The translations under genes and the position numbers were made by a program. A stretch of 64,000 nucleotides of DNA from Sphingobium yanoikuyae. Lineage in GTDB: Bacteria; Pseudomonadota; Alphaproteobacteria; Sphingomonadales; Sphingomonadaceae. Below the pieces are notes generated by a model, which saw only the letters and a program-made list of their open reading frames with translations, made no database searches and was not told where the DNA came from. The stretch spans positions 4,781,001 to 4,845,000 of the forward strand of contig NZ_CP053021.1 of NCBI RefSeq assembly GCF_013001025.1, in the 5' to 3' direction. Below are positions 1 through 64,000 of this stretch, one piece after another. Every line of letters starts with the position of its first letter. Position 1 is the first letter of the stretch.

Positions 1-1703
1 TTGGTGAGGTTGAGGCCGCCCGACTTGTTGCCGCGCGAATAGGTGGCATAGACCAGCACGTCGGGCGTCACCTTGTAGGACAGGGTGGCCAGACCCGAGA
101 GGCTGTTGTCGGTGAAGCCGGTCGAGTAGCTGGTGACGGGGCTGAGGCTGTTGCGCAGCGCGATCGCGGCGGTGCGCTGGGCCGCGGTCAGGCTGGAGAG
201 ATCATTCCCCTCCGCCCACCACTGGCTGTAGCTGCCTTGCTTCTTCTCGTGCGTGTAGCGCAGGCCGAGCGTTAGCGAGAGGCTGTCGGGGATGATGGCG
301 TAGCTGGCCTGGCCGAACAGCGCGGCGCTCTTGGTTTCCGGATTGGAGCTGGAGCGGGCGACGAAGCCGTTGACCGCCGCATTGCTGACCACCGGATCGG
401 CATTGGGGAAGAGCCAGAGCGGGGCGTCCGGGCCATAGCCGGCGGCGCCCGACCCGTTGATGATCTGCCAGAAATAATAGGCGCCCAGCACATAGGAGAG
501 GCGGGTGTCGCCATTGGAGGCGACGCGAAATTCCTGGCTGAACTGGCGCTGGTTATTTTCCTGATGGTTGAGCGTGTTGACCGAGAGCGAGGTGGCATCG
601 CTGTCGTTGCGCGGATACCAGTTCCAGGCGCGATAGGCGGTGATGGAGCTGAGCGTGACCGGGCCGACATCCCAGTCGGCCTTGCCCGAAATGCCCCACT
701 GATTCATGTTCGCCTGGAACTGGCCATCGACATCGACCTTGCGGGCGAAGGGATCGGTGGCGAGCGGCGTGTAGCCGGCGCGGGCGGCGCGGATCGCGAA
801 ATTGTTCGCGATCGTGTTGCCGTCATCATAGGTGGTGAAGACGGTGCTGGGCAGGCGGACGCAGCAATTGAGCGTCTGCTTGGCATAGTCGCCGATCAGG
901 CGCAGGCTGAAGCCCTCACCCTGGGTCAGCAGCAGCTGGCCGCGCGCGGTGAAATTGTCGTAATCATGGACTTTCTTGCCGTTATAGACATTGGTCAGGA
1001 AGCCGTCGCGATGGGTGTCGGCAATGCTGACGCGCACCGCCGCCCAGTCGGTGAGGCCTCCGGTGACCGAGCCGCGCACCTGATGGAAACCATAGTCGCC
1101 CAGCGTCGCTTCCACCTGGCCGCCGAAATCGAAGCTCGGCTGGCGGGTGGTGATGTTGATGGCGCCGGCGGTGGTGTTCTTGCCGAACAGCGTGCCCTGC
1201 GGCCCGCGCAGCACCTCGATCCGTTCAAGGTCGACCAGGTCGAACTGGCTGGCGCCGACGCGGCCATAATAGACATCGTCGATATAGACGCCGACGCCAT
1301 TTTCGAGGCCGTCATTGGTCAGCGCGACGTTGGAGCCGAGGCCGCGAATGTTGATGTTGGTGTTGCGCGGGTTGAAGCTGAACAGCTGGAGGCTGGGCGC
1401 GACCTGCTGCACGGCGGCGAGCGTATAGTCGCCGCGCTGTTCGACCAGATCGCCGCCGACGACCGAGAGGGCGACCGGCACGTCCTGCGCCTTTTCGGCG
1501 CGGCGGCGCGCGGTGACCAGGATGGGGGCGCCATAATCGCCTTCATCGACGGCCGCTTCGGGCGCGGGCGCAGGCGCCGCAGTGGCGGGTTCGTCGGCAG
1601 CATGAGCGGCGCTCGGCAACAGGCCGATGGCGACGCCGGCGAGCAGCAGGCGACGGACGGACTGGCCGTGCCGGGGTCGGCTGGGCGCGAGGACTTGGGA
1701 CAT
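1..1703 (-). CDS. TonB-dependent receptor, N-terminal part (3' end beyond window)
   Basis: Outer-membrane receptor that would import a large substrate with energy from TonB-ExbBD; the substrate cannot be told from sequence. About 567 codons are visible and the C-terminal barrel lies off the left edge. The protein starts MSQVLAPSRPRHGQ, has a basic stretch and hydrophobic core (LLLAGVAIGLLPSAAHA) as signal peptide, then a Pro/Ala-rich linker and a TonB-box-like ILVTARRR. The plug domain follows, with the family signatures NINIRGLGSN, YIDDVYYGR and LRGPQGTLFGKNTTAGAINI, and then beta-barrel strands. The ATG at 1703 has GGGAG about 12 bases upstream. A 52-codon reading frame ends 9 bases before it. 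The family call is secure; the substrate class is not. Confidence 0.95.
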   Translation of the reverse strand, partial: MSQVLAPSRPRHGQSVRRLLLAGVAIGLLPSAAHAADEPATAAPAPAPEAAVDEGDYGAPILVTARRRAEKAQDVPVALSVVGGDLVEQRGDYTLAAVQQVAPSLQLFSFNPRNTNINIRGLGSNVALTNDGLENGVGVYIDDVYYGRVGASQFDLVDLERIEVLRGPQGTLFGKNTTAGAINITTRQPSFDFGGQVEATLGDYGFHQVRGSVTGGLTDWAAVRVSIADTHRDGFLTNVYNGKKVHDYDNFTARGQLLLTQGEGFSLRLIGDYAKQTLNCCVRLPSTVFTTYDDGNTIANNFAIRAARAGYTPLATDPFARKVDVDGQFQANMNQWGISGKADWDVGPVTLSSITAYRAWNWYPRNDSDATSLSVNTLNHQENNQRQFSQEFRVASNGDTRLSYVLGAYYFWQIINGSGAAGYGPDAPLWLFPNADPVVSNAAVNGFVARSSSNPETKSAALFGQASYAIIPDSLSLTLGLRYTHEKKQGSYSQWWAEGNDLSSLTAAQRTAAIALRNSLSPVTSYSTGFTDNSLSGLATLSYKVTPDVLVYATYSRGNKSGGLNLT

Positions 1704-1711
1704 GAAAAGGC

Positions 1712-1870
1712 TTACTCCCTGAATTTCTTGTCTGTTCTGCTTGTGGGCTGCGGACGCAGGGCATCGTCGCGCACGGCATTCAGGCCGTAGAGCGCGGCGG
1801 CCGCCTGGAGCAGCGACACGGAATAGGCTGGGTGCGGCGACGCGCGTCGGCCGCGAGCTTCCACGGGCAT
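1712..1870 (-). CDS. Possible 52-residue leader peptide upstream of the TonB receptor
   Basis: This short frame starts MPVEARGRRASPHPAYS and ends TSRTDKKFRE. It has an unusually strong ribosome binding site (GGGGGGAT ending 2 bases before the ATG) and stops 9 bases before the receptor start, so its stop codon overlaps the receptor's translation-initiation region. The middle (LLQAAAALYGLNAV) is mildly hydrophobic. No family is recognised. It could be a translated leader that couples translation to the receptor, or chance. No cysteine, and no run of one amino acid that would suggest classical attenuation, is present. Confidence 0.4.
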   Translation of the reverse strand: MPVEARGRRASPHPAYSVSLLQAAAALYGLNAVRDDALRPQPTSRTDKKFRE

Positions 1871-2158
1871 GCGATCCCCCCTTTCCCGCACGACGCATCG
1901 GCGGAGGACGGGCGGATGGAGGCGCGCTGAGAAGCAGCGCGCTGCGTGGCGGGCGTCAGGCCCTAGATTTCAGATGGATGGCACATCGTTTCATTCCCCA
2001 TTCTGTTGGGGGGAACACGAAGCTGGCGTCGTCGCCCGAGCATCGTGCGCTTTAGCTGTTGGTGACGCGGAGCAAGCTGCATCCCGATCAAAAGCCGCGG
2101 GTCCGATGCCGATGTCGTCATCCGGGCGGGGACCAGTCCGCTCCGTTTCAGGCAATCT
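1871..2158 (-). other. Long untranslated leader/promoter region of the TonB receptor
   Basis: This 288-base gap lies between fdhD and the receptor unit. It holds a short perfect hairpin (TTCCCC...GGGGAA, about 1994-2012) and a repeated AGCGCGC pair near 1929-1945. No known riboswitch class (cobalamin, TPP, SAM) could be matched by eye. No convincing -35/-10 pair was found. Confidence 0.3.
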
Positions 2159-3010
2159 CTACTTATAAGATAGAGTGTCTGGCTCAACCAAGTTTTGCTT
2201 GGCCGTGCCCAAATTGCGCTGTGCCGGTCCATCCGCCCGTTCGAGCATGGCGTCGCGCCGGGCGAGGGTGATGAGGCGCAGGCCCGATTCGGCGGCGCGA
2301 TCGAGTGCGAGGCTGGTGGGGGCGGAGAGGGTGACGAGCAGCGGGCAGGCGGCGAGCGCGGCCTTTTCCACCAGTTCATAGGAGCAGCGCGAGGAGAGGA
2401 GGGCGAAACCGCCATCCCAGCCAAGGCCGGCGCGGGCCATGGCGCCGATCAGCTTGTCGAAGGCGTTGTGGCGGCCGACATCCTCGCGCGCGAAGCGCAG
2501 CGTGCCGTCGGGCGCGGCGAGGGCGGCGGCATGGAGCGCGCCGGTGCGCTGATTGCCCGGCTGGCGCGCGTCGAGCGCATCGAGGGCGCGGAACAGGGCA
2601 TCGTCGCTGGCCTGGGTGACGGCGGTGACGCGCGGCAGCGGGCGCAGCGCCTGTTCCAGATTCTCTATGCCGCACAGGCCACAGGAGGATTCGGCGACGC
2701 GGTGGCGGACGCGGGCGAGGATGCGGTCATGCCGATCGGCGATCAGGCGGATGCGCAGCAACAGGCCCTGGGGCGCTTCATGGATGTCGATGTCGATGAT
2801 GTCGGCGGCTGTATCGATCAGCCGTTCGGACAAGGCGAAGCCGGTGGCGAGATCGTCGAGATCGGCCGGGGTCGCCATCAGCACGGCATAGCCGATGCCA
2901 TTATATTCGAGCGCGATCGGGCATTCGACCGCGACCGCGCGGGTGACGGGCGCGCGGCCGCCGTCCGGGGTGATCCGGGTGAAGCGGACGGGCCGGTCGG
3001 CGTCGCTCAT
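2159..3010 (-). CDS. fdhD: Formate dehydrogenase accessory sulfurtransferase FdhD
   Basis: FdhD passes sulfur from a cysteine desulfurase to the bis-MGD molybdenum cofactor, which formate dehydrogenases need for activity. The 283-residue product has the family length and the catalytic-loop signature CGLCG in SSCGLCGIENLEQ, plus the conserved FAREDVGRHNAFDKLIG and a C-terminal LVTLSAPTSLALDRA segment. It overlaps the end of the upstream oxidoreductase gene by 4 bases (ATGA), so the two are almost certainly co-transcribed and translationally coupled. This suits a chaperone made together with its client. Confidence 0.95.
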   Translation of the reverse strand: MSDADRPVRFTRITPDGGRAPVTRAVAVECPIALEYNGIGYAVLMATPADLDDLATGFALSERLIDTAADIIDIDIHEAPQGLLLRIRLIADRHDRILARVRHRVAESSCGLCGIENLEQALRPLPRVTAVTQASDDALFRALDALDARQPGNQRTGALHAAALAAPDGTLRFAREDVGRHNAFDKLIGAMARAGLGWDGGFALLSSRCSYELVEKAALAACPLLVTLSAPTSLALDRAAESGLRLITLARRDAMLERADGPAQRNLGTAKQNLVEPDTLSYK

Positions 3011-5274
3011 CGGGCGGCGCGCACCGTGACGGGAATCGACTTGTAGGCGGGGGTGCCGCTGGCCGGATCATAATCGTCGAGCGGGACGAGATTGTTCGCC
3101 TCGGGATAATAAGCGGCGAGCGATCCGCGCGCGATGGCGTGCATGACGATGGTGAAGCCGCGCAATTCGCGCCCGGCCGGCGTGGTCACATCGACCCTGT
3201 CGCCATGGGCCAGGCCCATCTCCGCCAGATCGATCTCGTTCGCGAAGATTATGTCGCGCCGGCCATGGATGCCGCGATAGCGATCATCATAGCTGTAGAT
3301 GGTCGTATTATACTGATCATGGCTGCGAATGGTGGTGAGCAGCAGCGGCAGCGCGCCCTCGTCCGGGGCGACCGGGTGGGTGATGAACTGCGCCTTGCCG
3401 CTGGGCGTGTTCCAGATCCGGTCGCTGGGGCCGATGGTCAGGCGGAAGCCGCCGGGCTCGCGCACCCGGATGTTGAAGTCGCGGAAATCGGGATAGACCG
3501 CCTCGATCCCGTCGCGGATGCGGTCATAATCGGCGATCATGCCGTCCCAGTCGGTGCGGCTGGCGGGCATGGCGGCCCTGGCCAGGCCCGCAACGATCGC
3601 CGGTTCGGAGCGGACATGGGGCGAGGGGGGCTTCAGCTTGCCGCGCGAGGCGTGGACCATCGACATGCTGTCCTCCACCGTCACCCATTGCGGGCCGGCG
3701 GCCTGCAGATCCAGTTCGGTACGGCCAAGGCAGGGCAGGACCAGTGTCTCGCGCGCGGTCAGCAGGCAGGTGCGGTTGAACTTGGTGAGGATGTTGACCG
3801 ACAGGTCGAGCCGGCGCACGGCGGCGAAACAGGCGTCGGGATCGGGCATGGCGACGGCGAGATTGCCGCCAAGCGAAATCAGCGCTTTCGAGTCCCCGGC
3901 GTGCATGGCGGCCAGTGCCTCGACCGCATTATGGCCATGCTTGCGCGGCGACTGGATGGAAAAGGCGGTGTCGAGCCGTTGCAGCATCGCCTCGGTCGGC
4001 AGTTCGGTGATGCCGACGGTGCGATCGCCCTGCACATTGCTATGGCCGCGCAACGGGCAGATGCCGGCACCCGGCTTGCCGAAATTGCCGCGCAGCAGCA
4101 GCAGGTTGGCCAACGCCTGCACATTTTGCGTGCCGTGGCGATGCTGGGTGATGCCCATGCCATAGCAGATGATGACCCGGTCGGCCCTGGCATAGACATG
4201 GGTCATGCTCTCGATCGCTTCGCGGGTGAGGCCGGACAGGCGCTCGATCCATGGCCATTGGGTGGCCTCGATATCGGCGCGCAGGGCGTCGAGGCCCTCG
4301 GTATGCTGGGCGATGAATTCGTGGTCGAGCGTGCCGGGCTGCTGCGCCTCGATCGCCAGCAGCGCCTTCATCATCCCCTTGAGCATCGCCATGTCGCCGC
4401 CGATCCGCACCTGATGATAGGCAGACGCGAGCGGGGTGGCGCCGGGCGAGAGCATTTCGGTGGGATGCTGGGGCGACTTGAAGCGTTCCAGCCCGCGTTC
4501 GCGCATCGGGTTGGCGACGATGATCGGCACGCCGCGCTTGGAGGCGGCGGCGAGCGTGCTCAGCATGCGGGGATGGTTGGTGCCCGGATTATGGCCGATG
4601 CAGAAGATTGCGTCGGCATGGTCGAAATCCTCCAGCGTCACCGTGCCCTTGCCGATGCCGATCGACTTGGGGAGGCCGGTGCTGGTCGCCTCGTGACACA
4701 TGTTCGAGCAGTCGGGGAAATTGTTGGTGCCGAACTCGCGGGCGAACAGCTGGTAGAGAAAGGCGGATTCGTTCGACGCGCGGCCCGAGCAGTAGAATTC
4801 GGCCTGGTCGGCATGGTCGAGCGCCTGGAGCGCGGCGCCGGCGCGGGCAAAGGCTTCGTCCCAGCTGATCGGCACGAAATGGTCGGTCGCGGCATCATAG
4901 CGCAGCGGCTCGGTCAGGCGGCCGGCATCTTCGAGCTTGTGGTCGGTCCAGTTCCACAATTCGCTGACGCTGTGGCGGGCGAAGAAATCGGGATCGACGC
5001 GCTTGACCGTCGCTTCCCAGGTGACCGCCTTGGCGCCATTCTCGCAGAACTCGAACGAAGAAGTGTGCTTGGGATCGGGCCAGGCGCAGCCGGGACAGTC
5101 GAAGCCATCGGGCTGGTTCATCTGGAGCAGGGCGCGGGTGTCGGGACTGGCGCGCATCTGTTCCGCGACCGTCCTGGCGACCGCACGCAGGGCGCCCCAG
5201 CCGCCGGCCGGGCCGTCATAATTGGAGACGCCCTCCACCGTGTCGGGGATCAGGTCTTCGGCGGATTTGTCCAT
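3007..5274 (-). CDS. FdhF/YdeP-family molybdopterin oxidoreductase
   Basis: Large bis-MGD molybdoenzyme subunit related to formate dehydrogenase H and YdeP. I place the start at MDKSAEDLIPD (5274), because the upstream 22 codons to 5340 have no family character and no clear binding site; this gives 755 residues. The N-terminal FDCPGCAWPDP cysteine motif is typical of the YdeP branch. FCSGRASNESAFLYQLFAREFGTNN, then GHNPGTNHPRM and GNFGKPGAGICPLRGHSNVQGDRT, are cofactor-binding signatures, and the C-terminal molydopterin-dinucleotide domain contains RSHDQYNTTIY. fdhD follows with a 4-base overlap. The physiological substrate of this branch is uncertain: formate oxidation is plausible but not proven. 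No selenocysteine context is evident. Confidence 0.92.
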   Translation of the reverse strand: MDKSAEDLIPDTVEGVSNYDGPAGGWGALRAVARTVAEQMRASPDTRALLQMNQPDGFDCPGCAWPDPKHTSSFEFCENGAKAVTWEATVKRVDPDFFARHSVSELWNWTDHKLEDAGRLTEPLRYDAATDHFVPISWDEAFARAGAALQALDHADQAEFYCSGRASNESAFLYQLFAREFGTNNFPDCSNMCHEATSTGLPKSIGIGKGTVTLEDFDHADAIFCIGHNPGTNHPRMLSTLAAASKRGVPIIVANPMRERGLERFKSPQHPTEMLSPGATPLASAYHQVRIGGDMAMLKGMMKALLAIEAQQPGTLDHEFIAQHTEGLDALRADIEATQWPWIERLSGLTREAIESMTHVYARADRVIICYGMGITQHRHGTQNVQALANLLLLRGNFGKPGAGICPLRGHSNVQGDRTVGITELPTEAMLQRLDTAFSIQSPRKHGHNAVEALAAMHAGDSKALISLGGNLAVAMPDPDACFAAVRRLDLSVNILTKFNRTCLLTARETLVLPCLGRTELDLQAAGPQWVTVEDSMSMVHASRGKLKPPSPHVRSEPAIVAGLARAAMPASRTDWDGMIADYDRIRDGIEAVYPDFRDFNIRVREPGGFRLTIGPSDRIWNTPSGKAQFITHPVAPDEGALPLLLTTIRSHDQYNTTIYSYDDRYRGIHGRRDIIFANEIDLAEMGLAHGDRVDVTTPAGRELRGFTIVMHAIARGSLAAYYPEANNLVPLDDYDPASGTPAYKSIPVTVRAAR

Positions 5275-5410
5275 GGTCGTCTGTCCCACATCATCGCGGT
5301 GCCCCGCGTGGGATATAGGAAAATTCGGCTGGAGAACCAAGGCCGGGCAGGCAGGATGGGGCGTGCCCGCAGGGGGCTGTCATCATCATCTGCAGCTATC
5401 GGGAAAGTGA

Positions 5411-5497
5411 TGGTGCGGTCGAGAAGACTCGAACTTCCACGGCCTTTCGGCCACAACGACCTCAACGTTGCGCGTCTACCAATTCCGCCACGACCGC
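5411..5497 (-). tRNA. tRNA-Leu (anticodon GAG)
   Basis: Read on the minus strand the molecule begins GCGGTCG and ends CGACCGC followed by A and an encoded CCA, so the 7-bp acceptor stem pairs perfectly. The anticodon arm is CAACG-TTGAGGT-CGTTG, giving anticodon GAG. A long variable arm (TGGCCGAAAGGCCGT) marks a class II tRNA, and the T loop is TTCGAGT. It stands alone between the fdhF-like gene and a divergent small membrane protein gene. Confidence 0.97.
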
Positions 5498-5637
5498 ACA
5501 TCAACAGGGAAACCGGCGGGGCCGGTGCCTTGGTAGGAGGCGGCCCTTAGCAAAGGCTTTTGGGTCATGCAACCAGTGATCGGCATCAACGTTATCTTTG
5601 TTTGGCAGAAAGTCGGTTGCGAAAGGGGGCTGGCCCC

Positions 5638-6153
5638 ATGTCGTTGCATTTCTGGGTGGGGTCGGGCGGCGCGTTGGTGGTCGCCGCGGTGATGGGGCTG
5701 GGCCTGGGCGCCTATGTCACCAGCCCGCAAAAGCCGGTGCGGCTTGCGCTGGAGGCGGAACTGGATAACGGCGACATGGCGACGGTGCCGAATTTGCCGG
5801 AGGCCGAGCGCGGACCGGCGTTCGTGACCTGCACCGGATGCGGGCCGACGCTGGAGGAACGGCGGATGAAAGCCGACATGGCGGGGCTGGATGCCGATGG
5901 CATGATCGGCGAATCGCGCGATCCGGCGGTGCGCGACTATCTGGCGCAGGAGGAACAGCCGGTTGAATCGGCGGCGCTGGGCTATCCGCCGCTGCCGCAG
6001 CCGACGGTGCGGGTCGATCGCCTGCCGCCGCGGATCGAGCGATTCGCGGCGGGCGAGGCGGAACCGGGGCCGGCGCTGAGGCCGGTCGCGGCGACGACGG
6101 CGCCGCCCCCGCCGGTCCCCGCAGAACCGGCAGAGGCGGGCTTGCCGCAGTAA
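5638..6153 (+). CDS. Hypothetical membrane-anchored protein with a CxxC motif
   Basis: No family recognised. The start MSLHFWVGSGGALVV is chosen because AAGGGGG lies about 10 bases upstream; an in-frame ATG at 5560 has no such site. The 171-residue product has one N-terminal hydrophobic helix (GALVVAAVMGLGLGAYV), then a soluble part with TCTGCGPTLEERRMKADM, in which the CTGC pair could form a disulfide or bind metal. The tail is rich in proline and alanine. It probably faces the periplasm, anchored by the helix. It ends directly against the convergent gltB stop, with no gap for a terminator. Confidence 0.75.
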   Translation: MSLHFWVGSGGALVVAAVMGLGLGAYVTSPQKPVRLALEAELDNGDMATVPNLPEAERGPAFVTCTGCGPTLEERRMKADMAGLDADGMIGESRDPAVRDYLAQEEQPVESAALGYPPLPQPTVRVDRLPPRIERFAAGEAEPGPALRPVAATTAPPPPVPAEPAEAGLPQ

Positions 6154-10689
<4,536 letters not shown>

Positions 10690-10774
10690 GATGACTTACC
10701 CTTGCATCTGGCCGTCCCTTTCTTGGGGCACGGCCGCCTTCATTCTGTTGGTGCCGGCGTGCCGGCGTCGATCG

Positions 10775-11494
10775 TCAGTTTGCCTTTTGCGTGTCCGCCC
10801 CGAGCAATGCGGTGAGGCGGTCGCGTTCGGCCTTGGTCAGGTCTTTATAGGTGCGCGGCTTGGGCAGCTTGGCGAGTTCGGCCTGAGAGGATTGCATGAT
10901 CTCCGGCATGGCCTTCATCATGTCGGGCATGATCTTCTGCATGCGGCCGATATAATGGGGGTCGGTTGCCAGCTGCATGAAGCCCTCGCCGAACTTGGCG
11001 CCGGTCGGCGTCTTCAGGAAGGCGGCGATCTGATCCAGCTCGGTCGCATTGTAGCGATAGGCAAATGCCTCCGCCATGCCGGCGCGCATGTCCGGTTCGT
11101 AACGGCCCATGAAGCGACCCATGGCCGGCATCATGGTGTTGACGATCACGTCCATCCGCTTGCGGAAATTGGGATCGAGGATCGCCATCATTTCCTCCAT
11201 CGTGCCTTCGCCCAGACCTTCGGCCCGTTCGGGGTCGATGCCGCCGACCTTCAGGAACTCGCGGATGGGCATCTTGGTCATGCTGTCCATCATCGGGCCC
11301 ATCATCTTCTGCATCATCGGGCCCATCATCTTTTCCATCGTGCCGTCGGGCAGGATGAGGGCCGCGATCGGCTGCGCCTTGGCGAGCAGCGCCGGATCGA
11401 CCGGCTGCTCGGCGGCTACAGGCGCCGCCGGCGTCTGCGCCTGCACGGCGACCGGGGCCGCCAGCAGAAACAGGGACAGGAAGGCGAGGCGCAT
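10775..11494 (-). CDS. DUF2059 domain-containing secreted protein
   Basis: The product has an N-terminal signal peptide (MRLAFLSLFLLAAPVAVQAQ) and is probably periplasmic. The middle is methionine-rich, with repeats around MEKMMGPMMQKMMGPMMDSM, and the C-terminal half (ELDQIAAFLKTPTGAKFGEGF) is the DUF2059 pattern. Its function is unknown. The start may be GTG at 11497 or the ATG at 11494. With the ATG, the start overlaps the gltD stop as TGATG, so translation is coupled to gltD. It sits between gltD and gltB, so the three genes probably form one transcript, although a link to glutamate synthesis is not shown by the sequence. Confidence 0.85.
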   Translation of the reverse strand: MRLAFLSLFLLAAPVAVQAQTPAAPVAAEQPVDPALLAKAQPIAALILPDGTMEKMMGPMMQKMMGPMMDSMTKMPIREFLKVGGIDPERAEGLGEGTMEEMMAILDPNFRKRMDVIVNTMMPAMGRFMGRYEPDMRAGMAEAFAYRYNATELDQIAAFLKTPTGAKFGEGFMQLATDPHYIGRMQKIMPDMMKAMPEIMQSSQAELAKLPKPRTYKDLTKAERDRLTALLGADTQKAN

Positions 11495-12945
11495 CACGCG
11501 GCAACCTTCTCGCTGGCAGCGGCGACGGCCTTGGCCTTGAGATATTTGTGCATATGGTCGGTCACGTCGCGGCCATCGCGGATGGCCCAGACCACCAGCG
11601 ATGCGCCGCGCACGATGTCGCCGGCGGCGAAGACGCCGTCCATGCTGGTCATCATCGTCTTGTGATCGACGCGCAGCGTGCCCCAGCGGGTGACCGACAG
11701 GTCGTCGGCGCCGAACAGGCGAGGCAGGTCTTCCGGGTCATAGCCCAACGCCTTGATGACCAGATCGGCTTCCAGCGTATGCTCGCTGCCCGGATCGGGC
11801 TCGGGCGCGCGGCGGCCCGACGCGTCGGGCGAACCCAGGCGCATCTTGGTGACCTTGACGCCGGTGACATGCTCCGTACCCTCGAAGGCGATCGGGGCGG
11901 TCAGCCAGACGAACTCGACGCCTTCCTCCTCGGCATTGGCGACTTCGCGCTGCGAGCCGGGCATATTGTCGCGGTCGCGGCGATAGAGGCACTTTACCGA
12001 CTTGGCACCCTGGCGGATGGCGGTGCGGACGCAGTCCATCGCGGTGTCGCCGCCGCCGATCACGACGACATTCTTGCCGGTGGCGAGCAGGGTGCCATCC
12101 TCATGGCCGGGTACGGCATCGCCGAAGCCCGCCTTGTTGGAGGCGGTGAGATAGTCGAGCGCCTTGACCACGCCCGGTGCGCCGACGCCCGGCGCCTTGA
12201 TGTCGCGGGCCTTGTAGACGCCGGTGGCGATCAGGATCGCGTCATGCTTGGCACGCAGCTGTTCCATGCTGGCGTCGCGGCCGACTTCGAACCCTTCGTG
12301 GAAGATGATGCCGCCATCCTTGAGGCGCTGGACGCGGCGCATGACGACATCCTTTTCCAGCTTGAAGCCGGGGATGCCATAGGTCAGCAGGCCGCCGGCG
12401 CGGTCGTGCCGGTCATAGACATGCACTTCATAGCCCGCGACGCGCAGATATTCGGCGGTGGTGAGACCGGCTGGGCCGGCGCCGATGACGCCGACCGACT
12501 GGCCGCGCGCGGCGCCGGGGACGAGCGGTTCGACCCAGCCTTCCTTCCAGGCGGTGTCGGTGATGAACTTTTCCACCGAGCCGATGGTGACCGATCCGTG
12601 GCCGGAAAATTCGATCACGCAATTGCCCTCGCACAGACGGTCCTGCGGGCAGATGCGGCCGCAGATTTCCGGCATGGTGCTGGTCAGGTTCGACAGTTCA
12701 TAGGCTTCGCGCAGGCGCCCTTCGGCGGTCAGGCGCAGCCAGTCGGGGATATGATTGTGCAGCGGGCAATGGGTCGAGCAATAGGGCACGCCGCATTGCG
12801 AGCAGCGCGACGCCTGTTCCTCGGCCTTGTCCAGAATGAAGGACTTGCTGATTTCCAGAAAGTCCTCGGCGCGCGCATCAGCGCCGCGCTTTTCCGGATA
12901 GGCCTGTTCCTTGCCCACGAACTTCAGCATCGGATTTTCAGCCAT
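11494..12945 (-). CDS. gltD: Glutamate synthase small subunit
   Basis: FAD- and Fe-S-containing subunit that passes electrons from NADPH to GltB. I start it at MAENPMLKFVG (12945), which has AGGGA about 8 bases upstream; the in-frame ATG at 12960 has none. The 483-residue product carries the N-terminal cysteine motifs CSQCGVPYCSTHCP and CGRICPQDRLCEGNC, then the FAD-binding GAGPAGL, the NAD(P)H-binding GGGDTAMDCVRTA and a C-terminal FAD segment GVFAAGDIVRGASLVVWAI. The DUF2059 gene and gltB follow downstream. Confidence 0.97.
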   Translation of the reverse strand: MAENPMLKFVGKEQAYPEKRGADARAEDFLEISKSFILDKAEEQASRCSQCGVPYCSTHCPLHNHIPDWLRLTAEGRLREAYELSNLTSTMPEICGRICPQDRLCEGNCVIEFSGHGSVTIGSVEKFITDTAWKEGWVEPLVPGAARGQSVGVIGAGPAGLTTAEYLRVAGYEVHVYDRHDRAGGLLTYGIPGFKLEKDVVMRRVQRLKDGGIIFHEGFEVGRDASMEQLRAKHDAILIATGVYKARDIKAPGVGAPGVVKALDYLTASNKAGFGDAVPGHEDGTLLATGKNVVVIGGGDTAMDCVRTAIRQGAKSVKCLYRRDRDNMPGSQREVANAEEEGVEFVWLTAPIAFEGTEHVTGVKVTKMRLGSPDASGRRAPEPDPGSEHTLEADLVIKALGYDPEDLPRLFGADDLSVTRWGTLRVDHKTMMTSMDGVFAAGDIVRGASLVVWAIRDGRDVTDHMHKYLKAKAVAAASEKVAA

Positions 12946-13110
12946 GGCATTTCCCTGCAACGATTGTTTGCAGTGCGCATAGCAGGAAAACCCGCGGAGT
13001 CACGCGGATTCTGGTATTTAAGACAGCTAAGCTGACCTATTATCTGGCGGTTTGAGAAAAGACTGTCGCGGCGCTGTAATTATCTTTCAAATATTAGGTC
13101 CGTATCGGAC
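12946..13110 (-). promoter_or_regulatory. Upstream region of the gltD-DUF2059-gltB unit
   Basis: This 165-base, comparatively AT-rich gap between uppP and gltD must contain the promoter of the glutamate synthase unit. A short hairpin GTCCGATACGGAC right after the uppP stop could end uppP transcription. I could not pick one convincing -35/-10 pair or a sigma54 site. Confidence 0.4.
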
Positions 13111-13920
13111 TTATCTCAGGCTGAGCCAGACCAGCGCGCCGATGCCGGCAATGATTCGATACCAGGCAAAGGGCGCGAAGCCATGGCGCGACACCAGGCC
13201 GACGAACCATTTGATCACCAGCAGCGCGACGATGAAGGAGACGACGAAGCCGAGCGCGATGCTGTCCCAGCCGACCTGGGCGCTGGTGAGCTGGTCGCCC
13301 TTCTTGAGCAGTTCCAGCGTCGAGGCGCCGAGCATGGTCGGGATGGCGAGGAAGAAGCTGAATTCCGCAGCGGTGCGGCGCTCGACGCCCAGGGTCAGTG
13401 CGCCCATGATGGTCGCGCCCGAGCGGCTGACGCCCGGCACCATGGCGAGGCACTGGATGAAGCCGATGCCGATGACGCGGACCAGCGGAATGTCGGCGAT
13501 GCCGTGGAAGCGCTGTTCCCTGATCAGGCGTTCGATCACCAGGATGGCGACGCCGCCGACGACCAGGGCGCACGCGACCACACGGGGCGATCCGAGCAGC
13601 GTGTCGATATAATCGTGCAGGGCAAGGCCGATGACGACGGCGGGGATGAAGGCGACCAGCAGGTTGCGCACGAAGCGGATGCTGACCGGATCGAGGCGGA
13701 GCAGGCCCATGGCCACCGCCCAGAAGGTGCGCCAGTAGAGGACGACGACGGCGAGGATCGCGCCGAGCTGGATCATGACGTTGAACATCGCCCAGACCGA
13801 CGCATCATAGCCGAGCAGCTCGCTCGCCAGGATGAGGTGGCCGGTCGAGGACACGGGGAGAAATTCGGTCAATCCCTCCACGATGCCGAGCAGGATGACC
13901 GTCAGATAATGCATGTCCAT
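13111..13920 (-). CDS. uppP: Undecaprenyl-diphosphate phosphatase
   Basis: BacA/UppP recycles the lipid carrier of peptidoglycan synthesis by removing one phosphate from undecaprenyl diphosphate on the periplasmic side of the inner membrane; it can confer bacitracin tolerance. The 269-residue multi-spanning product shows the family signatures EGLTEFLPVSSTGHLIL near the N-terminus and MVPGVSRSGATIMGAL in the second half, which hold the catalytic glutamates, serine and arginine. Starts at 13920 and 13914 are both possible (MDMHYLTV). AGGATCC lies about 12 bases before the first. Confidence 0.97.
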   Translation of the reverse strand: MDMHYLTVILLGIVEGLTEFLPVSSTGHLILASELLGYDASVWAMFNVMIQLGAILAVVVLYWRTFWAVAMGLLRLDPVSIRFVRNLLVAFIPAVVIGLALHDYIDTLLGSPRVVACALVVGGVAILVIERLIREQRFHGIADIPLVRVIGIGFIQCLAMVPGVSRSGATIMGALTLGVERRTAAEFSFFLAIPTMLGASTLELLKKGDQLTSAQVGWDSIALGFVVSFIVALLVIKWFVGLVSRHGFAPFAWYRIIAGIGALVWLSLR

Positions 13921-14103
13921 GGGGATGTCGGATCCTCAAGCAGGGGGCGCATAAGCCAAGCCCTCCCCCCGCGAAGGGAGAGGGCCGGGCAATGCCTATA
14001 TGTCAGGGATGCACCATGCCGCAGTGCAGCGAAAAGGCAAAGCGGCATGGCCACGGCCGGTCGTGGCCGATCATCGGCCCGTCGAGCCGATGGCGGGAAT
14101 GGA
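13921..14103. other. Intergenic stretch with two GC-rich hairpins
   Basis: Between uppP and the epimerase-like gene there is a hairpin GCCCTCCCCCC-GCGA-AGGGAGAGGGC (about 13,959-13,985) and a second GGCCACG-GCCGGT-CGTGGCC (about 14,047-14,066). Neither has a T-run. They may act as repeat-type hairpins or a transcript end for the gene at 14,104. No gene is seen. Confidence 0.4.
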
Positions 14104-15033
14104 TCAGGCCTTCACGCGGCCGGCGAAGCGGCCATGCTTGCGATAGGGGACCATCCAGCGTTCGGCGACGGCGGCCATCGGCGTGGGCGCGACGCCCAGC
14201 GCCTCAAGGCCCGGCGCGCCGGGCGCGGCGACATTGTCCTGGCCCAGCATGGCAAGCTGGTCGCGGGTGATCGGGCCGCCGGGCAGCATCGCCAGCAGCG
14301 AGGCGAAGGCGCCGGGCACTTCGACCAGCGGCTTGTCGCCACGGCCGATCGCCTTGGCGACCCAGGCGTTGATTTCCTTCATGCTCATGACCTGCGGGCC
14401 GGCGAGTTCGAAGGTCTTGCCGCCAAAGAGGCCGGGCTGCTGCGCCGCGTTGGCGATCGCCTCGGCAACGTCGCCGACATAGACGGGCTGGAATTTGGTG
14501 GCGGCGCCGATCACCGGCACGACCGGGCCGCTGCTGGCGACGCCGGCGAAGCGATTGAGGAACTGGTCTTCCTGGCCGAAGATGATCGACGGGCGCACGA
14601 TGGTCGCGGTCGGGAAGGCGGCCAGCACGGCCGCTTCGCCCGCAGCCTTGGACCGGCCATAGGCCGAGGGGCTGGCCGCATCGGCGCCGATCGCCGAGAC
14701 ATGGACCAGCGCGGTGACGCCGGCGGCGGCCGCCGCCTTGGCGACATTGGCGGCGCCCTCATGCTGGACCGCGTCGAAATCGCCGCTGAGGATGCCGACC
14801 AGGTTGATGACGATGTCGCTGCCGTGCAGGGCGCGGGCGACGGTGTCGGGCTTGCGGATATTGGCCGCGACGAACTGGGTCTGGCCCAGATTGCCGAGCG
14901 CCTTCACCTTGACCGAATTGGCGAGGTCGCGCTGGGCGATGCGCACGCGCGCGCCGCGAGCCATCAGCGCTTGGGCGACCTGGCGCCCGAGAAAGCCGCC
15001 GCCGCCGAAGATGGTTACCAGATTGTCCTTCAT
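14104..15033 (-). CDS. NAD(P)-binding NmrA/epimerase-like protein (NDUFA9-type)
   Basis: Atypical short-chain dehydrogenase of the complex I NDUFA9-like group. The start MKDNLVTIFGGGGFLG (15033) puts the Rossmann glycine motif GGGGFLG at residues 10-16, as in the family; upstream in-frame starts only add unrelated residues. Further signatures are IVNLVGILSGDFD-like strand 4 (VINLVGILSGDFDAV), HVSAIGADAASPSAYGRSKAAGE in the catalytic YxxxK region and TIVRPSIIFGQEDQFLNRFA. In bacteria these proteins are thought to bind NAD(P)H or quinone-related ligands; the reaction is unknown. It ends about 180 bases before uppP on the same strand. Confidence 0.88.
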   Translation of the reverse strand: MKDNLVTIFGGGGFLGRQVAQALMARGARVRIAQRDLANSVKVKALGNLGQTQFVAANIRKPDTVARALHGSDIVINLVGILSGDFDAVQHEGAANVAKAAAAAGVTALVHVSAIGADAASPSAYGRSKAAGEAAVLAAFPTATIVRPSIIFGQEDQFLNRFAGVASSGPVVPVIGAATKFQPVYVGDVAEAIANAAQQPGLFGGKTFELAGPQVMSMKEINAWVAKAIGRGDKPLVEVPGAFASLLAMLPGGPITRDQLAMLGQDNVAAPGAPGLEALGVAPTPMAAVAERWMVPYRKHGRFAGRVKA

Positions 15034-15135
15034 CACGCGCGTCCCATGCTGTTCGAAAAGGGGAAAGTTCGTGCCGTTTCCCATGCAACTTCCGCCGCCC
15101 GCTGACAACCGCCCGCCGGCGGCGGCGTTCCGATT

Positions 15136-15714
15136 TTACCCGATCCAGCCCTGCAGTCCGGCGATCATCCACAGGCCCAGCAGCAGGAAGAGCAGGGCGG
15201 CGCCGACCTGCAGCGCGCGCATCGGCACGCGCTTCGCCAGCGCCTCGCCGAACAGCACGGCGGGGACATTGGCCAGCATCATGCCACAGGTGGTGCCCGC
15301 GGTGACGGCGAGCAGATTGTCGAACTGGGCGCCCAGCGCCACGGTCGCCACCTGCGTCTTGTCGCCCATCTCGACCAGGAAGAAGGCGACCAGGGTGGTC
15401 ACGAACACGCCGGCCTTGGACGGGGCCTTCAGCGGCGCATCCTCATCGATCTTGTCGGGCACCAGCGTCCAGAGCGCCATGGCGATGAAGCTGCCTGCCA
15501 CGGCATAGCGGAACCAGGGCTGGGTCAGCACCCCGGCGATCGAATGGCCGACCAGCGCGGCGAGGAAATGATTGGCGATGGTGGCGACGAAGATGCCCAG
15601 GATGATCGGCACCGGCTTGCGAAAGCGGGTGGCGAGCAGCATGGCCAGCAACTGCGTCTTGTCGCCCATTTCGGCAAGCGCGACGAGGGCGGTGGAGGTG
15701 AGGAAGGCTTCCAT
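15136..15714 (-). CDS. TMEM165/GDT1 family manganese exporter
   Basis: Inner-membrane Mn2+ (or Ca2+) exporter of the UPF0016/GDT1 family. The start MEAFLTSTALVALAEMGDKTQ (15714) gives 192 residues, the family length; the upstream in-frame extension lies inside the riboswitch. Two copies of the defining E-x-G-D-K-T motif are present, one in EMGDKTQLLAMLL near the N-terminus and one in EMGDKTQVATVALG in the second half, each inside a three-helix repeat. The yybP-ykoY riboswitch directly upstream strongly supports a role in manganese homeostasis: high Mn2+ should raise expression. Confidence 0.95.
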   Translation of the reverse strand: MEAFLTSTALVALAEMGDKTQLLAMLLATRFRKPVPIILGIFVATIANHFLAALVGHSIAGVLTQPWFRYAVAGSFIAMALWTLVPDKIDEDAPLKAPSKAGVFVTTLVAFFLVEMGDKTQVATVALGAQFDNLLAVTAGTTCGMMLANVPAVLFGEALAKRVPMRALQVGAALLFLLLGLWMIAGLQGWIG

Positions 15715-15784
15715 GAAGAACGTCCGGGCCGGGCTCTGACAAAAGACACAATGCCACCGTCTTCCCCGCCCGGCCGGACTGGGA

Positions 15785-15908
15785 AGCCGATGCCATTGGT
15801 CTCGCCCGATGCGGCTGATACCGCATCCCATATGCCATGGCCTCTCGGCCAAATATGTTGACATATGGCCCGTCCCGTCAGCGGAACGGCTGGCTACTCC
15901 CCAGATGA
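15785..15908 (-). ncRNA. yybP-ykoY manganese riboswitch
   Basis: On the minus strand the sequence shows all three conserved blocks of this class in order: CTGGGGAGTAGCC (near 15,890-15,906), GTCAACATAT (near 15,854-15,863) and GGGCGAGACC (near 15,798-15,807), with pairing segments between them. In this class the two conserved loops bring an Mn2+ ion between two legs of the RNA and turn on genes for Mn2+ efflux. It lies about 85 bases upstream of a GDT1-type exporter, exactly the expected context. Outer-stem limits are approximate. Confidence 0.9.
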
Positions 15909-15949
15909 CGCGCTAGCCTGTAGTCGGACAGGCCGCGAAAGGCAAGCCG

Positions 15950-16366
15950 ATGGCGACGGGCGAGAACAAGACCACGGAGACGATGGCGGATGTCGCCGCC
16001 TATCTCGACACGGTCGAACCGGCCGAGCGACAGGCGGATGGTCGGGTCGTCGCGGCGTTGATGGCGCGGCTGTCGGGCGAGTCGCCGCGGCTGTGGGGGC
16101 CGAGCATCATCGGCTTTGGCCGCTATCATTATCGCTATGACAGCGGGCGCGAGGGCGACATGTGCCGGATCGGCTTTGCGCCGCGCAAGGCGGAGCTGGT
16201 CTTCTATCTCGCCGGTCTGGATGACGCCGATTTCACGGCATTAGGCAGGCATCGGCGCGGCAAGGGCTGCCTCTATGTCAAGCGGCTGGCCGATATCGAC
16301 ATGGGGACGCTGGAGGCGCTGATCGCGCAGAGTCTGGCGCATATGGACGGGCTGTATCCGCGCTAG
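15950..16366 (+). CDS. DUF1801 domain-containing protein
   Basis: Small cytoplasmic protein of 138 residues. The DUF1801 pattern is visible as DVAAYLDTVEPAERQADG near the N-terminus, then WGPSIIGFGRYHYRYDSGREGDM and RIGFAPRKAELVFYL, and the C-terminal GKGCLYVKRLADIDMGTLEALI. The family is widespread and no reaction is established. It is transcribed away from the manganese riboswitch gene, with about 40 bases between the riboswitch 5' end and this start, so the promoters are divergent. There is no operon partner. Confidence 0.9.
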   Translation: MATGENKTTETMADVAAYLDTVEPAERQADGRVVAALMARLSGESPRLWGPSIIGFGRYHYRYDSGREGDMCRIGFAPRKAELVFYLAGLDDADFTALGRHRRGKGCLYVKRLADIDMGTLEALIAQSLAHMDGLYPR

Positions 16367-16376
16367 GGCAAGCAGC

Positions 16377-16778
16377 TCAGGGCGTGCTGCTGCTCTGCTG
16401 CATCCGCCGTTCGGCGAACCATTGCTGCAGCATCTGGGCGGTGCAGCCGGTAAAGCCGTTGCTGCCGATGGCCGAGCAGCTGTTGGGCAGGATCTGGCGC
16501 TGGGTCTGTTCCATCGTCGCGACCTGGCTGCCCCAGCCGGGGCCACCCACTTCTTCGGGCTTTTCGCGCAGCTTCTTGGGGATGCGATAGCGTTCGGATT
16601 CGGGCTTGCGGGCGCAGACCACGATTTCCTCGCCCTGGCCCGTCGGGCAGGGATCATCGCCATAGACGATGAGGTTGAAGATCTTCTGCGGCGGATCATC
16701 CTGGGCGACGGCCGGCGCGGCGGGCAGGGCCAGCGCGGCCAGGCCGGCGATCAGCAGGGGGCGGGGGAGACGCATCAT
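16377..16778 (-). CDS. Hypothetical secreted protein, tandem paralogue A
   Basis: No known function. The start at MMRLPRPLLIAGLAAL is chosen because GAAGG lies about 6 bases upstream of ATGATG; it gives 133 residues with a clear signal peptide ending near PAVAQDD. The mature part contains FNLIVYGDDPCPTGQGEEIVVCARK followed by ERYRIPKKLREKP, and two further cysteine pairs (NSCSAIG, GCTAQ). The same pattern occurs in the next gene upstream on the same strand, so the two arose by duplication. The conserved even cysteines suggest disulfides in the periplasm. Confidence 0.8.
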   Translation of the reverse strand: MMRLPRPLLIAGLAALALPAAPAVAQDDPPQKIFNLIVYGDDPCPTGQGEEIVVCARKPESERYRIPKKLREKPEEVGGPGWGSQVATMEQTQRQILPNSCSAIGSNGFTGCTAQMLQQWFAERRMQQSSSTP

Positions 16779-16872
16779 CAATTCCTTCATTCGCCCCGGT
16801 TGCACCCCGTTCGTCCCGCGCTGCACTGGCGCGGGATCGATATGAACAGACGCCGCAGGACGCCCCATGCCG

Positions 16873-17433
16873 TCACGGCCGGGGCGGGACTTCCTGTTCC
16901 TGCGCCTTCTTGGCATCGGCGTCGGCCTTTTCCTCGGCCAGAACGCGCTTTTCGATCGCCTCGCTGTCGGCGTCGATGGTCGACAGGCGCCTGGCGCGCT
17001 CGGCTTCGACCAGATCCTTCCAGCTGGCATTGTCGGCCTGCTGCCGTTCCGCCTTGGCGAGGCGCGACAGCTTGGCGAAGCAGCCGGTGGCGCCGCCGCC
17101 GCCGACCGGCGAGCAGCTTTCGGTGCCGTCGCGACCGACATATTCCATCGACTTCACCCGCTCGCCCCAGGCCTGGTTGCTGGGCTTGTTGGGGTCGCCG
17201 CGCAGCGGCTCGGGAATGCGGTAGCGTTCCTCCTCGCCCTTGCGCGCGCACACGACGATGCCGTCGCCCTGGCTCTGGGGACAGGCATCATCGCCATAGA
17301 CGATGACCAGATTGACCTTTTCGGAGCCGGTGCTGGTGGCGGCCGTGGGGGCACTGTCCTGCTGTGCGAGCGCGGGGGCGGCGGTGCCCAGCATCAGGCC
17401 TGCGGCCAGAGCGATCAACGGGGTCTTCATCAT
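16873..17433 (-). CDS. Hypothetical secreted protein, tandem paralogue B
   Basis: The 186-residue product has a signal peptide (MMKTPLIALAAGLMLGTAAPALAQ), then the block VNLVIVYGDDACPQ...IVVCARKGEEERYRIPEPLR, which matches paralogue A closely, and cysteines in ESCSPVG and GCFAK at the same spacing. It differs from A by a long charged, probably alpha-helical tail (LAKAERQQADNASWKDL to the end). AAGGGACGG precedes the ATGATG start. Its role is unknown; it is likely periplasmic. It lies 15 bases downstream of coq7 and may share its transcript. Confidence 0.82.
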   Translation of the reverse strand: MMKTPLIALAAGLMLGTAAPALAQQDSAPTAATSTGSEKVNLVIVYGDDACPQSQGDGIVVCARKGEEERYRIPEPLRGDPNKPSNQAWGERVKSMEYVGRDGTESCSPVGGGGATGCFAKLSRLAKAERQQADNASWKDLVEAERARRLSTIDADSEAIEKRVLAEEKADADAKKAQEQEVPPRP

Positions 17434-17448
17434 CGGTCCGTCCCTTGT

Positions 17449-18003
17449 TCAGATGCGCTTCGAAAGCGCGATGGCGGCGCGGCAACCCAGGCGGATCGCG
17501 CCGGACAGCAGCGGATAGGCCGGGGCCTGTTCCGCGCCATGGGCGATGGCGGCGTCGCGATGCTCGACCTCCTCCGCCTGGAAATCCTTGATCAGGGCAG
17601 AGAGTTCCGGATCATCCTCGCCCAGTTGCTGCAACTGTTCCTCATAATGAAGGTCGATCTCGGTCTCGATCGCGGCGGTGCAGGCCATGGCGGCCTTTGG
17701 CCCCATCGCGGCGGTCACGGCGCCCAGCGCGAAGCCGGCGACATTCCAGATCGGATGGATCGCGGTCGGCCGTACGCCGCGTTTGGCGATCAGCGCGTCG
17801 AAAGCGGCGCGATGGCGTTCCTCCTGCGCGGCCATGCCGGCGATCAGCCGGCCATAGGGATGGCGATCGCCCATCACCGCAAGCTGGCCGGCATAGATGC
17901 GCACCGCGCCGAATTCGCCGGCCTGGTCGACGCGCACCATGGAGGCGCGATCGGTTACGTTGGTGCGACGTCCGGGACGCGGGAAATCCTTGGTGGCGCT
18001 CAT
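17449..18003 (-). CDS. coq7: Demethoxyubiquinone hydroxylase (Coq7)
   Basis: Di-iron monooxygenase of ubiquinone synthesis that hydroxylates the demethoxyubiquinone ring. The 184-residue product has the ferritin-like carboxylate/histidine pattern of the family: DQAGEFGAVRIYAGQ, EERHRAAFDAL, EIDLHYEEQL and EVEHRDAAIAHG. It overlaps the end of dsbB by 4 bases (ATGA), so the two are co-transcribed. Both act with membrane quinone, which gives the pairing some functional sense. Confidence 0.95.
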   Translation of the reverse strand: MSATKDFPRPGRRTNVTDRASMVRVDQAGEFGAVRIYAGQLAVMGDRHPYGRLIAGMAAQEERHRAAFDALIAKRGVRPTAIHPIWNVAGFALGAVTAAMGPKAAMACTAAIETEIDLHYEEQLQQLGEDDPELSALIKDFQAEEVEHRDAAIAHGAEQAPAYPLLSGAIRLGCRAAIALSKRI

Positions 18004-18494
18004 GCCTTCCTCGCTTTCAGCAGCAGGGCCAAGATGGCGAGCGCGGCCGCGCCCGACAAGAGGCCGTTATAGCCTGCCAGCGAAATGCCGAAGAGGCTCC
18101 AGGGCGCGACATCGCAGCGGGTGATCGGCGTCGCCATGATCTGGCTCAAAATATCGGCGCTGCTGCCGCCGGTCGGCGTGGTCGAGCAAGCGGTCAGCCC
18201 TTCCCACCAGCCATATTCGACCCCGGCATGGAACAGGCCGATGGCGCCGCTGATGCCGATGGCGATGCCGGCGAAACCGGCGAACAGGCCACTCATGCAG
18301 GCGCGGCCGCGCAGCGCATAGGCGACCAGCGCCAGCGGGATCGCGGCCATATGGGGGTAACGCTGCCACCAGCACATTTCGCACGGATGCAGCCCACCCA
18401 GATATTGGGAGGCATAGGCCGTGCCCAGCGCGATCACGGGTACGAGCAGGGCAAGCAGGCGGGCGCGGCCCAGGGCGGGGGACAAGCTGTTCAT
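18000..18494 (-). CDS. dsbB: Disulfide bond formation protein DsbB
   Basis: Four-helix inner-membrane protein that reoxidises DsbA and hands electrons to ubiquinone. The 164-residue product has the first redox pair in HPCEMCWWQRYPH (CxxC) and the second pair in the periplasmic loop, LTACSTTPTGG and ITRCDVAPWSLFG, the latter followed by the conserved SLAGYNG. It leads a short unit with coq7 and probably the two secreted paralogues, whose conserved cysteines could be DsbA substrates; that link is inference. Confidence 0.95.
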   Translation of the reverse strand: MNSLSPALGRARLLALLVPVIALGTAYASQYLGGLHPCEMCWWQRYPHMAAIPLALVAYALRGRACMSGLFAGFAGIAIGISGAIGLFHAGVEYGWWEGLTACSTTPTGGSSADILSQIMATPITRCDVAPWSLFGISLAGYNGLLSGAAALAILALLLKARKA

Positions 18495-18539
18495 ATCGCC
18501 CGCTTAAACCCTTGTCCGCCTTTCGTCATGCTGAACTTG

Positions 18540-18561
18540 CCCGTCCGGTCATCCGAACGGG
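18540..18561. repeat. Short inverted repeat between dsbB and the CtpA gene
   Basis: An imperfect hairpin of the form CCCGTCCG-GTCATC-CGAACGGG lies in the 73-base gap. There is no T-run on either side, so termination is uncertain; it resembles the short hairpins scattered in sphingomonad genomes. Confidence 0.4.
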
Positions 18562-18567
18562 CACGAC

Positions 18568-19923
18568 TCATTTCGCGCCGGGCTTGCGCGCAGCGGCCTG
18601 CTGGGCCTGGGCGATGGTGGCGCCCGGCGTGCCGGCGAGGCGGGAAATGGTCTTGAGCGCATAATCGAGCTGGAAGTCCTCGATCCCCTTCTTCTTCAGC
18701 TCCTCGGCCGTCTGGGCGAAGCGCGGATCCTCCTTGCTATCCTCTTCCAGCGCGGCGTCGTCGGTCTTGATCTCGTTGATCAGGTGGCGGCGCAGGTCGC
18801 TTTCGCGGAACTTGGGGCGGTCCTTGTAATCCGGGTCGCTGAGCTGCGGCACCTTGATGTCCGGCTGGATGCCGCCTTCCTGCACGCTGCGGCCTGAAGG
18901 CGTGAAGTAGCGCGCGGTGGTGAGCTTGAGCGCGGTGGTGTTCGACAGCGGCAGCATGGTCTGGACGGAACCCTTGCCGAAGCTGCGTTCGCCCATGATG
19001 AGCGCGCGATGCTGGTCCTGCAGCGCGCCGGCGACGATTTCGGAGGCCGATGCGGAGCCCGCATCGACCAGCACGATCACCGGCAGGCCCTTCGCATCAT
19101 CGCCGGGCTTGGCATAATAGCGTTCGACATCGCCCTTGTTGCGGCCGCGCTGCGACACGATCTCGCCGCGCTCCAGGAAGACGTCGCTGGTCGACACCGC
19201 TTCGTCCAGCAGGCCGCCGGGGTTGGAGCGCAGGTCGAGGATATAGCCGGTCGGCTTGTGGCCCAGGCTCTTGTCGATGCTGCGGATCGCCGAGCGGACA
19301 TCGGCGCCGGTATTGGCCGAGAAGCTGACGATGTTGATGACGCCGATATTGTTTTTCACTTCCCACTTCACCGGCTTGATCTCGATGATCTCGCGGGTGA
19401 GGGTGAGGTCGATCGGCTTGTCGCGGCCGGTGCGCACGATGGTCAGCTTGATGCTGGTGCCGGGCGCGCCGCGCATCTTGTCCACCGCCTCGTCCAGCGT
19501 GCCGCCATAGATGAGCTGGCCGTCGATGTGGGTGATATAGTCGCCCGCCTTGATCCCGGCGCGCCAGGCCGGCGTGTCCTGGGTCGGGGCGATCACCTTG
19601 ACCGCGCCATCCTCCTGCGTGACCGACAGCCCAAGGCCGCCATAGCTGCCCTCGGTCTGCGTACGCAGATTCTGGAAATCGCGCGCATCGAGGAAGCTGC
19701 TGTGGGGATCGAGGCTGGCAAGCATGCCGTCGATCGCGCCCTTGATCAGCTTTTCGTCGTCGACCTTCTCGACATAGTCGCTGCGGACCTTCTGGAAGAC
19801 GTCCATGAATTCGTCGAGCGCCTTGTAGCTCGATGCCTCGCCATCGGCGAGCGCCGCGGTGGTGGCGGGGATGAGCGCAAGCGCGCCGAGCGCGACCGCG
19901 CCCTGCAGGAAGGTGGATTTCAT
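18568..19923 (-). CDS. S41 family carboxy-terminal processing peptidase (CtpA type)
   Basis: Periplasmic serine protease that trims or degrades envelope proteins from their C-terminus. The start MKSTFLQGAVALGAL (19923) has AAGGA 8 bases upstream and opens a signal peptide. The 451-residue product then has the S41 N-terminal helix region, a PDZ domain (GSYGGLGLSVTQEDGAVKV, AGIKAGDYITHIDG) and the catalytic core: the serine in DAGSASASEIVAGALQD and the lysine in GERSFGKGSVQT, the family's Ser-Lys dyad. The tail is Ala/Lys rich. In related genomes it follows the EnvC-like gene directly; here an M48 gene lies between. Confidence 0.96.
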   Translation of the reverse strand: MKSTFLQGAVALGALALIPATTAALADGEASSYKALDEFMDVFQKVRSDYVEKVDDEKLIKGAIDGMLASLDPHSSFLDARDFQNLRTQTEGSYGGLGLSVTQEDGAVKVIAPTQDTPAWRAGIKAGDYITHIDGQLIYGGTLDEAVDKMRGAPGTSIKLTIVRTGRDKPIDLTLTREIIEIKPVKWEVKNNIGVINIVSFSANTGADVRSAIRSIDKSLGHKPTGYILDLRSNPGGLLDEAVSTSDVFLERGEIVSQRGRNKGDVERYYAKPGDDAKGLPVIVLVDAGSASASEIVAGALQDQHRALIMGERSFGKGSVQTMLPLSNTTALKLTTARYFTPSGRSVQEGGIQPDIKVPQLSDPDYKDRPKFRESDLRRHLINEIKTDDAALEEDSKEDPRFAQTAEELKKKGIEDFQLDYALKTISRLAGTPGATIAQAQQAAARKPGAK

Positions 19924-20035
19924 GGCTGTCCTTGGAGTCCGCATCAAGGGATCGATATACGTCGATTCGCTATCCAACGCAAAAGCGCGCTTCGACCAAT
20001 GTTGCCTGGCGTCGATGAGCGTGGGGTTAATGGGT

Positions 20036-21913
20036 TCAATTCACGATGCTGCTGTCGGGAAGGCGGCGGATGCGATTGAACAGCCAGCGCCGCTTGAAAC
20101 TGCGCTCCAGACCGATGAGGTCGCCGGCGGGTAGCATCGCTTCGATGAGCGCATCCAGCACCTGAGTGGCGACATGCTCCTTGCGCGCGGAAAAGACGAA
20201 GACGATCTGGGGAGCGTCGGCATGGTCCATGTCGCGCAGCGCCGCATGGAGTGTCGCGACACCGGGTATACCGTCAATGAGAGCAGTGAGCCGTTCGCGA
20301 AGATCCGGGGAAAGTGGCCGAAGTCGGGCGGTTTCATCAATTCCGTTCGCCTCATGACGGGCGGCTTCTTCCATCCGTTCCGCTTGTTCCAGTGGCGCGA
20401 AATAGGGAGCTGCCTCCTCAGGTCTGCCAGAGCGCAGCAGATAGTCGACGATATGGCGATAGGCATGGGGTAGGAGGGCACGTTCCCCATCTGCCGCAGC
20501 GAGCAGTAGGTCGATCCCTGCATCGTCTCCCGTGGCGAGCAGCATGTCGCCTTGCCGGAAACGGGCGTCGTTTGCGTTGGGATGCAGGGCGAGCACAGCG
20601 GCATAGGCTTGCGCAGCCGATTGCGGCGTATCGATGGCTTCGGTCAGGGCGGCATAGCGATAGAGTTGATCGCGTGATGTCGCGCCCCCAGCGATCTGAT
20701 CGGCGATCGCCTGCCGTTCCGCTTCGTCCGCCTGTCTCTGTGCATGTTCGTCAGCCCATAAGGCATCCGCCCAGTCGTGCCACTGCTCGTCGAAATGGAC
20801 GATGATGGGGGTGAGCGTTTCGCCTAGCAGCGGTTCCGCGGCCGTTTCTTGCAGTCGGGCTGGCAGGTCGGCGGATTGTGACAGGGCGGCAAGCCTCTGG
20901 GCAAGGGTCGGGTGCGTGTCGTGACGATCGGCGGATCTGCCCAGTTCCCGGTCGATCATGGTCTGGTCGGCCGGATCGTCTTCGGTAAAGACTGATGCGA
21001 TGGTGGTGAGTGGTGATCGAGGTGGATCAGGACGCAATGGTGCCTGGTCCCAGACCAGCCGCCATGCCGTGTCGAAGCGACCGGCTTGTGCTGCCACACG
21101 CAGCAAGGCGTCAGCCATGATGCGCGGTCCCACAGCGGTTGCGGCGACATGGTCGGCCTCATATTCTTGCCGCCGTGCTAGGGTGAAACTGTAGGCCGCA
21201 AACCAGGGGCCATACCAACCGAAAAAGCGCCGTAACAGGCCCGCGACGATCCCGTCCGGCAGCCGCTCCTCGACCTGCGCCCAGCGTTGGCGGACACGAT
21301 AGACAAAGCCGCTCGCATGACCATGATCGCCCACGAAATGGCCGAATTCATGCGCGATGACAGCCTCCACTTCGGCGGGGCTGAGGGCCGACAATAACGG
21401 CAGTCCAAGGTAGAGGCGGTTGCGGGCGCCAAGGAAAAGAGACCCGCTGTCCTGTACGATCGCAGCGTTCATCTGATCGATAATGCGCACATCATGGATG
21501 ACCGGGCCACCGGTTGCGGCGCGTATCCGTTCGATCATGTCGAAGAGCGCAGGGGCTGTGTCCGGTTCCACCCTCACCCCCTCGGGCGGCGGCACGGTGA
21601 CCCAGAGCGCCTTTATCAACGCGAAGGATAGCAGGCCAAAAACTATGGCCATTTTCACTTCGGCAGCGATTCCGGTGCGGGTAGTGACCATCAAGACAAT
21701 CATCGCGATGGTCAGTCCAGTCAGGAGTGCCAGCAAGCCGAGGATGACGACATAGCCGAGCAGGCCTGCCAGCACGACCCGTCGCCGATAGGCAGACGAA
21801 TTGTGCGCTGCCGATTGCTCCAGCGCTGCGATCATCTGGTTGAACCGGGCGTCAGGCACGACGGTCTGCCCCCAGCCCGTTGAAGCGCCTTCTCCCACTC
21901 GGATACTCTTCAA
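20036..21913 (-). CDS. M48 family membrane metalloprotease
   Basis: Zinc protease of the HtpX/Ste24 superfamily. The 625-residue product has two adjacent transmembrane segments (VVLAGLLGYVVILGLLALL, IVFGLLSFALIKALWV), then the catalytic HEFGH at residues about 188-192 in EVEAVIAHEFGHFVGDHGH. The third ligand is probably the glutamate in RRQEYEADHVAA. The long C-terminal half looks like tetratricopeptide-type helices (YRYAALTEAIDTPQSAAQAYA). Base composition and codon choice look less G+C-biased than the flanking genes. It sits between the EnvC-like gene (15 bases upstream) and the CtpA gene, splitting a usual neighbour pair, so it may be an acquired gene. Confidence 0.9.
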   Translation of the reverse strand: MKSIRVGEGASTGWGQTVVPDARFNQMIAALEQSAAHNSSAYRRRVVLAGLLGYVVILGLLALLTGLTIAMIVLMVTTRTGIAAEVKMAIVFGLLSFALIKALWVTVPPPEGVRVEPDTAPALFDMIERIRAATGGPVIHDVRIIDQMNAAIVQDSGSLFLGARNRLYLGLPLLSALSPAEVEAVIAHEFGHFVGDHGHASGFVYRVRQRWAQVEERLPDGIVAGLLRRFFGWYGPWFAAYSFTLARRQEYEADHVAATAVGPRIMADALLRVAAQAGRFDTAWRLVWDQAPLRPDPPRSPLTTIASVFTEDDPADQTMIDRELGRSADRHDTHPTLAQRLAALSQSADLPARLQETAAEPLLGETLTPIIVHFDEQWHDWADALWADEHAQRQADEAERQAIADQIAGGATSRDQLYRYAALTEAIDTPQSAAQAYAAVLALHPNANDARFRQGDMLLATGDDAGIDLLLAAADGERALLPHAYRHIVDYLLRSGRPEEAAPYFAPLEQAERMEEAARHEANGIDETARLRPLSPDLRERLTALIDGIPGVATLHAALRDMDHADAPQIVFVFSARKEHVATQVLDALIEAMLPAGDLIGLERSFKRRWLFNRIRRLPDSSIVN

Positions 21914-21927
21914 CTGGTTCCCCCTAT

Positions 21928-23178
21928 CTAGCCCAGCCCCACCAGCGGCACGATGTCCACCGGGCGGCCGTTGCGGCGCAGTTCGATGGTGACGGTGGGG
22001 CGGCCCTGGGCGGCGGTGAGGCCGACCGGGTCGCCCTGGCGCACGGTCTCGCCGACCTGGGCGGTGACGCGGTGCAGGCCGGTGATGAGGGTGGTCCAGC
22101 CCTGGCCATGGTCGATGATGAGGATCTGGCCATAGCCGCGATAGGGGCCGGCAAAGGCGATGCGGCCGGCGGTCGGCGCGACCGCCTGAGCGCCGGCCTG
22201 GGTTACCAGGGTCAGGCCGCGCGATCGCACGCCGCCGTCATTCACCTCGCCCATGCCGGTGACGAGCTGGCCGACGACTGGCAGGCGATAGGGCGGCGGG
22301 CCGCTGTCCAGCGTCTCGCGGTCGGGCGCGGGGGCGCCGGCCCGGTCGGGGCGGGCGGGGCGCAGCAGCGGACCGGACAGTTGCGCCAGGCGGTCGCGCA
22401 GGTCGCTCGCCACCTCCAGCTGGTCCATCAGGTCGACAATGTCGCGCGCTTTCTCGCCCAGCGCCAGCGCGCGTTCGCTCTCCAGCCCGGCATTGGCGCG
22501 ATAGTCGCGGGCGGCGACGCGCTTTTGCGTTTCGAGCTGGCGCAGGGCGGCCTGTCGATCGGTGAGGTCGCGGCGGCTCTTGGTCAGGGCGTCGGCGGCC
22601 TGCTGCGCGGTGGCGCGGATCGCGCGGCTGCGGTCCAGTTCGGCGCGCAGGCCCGCGGTGCGCTGTTCGATCACCGGCAGCACCTGCCCCAGCACCGCGC
22701 GCATATGGACGGCGTCGCTGATCGATCCGGGCTGGATGAGGGCAAGGGCGAGCGGGCGGCGGCTCATCATCTGCAGCGCGGCGGTCAGGCGCACCACCGG
22801 CTCCTGCCGGGCGGCGAGGCGCGCGGCCTGGGCGCGCTGCATGCGGGCGATAATGGCGATGCGGGCCTGGGCGGCCTGCACATCGGCCTCGGCCTGCTGG
22901 ATGCGGGCGGCCATGGCGGCGGCGCGGCGGCCGGCCTGTTCGGCCTCGTCACGGGCCATGCCGGCCTGCCGCTCCAGCCGGACCGATCGGTCGGCGGCCT
23001 CGACCGACTGGCGGCGGGCGTCGCGCAGCGCCTTCTGTTCCTGTGCCAGCGTGGTGCCGGCGGTGCCGGGCAGGATGATCGCGGCATCGTCCGCGGCGGG
23101 CAGGCGCGTGGCGACAAGGGCCAAGATGCCGGCCAGTGCGATGCCCGTGATGCTGTTGCTGATGATGCTGCGCTTCAA
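21928..23178 (-). CDS. EnvC-like murein hydrolase activator with degenerate M23 domain
   Basis: Periplasmic coiled-coil plus LytM (M23) protein, expected to activate amidases at division. The 416-residue frame begins with TTG (MKRSIISNSITGIALAG), which opens a signal peptide, so the non-ATG start is likely real. Residues about 40-270 form long coiled coils (EQKALRDARRQSVEAADRS, ARDEAEQAGRRAAAMAAR). The C-terminal domain keeps the fold signature IIDHGQGWTTLITGLHRV, but the zinc ligand positions are altered: GEVNDGGVRSRGLTL replaces H-x3-D and TIELRRNGRP replaces the H-x-H strand. It is therefore an activator rather than an enzyme, as in E. coli EnvC. Confidence 0.9.
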   Translation of the reverse strand: MKRSIISNSITGIALAGILALVATRLPAADDAAIILPGTAGTTLAQEQKALRDARRQSVEAADRSVRLERQAGMARDEAEQAGRRAAAMAARIQQAEADVQAAQARIAIIARMQRAQAARLAARQEPVVRLTAALQMMSRRPLALALIQPGSISDAVHMRAVLGQVLPVIEQRTAGLRAELDRSRAIRATAQQAADALTKSRRDLTDRQAALRQLETQKRVAARDYRANAGLESERALALGEKARDIVDLMDQLEVASDLRDRLAQLSGPLLRPARPDRAGAPAPDRETLDSGPPPYRLPVVGQLVTGMGEVNDGGVRSRGLTLVTQAGAQAVAPTAGRIAFAGPYRGYGQILIIDHGQGWTTLITGLHRVTAQVGETVRQGDPVGLTAAQGRPTVTIELRRNGRPVDIVPLVGLG

Positions 23179-23235
23179 CCGCTTGTCCCGCCCGATAGGG
23201 CTTTGACTAGGCGCAAGCCGTGGGCATGTCGAGCC

Positions 23236-23658
23236 TCAGCCTTCGCGGTGATAGGGGTGGTTGGCGAGGATAGAACAGGCGCGCCACAGCTGTTCGGCGA
23301 GCATGGCGCGGGCGATCATGTGTGGCCAGGTCATGGCGCCAAAGGCGATCAGCAGGTCGGCATTGGTCCGTTCGGCATCGTCGAAGCCGTCGGCGGCGCC
23401 GATCAGGAAGCGGATCTCGCGCGTGCCGGTGTCGCGCCAGCCCTCGATCCGCCGGGCAAAGTCCATCGAGGAAAGCTGCTTGCCCTTCTCGTCGAGCATG
23501 ACCGTCACCGTGCCGGGGCCGACGGGCGGCAGCTTGCCGCCCCGGTCGGGCATTTCGGTGATCTTGTGCGGCATGGTCAGCCGCTTGACATAGCGGTCGA
23601 CCAGGTCGGCTTCGGGCGAGCGCCCGATCTTGCCGCGCGCGATGATGTGGAGGAGCAT
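23236..23658 (-). CDS. rlmH: 23S rRNA (pseudouridine(1915)-N(3))-methyltransferase RlmH
   Basis: SPOUT methyltransferase that methylates pseudouridine 1915 in helix 69 of 23S rRNA of the 70S ribosome. The 140-residue product shows the knot region FLIGAADGFDD and the characteristic C-terminus MTWPHMIARAMLAEQLWRA...NHPYHREG. A strong AGGGGGGAG precedes the start. It lies downstream of rsfS and nadD on the same strand in the order usual for alphaproteobacteria. Confidence 0.97.
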   Translation of the reverse strand: MLLHIIARGKIGRSPEADLVDRYVKRLTMPHKITEMPDRGGKLPPVGPGTVTVMLDEKGKQLSSMDFARRIEGWRDTGTREIRFLIGAADGFDDAERTNADLLIAFGAMTWPHMIARAMLAEQLWRACSILANHPYHREG

Positions 23659-23711
23659 GGCTCCCCCCTAGCCTGTCATCGCGCCCATGTCGAAGGGCGC
23701 GACGGCAAGGA

Positions 23712-24101
23712 TCAGGCGTTGCCCGCGACCGGTGCGTCGACGAAGCCCCACATCCGTTCCAGATTGTAGAAGCTGCGCACTTCCGGCTTGAACAGATGGA
23801 CGATCACGTCGCCGGCATCGATCAGCACCCAGTCGGCGACCGGCAGGCCTTCGACCCGCGCGGAGCGGCCGGTGGCCTTCTTGATCCGTTCGGCCAGATG
23901 CTGGGCGATCGCCGCGACCTGACGCGACGAACGGCCGCTCGCGATCACCATATGATCGGCGATGCTGCTCTTGCCTTCGAGGGGGATGGAGATGGTTTCC
24001 TGCGCCTGGTCGTCGTCGAGCGACTGCATGACAAGGGCGTGCAGGGCGGCCACGCTATCGGCGGCAGGCGCCGTATCGTTGGCAGGGGCGAGGTTAGTCA
24101 A
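23712..24101 (-). CDS. rsfS: Ribosome silencing factor RsfS
   Basis: Binds ribosomal protein L14 (uL14) and blocks joining of the subunits when nutrients are scarce. The 129-residue frame begins with TTG, preceded by GGAG at good spacing; the first internal ATG would be about 29 codons later and would remove residues before the conserved domain. The family signature DHMVIASGRSSRQVAAIAQHL and GLPVADWVLIDAGDVIVHLF are present, as is the C-terminal YNLERMWG. nadD lies 12 bases upstream and rlmH follows, one operon. Confidence 0.95.
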   Translation of the reverse strand: MTNLAPANDTAPAADSVAALHALVMQSLDDDQAQETISIPLEGKSSIADHMVIASGRSSRQVAAIAQHLAERIKKATGRSARVEGLPVADWVLIDAGDVIVHLFKPEVRSFYNLERMWGFVDAPVAGNA

Positions 24102-24113
24102 TTAAACTCCAAT

Positions 24114-24743
24114 CTAGACGATCATCCGGCGCGTGAGCGGATCGCGCACACACGTTGCTTCATATTCGCGATGCCAGAGGGGGTCCGCCTGCCGTAGCAG
24201 GGTTGCCGATCTTGGATCAGGGCGAAAGCGCAATAGCACGAGCGCCGGTGGTCTCCAATTCGTCCAGTCTGCACTCTGGCGCGCGGACCGGACGAAGCGC
24301 CGCAGCCAGCTCATGGCCGTAGAGCCACGGGCAGCGTCATCATAGCCCGGACGGGCGATGACGGCAATGGGCATCTGTCGCGCAATGCCGCGCCAGTCGC
24401 GCCATTGGCCAAATTGCGCCAGATTGTCGGCGCCCATCAGCCAGACGAAGCGGTTGCGGGGGTAGCGCTGGCGGAGCGCACGCAGCGAGTCGACGGTGTA
24501 GCGGGTGCCCAATTGCCGCTCGATCGCCGTGGCACGAATCGGCGCGCGGCGGGCGATTTTCTGCGCATGGGCAAGGCGGACCGGCAGCGGCGCCATGCCC
24601 CTGGCGGGCTTCAACGGATTGCCGGGCGATACCAGCCACCAGATTTCGTCGAGACCCAGGGCGTCCCTGGCGAACAGCGAAATGGCGCGATGCCCGCCAT
24701 GCGCCGGATTGAAGGAGCCGCCAAGCAGGCCGATCTTTTTCAT
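24114..24743 (-). CDS. nadD: Nicotinate-nucleotide adenylyltransferase
   Basis: Adenylates nicotinate mononucleotide with ATP to form deamido-NAD in NAD synthesis. The 209-residue product starts MKKIGLLGGSFNPAHGGHRAI, which contains the nucleotidyltransferase GSFNPxHxGH motif, and later has the FVWLMGADNLAQF segment and, near the C-terminus, LVLLRFRPDPRSATLLRQ, where many homologues have an ISSTxIR motif. It is followed by rsfS and rlmH. Confidence 0.95.
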   Translation of the reverse strand: MKKIGLLGGSFNPAHGGHRAISLFARDALGLDEIWWLVSPGNPLKPARGMAPLPVRLAHAQKIARRAPIRATAIERQLGTRYTVDSLRALRQRYPRNRFVWLMGADNLAQFGQWRDWRGIARQMPIAVIARPGYDDAARGSTAMSWLRRFVRSARQSADWTNWRPPALVLLRFRPDPRSATLLRQADPLWHREYEATCVRDPLTRRMIV

Positions 24744-24818
24744 GGGGGCAAGCCATGCCAGCGCCGGGGCGGGGCGGCAATGGGCAGATTCTTAAGGCTT
24801 GCCCGCTATAGCCGCGCC

Positions 24819-25796
24819 ATGCAGGGGCGGCTGATCGGATTCGATGGATTGCGCGGGATCGCCGCGCTCAGCGTCCTGCTGTTCCATGCGCTGACCTGGG
24901 CCACCGGGGCGGCGCGGGGCAATGGCTATCTGGCGGTCGACTTCTTCTTCATGCTGAGCGGCTATGTGATGGCGCGCACCTATGAAGCGCGGCTGGGGCA
25001 GGGGCTTTCCACCAGCGCGTTCGTCCGCGCGCGATATCGGCGTTTCCTGCCGGTTATGGCCGCCGCTGGGCTGATCGCGCTGCCCGGCTTCCTCCTCACC
25101 AATGAGATGTCGCTCTGGCCGGTGGCCCTCGCCAATCTGCTGCTGATTCCCAGCCTCTTCGCCGGGCGTCTCTATCCGTTGAACGGGCCGGCCTGGTCGA
25201 TCCTCCTGGAACTGATCGCCAATATGGCCCACGGCCTTGTCCTGCGCCGCTTGTCGACCAGAATATTGGTGCATGTCGTGCTGCTGAGCGCGACCCTGTT
25301 CGCGGTTGTCGCCAGTCGTGTGGGGATGGACGTGGGGGCGCAGCCTGCCAGCTTCTTCTTCGGCCTGCCGCGGGTGATGTGCGCCTATGGCATGGGGGTC
25401 ATATTGTGGCGCTGGTGGCGCGACAGGCCGACCATAGCGGTTCCGCCGCTGGCGGCCCTGGTCGCGATGCCGCTCTATTTCGGCATCGGCACGATGATCG
25501 ACGCGGATGGCTGGATTAGCGGCATGGTCTTCATCCTGCTGGTCTGTCCGCTGATGCTGGCGGGCGGGCTTCGCTGGCAGCGACAATCGCGGTGGATGAC
25601 GGCGGCGGGCGCACTTTCCTTTCCGCTTTATGCCGTTCATGCCCCGGTCTGCATGACGGGGCTGATGCTGGGCGTGCCCGTGGCTGGCGGGGTTGCCGCC
25701 AGCCTGGCGATTGCGGGGCTGATTGCCTGGGTGCAGGCCCGGCCGCGCCGTCCGGGATCCGCGACGCTTCCGTCCGCGCCTTTGGCTGCAAGCTAG
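24819..25796 (+). CDS. Acyltransferase 3 family membrane protein
   Basis: Integral membrane O-acyltransferase of the OafA/acyltransferase 3 family, which modifies surface sugars or exported molecules. The 325-residue product begins MQGRLIGFDGLRGIAALSVLLFHAL, where the R/D and the following histidine match the family's catalytic N-terminal pattern, and continues with about nine or ten hydrophobic helices (DFFFMLSGYVMARTYEARL is the second signature). No good ribosome binding site precedes 24819. An in-frame ATG at 24780 is an alternative start, adding 13 residues. It stands alone, divergent from nadD and convergent with rmuC. Confidence 0.88.
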   Translation: MQGRLIGFDGLRGIAALSVLLFHALTWATGAARGNGYLAVDFFFMLSGYVMARTYEARLGQGLSTSAFVRARYRRFLPVMAAAGLIALPGFLLTNEMSLWPVALANLLLIPSLFAGRLYPLNGPAWSILLELIANMAHGLVLRRLSTRILVHVVLLSATLFAVVASRVGMDVGAQPASFFFGLPRVMCAYGMGVILWRWWRDRPTIAVPPLAALVAMPLYFGIGTMIDADGWISGMVFILLVCPLMLAGGLRWQRQSRWMTAAGALSFPLYAVHAPVCMTGLMLGVPVAGGVAASLAIAGLIAWVQARPRRPGSATLPSAPLAAS

Positions 25797-25808
25797 CCCC
25801 AGACGATC

Positions 25809-27290
25809 CTATTCCGCCGCCGGCAGGGCGCGCGCCTCGTCGGCCTGGGCGTCGCGGGCGAGGACGTCGAGCGGTTCCATCGCCTCGATCTCCTTGCCGC
25901 CGGTCTCGATGTCGAGATCGCGGAACTTGCGGCCGGTGGAGAGGACACGCGTCTCGAAGCTGCCGATGAAGCTGTTATAGTTGGAGACTGCGCTGTTGAG
26001 GCCCGAGCCCAGCTTGCGCAAATGGGTCGCGGCGACGGACAGGCGCTCATAGAGTTCCTTGCCAAGCTGGCCGACCTGCTGCGCCTGTTCCTGCATCTTG
26101 GCCTGGCGCCAATGGCCCGCCAGCGTGCGGGCGAGTGGCAGGAAGGTGGCGGGGCCGCAGATGATGACGCGATTCTTGGCGGCGCGTTCCCAAAGCTCCA
26201 TGTCCGCCTCCAGCGCCGCAGTGACGAAATTGTCGCCCGGCACATACATGATGACGAAGTCAGGGGCCTTGTCGAACTGTTCCCAATAGGCCTTGCGCCC
26301 CAGTGCGTCGGCATGGGTGCGCATCGCGCGGGCATGGTCGAGCATATGGGCGTCACGCTGCGCCGGATCGACCTGATCGACCGCGTTCAGATAGGCGACC
26401 AGCGAGCATTTGACGTCGACCACCATCTGCTGGTCGCCCGGCAGGTTGATGACGAAGTCCGGGCGCAGGCGGCCGTCCTCGACCGCGACCGACACTTCTT
26501 CCTTGAAGTCCACGAAGGGGGAAAGGCCGGCGGTTTCGATGAGATTCTTGAACTGCTGCTCGCCCCAGCGGCCGCGGGTCTTGGGCGCAGCGCGCAGGGC
26601 ATTGACCAGCTTGGCCGTTTCCTCGCGCACCTGCCCCTGGCCCAGATGAACCTGCTGCACCGCTTCGCGCAGTTCGGCATAGCTGCCGACCCGGTCCTTC
26701 TCGACGCGGGCGAGGCCCTCCTCATAACGCTTGAGCGTGGTTTCGACCGGATTGAGCAACGTCTTCAACTGCGCCTCGCTCTTCTCGCTCGCCTGGGCGA
26801 AGCGCTGGTCGGCGCGGGTCAGGAACTGGGTCTGGGCGGATTCGAGCAATTTGCCGCCGATTTCGCTGAACTGGGCAGAGAGCTGTTCCTTGGCATCCTT
26901 GAGCGCGGCGATCTGCTGCTCGAACGCCTGGGTGCGGGCATGGATGTCGGACTGGAGCGCGGCGAGGTCACGCAGGGCGTTCTCGCGCTCGGTCTGGATC
27001 GCCTCGATACGCTGGCTGGCGGCGGCCTGCAGCGCCTCGATCCGCTGTTCGGACGCCGCCTGCGCGGATTCGAGCCGGGCGAGCTGGCTCATGCCTTGCG
27101 CGACCCGTTCCTTCTCCACCGCCAGTTCGGCGATCGCGCCGTTGCGCTGGGCAGCGGCGATGTCGAGCTTGCCGGCCAGATCGGCCTTTTCGGCGGTCAG
27201 CGGCGCCAGCGCCTTGCCCTTGAGCAGCCAGCCGACGGCCAGGCCGATCAGCAGCGCGACGGGAATGAGAAGGGCGGCGAGGCTGTCCAT
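25809..27290 (-). CDS. rmuC: DNA recombination protein RmuC
   Basis: Nuclease-fold protein thought to limit recombination at inverted repeats. The 493-residue product has one N-terminal membrane helix (LAALLIPVALLIGLAVGWLL), a long coiled coil (residues about 35-200, with ASEQRIEALQAAASQRIEAIQ), then the RmuC domain with GRWGEQQFKNLIETAGLSPFVDF and VVDVKCSLVAYLNAVD, which carry the PD-(D/E)xK-like acidic and lysine residues. The end is acidic. It converges with the acyltransferase gene, only 12 bases apart. Confidence 0.95.
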   Translation of the reverse strand: MDSLAALLIPVALLIGLAVGWLLKGKALAPLTAEKADLAGKLDIAAAQRNGAIAELAVEKERVAQGMSQLARLESAQAASEQRIEALQAAASQRIEAIQTERENALRDLAALQSDIHARTQAFEQQIAALKDAKEQLSAQFSEIGGKLLESAQTQFLTRADQRFAQASEKSEAQLKTLLNPVETTLKRYEEGLARVEKDRVGSYAELREAVQQVHLGQGQVREETAKLVNALRAAPKTRGRWGEQQFKNLIETAGLSPFVDFKEEVSVAVEDGRLRPDFVINLPGDQQMVVDVKCSLVAYLNAVDQVDPAQRDAHMLDHARAMRTHADALGRKAYWEQFDKAPDFVIMYVPGDNFVTAALEADMELWERAAKNRVIICGPATFLPLARTLAGHWRQAKMQEQAQQVGQLGKELYERLSVAATHLRKLGSGLNSAVSNYNSFIGSFETRVLSTGRKFRDLDIETGGKEIEAMEPLDVLARDAQADEARALPAAE

Positions 27291-27367
27291 AACTATCCTT
27301 TTTGGGAACGAAACAAGAACCTAGCGGGCCGCGTCGAAGGTCGCAAGAACCTTCCTCATGCCTGCCG

Positions 27368-28351
27368 TCATGCCGCCTGTGCGCTGGGCGCGGCAAAGCG
27401 GGCGCGATAGTCGCCCGGCGACAGGCCGACCAGGCGATGGAACAGCTTGCGGAAGGCGGCAGCATCCTCATAGCCGACGCTCCAGGCGATCTGGTCGATC
27501 GTGCGCCGGGTAAATTCCAGATGCTCGCGCGCCTTTGCTACGCGCAGATGCTGGACATATTCGATCGGGGTCATGGCCGTTGCCGCCTTGAAGCGGCGCT
27601 GGAAGGTGCGTTCCTCCAGCGCGGCCTGCGCCGCCATCTCGGTGACGCTGACTGCCTTCGCCTCGCGCGCGGCGAGCCAGTGCTGCACCTTCAGGATCGG
27701 CTCATCGCCATGGGTCAGGCGCGGCAGGAAGCGGGCGAAATGCTTCTGTTCCCGCCCGGCGGTGTCGATCAGCAGGAATTTGGCGGTGTCGAGCATCACC
27801 GTGGGGCCGAGCAGCCGGTCGACCAGCCGCATGCCAAGGTCGGTCCAAGCCATCAGCCCGCCGGCGGTGATGATGTCGCCATCGTCGATGACGATGCGGT
27901 CGCAATCGAGCTTCACGGCGGGGAAGCGGGCGCGGAAGGCGTCGGCGAACCACCAGTGGGTGGTGGCCGGGCGGCCGTCGAGCAGGCCGGTTGCCGCCAG
28001 CAGGAAGGCGCCGCCGCAATTGGAGGCGAGCGTCGCCCCGGCGGCATGGCGATCGAGCAGCCAGCGGGCATAGGGCGCGGCTTCCTCCGCCTCGGGCACG
28101 CCGGTCAGGCGGCCGGGGACCAGCCAGATGTCGGGCGTGCCGCCCAATCCTTCATGCGTGTCATAGCTGCGGCTGAAACAGCCGTCATCGCCCATCTGCC
28201 AATGGCTGACGTGCACCACCGGGCCGCCATGCTGGACCGAGAACTGCCCGGCAATGTCGATCAGGTCGGTCATGCCGTGGACCATCGCCTGCTGGCAGTT
28301 GCGGTAGAGCAATATGCCCACTTCGGCGCGCGGAAGGCTGCTGTCGGCCAT
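27368..28351 (-). CDS. GlxA family transcriptional regulator (DJ-1/PfpI plus AraC HTH)
   Basis: Transcription factor with an amidase-like DJ-1/PfpI sensor domain and a C-terminal AraC DNA-binding domain. I start it at MADSSLPRAEVGILLYRN (28351), which has AAAGGA about 9 bases upstream; the in-frame extension to 28399 overlaps the divergent promoter region. The 327-residue product shows the pseudo-nucleophile elbow SNCGGAFLLAATGLLDGRPATTHW and the AraC helices ERTFQRRFKAATAMTPIEYV and IAWSVGYEDAAAFRKLFHR. It is divergent from the alpha/beta hydrolase operon and probably controls it. Confidence 0.92.
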   Translation of the reverse strand: MADSSLPRAEVGILLYRNCQQAMVHGMTDLIDIAGQFSVQHGGPVVHVSHWQMGDDGCFSRSYDTHEGLGGTPDIWLVPGRLTGVPEAEEAAPYARWLLDRHAAGATLASNCGGAFLLAATGLLDGRPATTHWWFADAFRARFPAVKLDCDRIVIDDGDIITAGGLMAWTDLGMRLVDRLLGPTVMLDTAKFLLIDTAGREQKHFARFLPRLTHGDEPILKVQHWLAAREAKAVSVTEMAAQAALEERTFQRRFKAATAMTPIEYVQHLRVAKAREHLEFTRRTIDQIAWSVGYEDAAAFRKLFHRLVGLSPGDYRARFAAPSAQAA

Positions 28352-28363
28352 ATCCTGGTCCTT

Positions 28364-28396
28364 TGTCGGAATCGGCCCGCTTAATGTCGGAACCGC
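28364..28396. promoter_or_regulatory. Candidate AraC-type operator: two direct repeats 21 bp apart
   Basis: TGTCGGAATCGG at 28364 and TGTCGGAACCGC at 28385 are direct repeats with a 21-base period, two helical turns, as AraC-family dimers prefer. They lie in the 131-base gap between the regulator and the hydrolase operon. Recognition by this regulator is inferred from position only. Confidence 0.5.
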
Positions 28397-28482
28397 CAAT
28401 CCCGATCCTCCGCCATCGGCCCTAATAGTGCAAGCACAGGGCGTGAAGGACGCCCTTCTGGAACAGAAGAAGGGAATTTCAC

Positions 28483-29313
28483 ATGAGCAACTATGTCACC
28501 ACCAGGGACGGCACCCGCATCTTCTACAAGGATTGGGGACCGCGCGACGGCCAGCCGATCATCTTCTCCCATGGCTGGCCGCTCAGCGCCGATGCCTGGG
28601 ACGCGCAGATGGTCTATTTCGCCAATCAGGGCTTCCGCACCATTGCCCATGATCGCCGCAGCCATGGCCGGTCGGACCAGGTGTGGGACAATAATAATAT
28701 GGACCAATATGCCGACGATCTGGCTGATCTGATCGCGGCGCTGGACCTGTCCGACGTCATCCTGGTCGGCCATTCGACCGGCGGCGGCGAAGTCACCCGC
28801 TATATCGGCCGCCATGGCACCAGCCGGGTCGCCAAGCTGGCGCTGATCGGTGCGGTGCCGCCGCTGATGCTGAAGACCGAAGCGAATCCGGGCGGCCTGC
28901 CGATCGACGTGTTCGACGGCATCCGCAAGGGTACGTTCGACAATCGCAGCCAGTTCTTCAGGGATCTGACTGTCCCCTTCTACGGCTATAACCGGGAGGG
29001 CGCGGTCATCTCCGAAGGCATCGTGCAAGAATTCTGGCGGCAGGGGATGATGGGCGGCCTCAAGGGGCAGCTCGACTCGATCCGCGCCTTTTCCGAAAGC
29101 GATTTCCACGCTGACCTGGCGAAGGTCGATGTGCCTACGCTGGTCCTGCATGGCGATGACGACCAGATCGTGCCGATCGGCGCGGCGGCCCTGTCGACCG
29201 TCAAGGTCGTTACGGATGCAGTGCTGATCGTGTATGAAGGCGCCGACCATGGGCTGACGCAGACTCACCAGGACCGGTTCAACGCCGACCTGCTCGATTT
29301 CATCAACGGCTGA
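28483..29313 (+). CDS. Alpha/beta hydrolase of the non-heme chloroperoxidase (cofactor-free haloperoxidase) type
   Basis: Serine hydrolase of the family named after bacterial non-haem chloroperoxidases; most members act as esterases or perhydrolases. The 276-residue product follows a good AGAAGGGA binding site. It has the oxyanion [13 protein letters not shown], the motif [11 protein letters not shown] (usually RRGHGRS), the nucleophile elbow GHSTGGGE, the acid residue in [10 protein letters not shown] and the histidine in [14 protein letters not shown]. It is the first gene of a unit with an SDR and a membrane protein, opposite the GlxA-type regulator. Confidence 0.93.
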
Positions 29314-29330
29314 CAATCAACCACTTACCT

Positions 29331-29388
29331 CCGTTCGGTTCGAGCTTGTCGAGAACCCGTTCTCGATACGCCTTCTCGGACCGAACGG
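29331..29388. repeat. Palindromic sphingomonad intergenic repeat, copy 1
   Basis: The stretch opens with CCGTTCGGTTCGAGCTTGTC and closes with ACCGAACGG, so the ends are inverted repeats of 9 bases. A near-identical unit lies at 30199-30233. Such GAGCTTGTCGA-containing units are dispersed in many sphingomonad genomes. This copy sits between the hydrolase and SDR genes. Confidence 0.75.
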
Positions 29389-29412
29389 CGGGTGAAGGAC
29401 AGGAGACATCCC

Positions 29413-30192
29413 ATGACTCAAGACACCATCCTCATCACCGGCGCGTCGGACGGTATCGGCGCCGTCTATGCCGACCGCTTCGCCAGGCGCGGGGCCAATC
29501 TGATCCTTGTCGCCCGCCGCGCCGAGAAGCTGGAGGCGCTGGCCGCCCGCTTGCGCGCCGACAGCGGAGTCAGCGTCGAGGTGATCGCCGCCGATCTGGC
29601 CAAGGTCGATGATCTGGCCCGGGTCGAGGCGCGGCTGCGCGACGATGACGCGATCACCGGCCTCGTCAACAATGCCGGCATCGCCGGGGAGCAGGCCTTT
29701 GTCGAAACCGACCCGGCCTATCTCACCGGCCTCATCGACCTCAACATATTGGCGGTGACGCGGCTGTCCCGCGCCATTGCGCCGCGGCTGGCGGCGAAGG
29801 GCGCAGGCACGCTGATCAACATCACGTCGGTCACGGCGCTGATGCCGGACGGCTTCACCGCCGTCTATCCCGCGACCAAGGCCTATGTGCTGGCCTTTAC
29901 CGAAGCGCTGCAGGTCGAATTGGGCGGCAAGGGCGTGAAGGTGCAGGCAGTGCTGCCCGGCATCACCCGCACCGCCATCTGGACGGCGGAACAGATCGCC
30001 GGCCTGCCGCCGCACATGGTGATGGATGTCGAGGTGATGGTCGACGCGGCGCTGGCCGGGCTCGACTTGGGCGAGGCGATCACCATCCCCGCCCTGCCGG
30101 ACAATGCCGATCTCGATGCCTATCTCGCCGCGCGGGCCGCGCTTCGGCCCAACCTGTCGCTCAAGGATGCGGCGCCCCGCTACCGGGTGTGA
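29413..30192 (+). CDS. Short-chain dehydrogenase/reductase
   Basis: Classical SDR oxidoreductase, NAD(P)-dependent; substrate unknown. The start MTQDTILITGASDGIG (29413) has AGGAGA 8 bases upstream, and gives 259 residues. The nucleotide-binding TGASDGIG is at residues about 9-16, VNNAGIAG follows, and the catalytic serine and YxxxK are in NITSVTALM and VYPATKAYV. The arginines in VARRAEKLEAL after strand 2 suggest NADP preference. It is the middle gene of the hydrolase-SDR-membrane protein unit, and a terminator-like repeat follows it closely. Confidence 0.93.
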   Translation: MTQDTILITGASDGIGAVYADRFARRGANLILVARRAEKLEALAARLRADSGVSVEVIAADLAKVDDLARVEARLRDDDAITGLVNNAGIAGEQAFVETDPAYLTGLIDLNILAVTRLSRAIAPRLAAKGAGTLINITSVTALMPDGFTAVYPATKAYVLAFTEALQVELGGKGVKVQAVLPGITRTAIWTAEQIAGLPPHMVMDVEVMVDAALAGLDLGEAITIPALPDNADLDAYLAARAALRPNLSLKDAAPRYRV

Positions 30193-30198
30193 ACCACC

Positions 30199-30233
30199 CC
30201 CGTTCGGTTCGAGCTTGTCGAGAACCGAACGGG
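30199..30233. terminator. Palindromic repeat copy 2, also a rho-independent terminator shape
   Basis: A 12-bp perfect stem CCCGTTCGGTTC / GAACCGAACGGG encloses an 11-base loop and is followed by TTTTT on the plus strand. It lies 7 bases after the SDR stop codon. It shares the sequence of the dispersed repeat at 29331 but has a much tighter hairpin and the T-run. Confidence 0.75.
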
Positions 30234-30257
30234 TTTTTGGAAACTAGGAGAAAAATC

Positions 30258-30770
30258 ATGATCCTCGGTCTTTCCATTCCCGCCTTCATCGCCCTGCATG
30301 TCGCGATCAGCCTGATCGGCATCGCCAGCGGCCTTGTCGCCCTGCCGGCCATGGCAAAGGGGCATGTCCTGCCAAAAGTGCAGGGCCTGTTCCTGGTGAC
30401 GACCCTGCTCACCAGCCTGACCGGCTTCCTCTTTCCCTTTCGCGGCTTCACCCCGGCGATCGGCGTCGGTATCCTCTCCACGCTGGTACTGATTATCGCC
30501 TTCGCCGCCTTTTACGGCCTTGGCCTGCGGGGCCGGGCGCGGGGCATTTATGCGGTGACCGCGACCATCGCTTTGTGGCTCAACCTGTTCGTGCTGGTCG
30601 TACAGGGTTTCCTCAAGGTGCCGGCGCTCAATCGGCTGGCGCCGACCGGCACGGAGCCGCCCTTCCTCGCCGCCCAAAGCCTTCTGCTGATCGTCATGCT
30701 GATTCTGGGCGCGGCGATCCTGCGTCAGCCAAGGCTCGCGCGGAAGGCGGCGAGCCGCTCGATCGCCTGA
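30258..30770 (+). CDS. Hypothetical four-helix membrane protein
   Basis: The start MILGLSIPAFIALHVAISL (30258) has AGGAG 8 bases upstream; the longer frame from 30189 would run through the terminator hairpin. The 170-residue product has four or five hydrophobic helices (GIASGLVALPAM, GLFLVTTLLTSLTGFLF, GVGILSTLVLIIAFAAFYGL, ATIALWLNLFVLVVQGFL, LLLIVMLILGAAIL) and short loops. No family is certain. Its 3' end overlaps the convergent aminotransferase gene by 46 bases. Confidence 0.85.
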   Translation: MILGLSIPAFIALHVAISLIGIASGLVALPAMAKGHVLPKVQGLFLVTTLLTSLTGFLFPFRGFTPAIGVGILSTLVLIIAFAAFYGLGLRGRARGIYAVTATIALWLNLFVLVVQGFLKVPALNRLAPTGTEPPFLAAQSLLLIVMLILGAAILRQPRLARKAASRSIA

Positions 30771-31909
30771 TCCAGCGTCGCGTCCGACTTGGAGAAGCAG
30801 AGACGGACCAGATGGGTGACCGGATCGTCGGGGTAGAAGGCGGAGATCGGGATCGCCGCCACCCCGGCTTCGTCGATGATCCGGTTGCAGAAGGTCACAT
30901 CGTCCATCGCGATGCCCGACGCGGGCAGGTCGATCGACAGGAACCAGGTGGCGCCGCTGGGCTGCACGACATAGCCTGCCCTGATGAGCCCCGCCGCCAG
31001 CCGATCGCGCGACGCCTGATAGGCGGTGCGCTGGTTGCCGAGCCAATCATCGGGCCAGCCCAGCCCCTGCGCCACCGCCCATTGCAGATTGGGCGGGGTG
31101 GTGAAGGTCAGGAACTGGTGGGCGCGGGCGAGCAGGGTGGCGATCGGCGGCGCGGCGCACATCCAGCCGACCTTCCAGCCGGTGACGGAAAAGACCTTGC
31201 CCGCCGACCCGATCTTGACCGTGCGCTCGCGCATGCCGGGAAAACCGATCAGCGGGCGATGCGGCAGCCCGTCATAGACGGTTTCCTCCCATACCTCGTC
31301 GCAGAGCGCGATCAGGTCATTGGTGGTGCAGAGGTCGGCCAGCAGCGCCAGTTCCGCCTCACGCAGCACGATGCCGGTCGGATTGACCGGATTGTTCATC
31401 AGCAGGATGCGGGTCCGGGGCGTGATCGCCGCCTCCAGCGCGTCGCGGGTGACGCGCCAGTCGGGCGGGGTCAGCTTCACCACCCTGGCCACGCCGCCGA
31501 CCCGCTCGACCAGCGGCAGATAGGCGTCATAGAGCGGCGCCAGCATCAGCACCTCGTCTCCCGGTCGCACCAGCGCCAGCAGGCTGGCGGCGATCGCCTC
31601 GGTCGCGCCCGATGTGACGACGATTTCCTGCGGGCTGAGGTCCAGCCCCTGGCGCCGCGCATAATGATCGGCCAGCGCCGTTCGCAGTTCGATCAGGCCG
31701 GGCATCGGCGGATATTGGCTGGACCGGGTCAGCAGCGCGTCCGCCGCCGCCTGCAGCACTGCCTGCGGTCCCGGCCCCTCGGGAAAGCCTTGCCCCAGAT
31801 TGATCGCACCGGTTTCCCGCGCGCGCGCCGACATATGCTCGAAGATGGTGGTCGGCATGTCGCGATAGACGGGATGGCCAAGTCGGGTGTCGGGCAAGCA
31901 GGGCTCCAT
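30725..31909 (-). CDS. Class I/II PLP-dependent aminotransferase
   Basis: Fold-type I aminotransferase of the branch that includes kynurenine/methionine aminotransferases (YbdL-like). The 394-residue product shows INLGQGFPEG and YPPMPGLIELRTAL near the N-terminus, VTSGATEAIAA, the conserved NNPVNPTGIVL, CDEVWEETVYDG, and the PLP-binding lysine in SAGKVFSVTGWKVGW (about Lys238). An internal ATG at 31858 (MPTTIFEHMSARA) also fits the family start; neither has a strong binding site. The exact amino donor cannot be read from the sequence. Confidence 0.92.
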   Translation of the reverse strand: MEPCLPDTRLGHPVYRDMPTTIFEHMSARARETGAINLGQGFPEGPGPQAVLQAAADALLTRSSQYPPMPGLIELRTALADHYARRQGLDLSPQEIVVTSGATEAIAASLLALVRPGDEVLMLAPLYDAYLPLVERVGGVARVVKLTPPDWRVTRDALEAAITPRTRILLMNNPVNPTGIVLREAELALLADLCTTNDLIALCDEVWEETVYDGLPHRPLIGFPGMRERTVKIGSAGKVFSVTGWKVGWMCAAPPIATLLARAHQFLTFTTPPNLQWAVAQGLGWPDDWLGNQRTAYQASRDRLAAGLIRAGYVVQPSGATWFLSIDLPASGIAMDDVTFCNRIIDEAGVAAIPISAFYPDDPVTHLVRLCFSKSDATLDQAIERLAAFRASLG

Positions 31910-31934
31910 CGGATCGTCGGCGGTGGTTTGATCT

Positions 31935-31996
31935 AGAGCCTGATCGTTTGAGGTGGAAGCGCCTTGCGCTTCTACCGATGACGTGAATTAGGCTCT
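31935..31996. repeat. Palindromic intergenic repeat
   Basis: The 62-base stretch begins AGAGCCTGATCGTTTGAGG and ends with AATTAGGCTCT, so its ends are inverted repeats of about 8-10 bases. It also contains an inner pair, GGAAGCGCC / GCGCTTC. Units of this type (AGAGC-TGATCGTTT) recur between genes in alphaproteobacteria. It lies in the 169-base gap before the carbonic anhydrase. Confidence 0.6.
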
Positions 31997-32078
31997 GCTT
32001 CTTGATCCTGGTCTTTCCATTGCCCTGCGCAAACCGGTCCGGCATCATGATGCCTCCTCATCACAGGGAGACAGACCC

Positions 32079-32855
32079 ATGTGTTCGGACGTCGATGGCA
32101 TGCATGACCAGCCGCACGGGACGCAGGAGGAGGATGGCGCCGCGCCCTCCCGCCGCGCCTTTCTGACAGCGATGACGATGGCGGGCGGGGTGGCCATGGC
32201 CGCCCTGCCGTCCGTGCCCGCGATGGCGGCGCCCCCCGCCGACGGCCCGGATGCGTCGATGACGCCGGACGCCGCCCTGGCCGAGATCATGGCCGGCAAT
32301 GCCCGTTTCGTCGCCGGCAAGCCGACCGCCCATCTGCAGGACCTGTCGATCATCAAGGCGCGCGCGGCCGAGGGCCAATGGCCCGTGGTCGGCGTCCTGT
32401 CATGCGCCGATTCGCGCGTGCCGGTGGAGATGGTGTTCGACGAATATATCGGCCGGCTGTTCGTCACCCGCATCGCCGGCAACATCACCACGCCGGAAAT
32501 CGTCGCCAGCCTGGAATATGGCGTGGCGGTGCTGGGGCTGAAGGCGCTGGTCGTCATGGGCCACAGCAATTGCGGCGCGGTGAAGGCGGCGATCGACAAT
32601 CCCGAGGTGCCGGGCCAGATCAGCGCGCTCTTCCCCGCGATCCTGCCCGCCCTCTATCTCGCCCGCAGCAAGGATGCGGCGATCGTCACCCGCACCAATG
32701 CGCTGGTGCAGGCGGCGACTCTGGTCAACGCCTCACCGGTGATCGAGGAGAAGGTGAAGGCGGGCGCGCTGAAGGTGGTCGCCGCCGTCTATGACGTGGC
32801 GACCGGCAAGGTCGACATGCTGCCGGTGCCGGCCGACATGCTGATGCGCGGCTGA
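32079..32855 (+). CDS. Beta-class carbonic anhydrase with Tat signal peptide
   Basis: Zinc enzyme that interconverts CO2 and bicarbonate. The 258-residue product follows an AGGGAG binding site. The N-terminus has SRRAFLTAMTMAGGVAMAAL (twin arginine at residues 25-26, then a hydrophobic segment and AMAA cleavage region), so it should be exported folded by Tat to the periplasm. The enzyme part has the zinc ligands and catalytic pair in SCADSRVPVE (Cys, Asp, Arg) and GHSNCGAVKAA (His, Cys). Exported beta enzymes are less common than cytoplasmic ones. It converges with the amidohydrolase gene, 4 bases apart. Confidence 0.93.
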   Translation: MCSDVDGMHDQPHGTQEEDGAAPSRRAFLTAMTMAGGVAMAALPSVPAMAAPPADGPDASMTPDAALAEIMAGNARFVAGKPTAHLQDLSIIKARAAEGQWPVVGVLSCADSRVPVEMVFDEYIGRLFVTRIAGNITTPEIVASLEYGVAVLGLKALVVMGHSNCGAVKAAIDNPEVPGQISALFPAILPALYLARSKDAAIVTRTNALVQAATLVNASPVIEEKVKAGALKVVAAVYDVATGKVDMLPVPADMLMRG

Positions 32856-32859
32856 TCCG

Positions 32860-34317
32860 TCAGGGCCGGGTCGCTGCGTTCCAGGCGGCGACCTTCGCCT
32901 TCGTCTCTGCCAGCAGCGCGTCGAGCTTGGCCCGGTCCTGCAATGTGCCGCGCAGGATCACCGCGTCGATCGCCTTGGTGGCGTGGATATCCTCCAGCGG
33001 ATTGGCGGTCAGCAGCACCATATCCGCCTGCTTGCCTTCCGCCACCGCGCCATAACGGTCGAGCAGGCCGAACCAGGCCGGGCCGGCGCGGGTGGCGCTG
33101 GCCAGCGCTTGGGCCGGGGTCAGGCCGCGATCGACATAGAGCGCCAGTTCCTGGTGCAGGGCAAAGCCGGAATAGTCGAAGCTGTTGAGGAAGCCCGCAT
33201 CGGTGCCGGCCATGATCGTCACACCGGCCTGCTGCAACAGCGGCAGGATCGCGGCATTATGCTCGTAAATGGCGTGGCGCTGGGCGATCTGCTCGGGCGT
33301 CGCCTTGGCCGCGCGCTCGATCCGCCAGTCATAGGTCTTGCGCAGGCGCGGGCCGATATAGGCCAGTTCGGGATCGGCGCTGTGATCGTTCTGGTCGAGA
33401 TAGGCGACGGTGCGCGAGATGCTGAGCGTGGGCGTCACGAACACGCCGCGCGCCGCCATGTCGCGATAGGCCGCCATGGCGGTGGCTTCGTCAAAGCCGG
33501 CATCCAGTTGCGCGCTGGCCTGTGCCCGGTCGATCCTGCCGGCGGCGAAATCGGCGGTGATCCGCGCCTCGTCCTTCACGCCCGCCTTGTGGGCATAGTC
33601 GATATGCTCGATCGAGTTGATCCCGGCGTCGATCGCCTGGCCGACGGTCAAGGCCATCGGGATATGGCCTGACGCACGCAGCCCGGCGCCGCGCGCCTGG
33701 CGCACGGCATAGAGGAACAGATCGGGCTTAAGGGTGCTGTCGGTGATCTTGACGAAATTGACGTTCAGTTCTTTCAGCTTGGCGATCGCCTGGTCGACAT
33801 CGGCCTCCGACCCGGTTTCCAGCGCGCCCTTCCACACCGGCTTGATCCCCTCGATCTTGGGGCCGGAACTCAGCAGGGTCGGGCCAAACAGCCGCCCGTC
33901 GGCAATCTCGCCGCGCCAGCGCAGCACATCATAGGGCAGGTCGCCCGACGCATCGCGCACGGTGGTGATGCCGTTGGCGATATAGAGCGGCAGCAGCGCC
34001 TTATTCTCTTCGATCAGCTCCGGCCCGCCGCCGAAATGGACATGCATGTCCCACAGGCCGGGGATCAGATAGCGGCCCTTGGCCTCGACATTCTTGCCCG
34101 CGCGCCAGGCGGCGGCGATCGTGCCGTCGTCGCCGACCGCGACGATGCGGTCGCCCTTGGTCGCCACCGCCTGATCGGGGACTAGGCGGCCATGCTCGAC
34201 ATCGACCAGCGTCGCATGGCGGATCAGCAGGTCGGCGCGGGCCGGCGCGGCCTTCGCTGCGGTGGGCAGGGGCAACAGGGCAGTGGCGGCCAGCAGCGCG
34301 GCGAGAAGCGTCTTCAT
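32860..34317 (-). CDS. Secreted amidohydrolase family protein
   Basis: Metal-dependent hydrolase of the amidohydrolase superfamily, imidazolonepropionase-like branch. The start MKTLLAALLAATALLPL (34317) opens a signal peptide; the longer in-frame start would enter the promoter region. The 485-residue product has the first metal pair in GLWDMHVHFGGG, later histidines in SGHIPMALT and SIEHIDYAH, and the final aspartate in AGTDAGFLNSFDY. The substrate is unknown; peptide- or lactone-like compounds are common in this branch. It is divergent from a LysR regulator that may control it. Confidence 0.9.
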   Translation of the reverse strand: MKTLLAALLAATALLPLPTAAKAAPARADLLIRHATLVDVEHGRLVPDQAVATKGDRIVAVGDDGTIAAAWRAGKNVEAKGRYLIPGLWDMHVHFGGGPELIEENKALLPLYIANGITTVRDASGDLPYDVLRWRGEIADGRLFGPTLLSSGPKIEGIKPVWKGALETGSEADVDQAIAKLKELNVNFVKITDSTLKPDLFLYAVRQARGAGLRASGHIPMALTVGQAIDAGINSIEHIDYAHKAGVKDEARITADFAAGRIDRAQASAQLDAGFDEATAMAAYRDMAARGVFVTPTLSISRTVAYLDQNDHSADPELAYIGPRLRKTYDWRIERAAKATPEQIAQRHAIYEHNAAILPLLQQAGVTIMAGTDAGFLNSFDYSGFALHQELALYVDRGLTPAQALASATRAGPAWFGLLDRYGAVAEGKQADMVLLTANPLEDIHATKAIDAVILRGTLQDRAKLDALLAETKAKVAAWNAATRP

Positions 34318-34383
34318 GAAAATCCCCGGTTCTTGTGCGGCGCGCAGGATAGGCAGGGGCTGCATCATCCACAAACAACATAT

Positions 34384-34402
34384 ATGAATAGCAATCATTC
34401 AT
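34384..34402. promoter_or_regulatory. Candidate LysR-type operator
   Basis: ATGAAT at 34384 and ATTCAT at 34397 form an inverted repeat with a 7-base spacer, in an AT-rich patch of the 102-base gap between the amidohydrolase and the LysR gene. The T-N11-A style and the position fit an autoregulating LysR protein. Binding is inferred. Confidence 0.5.
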
Positions 34403-34419
34403 GATCCAAATGGAATGCC

Positions 34420-35256
34420 ATGCTCGATCCGCGCCTGCTCCGTGCCTTTGTCGCGATCGCCGACAGCGGCAGCTTCACCATTGCGGCGCAGCGGCTGCAC
34501 ATGACCCAGTCGACCATCAGCCAGCAGCTCGGCCGGCTGGAACAGGCGGTGGGGCATATGCTGGTCGATCGGGCGGCACGGCCGGTGCGGCCGACCGCGG
34601 CGGGCGAGCGGCTGTTGGGCCATGCCCGGCGCATCCTGTCGCTGCAGCAAGAGGCGGAAAGCCTGCTTGCCGATCCGGCCGGCAGCGCGTCGATCCGCAT
34701 CGGCCTGCCCGACGACATAGCCAGTCGCGACATGATGCGGGTGTTCGCCCGCTTTTCCGAGCAATATCGGGCGGTGCGGCTGGACGTTACTACCGGGCTC
34801 AGCCGCGATCTCACGCGCCGATACCGCGCGGGCGAGTTTGACATCATCGCTGTCAAGGAACCGACGCCGAGCGCCGATTGCCGCGCCAGTTTCGCCGAGC
34901 CGATCGGCTGGCATGAAAGCGCGGACCGGCAGGGCGACTGGCCCGATCCCCTGCCGCTGGTCGCCTTTCCGGCGGGTGGCCTCTATCGCGACGCGATGTT
35001 CGACCGGATCGGACGGGAAAGGCGGCGCTGCCATGTGGCCTTCACCGGCAGCGACCTCACCAGCGTGCTGACCGCAGTGGAAGCGGGCATGGGCCTGTCG
35101 CTGGTGCCGATGCGCGCGGCGGCCGGACGGGCGGTGCGACCCTATGCGCCGTTCGGGGAAGAGGCCGCCATGCGCGTGTCGCTCTATGCCTGGGACGATG
35201 CCGGGCCGACGGCTGAACTGGTGGCGCAGATGGCGGCGGTTCTGGCGGAGCGGTAA
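34420..35256 (+). CDS. LysR family transcriptional regulator
   Basis: The 278-residue product has the LysR N-terminal helix-turn-helix (MLDPRLLRAFVAIADSGSFTIAAQRLHMTQSTISQQLGRLEQAVG) up to about residue 60, then a periplasmic-binding-fold effector domain (IRIGLPDDIASRDMMRVFARF, VTTGLSRDLTRRYRAGEFDI, GSDLTSVLTAVEAGMGLSLVP). It is divergent from the amidohydrolase gene, with a candidate operator between. It is the last gene of core-genome character before the AT-rich boundary. Confidence 0.93.
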   Translation: MLDPRLLRAFVAIADSGSFTIAAQRLHMTQSTISQQLGRLEQAVGHMLVDRAARPVRPTAAGERLLGHARRILSLQQEAESLLADPAGSASIRIGLPDDIASRDMMRVFARFSEQYRAVRLDVTTGLSRDLTRRYRAGEFDIIAVKEPTPSADCRASFAEPIGWHESADRQGDWPDPLPLVAFPAGGLYRDAMFDRIGRERRRCHVAFTGSDLTSVLTAVEAGMGLSLVPMRAAAGRAVRPYAPFGEEAAMRVSLYAWDDAGPTAELVAQMAAVLAER

Positions 35257-35286
35257 GCGGCAAGGGCTGCGGCGGCTCGCGCCGCC

Positions 35287-35336
35287 GAGTAAATCGGATG
35301 ACCGTCCCCCGGACGGTCAGTTGTTCCGATTTACTC
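35287..35336. repeat. Long compound palindrome at the island boundary
   Basis: A 12-bp perfect outer stem GAGTAAATCGGA (35287-35298) / TCCGATTTACTC (35325-35336) encloses an inner 9-bp stem TGACCGTCC / GGACGGTCA with a CCC loop, and a five-base asymmetric bulge GTTGT. It follows the LysR gene by 30 bases and has no T-run after it. It may end LysR transcription or mark a recombination site. Confidence 0.7.
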
Positions 35337-35734
35337 CCACTCAATTATCGATCGCATAATCTAACCATTTGAAAAGAGAAGCAAAAAAATATTTTCAAAA
35401 ACCGTTATACCGTCAGAACCGCCGACGCCAAGCTAGTGCTTATGAAAATATTGGGTTTTTTAGGCTCGATGGCCAGTCGCAAATTTCGCCATCTATCGCC
35501 GATGACGGTTGCCGGACCAAATTCGGGTCTGGGGCGGCGAAAGTGCTCGCAACAATCCCATCATACCGATCCGCAACCGAATTTTCCATCGGCATCGAAA
35601 GGTTCGGGCTTTGACACCTCTCCATATTGCGTCTCAGAAGCATAGTGCCGCTTCGATACCGATCGTCGGCGGACATCTTCCAAACCAAACTCATCATATC
35701 TGACACGTTATCAGTCGCTATCGGTCAAATTTGA
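35337..35734. other. AT-rich stretch without a recognisable gene
   Basis: About 400 bases between the palindrome and the HipA-like gene are clearly richer in A and T than anything to the left (runs such as AAAAAAATATTTTC near 35,384). Only short frames under 90 codons occur and none has family character or a good binding site. It probably marks the left part of the accessory region. Confidence 0.6.
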
Positions 35735-36967
35735 TTATGCGGCCATCGCAATTTCAGTTTCGGCATTTGCGAAGGCTGGCTCATAGTCACGCGCCAGCGC
35801 ACCTGACACGCCGACCTGACGCAGAGCCTCGCGCCATCCTTCCGATATGCGGCGAACCGTGTCGCGAACCATCCGTCTTGCCTCCTCGGGAGGAAGTTCG
35901 AAAAACTCACAAGCCTCGAGTGCAAGCGATATGGAGCGGTCGTGCGCACCGCCCTCCAAAATCGCCGTCTCAAGATGGGGATTTCGATCTGGAGCTGGGT
36001 TCACGTCGAACACCGGAGATAACCGCCATTGCCCGCCTCCCACATAGAGGAAGCCGTGGTTTTTCAGGTGGTCATCCTTGTTGGATACAAGGATCGTGAA
36101 AATTAGGCGCAGGAAAAGCTCGCGGAAATCGGCTTTGGGATCGGCGCCATAGGCCCGGATAAAATCGACGATCTCGGTATAAGAGCCCAGCTCCGTCCCG
36201 GTCTTCCCAAGGGCCGTGCGCGCCGAGATATAGGGAATCCGGGAACTGCCTCGCCGGTCGAACCGCTGGATCAGCGCGACCGGAAAGGGAGTGTCGGCGA
36301 GTTCAAGCCTGGCCGTAGGCGTGCGAATGCCGCAAGCTTGGGCTAGCCGAAGCGTCGCGACCTCGACCCGTTCGATCGGCTGCTGATCGTGAACCGAGGT
36401 GAATTTGGCCAACCAGAGCGTATCGCCGTCCTGGACATTGGCCTTGGGCCGGGCGCCGCCTGAACCGCCCGCGCCCGCCAATGCCTGCATCTCTTCGGCA
36501 GAGATCTCCTTACCCTGCTCATAGGCGCGGGCAATGGCCGTTATCGCTTCCAGCTCGACGAGGCGGGGCACGGCGTCACCCGCTTTACCGCGGATGATCT
36601 CTCCATCGTCGCCTTGAAATCGCAGTGCGCCCTGACGACAGGCGTCGTCGGACAGCGTCAGATACTCAAACTCGCTCAGACCATTGCCATAGGCACGTTC
36701 GAGAAGGCGCCGTCCCCAACTGTCCGGCGCGGCATCGGCGAAGACGCCCGCCAGTGCATCACGCATGTTCCCTGGCTGCCCCGACGTATGAAAAGGGCCG
36801 CCTTCTAGGGGAAGATCCGGCTGCACGGCAAAGGCGCGGGGATTTTCTATCCAGGCAGCGTCATAGGCAAAGGTCGAGAACTGCCGCGGCCCCGCTGCTG
36901 TGAAACGCAGCTGACCGACGGGCGCACGACTGTCGCCAAGAACAACCTGGGCAACGAACTCCGCCAT
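35735..36967 (-). CDS. hipA: HipA family type II toxin kinase
   Basis: Serine/threonine kinase-like toxin; E. coli HipA phosphorylates glutamyl-tRNA synthetase and causes persistence. The 410-residue product begins MAEFVAQVVLGDSRAPVGQLRF. It has the N-terminal HipA domain with GVFADAAPDSWGRRLLERA, an ATP-binding region (AGGSGGARPKANV, LWLAKFTS), and the catalytic and metal residues in LVSNKDDHLKNHGFLYV and LSPVFDVNPAP. It starts inside the antitoxin stop codon (TGATG), so the two are translationally coupled, antitoxin first, as in hipBA. Confidence 0.92.
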   Translation of the reverse strand: MAEFVAQVVLGDSRAPVGQLRFTAAGPRQFSTFAYDAAWIENPRAFAVQPDLPLEGGPFHTSGQPGNMRDALAGVFADAAPDSWGRRLLERAYGNGLSEFEYLTLSDDACRQGALRFQGDDGEIIRGKAGDAVPRLVELEAITAIARAYEQGKEISAEEMQALAGAGGSGGARPKANVQDGDTLWLAKFTSVHDQQPIERVEVATLRLAQACGIRTPTARLELADTPFPVALIQRFDRRGSSRIPYISARTALGKTGTELGSYTEIVDFIRAYGADPKADFRELFLRLIFTILVSNKDDHLKNHGFLYVGGGQWRLSPVFDVNPAPDRNPHLETAILEGGAHDRSISLALEACEFFELPPEEARRMVRDTVRRISEGWREALRQVGVSGALARDYEPAFANAETEIAMAA

Positions 36968-37344
36968 CAGAACGACGCTCCGTCAGGATCGACCACGTCA
37001 TCGAGCGCGCGCGTCGGCTCCGACTTGGCCTTTTGCTTTCTGACCCTGGTCGCGAAAGACTTGCCTCGTTGCGGCAGGCGCTCGCTAGAAAGCGCAAGCC
37101 CCAGATCATCCTTGCGGACATCGATCAGATCGGCCAGCCGTTCGACAAGCCCAAGAACGACCAGCACATCCGCAAGCGTCCCAATAGCAACGCCAGGGTC
37201 GCCCTTTTCGAGCCGCGCGATAGAACTGGCCGATGTTCCGGAGCGCAGGGCCAGGTCCGCAACCGCAATACTGCGCCGTAGCCGCGCATTTCGAATGTCC
37301 TGGCCAAGCCTTTCGAGGGCTGGTCTGACCTTTGGAGAGCCCAT
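36967..37344 (-). CDS. HipB-like XRE-family antitoxin
   Basis: Small helix-turn-helix protein expected to neutralise the adjacent HipA kinase and repress the operon. The 125-residue product has an XRE domain at residues about 10-65: LERLGQDIRNARLRRSIAVADLALRSGTSASSIARLEKGDPGVAIGTL, in which the recognition helix is TSASSIARLEKG. The C-terminal tail is basic (RVRKQKAKSEPT). Its stop overlaps the HipA start. A palindrome lies 23 bases upstream of the start. Confidence 0.88.
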   Translation of the reverse strand: MGSPKVRPALERLGQDIRNARLRRSIAVADLALRSGTSASSIARLEKGDPGVAIGTLADVLVVLGLVERLADLIDVRKDDLGLALSSERLPQRGKSFATRVRKQKAKSEPTRALDDVVDPDGASF

Positions 37345-37527
37345 GACAATGCCCCATATCTGATAAATTACGGAGTAATGTTTGTCATATTTGATGAGTT
37401 ATGTCAAGGATGCGGTGGCCGCGTGGACGCCGAATAACCGGAAACAGGCCTCACTCTTCGCCCAGTAGGAGGCAAAATCTGACTCGTGCCTGGCCAACCT
37501 CGGCTGGCCTCAGGATGATGGCGAGGA
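37345..37527 (-). promoter_or_regulatory. Promoter/operator region of the HipBA-like pair
   Basis: Within this 183-base gap ATTAC-GGA-GTAAT (37367-37379) is a perfect inverted repeat, flanked by two similar copies of ATCAAATATGAC/ATCAGATATGGG on the minus strand. TTGACA reads on the minus strand at 37407-37402 as a possible -35 box, but the -10 box at the right distance (CAAACA) is poor. The rest of the gap, towards the TcmP stop, holds nothing recognised. Confidence 0.5.
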
Positions 37528-38796
37528 CTATTCCTTCCGCCCCTGCGGGCTTTTTCCGGCATCCAAAAACATCGGAAAGAAGCTGCGCTGGGTCTTCACC
37601 TTGATGATGTCATTGACGCCGATCGTATTCGCTTTGCGTCTCTCGCCACCGGCTGGCGTGATCACCTCAAGATCGGGGTTCTCGATGATCGCGGCATGGA
37701 CGTCATCGGCATGCGCCGGCGTGACGTTGTAGATGCTCTCATAGAACTCCATCACCGACATGGCATCGCCAGCTTCAGTCACGAGACGGGGGACGTCATC
37801 AAGAAGCTGGGTCTTGGCCGAGGCACGGCCATTGTCATCGAAGAGATAGAGCATCCCCTCATCATGGCGCGGGTCATAGGACAACATGTTGAGGCCCGAT
37901 CGGCCGAAATGAGCCTGAAGGCTGGCATTGTCGTGGAGGATATTGTTGTAGACTTGCCGTGCCCGATAAGCGTTGGCGAAGTGGATCAACCAATAGCGCC
38001 AACCGCCAGGGTTGTTGATCGAGAACGGACTCACATAGGGCGCGCAAAGCCGGAAAGCGTCGAAGACGATCTTCTCTGCGGTTCCGAGCCAATCCTTCTG
38101 GCTCATCAACCCGTCCAGTGCCTGGACATCGCCGCTGGCGAGACCGAGATGATCGAGTTGCGCACGCAGGCGCTCCGGCTGGTCTTTCTGGAGGAACGCC
38201 AGCAAGGAACTGATGACGAAGGTGTAGAAGATCTCGGCCGCAGGATACGAGTGCATGATGTCGAGAATCGTATTCCGCTCGACATGGCTGTGGCCGCACT
38301 GATCCAGGTTGAAGATCACGCTGCGATAGCGTCCTTGCTCCAGGAAGCGCTTGATCTTGGGATAAGCGGTTTCGAAAAACTCGTTGAGATACTCGACGCG
38401 CAGATGGAGCTTCGGGCAGGTCGCGACGATGTCGGCCTGGAGCGGCGCCACATGCGTTTTTAGAAGTTCGATCGCATCACGGCTGGCATCGTTGAAGACC
38501 AGCAGGCACTCGACCTCGATCGCGTTCAAGCCCTGTGCCGCGCGATGCGTGTTCACGGCCTCGGTGGCTCGCTTCAACTCTTCGATGAAGATCAACGGAG
38601 AACCCGATGTCCCGCACTGGTAGCGGCCGCCCCCGGCGAAGCCATCGACAATGGCCAGCCGAAAACGTTCCTGCTGCGGCAGCTTGCAGCGAACGGTCAG
38701 GTAATCGAAGACATATTCACGGAGAATCTTGTGTTTGCGCCGCGAATGCTCCTCAAGCTTTGCGCCGTCAGCCCACTCGTATCGCTTCTCAACCAT
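37528..38796 (-). CDS. tcmP: Three-Cys-motif partner protein TcmP
   Basis: Member of the family defined by its habit of lying next to a three-cysteine-motif protein; its biochemistry is not established. The 422-residue product starts after a strong GGGGGGAT site. DGFAGGGRYQ at residues 51-60 looks like the glycine loop of a Rossmann-fold methyltransferase, and VIFNLDQCGHSHV could be the matching motif IV region. The C-terminal third is helical. It follows the DUF5131 gene by 26 bases, the expected partner. Both seem to be the output of one operon started by a DUF6088 regulator. Confidence 0.85.
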   Translation of the reverse strand: MVEKRYEWADGAKLEEHSRRKHKILREYVFDYLTVRCKLPQQERFRLAIVDGFAGGGRYQCGTSGSPLIFIEELKRATEAVNTHRAAQGLNAIEVECLLVFNDASRDAIELLKTHVAPLQADIVATCPKLHLRVEYLNEFFETAYPKIKRFLEQGRYRSVIFNLDQCGHSHVERNTILDIMHSYPAAEIFYTFVISSLLAFLQKDQPERLRAQLDHLGLASGDVQALDGLMSQKDWLGTAEKIVFDAFRLCAPYVSPFSINNPGGWRYWLIHFANAYRARQVYNNILHDNASLQAHFGRSGLNMLSYDPRHDEGMLYLFDDNGRASAKTQLLDDVPRLVTEAGDAMSVMEFYESIYNVTPAHADDVHAAIIENPDLEVITPAGGERRKANTIGVNDIIKVKTQRSFFPMFLDAGKSPQGRKE

Positions 38797-38822
38797 AGCA
38801 TCCCCCCAAGCCTATCTGACGA

Positions 38823-39605
38823 TCACGCGGACGCTTGCGCCGCCGTGGGCATTTCATCCCAGGTCTGACCGCGATATTCGCGGCCGTTCGCCTTTTTCGA
38901 TCGCTTCTTGTTGTCTTTGCCCCAGGTCCCCCACTGCTTGAAGAAGAAGGCTGTGCCAGCCGACAGGCACTGGATATAAATCTCGTCGATCCATTCCTCC
39001 CGGATGGGACGGGCGGACTTCCCGCTTTCCCCGCCCACGATAGCCCAATGGATGCCGCGCAGGTCGACGGTCCCCACAGACCCGATCAAAGGTTCGAACG
39101 ATATGAAACGGATCGCGGCCGGCGCAGCACGAAGGGCATCGATCCGGTCCACCACGTCCCCGTCTTCGATACTCGTGCCGAGCCAGACGTTCGGCAGCAC
39201 CTCTCCGATCTTGGTGGCGACCAGTTCCGCCATGCGCTCAGGCCGTTTCGTCAGGATCTGATAATTATGGCGTGGCGTCTCACGCATCACCTTCCAGACA
39301 TCGAGAATGAAGGCGTCCGTGACCTGCTCGTGAAACAGGTCGCTCATCGAATTGACGAAAATCTTGCGCGACTTGCGCCAGCCATAAGGAATCGCAAGCG
39401 CATCCCGGTCCTCACGCACAACGCCGTTCCAGACCGTCCTCTGCCCGCTCTTGCGGGTCAGACCGGCATATTTCTGGATGTGCATGGCCTCAAGGCGCTT
39501 AGCCATCTCCATGGCATAGCAATGGGTGCAGCCGGCGGTGATGATCGAGCAGCCGGCAACGGGGTTCCATGTGGCGTCAGTCCATTCGATTTGGGTTTCA
39601 GCCAT
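38823..39605 (-). CDS. DUF5131 / phage Gp37-Gp68 family three-cysteine protein
   Basis: The start MAETQIEWTDATWNPVAGC (39605) has GGGAGGGC just upstream; the extra in-frame residues to 39626 lack support. The 260-residue product has the signature TWNPVAGCSIITAGCTHCYAM, with cysteines at about 19, 26 and 29 (C-x6-C-x2-C), resembling a radical-SAM-like iron-sulfur site. Further conserved parts are WRKSRKIFVNSMSDLFHE, NYQILTKRPERM and VWLGTSIEDGDVVDRID, and WAIVGGESGKSARP near the end. Homologues occur in phages and mobile elements. Its partner TcmP follows. The chemistry is unknown. Confidence 0.9.
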   Translation of the reverse strand: MAETQIEWTDATWNPVAGCSIITAGCTHCYAMEMAKRLEAMHIQKYAGLTRKSGQRTVWNGVVREDRDALAIPYGWRKSRKIFVNSMSDLFHEQVTDAFILDVWKVMRETPRHNYQILTKRPERMAELVATKIGEVLPNVWLGTSIEDGDVVDRIDALRAAPAAIRFISFEPLIGSVGTVDLRGIHWAIVGGESGKSARPIREEWIDEIYIQCLSAGTAFFFKQWGTWGKDNKKRSKKANGREYRGQTWDEMPTAAQASA

Positions 39606-39641
39606 TGCGCCCTCCCGAGCGGTCATTGATCTGCTTTGGTA

Positions 39642-40259
39642 TCATTTCGTCATTTCTCTGGTTTCATACGCGACCTTGCCCACGCTCCTGGCAAGCCAGG
39701 TAGGCAGCTGCGGCGCAGCGGCGACCAGTTCGCCAAACACGCCGGGCGGCATCTTGCGCTTCAACGCCGTGAGCGCGGCTTCAGCCTTATCAGGGCCGAG
39801 CCAGGCCAGCGCCCTCACAACCTCCCCCGCCGGACGGTTGGCCAGGGCCAATTGCCAGCGCGGGGCATGCCGCAATTCCACGACCTGCTTGCCGAGATTC
39901 ATCTTCCGGCTGCGCCCAGAGGTCAGATAGACCGAACGAACCGGCACCTGCGTTGTCAGGCCAAGCGCGTTTGCGGCCGCCGCACCGTTCGAGACAATGG
40001 TCTCGCCACGCTGGCTGGCAAGGGCCTCCACGGCCTGTTCCACCGACGGCGCTCGCGTCCCAAACCGACTGACGACGGGGCGGAGATAGACACCGCGCCC
40101 AGCCCGGATGAGTTGTTCGCGCTCGGCCAGACGCGACAAGGCTTGGTCCACCGCTGCGCGATTGCCGAGATGGAGCAGCCCCTTAGCGGACACAGAAGCG
40201 CCCTCGGGCAAACCCGCCATATGCGACAGAATCTGTTCGGTCAGCCGTGTCATCGTCAT
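39642..40259 (-). CDS. DUF6088 (AbiEi-like) transcriptional regulator
   Basis: The start MTMTRLTEQILSHMAGLP (40259) is placed just downstream of a good promoter; the long in-frame extension to 40490 would cross that promoter. The 205-residue product has an N-terminal winged-helix-like part (SAKGLLHLGNRAAVDQALSRLAEREQLIRAGRGVYLRPV) and a C-terminal domain of the AbiEi/DUF6088 antitoxin type (GETIVSNGAAAANALGLTTQVPVRSVYLTSGRSR). In AbiE systems such a protein represses its operon and counters an AbiEii nucleotidyltransferase. No AbiEii gene follows; DUF5131 and TcmP do, the first after 36 bases. Confidence 0.85.
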   Translation of the reverse strand: MTMTRLTEQILSHMAGLPEGASVSAKGLLHLGNRAAVDQALSRLAEREQLIRAGRGVYLRPVVSRFGTRAPSVEQAVEALASQRGETIVSNGAAAANALGLTTQVPVRSVYLTSGRSRKMNLGKQVVELRHAPRWQLALANRPAGEVVRALAWLGPDKAEAALTALKRKMPPGVFGELVAAAPQLPTWLARSVGKVAYETREMTK

Positions 40260-40263
40260 TCTT

Positions 40264-40300
40264 CTGTCAGTAATATACGCAGTTTTCTGACAGTTTTCAA
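40264..40300 (-). promoter_or_regulatory. Sigma70-like promoter with overlapping inverted-repeat operator for the DUF6088-DUF5131-TcmP operon
   Basis: On the minus strand TTGAAA (40300-40295), a 17-base spacer and TATATT (40277-40272) make a near-consensus promoter. CTGTCAG inside the spacer and CTGACAG just after the -10 box (plus-strand 40287-40293 and 40264-40270) form an inverted repeat with a 16-base centre. A repressor bound there would block polymerase. The expected transcript start is only a few bases before the ATG. Confidence 0.7.
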
Positions 40301-40553
40301 GGAAACACATCCGGGACGGAAAGCTGGGACAAAGGGGGAAAGCCTTCCCCTGCGGTCGAGCCTTGGGTCTCGCCCGACCGCTTCTGCGGGGATATCCCCC
40401 AGGCTGTGCTAAAACCCACGGATCAGGCAAGCCTGTCCGGCGATCCTGAAGCCGTTTCACGGACAAATGGTGTTGGCCGGGAGCGACCAACGCCCGAAAT
40501 TAGCCGGCCGTCCGTTGAAAACCGGGGTACAGCCGGGAAGCGGAGTGGCGGAT
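40301..40553. other. Gene-free stretch with three consecutive hairpins
   Basis: Three perfect stems follow each other: GGGGAA-AGCC-TTCCCC (40335-40350), GCGGTCG...CGACCGC (40352-40381) and the 12-base palindrome GGGGATATCCCC (40388-40399). They lie between the norB stop and the DUF6088 promoter, both on the minus strand. They could end norB transcription, though no T-run follows, or be remnants of mobile-element backbone. No gene is seen. Confidence 0.55.
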
Positions 40554-42857
40554 CTAAAGCGCCGGCTTTGGAATGGCCGCCGTTTCTGGAGTCGGCTTCC
40601 TGCCGTGCATGAACGCCTGAACCATGAACCATGCGAACGCAAAGACACCGAATGCGAACACGATGTCGCCGGGCACCCTTGCCCAGACCAGCGCCTGCAT
40701 GATCGGGCTATGGATAAACTCCGCCGAGCGCGCATAGGCATAGCCGTGCTCGATGCTGGCGTAGGTCTGCAGGATGCCCTGCGGGAGCAGCGACAGGAAC
40801 GTCATCATGCCAAGGCCGATATTGAGCGACCAGAAGGAAATCCTGATCCATTTCTGGTTCCACCGCGTGACGTCGGTCAGTCCACGCATGCAATAGAGCG
40901 TCAGGCCAAGGCCGAGCATGCCATAGACGCCGAACAGCGCGGCGTGGCCATGGTTGGCCGTCGTGTTCAGCCCCTGCATATAATAGAGCGCGATCGGCGG
41001 GTTGATGAGGAAGCCGAACAGCCCGGCGCCGACCAGATTCCAGAACAGGACGGCGGCGAAAAACATGAACGGCCAGTGGTAGATTCGTTCCCACTCGGCC
41101 TCATGCTCGACCTTGTGGCGCGTATAGGCCTCGAAGCCGACCACCAGCAACGGCACCACTTCCAGCGCCGAGATCATCGCGCCGACCGCAATCACCGACG
41201 TCGGCGTCCCACTGAAATACAGGTGATGGAAGGTCCCGAGCACCCCGCCGAACAGGAAGATGATCGTCGCGAACAGCACCATCACGGTGGCGGTGGAGGT
41301 TCGCAGGATCCCCATCTGCACGAACAGCAGCGAGATGATGGCGGTCGCGAAGACCTCGAAAATGCCTTCCACCCACAGGTGCACAACCCACCAGCGCCAA
41401 TATTCCATGATGGCGATGTTCGTATGCTGGCCCCACATCAGCCCGGCGCCATACAGCAGCCCGATGGCGAGCGCCGACACCAGCACGAGATAGATGAGAG
41501 ACTTGCCGCCCTCCCGGCGCAGCACGGGCCGGAGTGCGCGCACCACCAATGCCACCCACAGGAACAGGCCGATCAGGAGGTAGATCTGCCAGAAACGGCC
41601 TAGGTCGACATACTCATAGCCCTGGTGCCCGAACCAGAAATTCGCCGTCAGGTTGGTGAAGAAGCGATGGACCGCCGCCCATTGCCCGGCGAACGAGCCG
41701 ATGACGATGACCAGAAGGCTGACGAACAGAAAGTTGACGCCGAGCCGCTGGAATTTGGGGTCGCGTCCCCCGAGCATCGGCGCGACATAGAGCCCGGTCG
41801 CCAGCCACGCCGTGGCGATCCACAGCACCGCGAGCTGCGTGTGCCATGTGCGGGTGATCGTGTAGGGAAGATATTCGGCGAAGGGCAGGCCGTAGAGCCC
41901 TTGCCCCTCGACCGCATAATGGGCGGTGACGATGCCGAGCAGCACCTGCGTCACGAAGAGCGCGCAGACGACCCAGAAATATTTCGCCGTGGCCCGCATC
42001 GACGGCGTGATGACCGCCTGCCCCAGTAGGTCGGAGGTCGCCATGCCATCCTCGGGCAGGATGTCGCCGCGCCAGACGTCAAACTGCTTGGCATAATAAG
42101 CGATCAGCGCCCCGGCTGCGGCAAGCAGCAGGATGACAGACGCAAGGCTCCACAACAATGTACCGGTGGTCGGGCTGTTGCCCACCAGGGGTTCGTGCGG
42201 CCAGTTGCTGGTATAGGTAATGGTCTGGCCCGGACGGTTCGTGGTCGCGCCCCATGCCGTCCAGAAATAAAAGGCGGCAAGCTGCCGGGCTTCCGCTTCC
42301 GACAGCTCGCCATAGACCGGAAAGGCATAGTCGCGGCGGAGCTGGAGCGAGGCGGGGTCGCCGCCATCGTACAGGCTGACGAAGTGCTGCTGCACCTGCC
42401 TGATCGCGCGCGCGCGCGCGTCGCTGACCGTTATGACGCCGGATGCGGGGTCATAGGTGTTCCTGCGCATTTCCTCCTGCAGCGCGGCCTTTCGCATCGC
42501 CTCCGCTTGCGTCGCGGATACCCCCTCAGGTACCGGCGAAGTCGATAGGGCGAGCAATGCCTCCGCCTCCCGGTGCAGCCAATCGGCGCTCCAGTCGGGC
42601 GCCAGATAGCTGCCATGGCCCCAGATCGAGCCCTGTTGCATGCCGCCGATCGACTGCCAGATATTCTGCCCGGCCTCGATGTCGGAGCGCGTGAACAAGG
42701 TTTCGCCTGAGGCCGATTTCACCGCTTCGGGAATGGGCGGCGCCTGCTGGTAGATCTGCTGACCGAGCAGCAGCAGGATGCCGAACATGACCACCATGCC
42801 GACCGACAGGATGATCCAGAGCCGATTGATGCTGAATGTCGTTTGATAGCTCTTCAT
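40554..42857 (-). CDS. norB: Quinol-dependent nitric oxide reductase (qNOR)
   Basis: Haem-copper-oxidase-like enzyme that reduces two NO to N2O using quinol. At 767 residues it has the length of the single-subunit quinol type, with an N-terminal cytochrome-c-like extension fused to the membrane part (QQAPPIPEAVKSASGETLF, GGMQQGSIWGHGSYLAPDWSADW). Catalytic histidines and glutamates are seen in VVHLWVEGIFEVFATAI, FHHLYFSGTPT and NHGHAALFGVYG, across about 14 helices. AGGGG precedes the start. It is the last gene of a four-gene unit opposite nsrR. The context points to NO detoxification rather than full denitrification. Confidence 0.96.
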   Translation of the reverse strand: MKSYQTTFSINRLWIILSVGMVVMFGILLLLGQQIYQQAPPIPEAVKSASGETLFTRSDIEAGQNIWQSIGGMQQGSIWGHGSYLAPDWSADWLHREAEALLALSTSPVPEGVSATQAEAMRKAALQEEMRRNTYDPASGVITVSDARARAIRQVQQHFVSLYDGGDPASLQLRRDYAFPVYGELSEAEARQLAAFYFWTAWGATTNRPGQTITYTSNWPHEPLVGNSPTTGTLLWSLASVILLLAAAGALIAYYAKQFDVWRGDILPEDGMATSDLLGQAVITPSMRATAKYFWVVCALFVTQVLLGIVTAHYAVEGQGLYGLPFAEYLPYTITRTWHTQLAVLWIATAWLATGLYVAPMLGGRDPKFQRLGVNFLFVSLLVIVIGSFAGQWAAVHRFFTNLTANFWFGHQGYEYVDLGRFWQIYLLIGLFLWVALVVRALRPVLRREGGKSLIYLVLVSALAIGLLYGAGLMWGQHTNIAIMEYWRWWVVHLWVEGIFEVFATAIISLLFVQMGILRTSTATVMVLFATIIFLFGGVLGTFHHLYFSGTPTSVIAVGAMISALEVVPLLVVGFEAYTRHKVEHEAEWERIYHWPFMFFAAVLFWNLVGAGLFGFLINPPIALYYMQGLNTTANHGHAALFGVYGMLGLGLTLYCMRGLTDVTRWNQKWIRISFWSLNIGLGMMTFLSLLPQGILQTYASIEHGYAYARSAEFIHSPIMQALVWARVPGDIVFAFGVFAFAWFMVQAFMHGRKPTPETAAIPKPAL

Positions 42858-42875
42858 GCCCCAAATCCCCTCCGG

Positions 42876-43358
42876 TCAGAACAGTCCGTGGCTGCCGCCT
42901 ACCGCGCCGAAAATTGTTATGACGCTGACAACAAGTAATAACTGATGCAGCCGTATCATTCGAGCGAAATCCGCCTCTGGTGACTGTGTATTGGCGAGGC
43001 GGCGATGAAGATGCAACGGCTCGATCACGAACAACATCAGCGCAAACACGGTCCAGAGTGCGACCATCAGGTGCATCCACCAGAACCGGGCGTCGAGGAA
43101 GCGGCTCCACAAATCGGCGCGCGCCACCAGCCACAGGCCGCTTGCGCCGGCAAGCAACACCCACAGGCGCGCCTGCCAGGCAAAGCGCGCCTCCATCTGC
43201 TGAAAACGGCGCAGGCGGTCCTGAGGCAGTTCCGTTGTCCTCAGCGTCGGCATCAGCACCCGGGTGACGAAGCCGACGCCGCCTATCCAGAACAGGACCG
43301 CGATGACATGCACCGCGCGAGCAAGGGCGAAGTCATCCACGGCCGGCGTCTTCGCCAA
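42876..43358 (-). CDS. CopD-like integral membrane protein of the NO cluster
   Basis: The 160-residue frame begins with TTG and has four transmembrane helices: ALARAVHVIAVLFWIGGVGFVT, ARLWVLLAGASGLWLVA, FWWMHLMVALWTVFALMLFVI and LHQLLLVVSVITIFGAVGG. Conserved histidines (HVIAVLFW, MHLMVA, LHLHRR, RLHQLL) suggest haem or metal binding as in CopD/cytochrome-b-like proteins. A GTG at 43340 is an alternative start. It overlaps the end of the DUF1971 gene by 26 bases and precedes norB by 18, so it is part of that operon. Function unknown; a helper for NorB is a reasonable guess. Confidence 0.75.
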   Translation of the reverse strand: MAKTPAVDDFALARAVHVIAVLFWIGGVGFVTRVLMPTLRTTELPQDRLRRFQQMEARFAWQARLWVLLAGASGLWLVARADLWSRFLDARFWWMHLMVALWTVFALMLFVIEPLHLHRRLANTQSPEADFARMIRLHQLLLVVSVITIFGAVGGSHGLF

Positions 43359-43626
43359 GGAACGGGCGTTCCCGGTAGAACTCGACCTGCATCGTCATGG
43401 GGCCGAGCGGAACGACATGATGGGTTGCTTGCGGCGGGATGATCGCGGGCCTGTCGGGCGTCACAAGCTGCTCGCTCGGCGGATCGACGAAAATGAGCCG
43501 CACTTCGCCGTCCAGCACCCGCAGCAATCCCCAGGTGCCCGCCTTGGTGCGATGATCGTTGCGTAGGGCATCAGGCAGGCTTTGCTCATCGAAGATCGGC
43601 GAGGCGCCATAGGGGGCGGGCGTCAT
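43333..43626 (-). CDS. DUF1971 (YeaR-like) cupin protein
   Basis: The 97-residue product matches DUF1971, found in E. coli YeaR and at the N-terminus of some TehB proteins: LPDALRNDHRTKAGTWGLLRVLDGEVRLIFVDP, then PAIIPPQATHHVVPLGPMTMQVEFYR. This is a small cupin-like beta barrel with histidines that could bind metal. yeaR in E. coli is induced by nitrate and NO, which suits its place here. Its ATGA start overlaps the truncated haemoglobin stop by 4 bases. Confidence 0.9.
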   Translation of the reverse strand: MTPAPYGASPIFDEQSLPDALRNDHRTKAGTWGLLRVLDGEVRLIFVDPPSEQLVTPDRPAIIPPQATHHVVPLGPMTMQVEFYRERPFLGEDAGRG

Positions 43627-44075
43627 GACGAGGCCCTCGCGGAAATGGCCGCCAGGCCGCCGCGGTCGATCTTGATGCCGGTCAGCAAGCTCTCGCCAAT
43701 GCGCAGTGCCGCTTCGCGAAACCGATCCGCGACCGCGGCGTTCTGCGCGATCCGGTCAAGCGTCTGGTTCCAGAGCGACTGCCAGCGCGCGAAATGCGCC
43801 TCATCGAGCCCGCCGATCGCGATGTGCTTGCGCATCGGATTGCCGCTGAAGCGCCCGGATTCGAGCATGACCGAGGCCCAGAAATCCTTCATCCGCGCCA
43901 GATGATGCGGCCAGTCGCCGATCCGTTCCGCAAAGATCGGGCCGAGCATGTCGTCCTGGCGGACGGTGCTGTAGAACCGCTCCACGAGTTGCGAGATGAA
44001 AGCATCATCGATTCCGCAGGCGAGCGCGTCCGCCATCTTGCGCGCCCGCGCCTGCTCGGCATGGTTCGACGTCAT
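43623..44075 (-). CDS. Group III truncated haemoglobin
   Basis: Small haem protein of the 2-on-2 globin fold, expected to bind O2 or NO. The 150-residue product shows FISQLVERFYSTVRQDDMLGPIFAERI, then WPHHLARMKDFWASVMLESGRFSGNPMRKHIAIGG, where HI-x-I places the proximal histidine, and FARWQSLWNQTLDRI. GAGGCAGG precedes the start. It is the first gene of the NO operon, 86 bases from the divergent nsrR gene, and an NsrR-like site lies 20 bases upstream of it. Confidence 0.93.
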   Translation of the reverse strand: MTSNHAEQARARKMADALACGIDDAFISQLVERFYSTVRQDDMLGPIFAERIGDWPHHLARMKDFWASVMLESGRFSGNPMRKHIAIGGLDEAHFARWQSLWNQTLDRIAQNAAVADRFREAALRIGESLLTGIKIDRGGLAAISARASS

Positions 44076-44094
44076 TGCCTGCCTCGACTCGATT

Positions 44095-44113
44095 AAGATG
44101 TATTCCTATGCAT
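44095..44113. promoter_or_regulatory. Putative NsrR operator 1
   Basis: AAGATGTATTCCTATGCAT resembles the NsrR half-site AAGATGYATTT and a partial second half. It lies 20 bases upstream of the truncated haemoglobin start, in the gap shared with nsrR. Assigned by likeness to the known consensus and by position. Confidence 0.65.
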
Positions 44114-44140
44114 GGTTTACGCGCGTTGGCGGATAAAACC

Positions 44141-44159
44141 AATATATGATATGCATCTT
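44141..44159. promoter_or_regulatory. Putative NsrR operator 2
   Basis: Read on the minus strand this is AAGATGCATATCATATATT, beginning with the strict NsrR half-site AAGATGCAT. It lies 2 bases before the nsrR start codon, which implies autoregulation. Together with operator 1 it forms an outward-facing pair (AAGATG ... CATCTT) about 46 bases apart. Confidence 0.65.
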
Positions 44160-44161
44160 TT

Positions 44162-44611
44162 ATGAGATTGTCCGTCCAGACCGACTATGCCCTTCGCACA
44201 CTGATGTTCCTGGCCGTGAAGGACGGCCATCATTCGATCGCCGAGATCGCACACGCTTATGGCATCTCGAAGAACCATCTGATGAAGGTGGCGCAGCGAC
44301 TGGCTGCGGAAGGATTTGTCGAGGGCGTGCGCGGTCGGAGCGGCGGCCTCAAGCTGGCGCGGCCCGCCAATGCCCTGAACGTTGGTTCGATCATGCGCGC
44401 CATGGAAGACACCGGGACCTTCGTGGAATGCTTCGACGCGGCGACCAACAGCTGCGTCGTGACGCCCGCATGCGGCTTGCGCCATGCCTTGGCAGGCGCG
44501 CTGGAAGCTTTCGCGCGACACCTCGATCAGTTCACCATCGCCGATCTCGTACCGGATTCCAAAAGCTACGGGTGGCAGCTCGATGCGCAAGCGGCCACTG
44601 CTTCGACGTAA
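44162..44611 (+). CDS. nsrR: Nitric-oxide-sensing Rrf2 family repressor NsrR
   Basis: Iron-sulfur repressor that releases DNA when NO attacks its cluster. The 149-residue product starts MRLSVQTDYALRTLMFLA, the usual Rrf2/NsrR start, and has the winged helix (SIAEIAHAYGISKNHLMKVAQRLAAEGFVEGVRGRSGGLKLA). The three cluster cysteines are Cys90, Cys98 and Cys104 in ECFDAATNSCVVTPACGL, the NsrR arrangement. There is no clear ribosome binding site, so the message may be leaderless. It faces the haemoglobin-norB operon, with two operator-like sites between. Confidence 0.93.
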   Translation: MRLSVQTDYALRTLMFLAVKDGHHSIAEIAHAYGISKNHLMKVAQRLAAEGFVEGVRGRSGGLKLARPANALNVGSIMRAMEDTGTFVECFDAATNSCVVTPACGLRHALAGALEAFARHLDQFTIADLVPDSKSYGWQLDAQAATAST

Positions 44612-44655
44612 CGGAGAACCCGGCGATTCTGACCTCATCCTTCTCGGAAGCCCGC

Positions 44656-44692
44656 AACATCTGTAATGAGTTATTACGCCACCTAGCGCAGA
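44656..44692. repeat. Hairpin downstream of nsrR
   Basis: AACATCTG and CAGATGTT form an 8-bp inverted repeat separated by about 20 bases. It lies in the 160-base gap between nsrR and the transposase. It may end nsrR transcription or belong to the insertion target. Confidence 0.4.
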
Positions 44693-44710
44693 TGTTCAAA
44701 GCCAAGAACA

Positions 44711-46256
44711 AGCTTTTACTCATGAACCTGTCAGTGTAGAATCCAATTATCTTCCCATCCTCCACGCCGGGGTGTGCATGAGTTTTATTGAGGGACTCGC
44801 ACGAGACCAGGTCAGCCTGCTTCCTCCTTGTGTTGATGACTATGTTTCCCCGGACGCATTGGTCCGAGTCGTCGATGCTTTTGTTACCAGCTTGAACTTG
44901 GCAGAGCTTGGCTTCGGTCGTGCTATCGCTGCGGTCACCGGCCGCCCTGGATACCATCCAGGCGATATGCTCCGGCTGTACATCTGGGGCTACCTCAACC
45001 AGGTACGGTCCTCACGCCAATTGGAACGAGCGTGTGTCCGCGACCTCGAAGCGCTTTGGCTAATGCGCCGGCTCGCCCCGGATTACCGAACGATCGCCTC
45101 CTTTCGTCATGACAATCCGGAAGCCATTGTCGGCGCCAGCGCTGCATTCATCCAGTTCTGCCGCGAAACCGGCTTGATCAGCGGTCGATTGGTCGCGCTG
45201 GACGGGACGAAGATGCGCGCGGTCGCGAGCCCAAAGAACATCGCTGGCGCCGACCGGCTGGCCCGTGACGTTGCGCACACCGAAAAGGAGATCGCCTACT
45301 ACCTTGAACGGCTCGACATCATAGATGAGGCAGTGGCCCAGGGGTTCGACGATCAGCCCAAACATCGGGAGGCGTTCACCACTGCGATCGAGACCCTCGG
45401 GCGCCGCAAGGACAGGCTCGTGCGCCGGCAGGACATCCTGAAGGATCGCGACGAGACGGCTTTGGTCTTTGGCGAGTCCGACGCGCGGCCGATGGGCTAT
45501 GGACGTTCTCCCAAGACACCCTGCTACAACATGCAAAGCGTGGTCGATGTAGATAGCGGCCTGATCATACATCACGACGTGACCAACGAGGCAAACGACA
45601 GCCAGCTCCTGCATCCAATGTCGATGGCGACGATGGAGGTGCTTGAGGTTAACGAGCTCAAAGTCCTGGCCGACGGCGGTTACTCCAACGCCCAGGCGGT
45701 CGCGCAATGCGAGCGCGACCATATTGAGGTCGCGGCGCCGATCAAACGCGGCGCCATGAGCACCGATTTTTTCCGGCCAGCGCAGTTCGTGTATGATGAG
45801 GGGACCGACACAATCCGGTGCCCCGCCGGCAAGACGTTGAGACCATCCGGCAAACATACCCGCAACCGTGCGATCCGATATAGAACGTCCGCATGCAAAG
45901 ACTGTCGGCTGAAGAGCCGATGCACGTGGGGCGCCCAACGGACCATCCATCGGTTGTTCGACCAGGCGGCGCTGGATCGTATGGAGGCCAGAATCTACGC
46001 GGATCCGAGCTTGATGGTGACCCGCCGATGTACTGTAGAGCACCCCTTCGGCACGATTAAACGGATGTCCGGCGGCGGAAGGTTCCTCACGCGAGGTCTC
46101 AGAGCGGTAAAGGCCGAAGCGGCTCTCTCGATTGTCGCCTTCAACATCCTCCATGCAGTAAATGCCTTCGGTGTCGAGCGACTGACGCCAGCGGGGTGAG
46201 ACGCGCGTCGCGGTGCTGGTGGCGGCGGATTAGACGAATGAGTTTTTGCACAGCCT
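44711..46256 (+). mobile_element. IS1182-family insertion sequence (ends approximate)
   Basis: One transposase gene fills the element. The right end is probably near 46256, where ATGAGTTTTTGCACAGCC reads like the usual terminal repeat of this family. The left side has only a weak counterpart, AGCTTTTACTCAT at 44711-44723, matching about half the positions. No target duplication could be assigned. The element separates the NO cluster from the conjugative-element backbone. Confidence 0.6.
44772..46199 (+). CDS. IS1182 family transposase
   Basis: DDE transposase of 475 residues (473 from the ATG at 44778; GTG at 44772 is the alternative). The N-terminal domain is YVSPDALVRVVDAFVTSLNL and YHPGDMLRLYIWGYLNQVRSSRQLERAC. 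The first catalytic aspartate is in LVALDGTKMRAVASPKN, the second in LKVLADGGYSNAQAV, and the glutamate in CTVEHPFGTIKRMSGGGRFLTRG. A zinc-type cysteine set CKDCRLKSRCTW lies before it, as in the family. The reading frame is intact, so the element could be active if its ends are. Confidence 0.93.
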   Translation: MCMSFIEGLARDQVSLLPPCVDDYVSPDALVRVVDAFVTSLNLAELGFGRAIAAVTGRPGYHPGDMLRLYIWGYLNQVRSSRQLERACVRDLEALWLMRRLAPDYRTIASFRHDNPEAIVGASAAFIQFCRETGLISGRLVALDGTKMRAVASPKNIAGADRLARDVAHTEKEIAYYLERLDIIDEAVAQGFDDQPKHREAFTTAIETLGRRKDRLVRRQDILKDRDETALVFGESDARPMGYGRSPKTPCYNMQSVVDVDSGLIIHHDVTNEANDSQLLHPMSMATMEVLEVNELKVLADGGYSNAQAVAQCERDHIEVAAPIKRGAMSTDFFRPAQFVYDEGTDTIRCPAGKTLRPSGKHTRNRAIRYRTSACKDCRLKSRCTWGAQRTIHRLFDQAALDRMEARIYADPSLMVTRRCTVEHPFGTIKRMSGGGRFLTRGLRAVKAEAALSIVAFNILHAVNAFGVERLTPAG

Positions 46257-46275
46257 GCCCCGCAACGCCCCCCAT

Positions 46276-46356
46276 AGAGTGAGAGTGCGGACGGGTTTCC
46301 CGTGACGGGTTGAGGGCTGGAGAGGAGGTCTCCGGCGCCCGTCGCGGAGAACCGCG
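46276..46356 (+). promoter_or_regulatory. Repeated structured leader, family 1, copy 1 (ardC-like gene)
   Basis: It begins AGAGTGAGAG, 81 bases before the start codon, then has GACGGGTTGAGG, an inner hairpin GGAGA-GGAGG-TCTCC and the closing CCCGTC, followed by CGCGGAG as ribosome binding site. GACGGG pairs with CCCGTC in this copy and in copy 2. Other copies start at 47398 and 50751. Confidence 0.7.
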
Positions 46357-47319
46357 ATGTTTAGGAAAAACCACGGCGCCCGCGCCAATTCAGGCCGGGC
46401 GAGCCTTTATGACGACATCACCGACAAGATCATCGCCGAGCTTGAGGCGGGCCGTGCGCCCTGGGTCCAGCCATGGGGATCGGCCGCAGCCAAGGCGCCG
46501 CTCGCCATGCCCCGCAACGCTGCGACCGGACGGCACTATTCCGGCATCAACGTGCTCATCCTCTGGGGGGCGGTGATCCAGCACGGCTTCCCCGGCCAGA
46601 GTTGGCTCACCTTCCGCCAGGCACTGTCGCTGGGCGGCAATGTCCGCAAGGGTGAGCATGGCACGATCGTCGTCTATGCCGACCGCTTCACGCCGGAGGA
46701 CGAGAAGCGCCGCGCTCGCGAGACCGGCGAGGATGCCGCTGCAATTCCATTCCTCAAACGCTTCACCGTCTTCAACGCCGCGCAATGCGACGGCCTGCCG
46801 GACGACATCGCCGCCATCGCTCCACCGCCGCCGCCTGACCTCATCGAGCCGCGCGTCGAGGCTCTGATCGAAGCGACGGGCATCGATTTCCGCATCGGCG
46901 GCGATCGCGCCTTCTATGTGCCGGCGCACGACTATGTGCAGGTGCCGCCGCCGCAGGCCTATTTCGAGCCGATAAACTGGCACCGCACGGCCCTGCACGA
47001 ACTCGGGCACGCCAGCGGCCACGCCTCCCGGCTCGGCCGCGATCTGACCGGCGGTTTCGGCACGAAGAAATACGCCTTCGAGGAGTTGGTGGCCGAGATC
47101 AACGCGGCCTTCTGCTGCGCGTCTCTCGGCATCGTACCGACCGTCCGCCATGCCGACTATATCGGCGCCTGGCTGGAGGTGCTGCGCGAGGACGATCGCG
47201 CCATCGTCCGCGCCGCCTCCCAGGCGAGCAAGGCCGCCGATTGGCTGCTCGGCTTCCTGCCCGACGCCGATCTCGGCCCGGACGACACCATGGCCGGCGA
47301 CGAACGGCAGGCGGCGTGA
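46357..47319 (+). CDS. ArdC-like antirestriction protein (ssDNA-binding domain plus zincin)
   Basis: Protects incoming conjugative DNA from host restriction and may coat single-stranded DNA. The 320-residue product has the N-terminal ArdC domain (SLYDDITDKIIAELEAGRAPWVQPWG, GRHYSGINVLILWGA, WLTFRQALSLGGNVRKGEHG, FTVFNAAQCDGLP) and a C-terminal polyvalent-protein metallopeptidase domain with HELGH at residues 214-218 and EELVAEINAAFCC as the third-ligand helix. It is the first gene of the conjugative-element block, behind the family 1 leader. ParB-like protein follows on the same strand. Confidence 0.94.
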   Translation: MFRKNHGARANSGRASLYDDITDKIIAELEAGRAPWVQPWGSAAAKAPLAMPRNAATGRHYSGINVLILWGAVIQHGFPGQSWLTFRQALSLGGNVRKGEHGTIVVYADRFTPEDEKRRARETGEDAAAIPFLKRFTVFNAAQCDGLPDDIAAIAPPPPPDLIEPRVEALIEATGIDFRIGGDRAFYVPAHDYVQVPPPQAYFEPINWHRTALHELGHASGHASRLGRDLTGGFGTKKYAFEELVAEINAAFCCASLGIVPTVRHADYIGAWLEVLREDDRAIVRAASQASKAADWLLGFLPDADLGPDDTMAGDERQAA

Positions 47320-47334
47320 TCGAATATGAATACC

Positions 47335-47374
47335 GGAAAGGCGGGAAAGCAGGTCTCCGGCTTCACGCCTTTCC
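47335..47374. repeat. Hairpin between the ArdC-like and ParB-like genes
   Basis: GGAAAGGCG (47335-47343) and CGCCTTTCC (47366-47374) form a 9-bp perfect stem 15 bases after the ArdC-like stop. There is no T-run. It may slow or end transcription before the second leader. Confidence 0.5.
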
Positions 47375-47397
47375 GCTTCTGCGGCGCTGCCCTTCTT

Positions 47398-47480
47398 AGA
47401 GTGAGAGGGCGGCGCTTCGCTTCGTGACGGGTTGGAGGTCGAGAGAGAGTCTCCCGGCCGCCCGTCGCGGAGTAACGAAC
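47398..47480 (+). promoter_or_regulatory. Repeated structured leader, family 1, copy 2 (parB-like gene)
   Basis: Starts AGAGTGAGAGGGCGGCG, 83 bases before the ATG. It has GACGGGTTGGAGGTCGAGAG, then TCTCCCGGCCG and CCCGTCGCGGAG. GACGGG pairs with CCCGTC, and GGGCGGC could alternatively pair with GGCCGCCC, so two folds compete. The last part is nearly identical to copy 1. Confidence 0.7.
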
Positions 47481-49583
47481 ATGGCGAGTGCCATCCAGAA
47501 GATCACCCTGTCGTCGGCGCGCGACATCCCCTTCAACAAGCTGGTGCTGAGCCAGTCCAACGTCCGCCGCGTCAAGGCCGGCGTCTCGATCGAGGAAATG
47601 GCCGAGTCCATCGCCCGGCGCGGCCTCATCCAGAGCCTCCATGTCCGTCCCGTCCTCGACGCCGATGGCGCGGAGATCGGAATGTTCGAAGTGCCTGCTG
47701 GCGGTCGCCGCTATCGCGCACTCGAACTGCTCGTGAAGCAGAAGCGTTTGGCCAAGACGGCGACGGTGCCCTGCGTCATCGGCGACGCCAACAGCGACAT
47801 CCTCGTCGACGAAGTATCGCTGGTCGAGAACATGGAACGCGCACCGCTCCATCCGCTCGACCAGTTCCGCGCCTTTCAGGCCATGCGCGACAAGGGCATG
47901 ACCGAGGAGGCCATCGCCGCTGCCTTCTTCGTCAACGTCACCGTGGTGAAGCAGCGCCTGCGCCTCACCTCCGTCTCGCCGACCCTGCTCGAAATCTATG
48001 CCGATGACGGCATGACGCTCGAACAGCTCATGGCCTTCACTGTCAGCCCCGACCATGCCCGTCAGGAGCAGGTCTGGGATGCGATCAAGGATAGCTGGCA
48101 GAAGGAGCCCTATCAGATCCGGCGGATGCTGACCGAGACCGCGGTACGCGCCTCGGACAAACGGGCCATTTTCGTCGGTGTCGATACCTACGAGGCCTCA
48201 GGCGGCATCGTGCTGCGCGATCTCTTCCAGTCCGACGACGGCGGTTGGCTGCAAGACCCCGTCCTGCTCGACCGTATGGTGGCGGAGAAGCTGAAAGCCA
48301 CCGCCGATCAGATCGCCGAAGAAGGCTGGAAGTGGATCGAGGTCGCGGTGAGCTTCCCCTATGGCCACGACCACGGCTTGCGTGAGCTTTCCGGCACCAC
48401 GGTCGATCTGACCAACGAGGAGCGTGCGACCCGCGAAGCGCTGCGCGAGGAATATGACCGGATCGAAGCGGAATATTCCGAGGCCGACGAGCTGCCCGAC
48501 GCGATCGATCAACGTCTCGGCGAGATCGAGCGGACCCTGGAGGCCTTCGAGAACCGTTCGGTCAGCTACGATCAAGCCGACATCGCAATCGCCGGCGCCT
48601 TCGTCAGCCTCGACGCCGACGGCTCGCTGTCGATCGACCGCGGTTATGTCCGCGCCGAGGATGAGCCCCAGGCCGAGCCCGATGGCGAGGCTTCCGACGG
48701 CGACCAGCCCGATACGCCGGCCGTCCAACGCGCGGTCATCACCATCGGCGGCAAGCCCGTCGAGCCCGAGGATGATGAGGAAGACGGCATCAAGCCGTTG
48801 CCCGAGCGTCTCGTGATCGAGCTGACCGCCCATCGCACCCTGGCGCTGCGCAACGCGCTGGCGGAACATCCGCACGTCGCCATGACCATGTTGCTGCACA
48901 AGCTTCTGAGCGACATCTTCATCCACACCAACCCGTCCGGTTGCCTCGAGGCCAATGTCCGCCACATCTTCTTCTCGGCCCAGTCCGAGGAATTGAAGGA
49001 CAGCCCATCGGCGCAGGCGGTCAACGATCGCCACGAACGCTGGGGGGATCACATCCCCGCTGACGATCAGGCGCTCTGGGCCTGGCTGACCGATCTCGAT
49101 GACGGCACGCGCATGGAGCTTCTGGCGCTTTGCGTCAGCTACGGCGTCAATGCGCTGTTCGAGCGTCCGAACCCCTATTCCGGCTCGGGCGTCAGCCAGC
49201 ATGGCCTCGACGTGCGTCTGGCGCAGGCCGACCGGCTCGCACGGGCTACGGGCATGAACATGGTGACTGCAGGCTGGAAGCCCACGGTCAGCAACTATCT
49301 CGGCCGCGTGACCAAGCCCCGCATTCTCGAGGCCGTCCGCGAAGGCGCCGGCGAGCGGGCCGCGCAGCTCATCGACCACATGAAGAAGGGCGACATGGCC
49401 AAGGAAGCCGAACGCCTTCTGACCGACAGCGGCTGGCTGCCCGAACCGCTGCGCCTGGCGTCCATCGATGGCGATCAGGCCGATACCGGCGAAGACACCG
49501 CCTTGCCGGACTTCCTCACCGAGGACGGCGAGGACGAAGACACCGATGAGGATGAAGTCCAGCACGCCGTCGCCGCCGAATAG
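47481..49583 (+). CDS. ParB/Spo0J family partition-like protein
   Basis: The start MASAIQKITLSSARDIPFNK (47481) directly follows the leader and its GCGGAG site; 700 residues. The N-terminal ParB domain is clear: LVLSQSNVRRVKAGVSIEEMAESIARRGLIQSLHVRP, EVPAGGRRYRALELL and EVSLVENMERAPLHPLDQFRAFQAM, where the last is the CTPase/nuclease-like ENxxR box, followed by a helix-turn-helix (TEEAIAAAFFVNVTVVKQRLRL). The long C-terminal half is acidic (DEDTDEDEVQ at the end) and typical of plasmid and conjugative-element versions. It may segregate the element or regulate it. Confidence 0.93.
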   Translation: MASAIQKITLSSARDIPFNKLVLSQSNVRRVKAGVSIEEMAESIARRGLIQSLHVRPVLDADGAEIGMFEVPAGGRRYRALELLVKQKRLAKTATVPCVIGDANSDILVDEVSLVENMERAPLHPLDQFRAFQAMRDKGMTEEAIAAAFFVNVTVVKQRLRLTSVSPTLLEIYADDGMTLEQLMAFTVSPDHARQEQVWDAIKDSWQKEPYQIRRMLTETAVRASDKRAIFVGVDTYEASGGIVLRDLFQSDDGGWLQDPVLLDRMVAEKLKATADQIAEEGWKWIEVAVSFPYGHDHGLRELSGTTVDLTNEERATREALREEYDRIEAEYSEADELPDAIDQRLGEIERTLEAFENRSVSYDQADIAIAGAFVSLDADGSLSIDRGYVRAEDEPQAEPDGEASDGDQPDTPAVQRAVITIGGKPVEPEDDEEDGIKPLPERLVIELTAHRTLALRNALAEHPHVAMTMLLHKLLSDIFIHTNPSGCLEANVRHIFFSAQSEELKDSPSAQAVNDRHERWGDHIPADDQALWAWLTDLDDGTRMELLALCVSYGVNALFERPNPYSGSGVSQHGLDVRLAQADRLARATGMNMVTAGWKPTVSNYLGRVTKPRILEAVREGAGERAAQLIDHMKKGDMAKEAERLLTDSGWLPEPLRLASIDGDQADTGEDTALPDFLTEDGEDEDTDEDEVQHAVAAE

Positions 49584-49714
49584 CGCGGATCGCGCGGGGC
49601 GGCGCCGTTCGTCCCGCGCATCTCACCCCGATCTTCCACACCGCCCGGTCCCACGGCTGGCAGCCTGAACGGCTGTGCCGCGCGGGCCGGGCATTCTCGT
49701 TTCAGGAGCCTGTC
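49584..49714 (+). other. Leader of the small-gene operon
   Basis: A hairpin GCGCGGGGC...CCCGCGC near 49,595-49,620 follows the ParB-like stop. AGGAGCC then precedes the next ATG. No copy of either leader family is present here. Confidence 0.4.
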
Positions 49715-50131
49715 ATGGCCGACTATTTCACCCATTTCTCGTGCCTGCTCGATGTCGGCACGCCCGAGAACGCCGCCCGCGCGCTCGACCTTTACAACCG
49801 CCTCTCCGAGGCTGGCGCATCGGAGGAACCGCCTTCCGAGGGCTTCCTCCTGTCGATCCAGCCCGAGCATGGCGGCACGCAGCTCTGGATGCGCGACGAC
49901 GTCACTGGCGATCCCGAGCGCCTTATCCAGTTTGTGAAGCGCTGCGCCGCAGAATTCCGCCTGAGCGGCCGCTGGGGTTTCCAATATGCCAACACCTGCT
50001 CGAAGCCCCGGCTCGACGGCTTCGGGGGCGGCGCGCATGTTCTCGATCTCGCCAGCGGGGAGACCGTGGACTGGATCTACACCGATGGCTGGCTCGACCA
50101 GACCCTCTCCGACGAGGGAGGCCCGCTATGA
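49715..50131 (+). CDS. Conserved hypothetical protein of the element backbone
   Basis: The 138-residue product (MADYFTHFSCLLDVGTPEN) has a strong AGGAG site. It looks like one soluble alpha/beta domain with SIQPEHGGTQLWMRDDVTGDPERLIQFVKRCAAEF and WGFQYANTCSKPRLDGFGGGAHVLDL. No function is known; similar proteins occur next to ParB in sphingomonad and rhizobial elements, from memory. Its stop overlaps the next start by 4 bases (ATGA). Confidence 0.85.
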   Translation: MADYFTHFSCLLDVGTPENAARALDLYNRLSEAGASEEPPSEGFLLSIQPEHGGTQLWMRDDVTGDPERLIQFVKRCAAEFRLSGRWGFQYANTCSKPRLDGFGGGAHVLDLASGETVDWIYTDGWLDQTLSDEGGPL

Positions 50132-50394
50132 GCATCCCGTCCTATGCCCAGAGCAATTTTCAGACGCTGCTGCGCGCTGCCGGTGACGGCAACCTTGCGC
50201 TCATGGAATGCCTCGATGCCGTGACCGGCGCCCCGCGTTACGTCATCTACGCGGTGGGACGAGACGATGGTGATTTCGTCTTCACGCCCTTCGGCCACCT
50301 CGCCGACGGCAATCCCTATGACGCCTACCTGCCGCCCGACCCCGGCGATCCTGGCGGCTTCATCCATCCGGGCATGCCCGGAGAAGCGTCATGA
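50128..50394 (+). CDS. DUF6117-type small protein
   Basis: The start ATG at 50128 lies inside the previous gene's stop and has GAGGGAGG upstream. The 88-residue product reads MSIPSYAQSNFQTLLRAAGDG, then LALMECLDAVTGAPRYVICA-like VIYAVGRDDGDFVFTPFGHLADGNPYDAYLPPD. It is acidic and soluble. The DUF6117 label is from memory of the pattern; no function is known. It overlaps the next gene by 4 bases, so all three small genes are translationally coupled. Confidence 0.82.
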   Translation: MSIPSYAQSNFQTLLRAAGDGNLALMECLDAVTGAPRYVIYAVGRDDGDFVFTPFGHLADGNPYDAYLPPDPGDPGGFIHPGMPGEAS

Positions 50395-50687
50395 TGGACA
50401 TCGATGCCATCTTCGCCGCCGATTCCGAGCGTCCGCCCGCCGAGCGGTCTCTCCCTTGGCTGGAAACCAGAGACGGGATCACCGTCGTCGTGGAGCCCAA
50501 GCCCCATTGGGCCAGCGACATGCGGGCCTTCCGGGCCGGGGCTTGCGAATATTGCGCCTATACCGATTGGACCGCGAACGGCGCGCGCGCCCGGTTCTTC
50601 GGGCACATCGACACCAGCGGCGATGACCTGATCCGCAAGGCGCGCAGGCTCGTCGCCCGCGAGATCACCGACGGACACTGGGCCTGA
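50391..50687 (+). CDS. Conserved hypothetical protein of the element backbone
   Basis: The 98-residue product starts MMDIDAIFAADSERPPAERSLPWLETRDGITVV and includes GACEYCAYTDWTANGARARFFGHIDTSGDDLIRKARRLVA. The CEYC pair may bind metal. No family is recognised. It is the third and last gene of the coupled trio, and an intrinsic terminator lies 8 bases after its stop. Confidence 0.8.
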   Translation: MMDIDAIFAADSERPPAERSLPWLETRDGITVVVEPKPHWASDMRAFRAGACEYCAYTDWTANGARARFFGHIDTSGDDLIRKARRLVAREITDGHWA

Positions 50688-50694
50688 CCTCTCA

Positions 50695-50728
50695 AAGCGC
50701 CTCTGCCGTTCGGTCGAGGTGCTTTTTT
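50695..50728 (+). terminator. Rho-independent terminator after the small-gene trio
   Basis: AAGCGCCTC (50695-50703) pairs with GAGGTGCTT (50716-50724, one G-T pair), and the run TTTTTT follows. It ends the trio and isolates it from the strawberry-notch gene, which has its own leader. Confidence 0.85.
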
Positions 50729-50750
50729 CATGTCGGCAGCGACGTGTTCG

Positions 50751-50845
50751 AGAGTGAGAGGGCCGCCGGGACGGGTTTGAGTCCGCGCGGTCGAGAGAGA
50801 GCGCCGTCCGGGCTTCCCGTTCCCGCTCTCCCGAGGTTCCGATCC
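50751..50845 (+). promoter_or_regulatory. Repeated structured leader, family 1, copy 3 (strawberry-notch gene)
   Basis: Begins AGAGTGAGAGGGCCGCC, 95 bases before the ATG, and has GACGGGTTTGAG, GGTCGAGAGAGAG and a late CCCGTTCCC. It starts right after the terminator of the small-gene trio, so it probably begins with or contains a promoter. It is more diverged than copies 1 and 2 in its 3' half. Confidence 0.65.
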
Positions 50846-53119
50846 ATGAACATCATGTCCCCCGTGGCCGGTCCGGCTGCGCCCGTTGCCCGCGCGTCCG
50901 CCATCATCGCCGTCGCCCATCAGCTTCTCACCCTGCTCGAACGCGGCCAGCGGATCGACAACGCCAATCTCCGCATCGCCATGGAAACGGCTTTCGAGGC
51001 CTCCGACACGAGTGGCGCTTGGGACTGGAAGACGGCCTACGAAGCCTGTGAAGGCGCGACCGTCCTGTTCCTGCGCAAATACGGACGTGCGCTTTTCCGT
51101 AAAGCCGGCACTCCGACTGCACGGCTTTCCGCGCTGTCGAAAATCACCGGCCTTCTGCCGACGCACACCCTTCGCTCCGAGGAAGCCCAGGCGCTTCAGC
51201 AATTCTCGACGCCGGTCCCGCTCGGCCTCGCCGCGATCGCGGCCGCCGCGATCACACCGCACGACATTGTGCTGGAGCCGTCGGCAGGCACGGGTCTTCT
51301 CGCCATCCTCGCCGAGATCAGCGGCGGCTCGCTGCTCCTCAACGAACTGGCGGAAACCCGCGCCGATCTGCTTGGCCAGCTCTTTCCAGCCCTTGTCGCT
51401 ACGCGGTTCGACGCCGCCCAGATCGACGACCACCTTCCAGCGTGCGCCGTCCCTTCCGTCATCGTGATGAACCCGCCCTTCTCGGTGATGGCGAACGTCT
51501 CCGGTCGGGTCGCCGACGCCGCTGCGCGTCATGTTGCTTCGGCCCTGGCGCGGCTTGCCGATGGCGGGCGTCTGGTGACGATCACCGGCGCAAACTTCGG
51601 CCCCGAGCAACCGGCCTGGCGCGACACCTTCGCCCGGCTTCAGGAGCGTAGCCGCGTCGTCTTCACCGCGGCGATCCACGGCTCAGTCTATGCCAAGCAT
51701 GGCACGAGCATCGAAACGCGGCTCACCGTCATCGACAAGCTGCCGGCCGAAGACACGGCCACGTTCCCTGGGTCCGCCGGCGTTGCGCCCGACGTCGCTA
51801 CGCTGCTCGCATGGATCGAAGCGCAGATTCCACCGCGCCTGCCGGTCACACTGCCCGACATCGCGCCGCCCGTGTCGGGCTCGGCGCCCCGCACCGTGCG
51901 GGGTTATCTCGCACGCACCGCCACTGAGCGTCCGGCCACATGCTCGACCATGGACCCGCAGGGCGTTGAACTCGCCTACGACACGATGGACTGGACGCCG
52001 CCGGAAGGCACCCACCTCACGGACGCGATCTATGAAGAATACGGATTGCAGTCGATCCGTATTGCCAGTTCTCAGGCGCACCCCACCAAGCTCGTGCAGT
52101 CGGCGGCCATGGCGAGCGTTGCACCGCCCAAGCCCGCCTATCGGCCGATGCTGCCCGCGAACATCACCGATCTCCTGTCGGACGCCCAGCTCGAAACCGT
52201 CATCTATGCCGGCGAAGCCCATTCGGACTTCCTCGCCGGCTCCTGGATCGTCGATGCGACCTGCGATCTCGTACAGGCGGCCAAGCCCGATGCCGAAAAC
52301 GCCGTGCGCTTCCGGCGCGGCTTCATGCTCGGCGACGGCACCGGGGCCGGCAAAGGCCGTCAATCTGCCGGCATCATCCTCGACAACTGGCTGCGCGGTC
52401 GCCGCAAGGCGGTCTGGATCTCCAAATCCGACAAGCTGATCGAGGACGCGCAGCGCGATTGGTCCGCGCTCGGCATGGAGCGTCTGCTGGTCACGCCGCT
52501 GTCGCGCTTCCCGCAAGGGCGGCCGATCACGCTGTCGGAAGGCGTCCTGTTTGCAACCTATGCCACGCTACGGTCCGACGACCGTGGTGAGAAGGTTTCC
52601 CGTGTCCGGCAGATCGTCGAATGGTTGGGCTCCGATTTTGATGGAGTGATCATTTTCGACGAAAGCCACGCCATGGCCAATGCCGCAGGCGGCAAGGGAG
52701 AACGCGGCGACGTTGCCGCCTCACAGCAGGGACGCGCGGGACTTCGGCTTCAGCACGCCCTGGCCAACGCGCGCGTCGTCTATGTGTCGGCTACCGGCGC
52801 GACCACCGTCCACAATCTCGCCTATGCCCAGCGGCTCGGCTTGTGGGGCGGTGAGGATTTCCCCTTCACCACCCGCGCCGAATTTGTCGAGGCGATCGAG
52901 GACGGCGGTGTCGCGGCCATGGAAGTGCTCGCCCGCGACCTGCGTGCGCTGGGCCTCTATACCGCCCGATCGCTCTCCTACGATGGCGTCGAATATGAGC
53001 TGATCGAGCACGCCCTGACCGACGAGCAGCGGCGTATCTACGATGCCTACGCCAGCGCCTTCGCTGTCTTATGCGCAGCTGCGCATAAGATCGCTTATCA
53101 CGAGGTCGCGATAATGTGA
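50846..53119 (+). pseudogene. Strawberry-notch-like helicase/methylase, N-terminal fragment (interrupted by RIT element)
   Basis: The start MNIMSPVAGPAAPVARA (50846) gives an N-terminal fragment of about 741 native residues. It has an adenine-methylase-like domain (EPSAGTGLLAIL as SAM motif I, NPPF at about residue 209 as motif IV), then the strawberry-notch helicase core with Walker A GDGTGAGKG near residue 496 and DESHAMANA near residue 604. Native sequence ends at GTC 53066-53068 (YASAFAV); 16 foreign residues follow before a stop at 53119. The rest of the gene resumes at 56897 in the right frame. Without the C-terminal RecA-like lobe the fragment is unlikely to work as a helicase. Confidence 0.88.
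53069..53092. repeat. Perfect 20-bp palindrome at the left RIT junction
   Basis: TTATGCGCAGCTGCGCATAA is a perfect palindrome inserted between the interrupted gene and the left terminal repeat, followed by GATC. Its half CTGCGCATAA matches the inner end motif CTGCGCATTAT of the element. The right side has no such extra segment. Confidence 0.8.
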
Positions 53120-53130
53120 AGGAACGCGGC
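53093..53130 (+). repeat. Left terminal inverted repeat of the RIT element
   Basis: Starts GCTTATCACGAGGTCGCGAT and continues to GGAACGCGGC. It matches the reverse complement of 56858-56895 at 34 of 38 positions (differences at repeat positions 8, 25, 27 and 35). Confidence 0.85.
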
Positions 53131-53223
53131 AGCGACGTGGATTCTCCTAATGCGGGGCGATGTTGCTGCGCATTATTTTGATTGCGAACCTCGGCGGTCT
53201 CTGGACCAGCTGAGGATAAAAGC

Positions 53224-54456
53224 ATGTTGAAATTGCACGACGAGTTGATCGCCGAACTCTCGAATTTGCTCACGACGCAGAATTATAACCCGGTGGTCGT
53301 AGCGAACCATCGCCTGTACGCCCGCGCGTTTCTCGATTATCTGGCCGAGTGCGGCGTGCAGGTGGAAACTGTGACGCTGGCGCAGGTCGATCAGTATCTT
53401 GCCTATGCAGTTCAGGATTTCGAAGCCCAGTACGGGCGGCCTCCCTGTGCGCGCTGGCAGATGTTGCCCCGCACATCGATCAACAAACTGCTCCGGCTTG
53501 CCCAAGGCAAATGGCCGCCCGAGCCAGAGATGACCGAACCGGAAACCGCGTATCGGCAGGCGATCTGCTGCGAATACGAGGCATGGCTGCGCGACGAGCG
53601 CGGTCTGGCGAGCGCTTCCATCTCGGCGCTTCTGTGGGAGGCACGGAACTTCCTGCGATGGCAGTTCGAACGGGGCGGGGCCGCCAGCCTCGACACCTTG
53701 AGCATCGGGGAGGTCGATCTCTACATGGACATGCGCGCCCCTGGATTACGGCGCAAATCATTGGCCGATGTCGCTGAGCGGCTCCGGTCGGTGGTGCGGT
53801 ATCTGCATCGGACGAGGCGCATCCCGATGGATCTCACGCCGCACATCATCGGCCCCATGCTCTACGCCTATGAAGACGTGCCCTCGACGCTGGACAGGCG
53901 CCAAATCGCCGCGGTGCTGGCGGCGACGAAGAAGGATGGATCGCCGCGGGGACTGCGCGATTTTGCGGTACTTCAACTGCTTGCCACATATGGGTTGCGC
54001 GAAGGTGAGATCTGTCGCCTTCGGCTTGAAGACGTGAACTGGCGCGGAGAAGCCCTGCGTATCCGTCACACCAAGACCAATGCGTACTCCTACTTGCCGC
54101 TATTGGCGCCCGTTGGTGAGGCGCTCCTCGACTATCTGCGTAATGGGCGCCCCCAGGTTGAGGGGCGGGAAATCTTCATCCGGTCCTGCGCGCCCTATAT
54201 CGCAATGACAAACCTGTATGGCATGATCCGCGGGCGGTTGTCAGCCGCTGGCGTCGAGCCGCCGGGAAAGCGAGGAGCGCATGTCTTTCGCCACGCGCGG
54301 GCGGTCGAAATGCTGCGGGCGTCGGTCCCGCAAAAGATCATCGGCGACGTGCTCGGACATCGATCCACCGAATCCACCAACGCCTATCTCAAGCTGGCGA
54401 CAGATGATCTCCGAGCCGTGGCGCTCGACGTGCCCGGATCGGAGGTGCTGCCATGA
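53224..54456 (+). CDS. ritA: RIT tyrosine recombinase A
   Basis: Site-specific recombinase of the phage integrase family. The start MLKLHDELIAELSNLL (53224) has GAGGA about 9 bases upstream; an in-frame ATG at 53182 is less likely. The 410-residue product has an N-terminal SAM-like core-binding domain (CEYEAWLRDERGLASASISALLWEARNFLRWQFER) and a catalytic domain with arginine I in YGLREGEICRLRLEDV, the HxxR in HVFRHARAVEML and the GHRSTESTNAYLK block with the nucleophile tyrosine. Its last 4 bases (ATGA) are the start of the second recombinase. Confidence 0.93.
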   Translation: MLKLHDELIAELSNLLTTQNYNPVVVANHRLYARAFLDYLAECGVQVETVTLAQVDQYLAYAVQDFEAQYGRPPCARWQMLPRTSINKLLRLAQGKWPPEPEMTEPETAYRQAICCEYEAWLRDERGLASASISALLWEARNFLRWQFERGGAASLDTLSIGEVDLYMDMRAPGLRRKSLADVAERLRSVVRYLHRTRRIPMDLTPHIIGPMLYAYEDVPSTLDRRQIAAVLAATKKDGSPRGLRDFAVLQLLATYGLREGEICRLRLEDVNWRGEALRIRHTKTNAYSYLPLLAPVGEALLDYLRNGRPQVEGREIFIRSCAPYIAMTNLYGMIRGRLSAAGVEPPGKRGAHVFRHARAVEMLRASVPQKIIGDVLGHRSTESTNAYLKLATDDLRAVALDVPGSEVLP

Positions 54457-55808
54457 GCGCCTGGCACGATCCCGATCGCACGGTCATCGACGCCTTCCTG
54501 GAAAAATCGCAGTTCCGGCAGGGAAGCAGGCCGACTTATCGCTGGTTCCTTCGCAGCTTCGAGAATGTAGCCCAGCGTCATCCGGCGGTCGACCGGCAGA
54601 TGCTCGAAGTCTGGCTGAAGGAAATGGAAAAACGTTGGCGAATGCCGACGCTGCTCAACCAGGTCTGCATTGTCGATCGCTTCCTCGACCACCTCGTCGA
54701 AATCGGGCTGATCGCAGATAATCCCGTTGCCGTGCTTCGCCGTCAATACAACGTCAAACAAAGCAAGCCGATCTGGCGAGCGCTGGCTTCCGCAAATCCC
54801 GACGGAGCCCTGGCCGCATTGCGACGCCCCGCGCCCTTCGGCAGCTCGCTGGGGGACTTCATGCGTGAGCATGTCGCGTTGATGCGGAGCCGGGGGTATC
54901 AGTATGAGACTCAGGCTCACTGGTTATTGCGGTTCGATCGGTTCCTCCAGGCGACCCCGGAACTGACAGGGGCATCGCTTGAGACGATGCTGGCGCGCTG
55001 GGCAACTGCCAAGCTGACCCGCAATCACGCGGCTGAATGCCAGAAGCTCGGGCGCCTCCTGACTAAGGCGCGGTATCGCCTTGATCCCAGCATCCCACCG
55101 AAACGCTTCAACGCCCGTCCCGAGCGGGAAGTGGCACGAGAGCATCGACGACCGCACATCTTCAGCCCGGCCGACGTTCGGCAGATGCTCGACGTTGCCC
55201 GCTCCTATCCGTCGCCGGACGCGCCGCTGCGGCCGATGGTTCTCTACACCATGGTGGTTCTGGCCTATTGTGCCGGACTGCGCCGTAGTGAACTCGCCGG
55301 GCTCGATCTGGGTGACGTCGATCTTCAATCAGACACGATCACAGTGCGGGAAACGAAGTTCTACAAGACCAGGATATTGCCGCTAACCGGCAGCGTCATG
55401 GCCGAATTACGGGCCTATATCGATGCAAGGCGGCGCGCTGGCGCCCCACAGGATCCTCGGTCCGGGCTCTTCTGGCACGAGCACTTCAATGATCGCTATA
55501 CCCCGGTGACGGTCTCAACGATGATCACCAACGTCATGCGCCGTGCCGGGTTCAAGGCCCCGACCGGGCGGACAGGGCCGCGTGTTCATGACCTGCGCCA
55601 CTCGATGGTCGTGAACCGGATCCTTCAATGGTATCGATCCGGCGTCAATCCGCAGGACAAACTGCGCTTCCTCTCCACCTACATGGGCCACCGGGACATC
55701 AACTCCACGCTGGTCTACATCACCGTCACGCAGGACCTGCTGCAGGAAGCAAGCGAGCGGTTCCGGACCGTCGGCGCCCGATGCCTCACGATGGAGGCGC
55801 GGTCATGA
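54453..55808 (+). CDS. ritB: RIT tyrosine recombinase B
   Basis: Second recombinase of the trio, 451 residues. The N-terminal part (DAFLEKSQFRQGSRPTYRWFLRSF, then HVALMRSRGYQYETQAHWLLRFDRFL) looks like two core-binding halves. The catalytic domain has YCAGLRRSELAGLDLGDVDL, the basic TKFYKTRILPL strand, HDLRHSMVVNRIL for HxxR, and GHRDINSTLVYI with the tyrosine. It overlaps recombinases A and C by 4 bases each, so the three are translated together in fixed ratio. Confidence 0.93.
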   Translation: MSAWHDPDRTVIDAFLEKSQFRQGSRPTYRWFLRSFENVAQRHPAVDRQMLEVWLKEMEKRWRMPTLLNQVCIVDRFLDHLVEIGLIADNPVAVLRRQYNVKQSKPIWRALASANPDGALAALRRPAPFGSSLGDFMREHVALMRSRGYQYETQAHWLLRFDRFLQATPELTGASLETMLARWATAKLTRNHAAECQKLGRLLTKARYRLDPSIPPKRFNARPEREVAREHRRPHIFSPADVRQMLDVARSYPSPDAPLRPMVLYTMVVLAYCAGLRRSELAGLDLGDVDLQSDTITVRETKFYKTRILPLTGSVMAELRAYIDARRRAGAPQDPRSGLFWHEHFNDRYTPVTVSTMITNVMRRAGFKAPTGRTGPRVHDLRHSMVVNRILQWYRSGVNPQDKLRFLSTYMGHRDINSTLVYITVTQDLLQEASERFRTVGARCLTMEARS

Positions 55809-56809
55809 CGAAGGGCAATCTCTTCCCCGCATTGTTGCGGGCGTTCTTTCAGGAATGGTTGGCTGAGCAACGCAGTGCATCTGTCCATACGATCCGGTCT
55901 TACCGCGACACCTGGCGGTTGTTGCTTCGGTTCATCGCGGAGCGAAAGGGCGGCGGGGTCGCGCGGATCATGCTGGCCGACGTCTCGGTCGGAGAGGTTC
56001 GCGCGTTCCTCCACCACACCGAGCATGGGCGCAGGGGCACGATCGGTACACGCAACTGCCGGCTCGCCGCGATCCGCAGCTTCTTCAGCTTCGTGGCTGA
56101 CAAGGATCCCGAATACATCGCGCAATGCGCCGAGGTCCTGACCGTCCCGCTCAAGCGGGAGCCTACCGTTGCACCCTGCTATCTCGAGCCGGAGGAGGTC
56201 GAAGCGATCCTTGCTCAGCCCGACCGGTCGACAATCGAGGGAATGCGCGACCACGTGCTACTCTCGTTCCTATATAACAGCGGCGCGCGCATCCAGGAGG
56301 CCCTCGACCTCTGTCCCGAGGCGATCCGGTTCGACGCACCGAACTTCGTGCGTCTTTACGGCAAGGGTCGCAAGGAACGTATCTGTCCACTCTGGCCGGA
56401 AACCGTGACGTTGCTCAGGAAGTTGTTGGAACGTCACCCGCGCGCGCCAGATCAGCGGATCTTCGTCAATCGATATGGTGAGCCGCTGGGCGCCTCGGGA
56501 GTGCGGTTCAAACTCGCCTCCTATGTAGGAAAGGCGTCAGAAACCGTGCCGTCGCTTCGGTCCAAAAATGTGACGCCGCACAGCTTCCGGCACGCGACTG
56601 CCGTTCACCTTGTCGCTGCCGGGGTCGACATCACCGTCATCCGCAGTTGGCTGGGACACGTCAGCCTCGATACGACCAACCACTACGCACAGGCCAATCT
56701 GGAGACCAAACGAAAGGCGCTCGAGCAGGTAGGGGCGCCGGCGGCGAGCAACGTGCCACCTTCGTGGAAACGAGAAGCCAGCCTGATGGAGTGGCTCGAT
56801 GCCTTGTGA
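55805..56809 (+). CDS. ritC: RIT tyrosine recombinase C
   Basis: Third recombinase, 334 residues from the overlapping ATG at 55805 (MTKGNLFPALLRAFFQEWL); the longer in-frame extension would lie inside recombinase B. The core-binding domain is SVHTIRSYRDTWRLLLRFIAER. The catalytic part has YNSGARIQEALDL, LYGKGRKERICPL (lysine beta hairpin), HSFRHATAVHLVAAGVDITVIRSWLGH and TTNHYAQ with the nucleophile tyrosine. All three recombinases keep their active-site residues, so the element may still be mobile. Confidence 0.93.
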   Translation: MTKGNLFPALLRAFFQEWLAEQRSASVHTIRSYRDTWRLLLRFIAERKGGGVARIMLADVSVGEVRAFLHHTEHGRRGTIGTRNCRLAAIRSFFSFVADKDPEYIAQCAEVLTVPLKREPTVAPCYLEPEEVEAILAQPDRSTIEGMRDHVLLSFLYNSGARIQEALDLCPEAIRFDAPNFVRLYGKGRKERICPLWPETVTLLRKLLERHPRAPDQRIFVNRYGEPLGASGVRFKLASYVGKASETVPSLRSKNVTPHSFRHATAVHLVAAGVDITVIRSWLGHVSLDTTNHYAQANLETKRKALEQVGAPAASNVPPSWKREASLMEWLDAL

Positions 56810-56857
56810 AATAATGTGAAGGACGTGGCGAAATGCTCAGCAGCTTTGCGGGCCTTC

Positions 56858-56895
56858 GCCACGTTCCTGCGCATTATCGCGACCTCGCGATAAGC
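56858..56895 (-). repeat. Right terminal inverted repeat of the RIT element
   Basis: Reverse complement of the left end; on the minus strand it begins GCTTATCGCGAGGTCGCGAT. It pairs with an upstream arm at about 56,812-56,832 to form a large hairpin. One base after it the strawberry-notch sequence resumes. Confidence 0.85.
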
Positions 56896-56896
56896 C

Positions 56897-58996
56897 GTCA
56901 TCCACAATCATCTCGACGCCGCGATGCAGGCGGCCAACATCACCGGCAGCCCAGATAGCGAGGGAGCCACACTGAACCGCCAGGCCAAGTCCGCCGCCCG
57001 CTCGGCCTTCGAGTCCGCCAAGCAGCGTTTCTTCGGCCATCTGCTCACGTCGATGAAAACGCCCACGCTGATCCGGTCCATCGAACGTGACCTGAATGAC
57101 GGCCACGCCGCTGTCGTCCAGATCGTCTCGACCGGCGAAGCGCTGATGGAGCGCCGGCTGGCGGAAGTCCCAACCGAGGAATGGAACGATATTCGCGTCG
57201 ACATCACGCCGCGCGAATATGTTCTGGACTATCTGGCCCATTCCTTTCCGGTCCAGCTCTACGAGCCGTTCACGGATGGCGAGGGCAATCTGTCCTCGCG
57301 CCCGGTCTATCGCGATGGCCACCCTGTCGAGAGCCGCGAAGCTGTCGCACGCCGTGACGAGTTGATCGAACGCCTTGCGTCTTTACCTCCCGTTCCGGGG
57401 GCGCTCGATCAGATTGTGCAGCGCTTCGGCACAGATATGGTCTCCGAGGTGACGGGGCGCTCCCGGCGCATCGTCCGCAACGGCGAGCGCTTCGCTGTCG
57501 AAAACCGCGCTCCATCCGCCAACCTTGCCGAGACGGCTGCGTTCATGGACGACCTGAAGCGCATTCTCGTGTTCAGCGACGCCGGCGGCACCGGCCGCAG
57601 CTATCACGCCGAACTGTCAGCGAAGAACCAGCGTCTGCGCGTGCATTATCTGCTCGAACCCGGGTGGAAGGCGGACGCCGCCATCCAGGGTCTGGGTCGC
57701 ACCAACCGCACCAACCAGGCGCAGCCGCCGCTGTTCCGCCCGATCGCCACGAACGTCAAAGCCGAGAAACGCTTCCTGTCCACGATCGCACGCCGGCTCG
57801 ATACGCTGGGCGCGATCACGCGCGGTCAGCGCCAGACCGGCGGCCAGGGCCTGTTCCGGCCCGAGGACAATCTGGAATCCAGCTACGCCCGCGATGCGCT
57901 GCGGCAGCTCTATCTCCTGATCGTACGCGGCAAGGTCGAGGGCTGCTCGCTGGGTCGCTTCGAGTCCGCAACCGGCCTGAAATTGACCGATGACAACGGC
58001 ATCAAGGACGAGTTGCCGCCGATCACCACGTTCCTCAACCGCCTGCTGGCGCTGACCATCGAGCTTCAGGGCATCCTCTTCACCGCCTTCGAGCAATTGC
58101 TCGACGCCAAGGTGGCCGGAGCCATCGCCAGCGGCGTTTATGATGTCGGGCTGGAAACACTGACGGCGGAGAGTTTCGTCGTCGCTGAGCGCACGACCAT
58201 CTACACCCATCCGGCAACGGGCGCGCAGACGCGGCTGCTCACCATCACCGAGCGCCGCCGAAATCAGCCAACCACACTCGATACCGCGCTCGACTGGCTC
58301 GACGATCCGCATGCCCGGCTGCTCATCAACGCGCGTTCAGGACGCGCTGCTGTCCAGGTGCCAGCGCCGTCCATCATGCTCGACGACGGCGAGATCGAAC
58401 GTCGCGTCCGCCTGATCCGGCCGATGGAACAGCACCACGCAAGCCTCGCCATGATGGAAGACAGCCATTGGGAGGAAGCCGCTCGCGACAGCTTTGCAGC
58501 GGTCTGGCAACGTGAAGTCGCCGAAGTGCCGGCCTATACCGATGGCGCCATCCACATGGTCAGCGGTTTGCTTTTGCCGGTGTGGAAGCGCCTGCCGAAC
58601 GAGTCGACGCGCGTCTATCGGCTCCAGACCGACGATGGCGAACGCATCATCGGGCGGCGGGTTTCGCCCGCCTGGGCCATGAATGCCGCCGCGACGGGAA
58701 CGGCCAACCTCAGCAGCGATGATGCCTACGCCGCTCTGGTGGATGGTCGCACCATCCTCGACCTGGCCAGCGGGCTCCACCTTCGCCGCGCGCGCGTCAT
58801 GGGCGCGAACCGGATCGAACTGTCCGGCTTCACCGACACCATGCGGGATCGCCTGCGCGCCTATGGCCTCTTCAGCGAGATCATCTCGTGGAAGCTGCGC
58901 TTCTTCGTTCCGGTCGATGCCTCTGGTCCCGCCATCATCGGCAAGCTGCTCGCCACCTATCCGGTCGAGCGGATTAGCGAGCGTGAGGCAGCGTGA
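56897..58996 (+). pseudogene. Strawberry-notch-like protein, C-terminal fragment
   Basis: Continues the interrupted gene in frame from GTC 56897 (VIHNHLDAAMQAANITG). Native coding covers 699 residues, so the intact protein would have been about 1,440. It holds the rest of the helicase region (SMKTPTLIRSIERDL, AVVQIVSTGEALMERRL) and the strawberry-notch C-terminal signature with motif VI, AIQGLGRTNRTNQAQPPLFRPI. An ATG at 56924 could start independent translation, though no good binding site is near. The Toprim gene starts in its stop codon (TGATG). Confidence 0.87.
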
Positions 58997-60030
58997 TGGC
59001 TCGGCAGGACGCTTCTGAACTGGCACACAGTCTCGGCCGACAGGCCGAGGCGGTCTGCCGCCACTATCTCTCCAACGGCCACCGGCAGGGCAATTACTGG
59101 CAGGTTGGCGATGCTCGTAATGCCGCAGGCCGCTCCATGTTCGTGCGCCTGCGCGATACACCGAAGGGACCAGCGGGCAAATGGACGGACGCCGCCACCG
59201 GCGAACATGGCGACCTTCTCGACATCATCCGGGAATCGCTCGGCCTCATCGACTTCGCAGACGTTGCTCAAGAGGCGCGCACCTTCCTCAGCCTGCCGCA
59301 CCCCGAACCGGAGCCGGCATCACGCCGCGGACTGGCACCGGCGCCATCGGGGTCGCCCGAGGCCGCACGTCGCCTCATCGCCATGACGCAGCCGATTACC
59401 GGGACCATTGTGCAGACCTATCTGCGCGGACGCGGCATTACGCTTTTGCATGGAACCGGAAACCTGCGGTTCCACCCCCGCTGTTACTACAAGCCCGACG
59501 ATGGCCCGACCGAGACCTGGCCCGCCATGATCGCCACCGTCACCGACCTCGCTGGCAAGATCACCGGCGCGCACCGCACCTGGCTTGCGCCTGACGGCTC
59601 CGACAAAGCCCCCATCGGCACACCGCGCAAGGCGATGGGCGATCTCCTCGGCAATGCCGTCCGCATCGGTGCACCCGGCAGCGTAATGGCGGCAGGCGAA
59701 GGTATCGAGACCATGCTGTCGCTCCGGCAGGTCCTGCCCGATATGGCGATGGCGCCGGCGCTCTCGGCAGCACATCTGGCCGCCATCCTGTTCCCGGCGA
59801 CTTTGCGGCGGCTCTATATCGTCCGAGACGACGATCCGGCCGGTGACGGCGCGCGGGACATACTGATCGAACGGGCGAACGCCGAGGGAATCGAGGCCAT
59901 TCCATTGTCGCCAGCATTCGGGGACTTCAACGAGGATCTGCGGCGGCTCGGTATCAATGCGCTTCGGGCAGGCGTTCGAGTGCAGCTCGCTCCGGAGGAC
60001 GTCGCACGCTTCATGGCCCTGGCCGCTTAG
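58996..60030 (+). CDS. Toprim domain-containing primase-like protein
   Basis: Probable primase/helicase-associated protein of the mobile element. The 344-residue product (MARQDASELAHSLGRQAEAVCRHYLSNG) has a zinc-less N-terminal region (GKWTDAATGEHGDLLDII), then YLRGRGITLLHGTGNLRFHPRCYY and a C-terminal Toprim fold with the glutamate in VMAAGEGIETMLSL and the DxD in LYIVRDDDPAGDGARD. The start overlaps the strawberry-notch stop, so loss of upstream translation after the RIT insertion could reduce its expression. Confidence 0.92.
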   Translation: MARQDASELAHSLGRQAEAVCRHYLSNGHRQGNYWQVGDARNAAGRSMFVRLRDTPKGPAGKWTDAATGEHGDLLDIIRESLGLIDFADVAQEARTFLSLPHPEPEPASRRGLAPAPSGSPEAARRLIAMTQPITGTIVQTYLRGRGITLLHGTGNLRFHPRCYYKPDDGPTETWPAMIATVTDLAGKITGAHRTWLAPDGSDKAPIGTPRKAMGDLLGNAVRIGAPGSVMAAGEGIETMLSLRQVLPDMAMAPALSAAHLAAILFPATLRRLYIVRDDDPAGDGARDILIERANAEGIEAIPLSPAFGDFNEDLRRLGINALRAGVRVQLAPEDVARFMALAA

Positions 60031-60189
60031 CCGGAAGGGGCTGACAGGTGGCGCGCAGCCGCCATGCCCGCAACGATGCGCCAGTGACGGCAAGAGGAAC
60101 GCGCCTCGGCCTTCGAGAGGGCGATCGGCCATCAGCCGGGCCGGATCGGCAATAGCTGCGGCCGACGATTTTCCGGCGACCCTTCGGGT

Positions 60190-60343
60190 CTTTCCATCGC
60201 GAAACAAAATCGCCGGCCTTCGCCATCCTCCGCTGACGCTTCGGCCCTTCGGCTCACGCTCTCAGGGTGCAGGTCCGTCCCGCCCGACGGCTTCGTCGCC
60301 ATGAAGGCCGCGATGGTCGCGGTCCTTGCCGACGGAGCATCCC
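60190..60343 (+). promoter_or_regulatory. Repeated leader, family 2, copy A (DUF2493 gene)
   Basis: Contains TCGCGAAACAAAATCGC (60197-60213), then CGCCATCCTCCGCT (60221-60234), and close to the gene AAGGCCGCGATGGTCGCGG (about 60,304-60,322). The same three blocks occur in the same order at 63,494-63,610, at similar distances from the next start. The rest of the 313-base gap from 60031 holds no gene. Confidence 0.7.
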
Positions 60344-61270
60344 ATGAGCGAGCACGACGACTACGAACCGCACCACGAGTCATCCCCGACCGACCATCTG
60401 ATCCAGGATTTGCAGCTCCACGGCTACCGCCCCTCCGAGGACGAGTTGGACCAGCGCCCGCCACCGCAAGACCGCATCATCGAAGGCGCCGTCGCCGACA
60501 TCTTCGACGCCCTGGTCGCCACGATCACCGACACCAGCCTCGACTTCGATCTCCCCGATCTCCTCTGGTCTACCGTCAATATGTTCCACCGTGCAGTGGA
60601 CCGCATCGAACAGAAGCTCGACGACAACGAGCAGGCGCAAAGGCAGCTTCAGCGCGAACAGGATGGCTCCGAGGTGAAGTCCCTTCAGCTCGAGCGCCTC
60701 ATCGACATCGGCATGAACCTGATCGACCGCCGCGACGGCATGGAAACCTTCCGCGAAGCCGCCGCTGGACGCTACCTCGTCGCCACCGGCTCACCCTGGT
60801 CGCAACGCACCGGATCACGGGTCAACCATCGCCAACTCACAGCGTCGCTGATCGACAGCCGGGATTTCCTCGCCGCCAGGAGGCGCGCGGAAACCGAGGT
60901 GCTCGTTCCCACCGGGCCGAAGATCGCCTTCTCGGGCGGCGACACCGCCGACCACAAGCAGATCTGGGCCAAGCTCGATCAGATCCGCGCCAAGCACCCC
61001 GACATGGTGCTGCTGCACGGCGGCTCGCCGAAAGGCGCCGAAAAGATCGCCTCTCGCTGGGCCGATAGCCGCAAGGTGCCGCAGGTCGCCTTCAAGCCCG
61101 ACTGGACCAAGCACGCCAAGGCCGCACCGTTCAAACGCAATGACCAGATGCTCAGTATCGTGCCGATCGGGGTCGTGATCTTCCCCGGCACAGGCATTCA
61201 GGACAACCTGGCCGACAAGGCCCGCAAGATGGGCATCCCGGTCTATCGCTTCGGCTCGGGCGGCGCGTAG
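60344..61270 (+). CDS. DUF2493 (SLOG-like) protein
   Basis: The start MSEHDDYEPHHESSPTDHL (60344) has GACGGAG upstream and gives 308 residues. The N-terminal two thirds are acidic and helical (LIQDLQLHGYRPSEDELDQ, VDRIEQKLDDNEQAQRQLQREQ, a coiled coil). The C-terminal third is a YspA/CpYpsA-type nucleotide-binding domain: KIAFSGGDTADHKQIWAKLDQIRAKHPDMVLLHGGSPKGAEKIASRWA and the final VIFPGTGIQDNLADKARKMGIPVYRF. Such SLOG domains bind nucleotide-derived ligands; its role in mobile elements is unknown. Confidence 0.92.
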   Translation: MSEHDDYEPHHESSPTDHLIQDLQLHGYRPSEDELDQRPPPQDRIIEGAVADIFDALVATITDTSLDFDLPDLLWSTVNMFHRAVDRIEQKLDDNEQAQRQLQREQDGSEVKSLQLERLIDIGMNLIDRRDGMETFREAAAGRYLVATGSPWSQRTGSRVNHRQLTASLIDSRDFLAARRRAETEVLVPTGPKIAFSGGDTADHKQIWAKLDQIRAKHPDMVLLHGGSPKGAEKIASRWADSRKVPQVAFKPDWTKHAKAAPFKRNDQMLSIVPIGVVIFPGTGIQDNLADKARKMGIPVYRFGSGGA

Positions 61271-61291
61271 GCGCCGCCGGTATCCTTCACC

Positions 61292-61365
61292 TTGAAAAAC
61301 GATAGCAACTTCCATATTATGCTATCATCGCTATCATCGCTATCAATTTTGCAGGAGACGCTATC
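61292..61365 (+). promoter_or_regulatory. Promoter and phased operator array of the FitAB-like pair
   Basis: TTGAAA (61292), a 17-base spacer and TATTAT (61315-61320) form a near-consensus promoter. GCTATC occurs at 61321, 61330, 61339 and 61360, and its complement GATAGC at 61301, so four direct copies and one inverted copy surround the start region; three are exactly 9 bases apart. AGGAGA before the ATG is the binding site. The antitoxin is the expected repressor. Confidence 0.75.
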
Positions 61366-61620
61366 ATGCCAGCCGTCACGATCCGGAACCTGTCCGACGC
61401 GACGCACCGCGCACTCAAGGTGCGCGCCGCGCAGCACGGCCGCAGTGCCGAGGCCGAGATGCGCGACATCCTCGAAGCGGCTGTTCGCCCCGACACCCGC
61501 CTGCGGCTTGGCACGGCGCTCGCAGAACGCAGCCGCAGGCTCGGCCTGACCAATGAGGACATCGACGCCCTCGACCAATCACGCGACAAGACGCCCGCCA
61601 AGCCGATGAGCTTCGAATGA
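61366..61620 (+). CDS. FitA-like ribbon-helix-helix antitoxin
   Basis: The 84-residue product MPAVTIRNLSDATHRALKVRAAQHGRSAEAEMRDILEAAV is a ribbon-helix-helix DNA-binding protein of the FitA/plasmid-stability type. The C-terminal tail (LGLTNEDIDALDQSRDKTPAKPMSFE) is the usual toxin-binding extension. It overlaps the PIN toxin by 4 bases. The array of GCTATC repeats in front of it suggests cooperative binding by several dimers. Confidence 0.92.
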   Translation: MPAVTIRNLSDATHRALKVRAAQHGRSAEAEMRDILEAAVRPDTRLRLGTALAERSRRLGLTNEDIDALDQSRDKTPAKPMSFE

Positions 61621-62039
61621 TCCTCCTCGACACCAATGTCATGTCGGAGGGGATGAAGCCCGCGCCCGACGACGCCGTGCGGGCCTGGCTCGACGAGCAG
61701 GCGGCGGAAACGCTCTTTCTCTCCAGCGTCACCATCGCCGAGCTGATGTTCGGCATCGGCGCGCTTCCCGACGGCAAGCGCAAGGATCGGCTCGCCGAAG
61801 CTCTGGAGGGGGTGATGGAACTGTTCGCACACCGCGTCCTCCCATTCGATGTCGATGCTGCGCGCCGCTACGCGGATCTCGCCGTCAAAGCCCGAGCGGC
61901 CGGGAAAGGCTTCCCTACTCCCGACGGCTATATCGCGGCGATCGCAGCCGCCAAGGGTTTTGCCGTCGCCACCCGCGACAGCAGCGCATTCGACGCCGCG
62001 AATGTCACGGTCATCGATCCCTGGAAGGCCGGGCGCTGA
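61617..62039 (+). CDS. FitB/VapC-like PIN domain ribonuclease toxin
   Basis: The 140-residue PIN protein keeps all acidic active-site residues: Asp in MILLDTNVMSEGMKP, Glu in VTIAELMFGIGAL, and Asp in TPDGYIAAIAAAKGFAVATRDSSAFDAANV. Such toxins cut tRNA or other RNA. Start overlaps the antitoxin stop (ATGA). It presumably helps keep the mobile element in its host. Confidence 0.93.
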   Translation: MILLDTNVMSEGMKPAPDDAVRAWLDEQAAETLFLSSVTIAELMFGIGALPDGKRKDRLAEALEGVMELFAHRVLPFDVDAARRYADLAVKARAAGKGFPTPDGYIAAIAAAKGFAVATRDSSAFDAANVTVIDPWKAGR

Positions 62040-62320
62040 CATCCGGCCACCGGCAGCGCAGGTGAGGCCGGGCGATCCGGCAGCAACAGTCCTCGCGGCA
62101 GGCAGACAACCCGGTCTCCTGATCGGACGACCACCCCCGCTTCAAGACGCTGATCCTTGGGTTCAGCCGATGGCCTGACGCCATCAACCCGTAAAGGGTC
62201 GGACTACGCATGGCGTGCCGCCGCTCCGGCTTCGCCTGCACGGTGATTGCGGCCACCGGCCGAACTCTTCGGGCGCCTGTCAGCGGGGGATGGACCTCCG
62301 CTCAAACAGGAGCCGGGTCG
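62040..62320. other. Gene-free GC-rich stretch
   Basis: About 280 bases between the PIN toxin and the next small gene. GGCCGGGCG / CATCCGGCC-type short complementarities occur near 62,030-62,050, but no clear terminator, promoter or family 1 or 2 leader is seen. AGGAG at 62,308 belongs to the next gene. Confidence 0.4.
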
Positions 62321-62488
62321 ATGTCCTTCCAAACCGCTCACGCCTTCGCCTTCAGCCTCGCTACCACCCTGATGGCCGCCATCATCATCTATCGCGCCGG
62401 CGACGGTACGCTCTCCGTCACTCCGGCGTCGGAATATGACGGCGCTGACGACGCCATCGTCGGTGAAATCGACCCCTTCGCCTCATGA
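62321..62488 (+). CDS. Small membrane protein of 55 residues
   Basis: The product MSFQTAHAFAFSLATTLMAA continues as a single hydrophobic helix (to about residue 25, IIIYRAGDG) and an acidic tail (SEYDGADDAIVGEIDPFAS). AGGAG lies 12 bases upstream. No family is recognised. Sequence and codon use look real rather than random, but a protein this short cannot be proved by eye. Confidence 0.6.
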   Translation: MSFQTAHAFAFSLATTLMAAIIIYRAGDGTLSVTPASEYDGADDAIVGEIDPFAS

Positions 62489-62622
62489 GGCGAACCGGGT
62501 CGCGCAATCGGTGGACGCTTCACGCTTCGGTTCCCCCGGCGGCTCGAATTCTGCTAATCTCGCATGTGCGCCGTGGTGGTGGTGGTGGCGCGTCCGTCTG
62601 ACATTCGACGAAAGACACCACC

Positions 62623-63063
62623 ATGATCTTCATCGGCATTCTCCTCAGCATCGCCGCCATCGGCTTCCTCTGCTGGCTCCTTTTCACGCTTGCGGTGTTC
62701 GCTCTCCCGTTCATCGCGGGCGTGACTGCCGGCACATGGGCCTATGGCACCGGCGCGGGCTGGCTCGGCGCGATTGTCGTCGGCTTTGTTGCCGCCGGCC
62801 TGACCTTCGGCATCGGCCAATTCCTGCTCGCCACCGTCCGTCCGACCTGGCCACGCCTGCTCATCGCCGCAGCGTTCGTCGCCCCGGCCATCGTCGCCGG
62901 ATTCCATGCCACCCATGGCATCGTGAAACACACCATGCCATCGGAGACATGGCAGACCGTGTTCTCGGTCATCGGAGCGATCGCGGTCGGCATCGTCGCC
63001 TTCGTGCGCATCACTGGAATGGCGGCCTCCGACCCATCTGCCGGGCATGTGTCCCACGCCTAA
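62623..63063 (+). CDS. Hypothetical four-helix membrane protein
   Basis: The 146-residue product has helices at about 2-35 (IFIGILLSIAAIGFLCWLLF), 42-65 (WLGAIVVGFVAAGLTFGIG), 76-95 (LLIAAAFVAPAIVAGFHA) and 110-130 (VFSVIGAIAVGIVAFVRI). A histidine cluster HATHGIVKHTM lies between helices 3 and 4. Function unknown; it belongs to the cargo or backbone of the mobile element. The start at 62623 has no strong binding site. Confidence 0.75.
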   Translation: MIFIGILLSIAAIGFLCWLLFTLAVFALPFIAGVTAGTWAYGTGAGWLGAIVVGFVAAGLTFGIGQFLLATVRPTWPRLLIAAAFVAPAIVAGFHATHGIVKHTMPSETWQTVFSVIGAIAVGIVAFVRITGMAASDPSAGHVSHA

Positions 63064-63480
63064 ACCCGCAGCGCCCATCGCGGCGGGATCCAGCGGCACA
63101 TGCCTTTGTCCTCCACGCCATCTGGTCGCCCGATGGGGAAGCGGCGACGCGAAGCACCCGCTGCCCCCACCTGTCACGGAACGATGGAGCGCGTCGGGGC
63201 GGCAACGACATCGTGGCCGGCAACCCCTCAGCGTCGAGGCGTTCCGTCAGAGCTGGCGGAATGGCGAAATTCGCAGCGCAGGCCTGTTCGAGGGAGGTCT
63301 ACGCCTGTGATCGCCGGTCGGCCTTCCCGGGCCAATGCGAAGGTCGCCGCCGTCTCCGCCGTCGATCCGTCCAGCACCCGCGTCAAAACGTCCTCTTCAA
63401 TGGCCTGATCTGGCCGAAGGACGGCTTTGCCTCGAGCGCCTAAGCCACAACGGCTGGCCCCGACTTTCTTCCCCTGCCGG
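63064..63480. other. Stretch without a convincing gene
   Basis: About 415 bases between the membrane protein and the second family 2 leader. Several overlapping plus-strand frames of 80-100 codons exist, but they are Arg- and Pro-rich, lack binding sites and resemble no family. It may be a decayed gene. Confidence 0.4.
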
Positions 63481-63489
63481 CTGCGCCGT

Positions 63490-63635
63490 CATTCCTCGCG
63501 AAACAACAAAGTCGCGCCTGCGCCATCCTCCGCTTTGCTGCGGTCGCAAGCGATGTGTCGTCGCTCGCCTTCGTCCGGTCGATCGCCATCGAGGCCGCAA
63601 TGGTGCGGGCTCGAAACGGAAAACGGAGACTTACA
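63490..63635 (+). promoter_or_regulatory. Repeated leader, family 2, copy B (DUF736 gene)
   Basis: Contains TCGCGAAACAACAAAGTCGC (63495-63514), CGCCATCCTCCGCT (63521-63534) and CGAGGCCGCAATGGTGCGG (about 63,590-63,608), matching copy A block for block. The central block is 115 bases before the ATG here and 123 in copy A. CGGAGA near the ATG is the ribosome binding site. Confidence 0.7.
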
Positions 63636-63962
63636 ATGGCGACCATCGGCACCTTCAAGAAGACCGGCTCGAACGAATTCGGCGGCGAAATCGTCACCCT
63701 CAGCGTCCAGGCCAAAGGCGTGCGCATCGTCCCCGACCTGCGCGCCAGCGGCGAGAACGCCCCCAGCCACCGGGTCCTGGTCGGCCGCGCCGAGATCGGC
63801 GCCGCCTGGTCCAAGCGCTCCAACGAGGGCCGCGACTATCTGGGCCTCAAGCTCGACGATCCGAGCTTCAACGCTCCGATCTACGCCAACCTCTTCGATG
63901 ACGAGGACGGCGAAGGTTACTCGCTGATCTGGTCCCGCCCCAACGGCCGCCGCGCAGACTGA
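63636..63962 (+). CDS. DUF736 family protein
   Basis: The start MATIGTFKKTGSNEFGGEI (63636) follows the leader and a CGGAGA site; 108 residues. The family pattern is complete: IVTLSVQAKGVRIVPDLRASGENAPSHRVLVGRAEIGAAWSKRSNEGRDYLGLKLDDPSFNAPIYANLF. DUF736 proteins are small, probably beta-rich, and are near-constant members of alphaproteobacterial conjugative elements and plasmids; the role is unknown. It supports the mobile-element reading of this region. Confidence 0.95.
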   Translation: MATIGTFKKTGSNEFGGEIVTLSVQAKGVRIVPDLRASGENAPSHRVLVGRAEIGAAWSKRSNEGRDYLGLKLDDPSFNAPIYANLFDDEDGEGYSLIWSRPNGRRAD

Positions 63963-63975
63963 GGCGGCTTCACGA

Positions 63976-63999
63976 GGCCCCGGCCGAAAGGTCGGGGCC
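63976..63999 (+). terminator. Hairpin after the DUF736 gene
   Basis: GGCCCCGGCC-GAAAG-GTCGGGGCC is a strong hairpin 13 bases after the stop codon. The window ends here, so a following T-run cannot be checked. Confidence 0.65.
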
Positions 64000-64000
64000 G

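Follow-up and report, generated by a model that had tools for sequence, protein, structure and literature searches.

Genes for defence are often found next to toxin-antitoxin (TA) genes. Proteins of the radical-SAM superfamily usually bind their cluster through the motif CX3CX2C, atypical cysteine spacings being found elsewhere in the superfamily, and RlmJ methyltransferases carry the catalytic motif DPPY. In type IV TA systems of the AbiE type an AbiEi antitoxin gene adjoins an AbiEii toxin gene. Through inverted repeats AbiEi reportedly autorepresses its promoter, and does so without the toxin (consulted part of PMC3985639). PADLOC-DB v2.0.0 holds the candidate systems PDC-M30 and PDC-M41, composed of a TcmP-like protein A and an adjacent DUF5131 protein B. 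Of 100 P. aeruginosa strains, 32 had a predicted PDC-M30 and 68.8% of these 32 were resistant, a correlation (consulted part of PMC10855318). In the openly licensed PMC literature we found no paper naming DUF5131 and recognised no functional study of the DUF5131-TcmP pair.

Here we describe an operon of Sphingobium yanoikuyae in which an AbiEi-type gene without its toxin gene precedes such a pair. The stretch of 64,000 nucleotides analysed (contig NZ_CP053021.1) is called the window; related loci are numbered with the prefix L. The operon is a mosaic on a mobile element integrated at guaA, not a bespoke three-gene system.

Results

Operon, promoter and operator

As the preliminary description had stated, DUF6088, DUF5131 and TcmP follow each other in this order on the minus strand with intergenic gaps of 36 and 26 bases (Table 1). 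A single near-consensus promoter lies 5' of the operon, its -10 hexamer enclosed by an inverted repeat with perfect arms of 7 bp (CTGTCAG at 40264-40270, CTGACAG at 40287-40293), which judged by sequence corresponds to an AbiE-type operator. Among 14 related loci searched for the operator the DUF6088 start was found in 13, L259 not being located. The TGTCAGAAA arm precedes DUF6088 in all 13, while the second arm (CTGACA) is exact in six and carries 1-2 mismatches in seven, loci bearing AbiEii being included. Since the arms are kept across these loci the inverted repeat is not due to chance, and the promoter and operator proposed beforehand are borne out at the sequence level.

Table 1. Features of the operon and its surroundings (window coordinates)
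Feature	Position	Strand	Evidence or remark
-35 hexamer TTGAAA	40295..40300	minus	sequence; TTGAAA or variant at equivalent place in 13 located DUF6088 loci
-10 hexamer TATATT	40272..40277	minus	sequence and related loci; spacer to -35 of 17 bases
Putative inverted-repeat operator	40264..40293	.	sequence; encloses -10
DUF6088, orphan AbiEi-type antitoxin/regulator	39642..40253	minus	PF19570, PADLOC AbiEi, plasmid homologues
Junction	39606..39665	minus	AbiEi-AbiEii homology stops at 39665; leader carries GGGAGGG ribosome site
DUF5131 (phage Gp37/Gp68 family), radical-SAM-like	38823..39605	minus	PF07505; 260 aa
TcmP, RlmJ-like methyltransferase domain and C-terminal winged helix	37528..38796	minus	TIGR04474; 422 aa
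HipB-like HTH	36967..37344	minus	HTH_3 3e-5; couple_hipB 7.9e-10, under its cut-off
HipA-like kinase toxin	35735..36967	minus	PF07804 2.4e-45
Element end, guaA-type attachment site	35325..35345	minus	GAGTGGGAGTAA

An orphan AbiEi gene

Counted from the start common to its homologues DUF6088 has 203 aa; an in-frame upstream ATG would put the start at 40259, and several of our analyses took 40265, two residues more before that ATG. The protein matches Pfam PF19570 (E 3.2e-26) and the PADLOC AbiEi model (3.4e-66), and is up to 90% identical to plasmid homologues, many of which precede AbiEii. Of 15 related copies that we inspected, 13 are followed by an AbiEii frame. In the window the AbiEi antitoxin is present without an adjoining AbiEii toxin, and a search of the whole genome (E <= 0.001) gave no AbiEii match, in agreement with the earlier reading of DUF6088 as an AbiEi-type regulator deprived of its toxin.

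The orphan DUF6088 genes formed a single clade in none of 200 bootstrap trees. The tree omits L284 and L286 and labels L287 (no AbiEii found) and L050 (cut by a contig end) as AbiEii-partnered; neither makes the orphans a single clade. Because they are not one clade, most of their divergence may date from a time when AbiEii was still present. We had taken ratios near 0.08 between the window and L025 or L030 as a sign of long purifying selection on the orphan gene; this was dropped, since the tree intermixes orphans with other copies, so that only the pair L025-L027, within one orphan clade, bears on selection (10 synonymous and 3 nonsynonymous changes). The window shares its DUF6088 tail with L025-L027, the gene bodies being different, which suggests that elements have exchanged the body of the gene; the tail of L030 is a different one, possibly from a second event.

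Junctions and mobile element

Homology of the window to AbiE copies breaks at the AbiEii start, and the leader with GGGAGGG that follows resembles the leader after VapC in VapBC-headed relatives. Beyond TcmP an HTH gene is followed by a HipA gene, the arrangement of HipBA, the HTH protein scoring below the HipB subfamily cut-off; this HTH gene travels with the operon in one shared block of about 5 kb (35335-40399). The same element end is found in L079, L028, L025 and L027, and guaA itself lies about 10.8 kb past the right end of the window.

DUF5131 and TcmP

DUF5131 scores 335.7 bits against a PF07505 cut-off of 28.9. The C-x6-C-x2-C motif already noted in it corresponds to C18/C25/C28 and is invariant in 39 aligned proteins and likewise in 53 of 53 in another alignment; its spacing differs from CX3CX2C. 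The predicted structure is a radical-SAM barrel, by prediction a partial TIM barrel, with radical-SAM entries, judged by title, at ranks 1-39 of the structure aligner's table, rank 36 being one that we take to belong there. Foldseek lent weak support with one PDB match at E <= 0.001. DUF5131 looks in the model like a radical-SAM enzyme, as suggested before.

TcmP scores 225 bits against a TIGR04474 cut-off of 53, contains the DGFAGGG motif that had led to its description as methyltransferase-like, and is predicted to fold as an RlmJ-type methyltransferase; the Foldseek list was headed by histamine methyltransferase, not RlmJ. While the model looks like a methyltransferase, its catalysis is uncertain because motif IV reads LDQCG and not DPPY/DPFG. 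A sequence search with E up to 1 found no solved relative of the pair.

The pair as a cassette

In PADLOC-DB DUF5131 matches PDC-M41B (9.8e-100) and PDC-M30B (6e-94) and TcmP matches PDC-M30A (4e-21), the two genes being adjacent as in these candidates. The pair is already listed as an unvalidated phage-defence candidate, a status that reflects guilt by embedding only. In a class survey of 241 genomes 15 of the 16 TcmP matches over the cut-off lay within 1 kb of DUF5131; of 39 DUF6088 matches 26 adjoined AbiEii and just one, the window's own, adjoined DUF5131. DUF6088 stands immediately before DUF5131 in 6 of 80 related loci. We therefore reject a dedicated DUF6088-DUF5131-TcmP system, which the preliminary description had suggested. 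Moreover, close DUF6088 genes precede an intact AbiEii, some at the same backbone position, a finding it had named as speaking against its proposal. What stands of the regulator being "wired to" the pair is that, as the sequence suggests, the AbiEi promoter would serve all three genes; the exclusive partnership falls.

Neighbours of cassette relatives include HamA/HamB, type IIG RM, AbiH and LmuB-like SMC genes; an association of the pair with defence and TA genes is supported. HamA and HamB occur together in 9 of 80 related loci and HamB alone in L067. PADLOC was run on ten hand-chosen neighbours, three of which had no match and one a weak candidate match only. The genes tail-to-tail with the pair on S. 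meliloti pSymA encode a helicase of the DEAD type (845 aa; PADLOC PDC-S28, 1020 bits) and a short second TcmP; by its position we identify the helicase as Hna, SMa2245 (consulted part of PMC12445080).

Toxin-antitoxin heads

A recognised TA gene lies directly 5' on the same strand in 33 of 74 evaluable relatives and on the opposite strand only in none; the count leaves out the DarTG head of L058, where the DUF5131 frame was over-extended. This survey of heads is new here. The recognised types are VapBC (VapC upstream in L037 and L050, for example), AbiE, DarTG, MNT-HepT, PIN and orphan DUF6088, most cassettes having another head than DUF6088 or none recognised. For the cassette tree 75 rows were labelled, L058 as DarTG and L071 as other; 41 had no recognised TA head, a PIN gene being found later in one of them, L071. 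In L036 a GNAT acetyltransferase outside the profile set lies divergently upstream and is a possible toxin. As a control no TA head was found at 14 DUF5131 singletons (two cut close upstream) or 14 class-wide pairs, a comparison biased by TA profiles seeded from these same loci. One clade (SH-aLRT 97) unites the DUF6088-headed rows and all 17 rows headed by VapBC. The window's cassette lies inside this clade, thus heads were swapped.

Discussion

The cassette is probably a mobile two-gene part of bacterial immunity. As the best explanation, to which we give an even chance, we propose a defence-type pair modifying nucleic acid under the control of an autorepressing AbiEi whose toxin has been lost. 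A radical-SAM protein and an RlmJ-like SAM methyltransferase whose tail is a winged helix would most likely act sequentially on bases of invader nucleic acid, or of host RNA during infection, with an anti-phage effect. In the window's lineage a swap would have put AbiEi before the cassette, omitting AbiEii and displacing an earlier VapBC head. AbiEi, retaining its operator, should repress the shared promoter and keep the pair low, and its loss or titration, e.g. upon phage shut-off of host synthesis, would release the pair.

Alternatively, the pair could modify DNA of the element itself, or targets of host restriction, and thereby aid conjugative entry, as a lone DUF5131 may do for phages. The element carries an ArdC-type anti-restriction gene, 28 of the 61 plasmid carriers of TcmP relatives (tblastn, 72,556 plasmid records) are conjugative, and 159 of 50,697 phage records contain a relative of DUF5131. 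TcmP, however, is nearly absent from the same phage records, with one tblastn hit, and known defence genes are among the identified neighbours; we grant this counter-defence role a small chance. It is also doubtful that the orphan AbiEi was retained to neutralise AbiEii of related elements using the same backbone place, control of the pair being incidental. In sister elements that share the ArdC-like/ParB backbone, DUF6088-AbiEii does occupy the identical spot, a second AbiE of Vineibacter (L030) lies convergently 69 bases beyond TcmP, and the C-terminal domain of AbiEi reportedly suffices for antitoxicity (consulted part of PMC3985639). Antitoxicity alone, however, needs neither promoter and operator nor short same-strand spacing to DUF5131, all of which are retained, and the window's genome lacks an AbiEii match. 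That cargo and TA genes merely pile up by ArdC and guaA, DUF6088 being a leftover without functional tie, is unlikely as well: three modules (AbiEi, DUF5131-TcmP, HipBA) do join at clean junctions and no defence cargo is evident behind the AbiE copies of L283, L285 and L286, but all 33 recognised upstream heads among the 74 loci share the cassette's strand, with several head types across the tree, and DUF6088 heads same-strand defence-like cargo in four of eight annotated DUF6088 regions inspected.

Returning to the autorepressed defence pair, TA modules give the impression of interchangeable switches serving immune genes. One may speculate, at rather long odds, that they are exchangeable infection sensors whose useful part is the antitoxin's autorepressed promoter and not the toxin, the cargo here being a new effector of two enzymes, an RlmJ-like methyltransferase and a radical-SAM enzyme resembling spore photoproduct lyase, which modify nucleic acid one after the other. 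An operon with AbiEi and operator and without AbiEii is a natural test of this sensor reading: with a cassette behind several TA types and a toxin-less lineage keeping repressor and operator, whether such modules are killers, addiction modules or switches becomes testable in one operon, which would also offer a first handle on DUF5131 and TcmP chemistry.

Compared with known systems, the window shares with type IV AbiE the AbiEi gene and an inverted-repeat operator over the promoter, but AbiEii is replaced by DUF5131-TcmP, and the C-terminal tail of AbiEi differs, the protein having 203 aa where the 13 other copies read have 197-198 aa. In AbiE loci with defence-like cargo (DUF1837-helicase, SIR2-ATPase, ATPase-UvrD, DUF4238 with SIR2) DUF6088 likewise leads on the same strand, whereas AbiEii is kept there. 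Relative to RlmJ, a 23S rRNA adenine-N6 methyltransferase, TcmP has LDQCG in place of DPPY and an additional C-terminal winged helix. DUF5131 is 10-12% identical to spore photoproduct lyase, viperin and RlmN in the respective rows of the aligner's table and differs from these radical-SAM enzymes in its C-x6-C-x2-C cysteines. Of PDC-M30/PDC-M41 both members are matched and adjacent, TcmP matching PDC-M30A over residues 13-277 only; the profiles found cover these two proteins, whereas the orphan AbiEi and the other TA heads match other models.

Operon structure and promoter

Sequence and profiles bore out the three-gene arrangement claimed in the preliminary description, a DUF6088-DUF5131-TcmP operon, with its order, gaps (36 bases for DUF6088/DUF5131, 26 for DUF5131/TcmP), promoter and all three families verified. 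The promoter TTGAAA-17-TATATT lies immediately 5' of DUF6088, and its -10 falls within a perfect 7-bp inverted repeat. When 14 loci were searched for this operator, 13 could be located: the arm TGTCAGAAA stands 5' of DUF6088 in all 13, with AbiEii, the usual toxin partner, present or absent, and the second arm is exact in 6 and carries one or two mismatches in 7. Judged from sequence, the promoter is a property of AbiEi, the antitoxin type of DUF6088. One report (PMC3985639) describes autorepression by AbiEi via inverted repeats at its own promoter, the toxin having no role, so by analogy the orphan, an AbiEi lacking its toxin, would be expected to repress DUF5131-TcmP.

Features of the operon and the surrounding element (window positions)
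Feature	Position	Strand	Remark
DUF6088	39642-40253	minus	family confirmed by profile
DUF5131	38823-39605	minus	family confirmed by profile
TcmP	37528-38796	minus	family confirmed by profile
HipB-like HTH gene, then HipA kinase gene		minus	downstream of TcmP, same strand; by profiles
Shared block	35335-40399		HipA to DUF6088 and upstream region
NorB-bearing segment	40400-46257		between cassette and backbone
Recombinase insert	53069-56893		~3.8 kb
Three tandem tyrosine recombinases	53182-54456, 54453-55808, 55628-56809		within the insert
Strawberry-notch-type helicase gene, halves	50744-53119, 56924-58996		split by the insert

The mobile element

The shared block is common to related loci of Phenylobacterium (L025), Sphingobium (L027), Aureimonas (L028) and Novosphingobium (L079); that of Prosthecomicrobium (L026) shares it from 35695 on, where the L026 locus ends. 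The block end at 35335 is GAGTGGGAGTAA, which resembles the 3' end of guaA, and a guaA match (open frame of 555 aa) lies at contig position 4855756, ~10.8 kb right of the window; 35335 thus marks the outer boundary of a mobile element integrated at guaA. Among the genes on its backbone are ArdC-like, ParB-like, helicase and Toprim genes.

Since 40399 adjoins backbone position 46257/46258 in L025-L028, L030, L257 and L274-L276, the segment bearing a NorB-type nitric oxide reductase, found in L079 and absent from L025-L028 and L030, is most simply read as a separate insertion common to L079. The three-recombinase insert, at whose site L025, L026, L028 and L030 are uninterrupted, resembles a recombinase-in-trio element.

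The orphan AbiEi

The AbiEii toxin, described as missing from the operon, had no match in the whole genome by profile search, and the regulator is an orphan AbiEi. Contig 2 of the same genome, likewise covered by that search, carries a second DUF6088 gene (36% identical). Profile searches of 241 genomes from the class placed an AbiEii match within 1 kb of 26 of 39 DUF6088 matches, and DUF5131 adjoins only one of the 39, the window's own. Plasmid relatives of DUF6088 are 77-90% identical (30 rows listed of 433 records); AbiEii is annotated at the match in 14 of the listed rows, and the remaining 16 are unannotated or without that feature. A profile check of 15 related copies that do not belong to the orphan group found an AbiEii frame after DUF6088 in 13 (L274-L276, L257-L259, L281-L286, L037) and none in L287; L050 is cut by the contig end.

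In L274-L276 and L257, DNA similarity to the window runs precisely from 39665 to 40399 and picks up again at backbone 46257/46258, with AbiEii next to DUF6088 at the same backbone spot as the window's DUF6088; homology with the AbiEii-bearing relatives stops at the AbiEii start codon. AbiEii standing at that spot in close relatives is the finding that the preliminary description had named as speaking against its reading, and the idea of a dedicated system of DUF6088 with the pair is abandoned. None of 200 bootstrap trees grouped the orphan DUF6088 genes as a single clade, so the toxin-free period cannot be credited with all of their divergence; for one orphan clade the nonsynonymous-to-synonymous ratio came to 0.11, on 13 changes.

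Two Mesorhizobium loci have a DUF6088 relative divergent beside a VapBC-headed DUF5131-TcmP, accompanied by AbiEii in L037 (6332-8125) and cut by the contig end in L050.

Exchange of toxin-antitoxin heads

We took 80 TcmP relatives of 59-100% identity, each with as much as 10 kb per side, 74 of which had enough sequence to score toxin-antitoxin (TA) genes within 500 bases before DUF5131. A recognised same-strand TA gene was found upstream in 33 of the 74, and in none was one present on the opposite strand only. These heads comprise VapC preceded by a small gene (17 loci), orphan DUF6088 (6), AbiEi-AbiEii (4), PIN (3), DarG with DarT (2, or 3 with L058, overlooked by the automated count) and MNT-HepT (1). 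The VapB label is positional; the one such protein scanned had no Pfam match. Within 500 bases after TcmP, TA genes lie on the same strand in 10 of the 80 loci and on the opposite strand in 1.

On a TcmP tree (quick search, SH-aLRT support only, midpoint root) the seven head states require 13 changes versus a shuffled mean of 31.3. The DUF6088-headed rows fall inside a 38-row clade (SH-aLRT 97) containing all 17 VapBC-headed rows, heads of the AbiE type appear at two separate positions, and 41 of the 75 labelled rows have no recognised head. Because the window's leader between head and DUF5131 is similar to that of VapC-headed loci, AbiEi most simply replaced VapBC. A Phenylobacterium zucineum plasmid is annotated in the order AbiEi, AbiEii, Gp37/Gp68, TcmP. 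In L036 a GNAT acetyltransferase, which may be a toxin, lies divergently upstream. TA heads were found in 0 of 14 DUF5131 singletons (L132 and L133 with little upstream sequence) and 0 of 14 class-wide pairs, controls that are biased because the TA profiles were seeded from the relatives' loci.

The DUF5131-TcmP pair and its defence company

The conserved unit is the DUF5131-TcmP pair: across the 241 genomes DUF5131 adjoins 15 of 16 TcmP matches, and TcmP adjoins 15 of 38 DUF5131 matches. Order varies in the wider family, since TcmP comes first in the distant pairs L109, L114 and L119 and the genes converge in L117. The window's genome has two further DUF5131 genes but a single TcmP. By tblastn with the window proteins, TcmP relatives occur in 61 of 72,556 plasmid and 1 of 50,697 phage records, DUF5131 relatives in 159 of 50,697 phage records. 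Both proteins are already in PADLOC-DB as PDC-M30/M41, a guilt-by-embedding candidate (PMC10855318).

Of 10 hand-picked neighbours of relatives searched against PADLOC, 6 matched known defence families (HamA at 2.3e-117, HamB twice, a type IIG RM enzyme, AbiH and an LmuB-like SMC protein), 1 was a weak candidate match and 3 had no match. Mrr-type nucleases also occur near relatives (Pfam). On pSymA of S. meliloti 1021 (L277:7147-12808) DUF5131 and a long, PDC-M30A-type TcmP converge tail-to-tail with an Hna-like DEAD-type helicase frame (845 aa, PDC-S28, 1020 bits) and, alongside it, a second, short TcmP (308 aa, PDC-M41A, 1.8e-61), so that two TcmP branches meet at one DUF5131 locus. The sequence record is unannotated; from position and family we take the latter two as Hna (SMa2245) and SMa2243, which one report (PMC12445080) describes as rising together with NolR.

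Comparison with known systems

DUF6088 surroundings were inspected in 10 of the 30 listed plasmid rows, 8 annotated and 2 without annotation. L283, L285 and L286 showed no evident defence-like cargo behind DUF6088-AbiEii, and L287 has DUF6088 without AbiEii. Same-strand defence-like cargo follows DUF6088-AbiEii in 4 of the 8 annotated regions: SIR2-ATPase, ATPase-UvrD, DUF4238 with SIR2, and DUF1837-helicase, the last being Hachiman-like. DUF5131-TcmP is an already known candidate defence pair; what is new is an orphan AbiEi autorepressor as its head, within a family exchanging TA heads.
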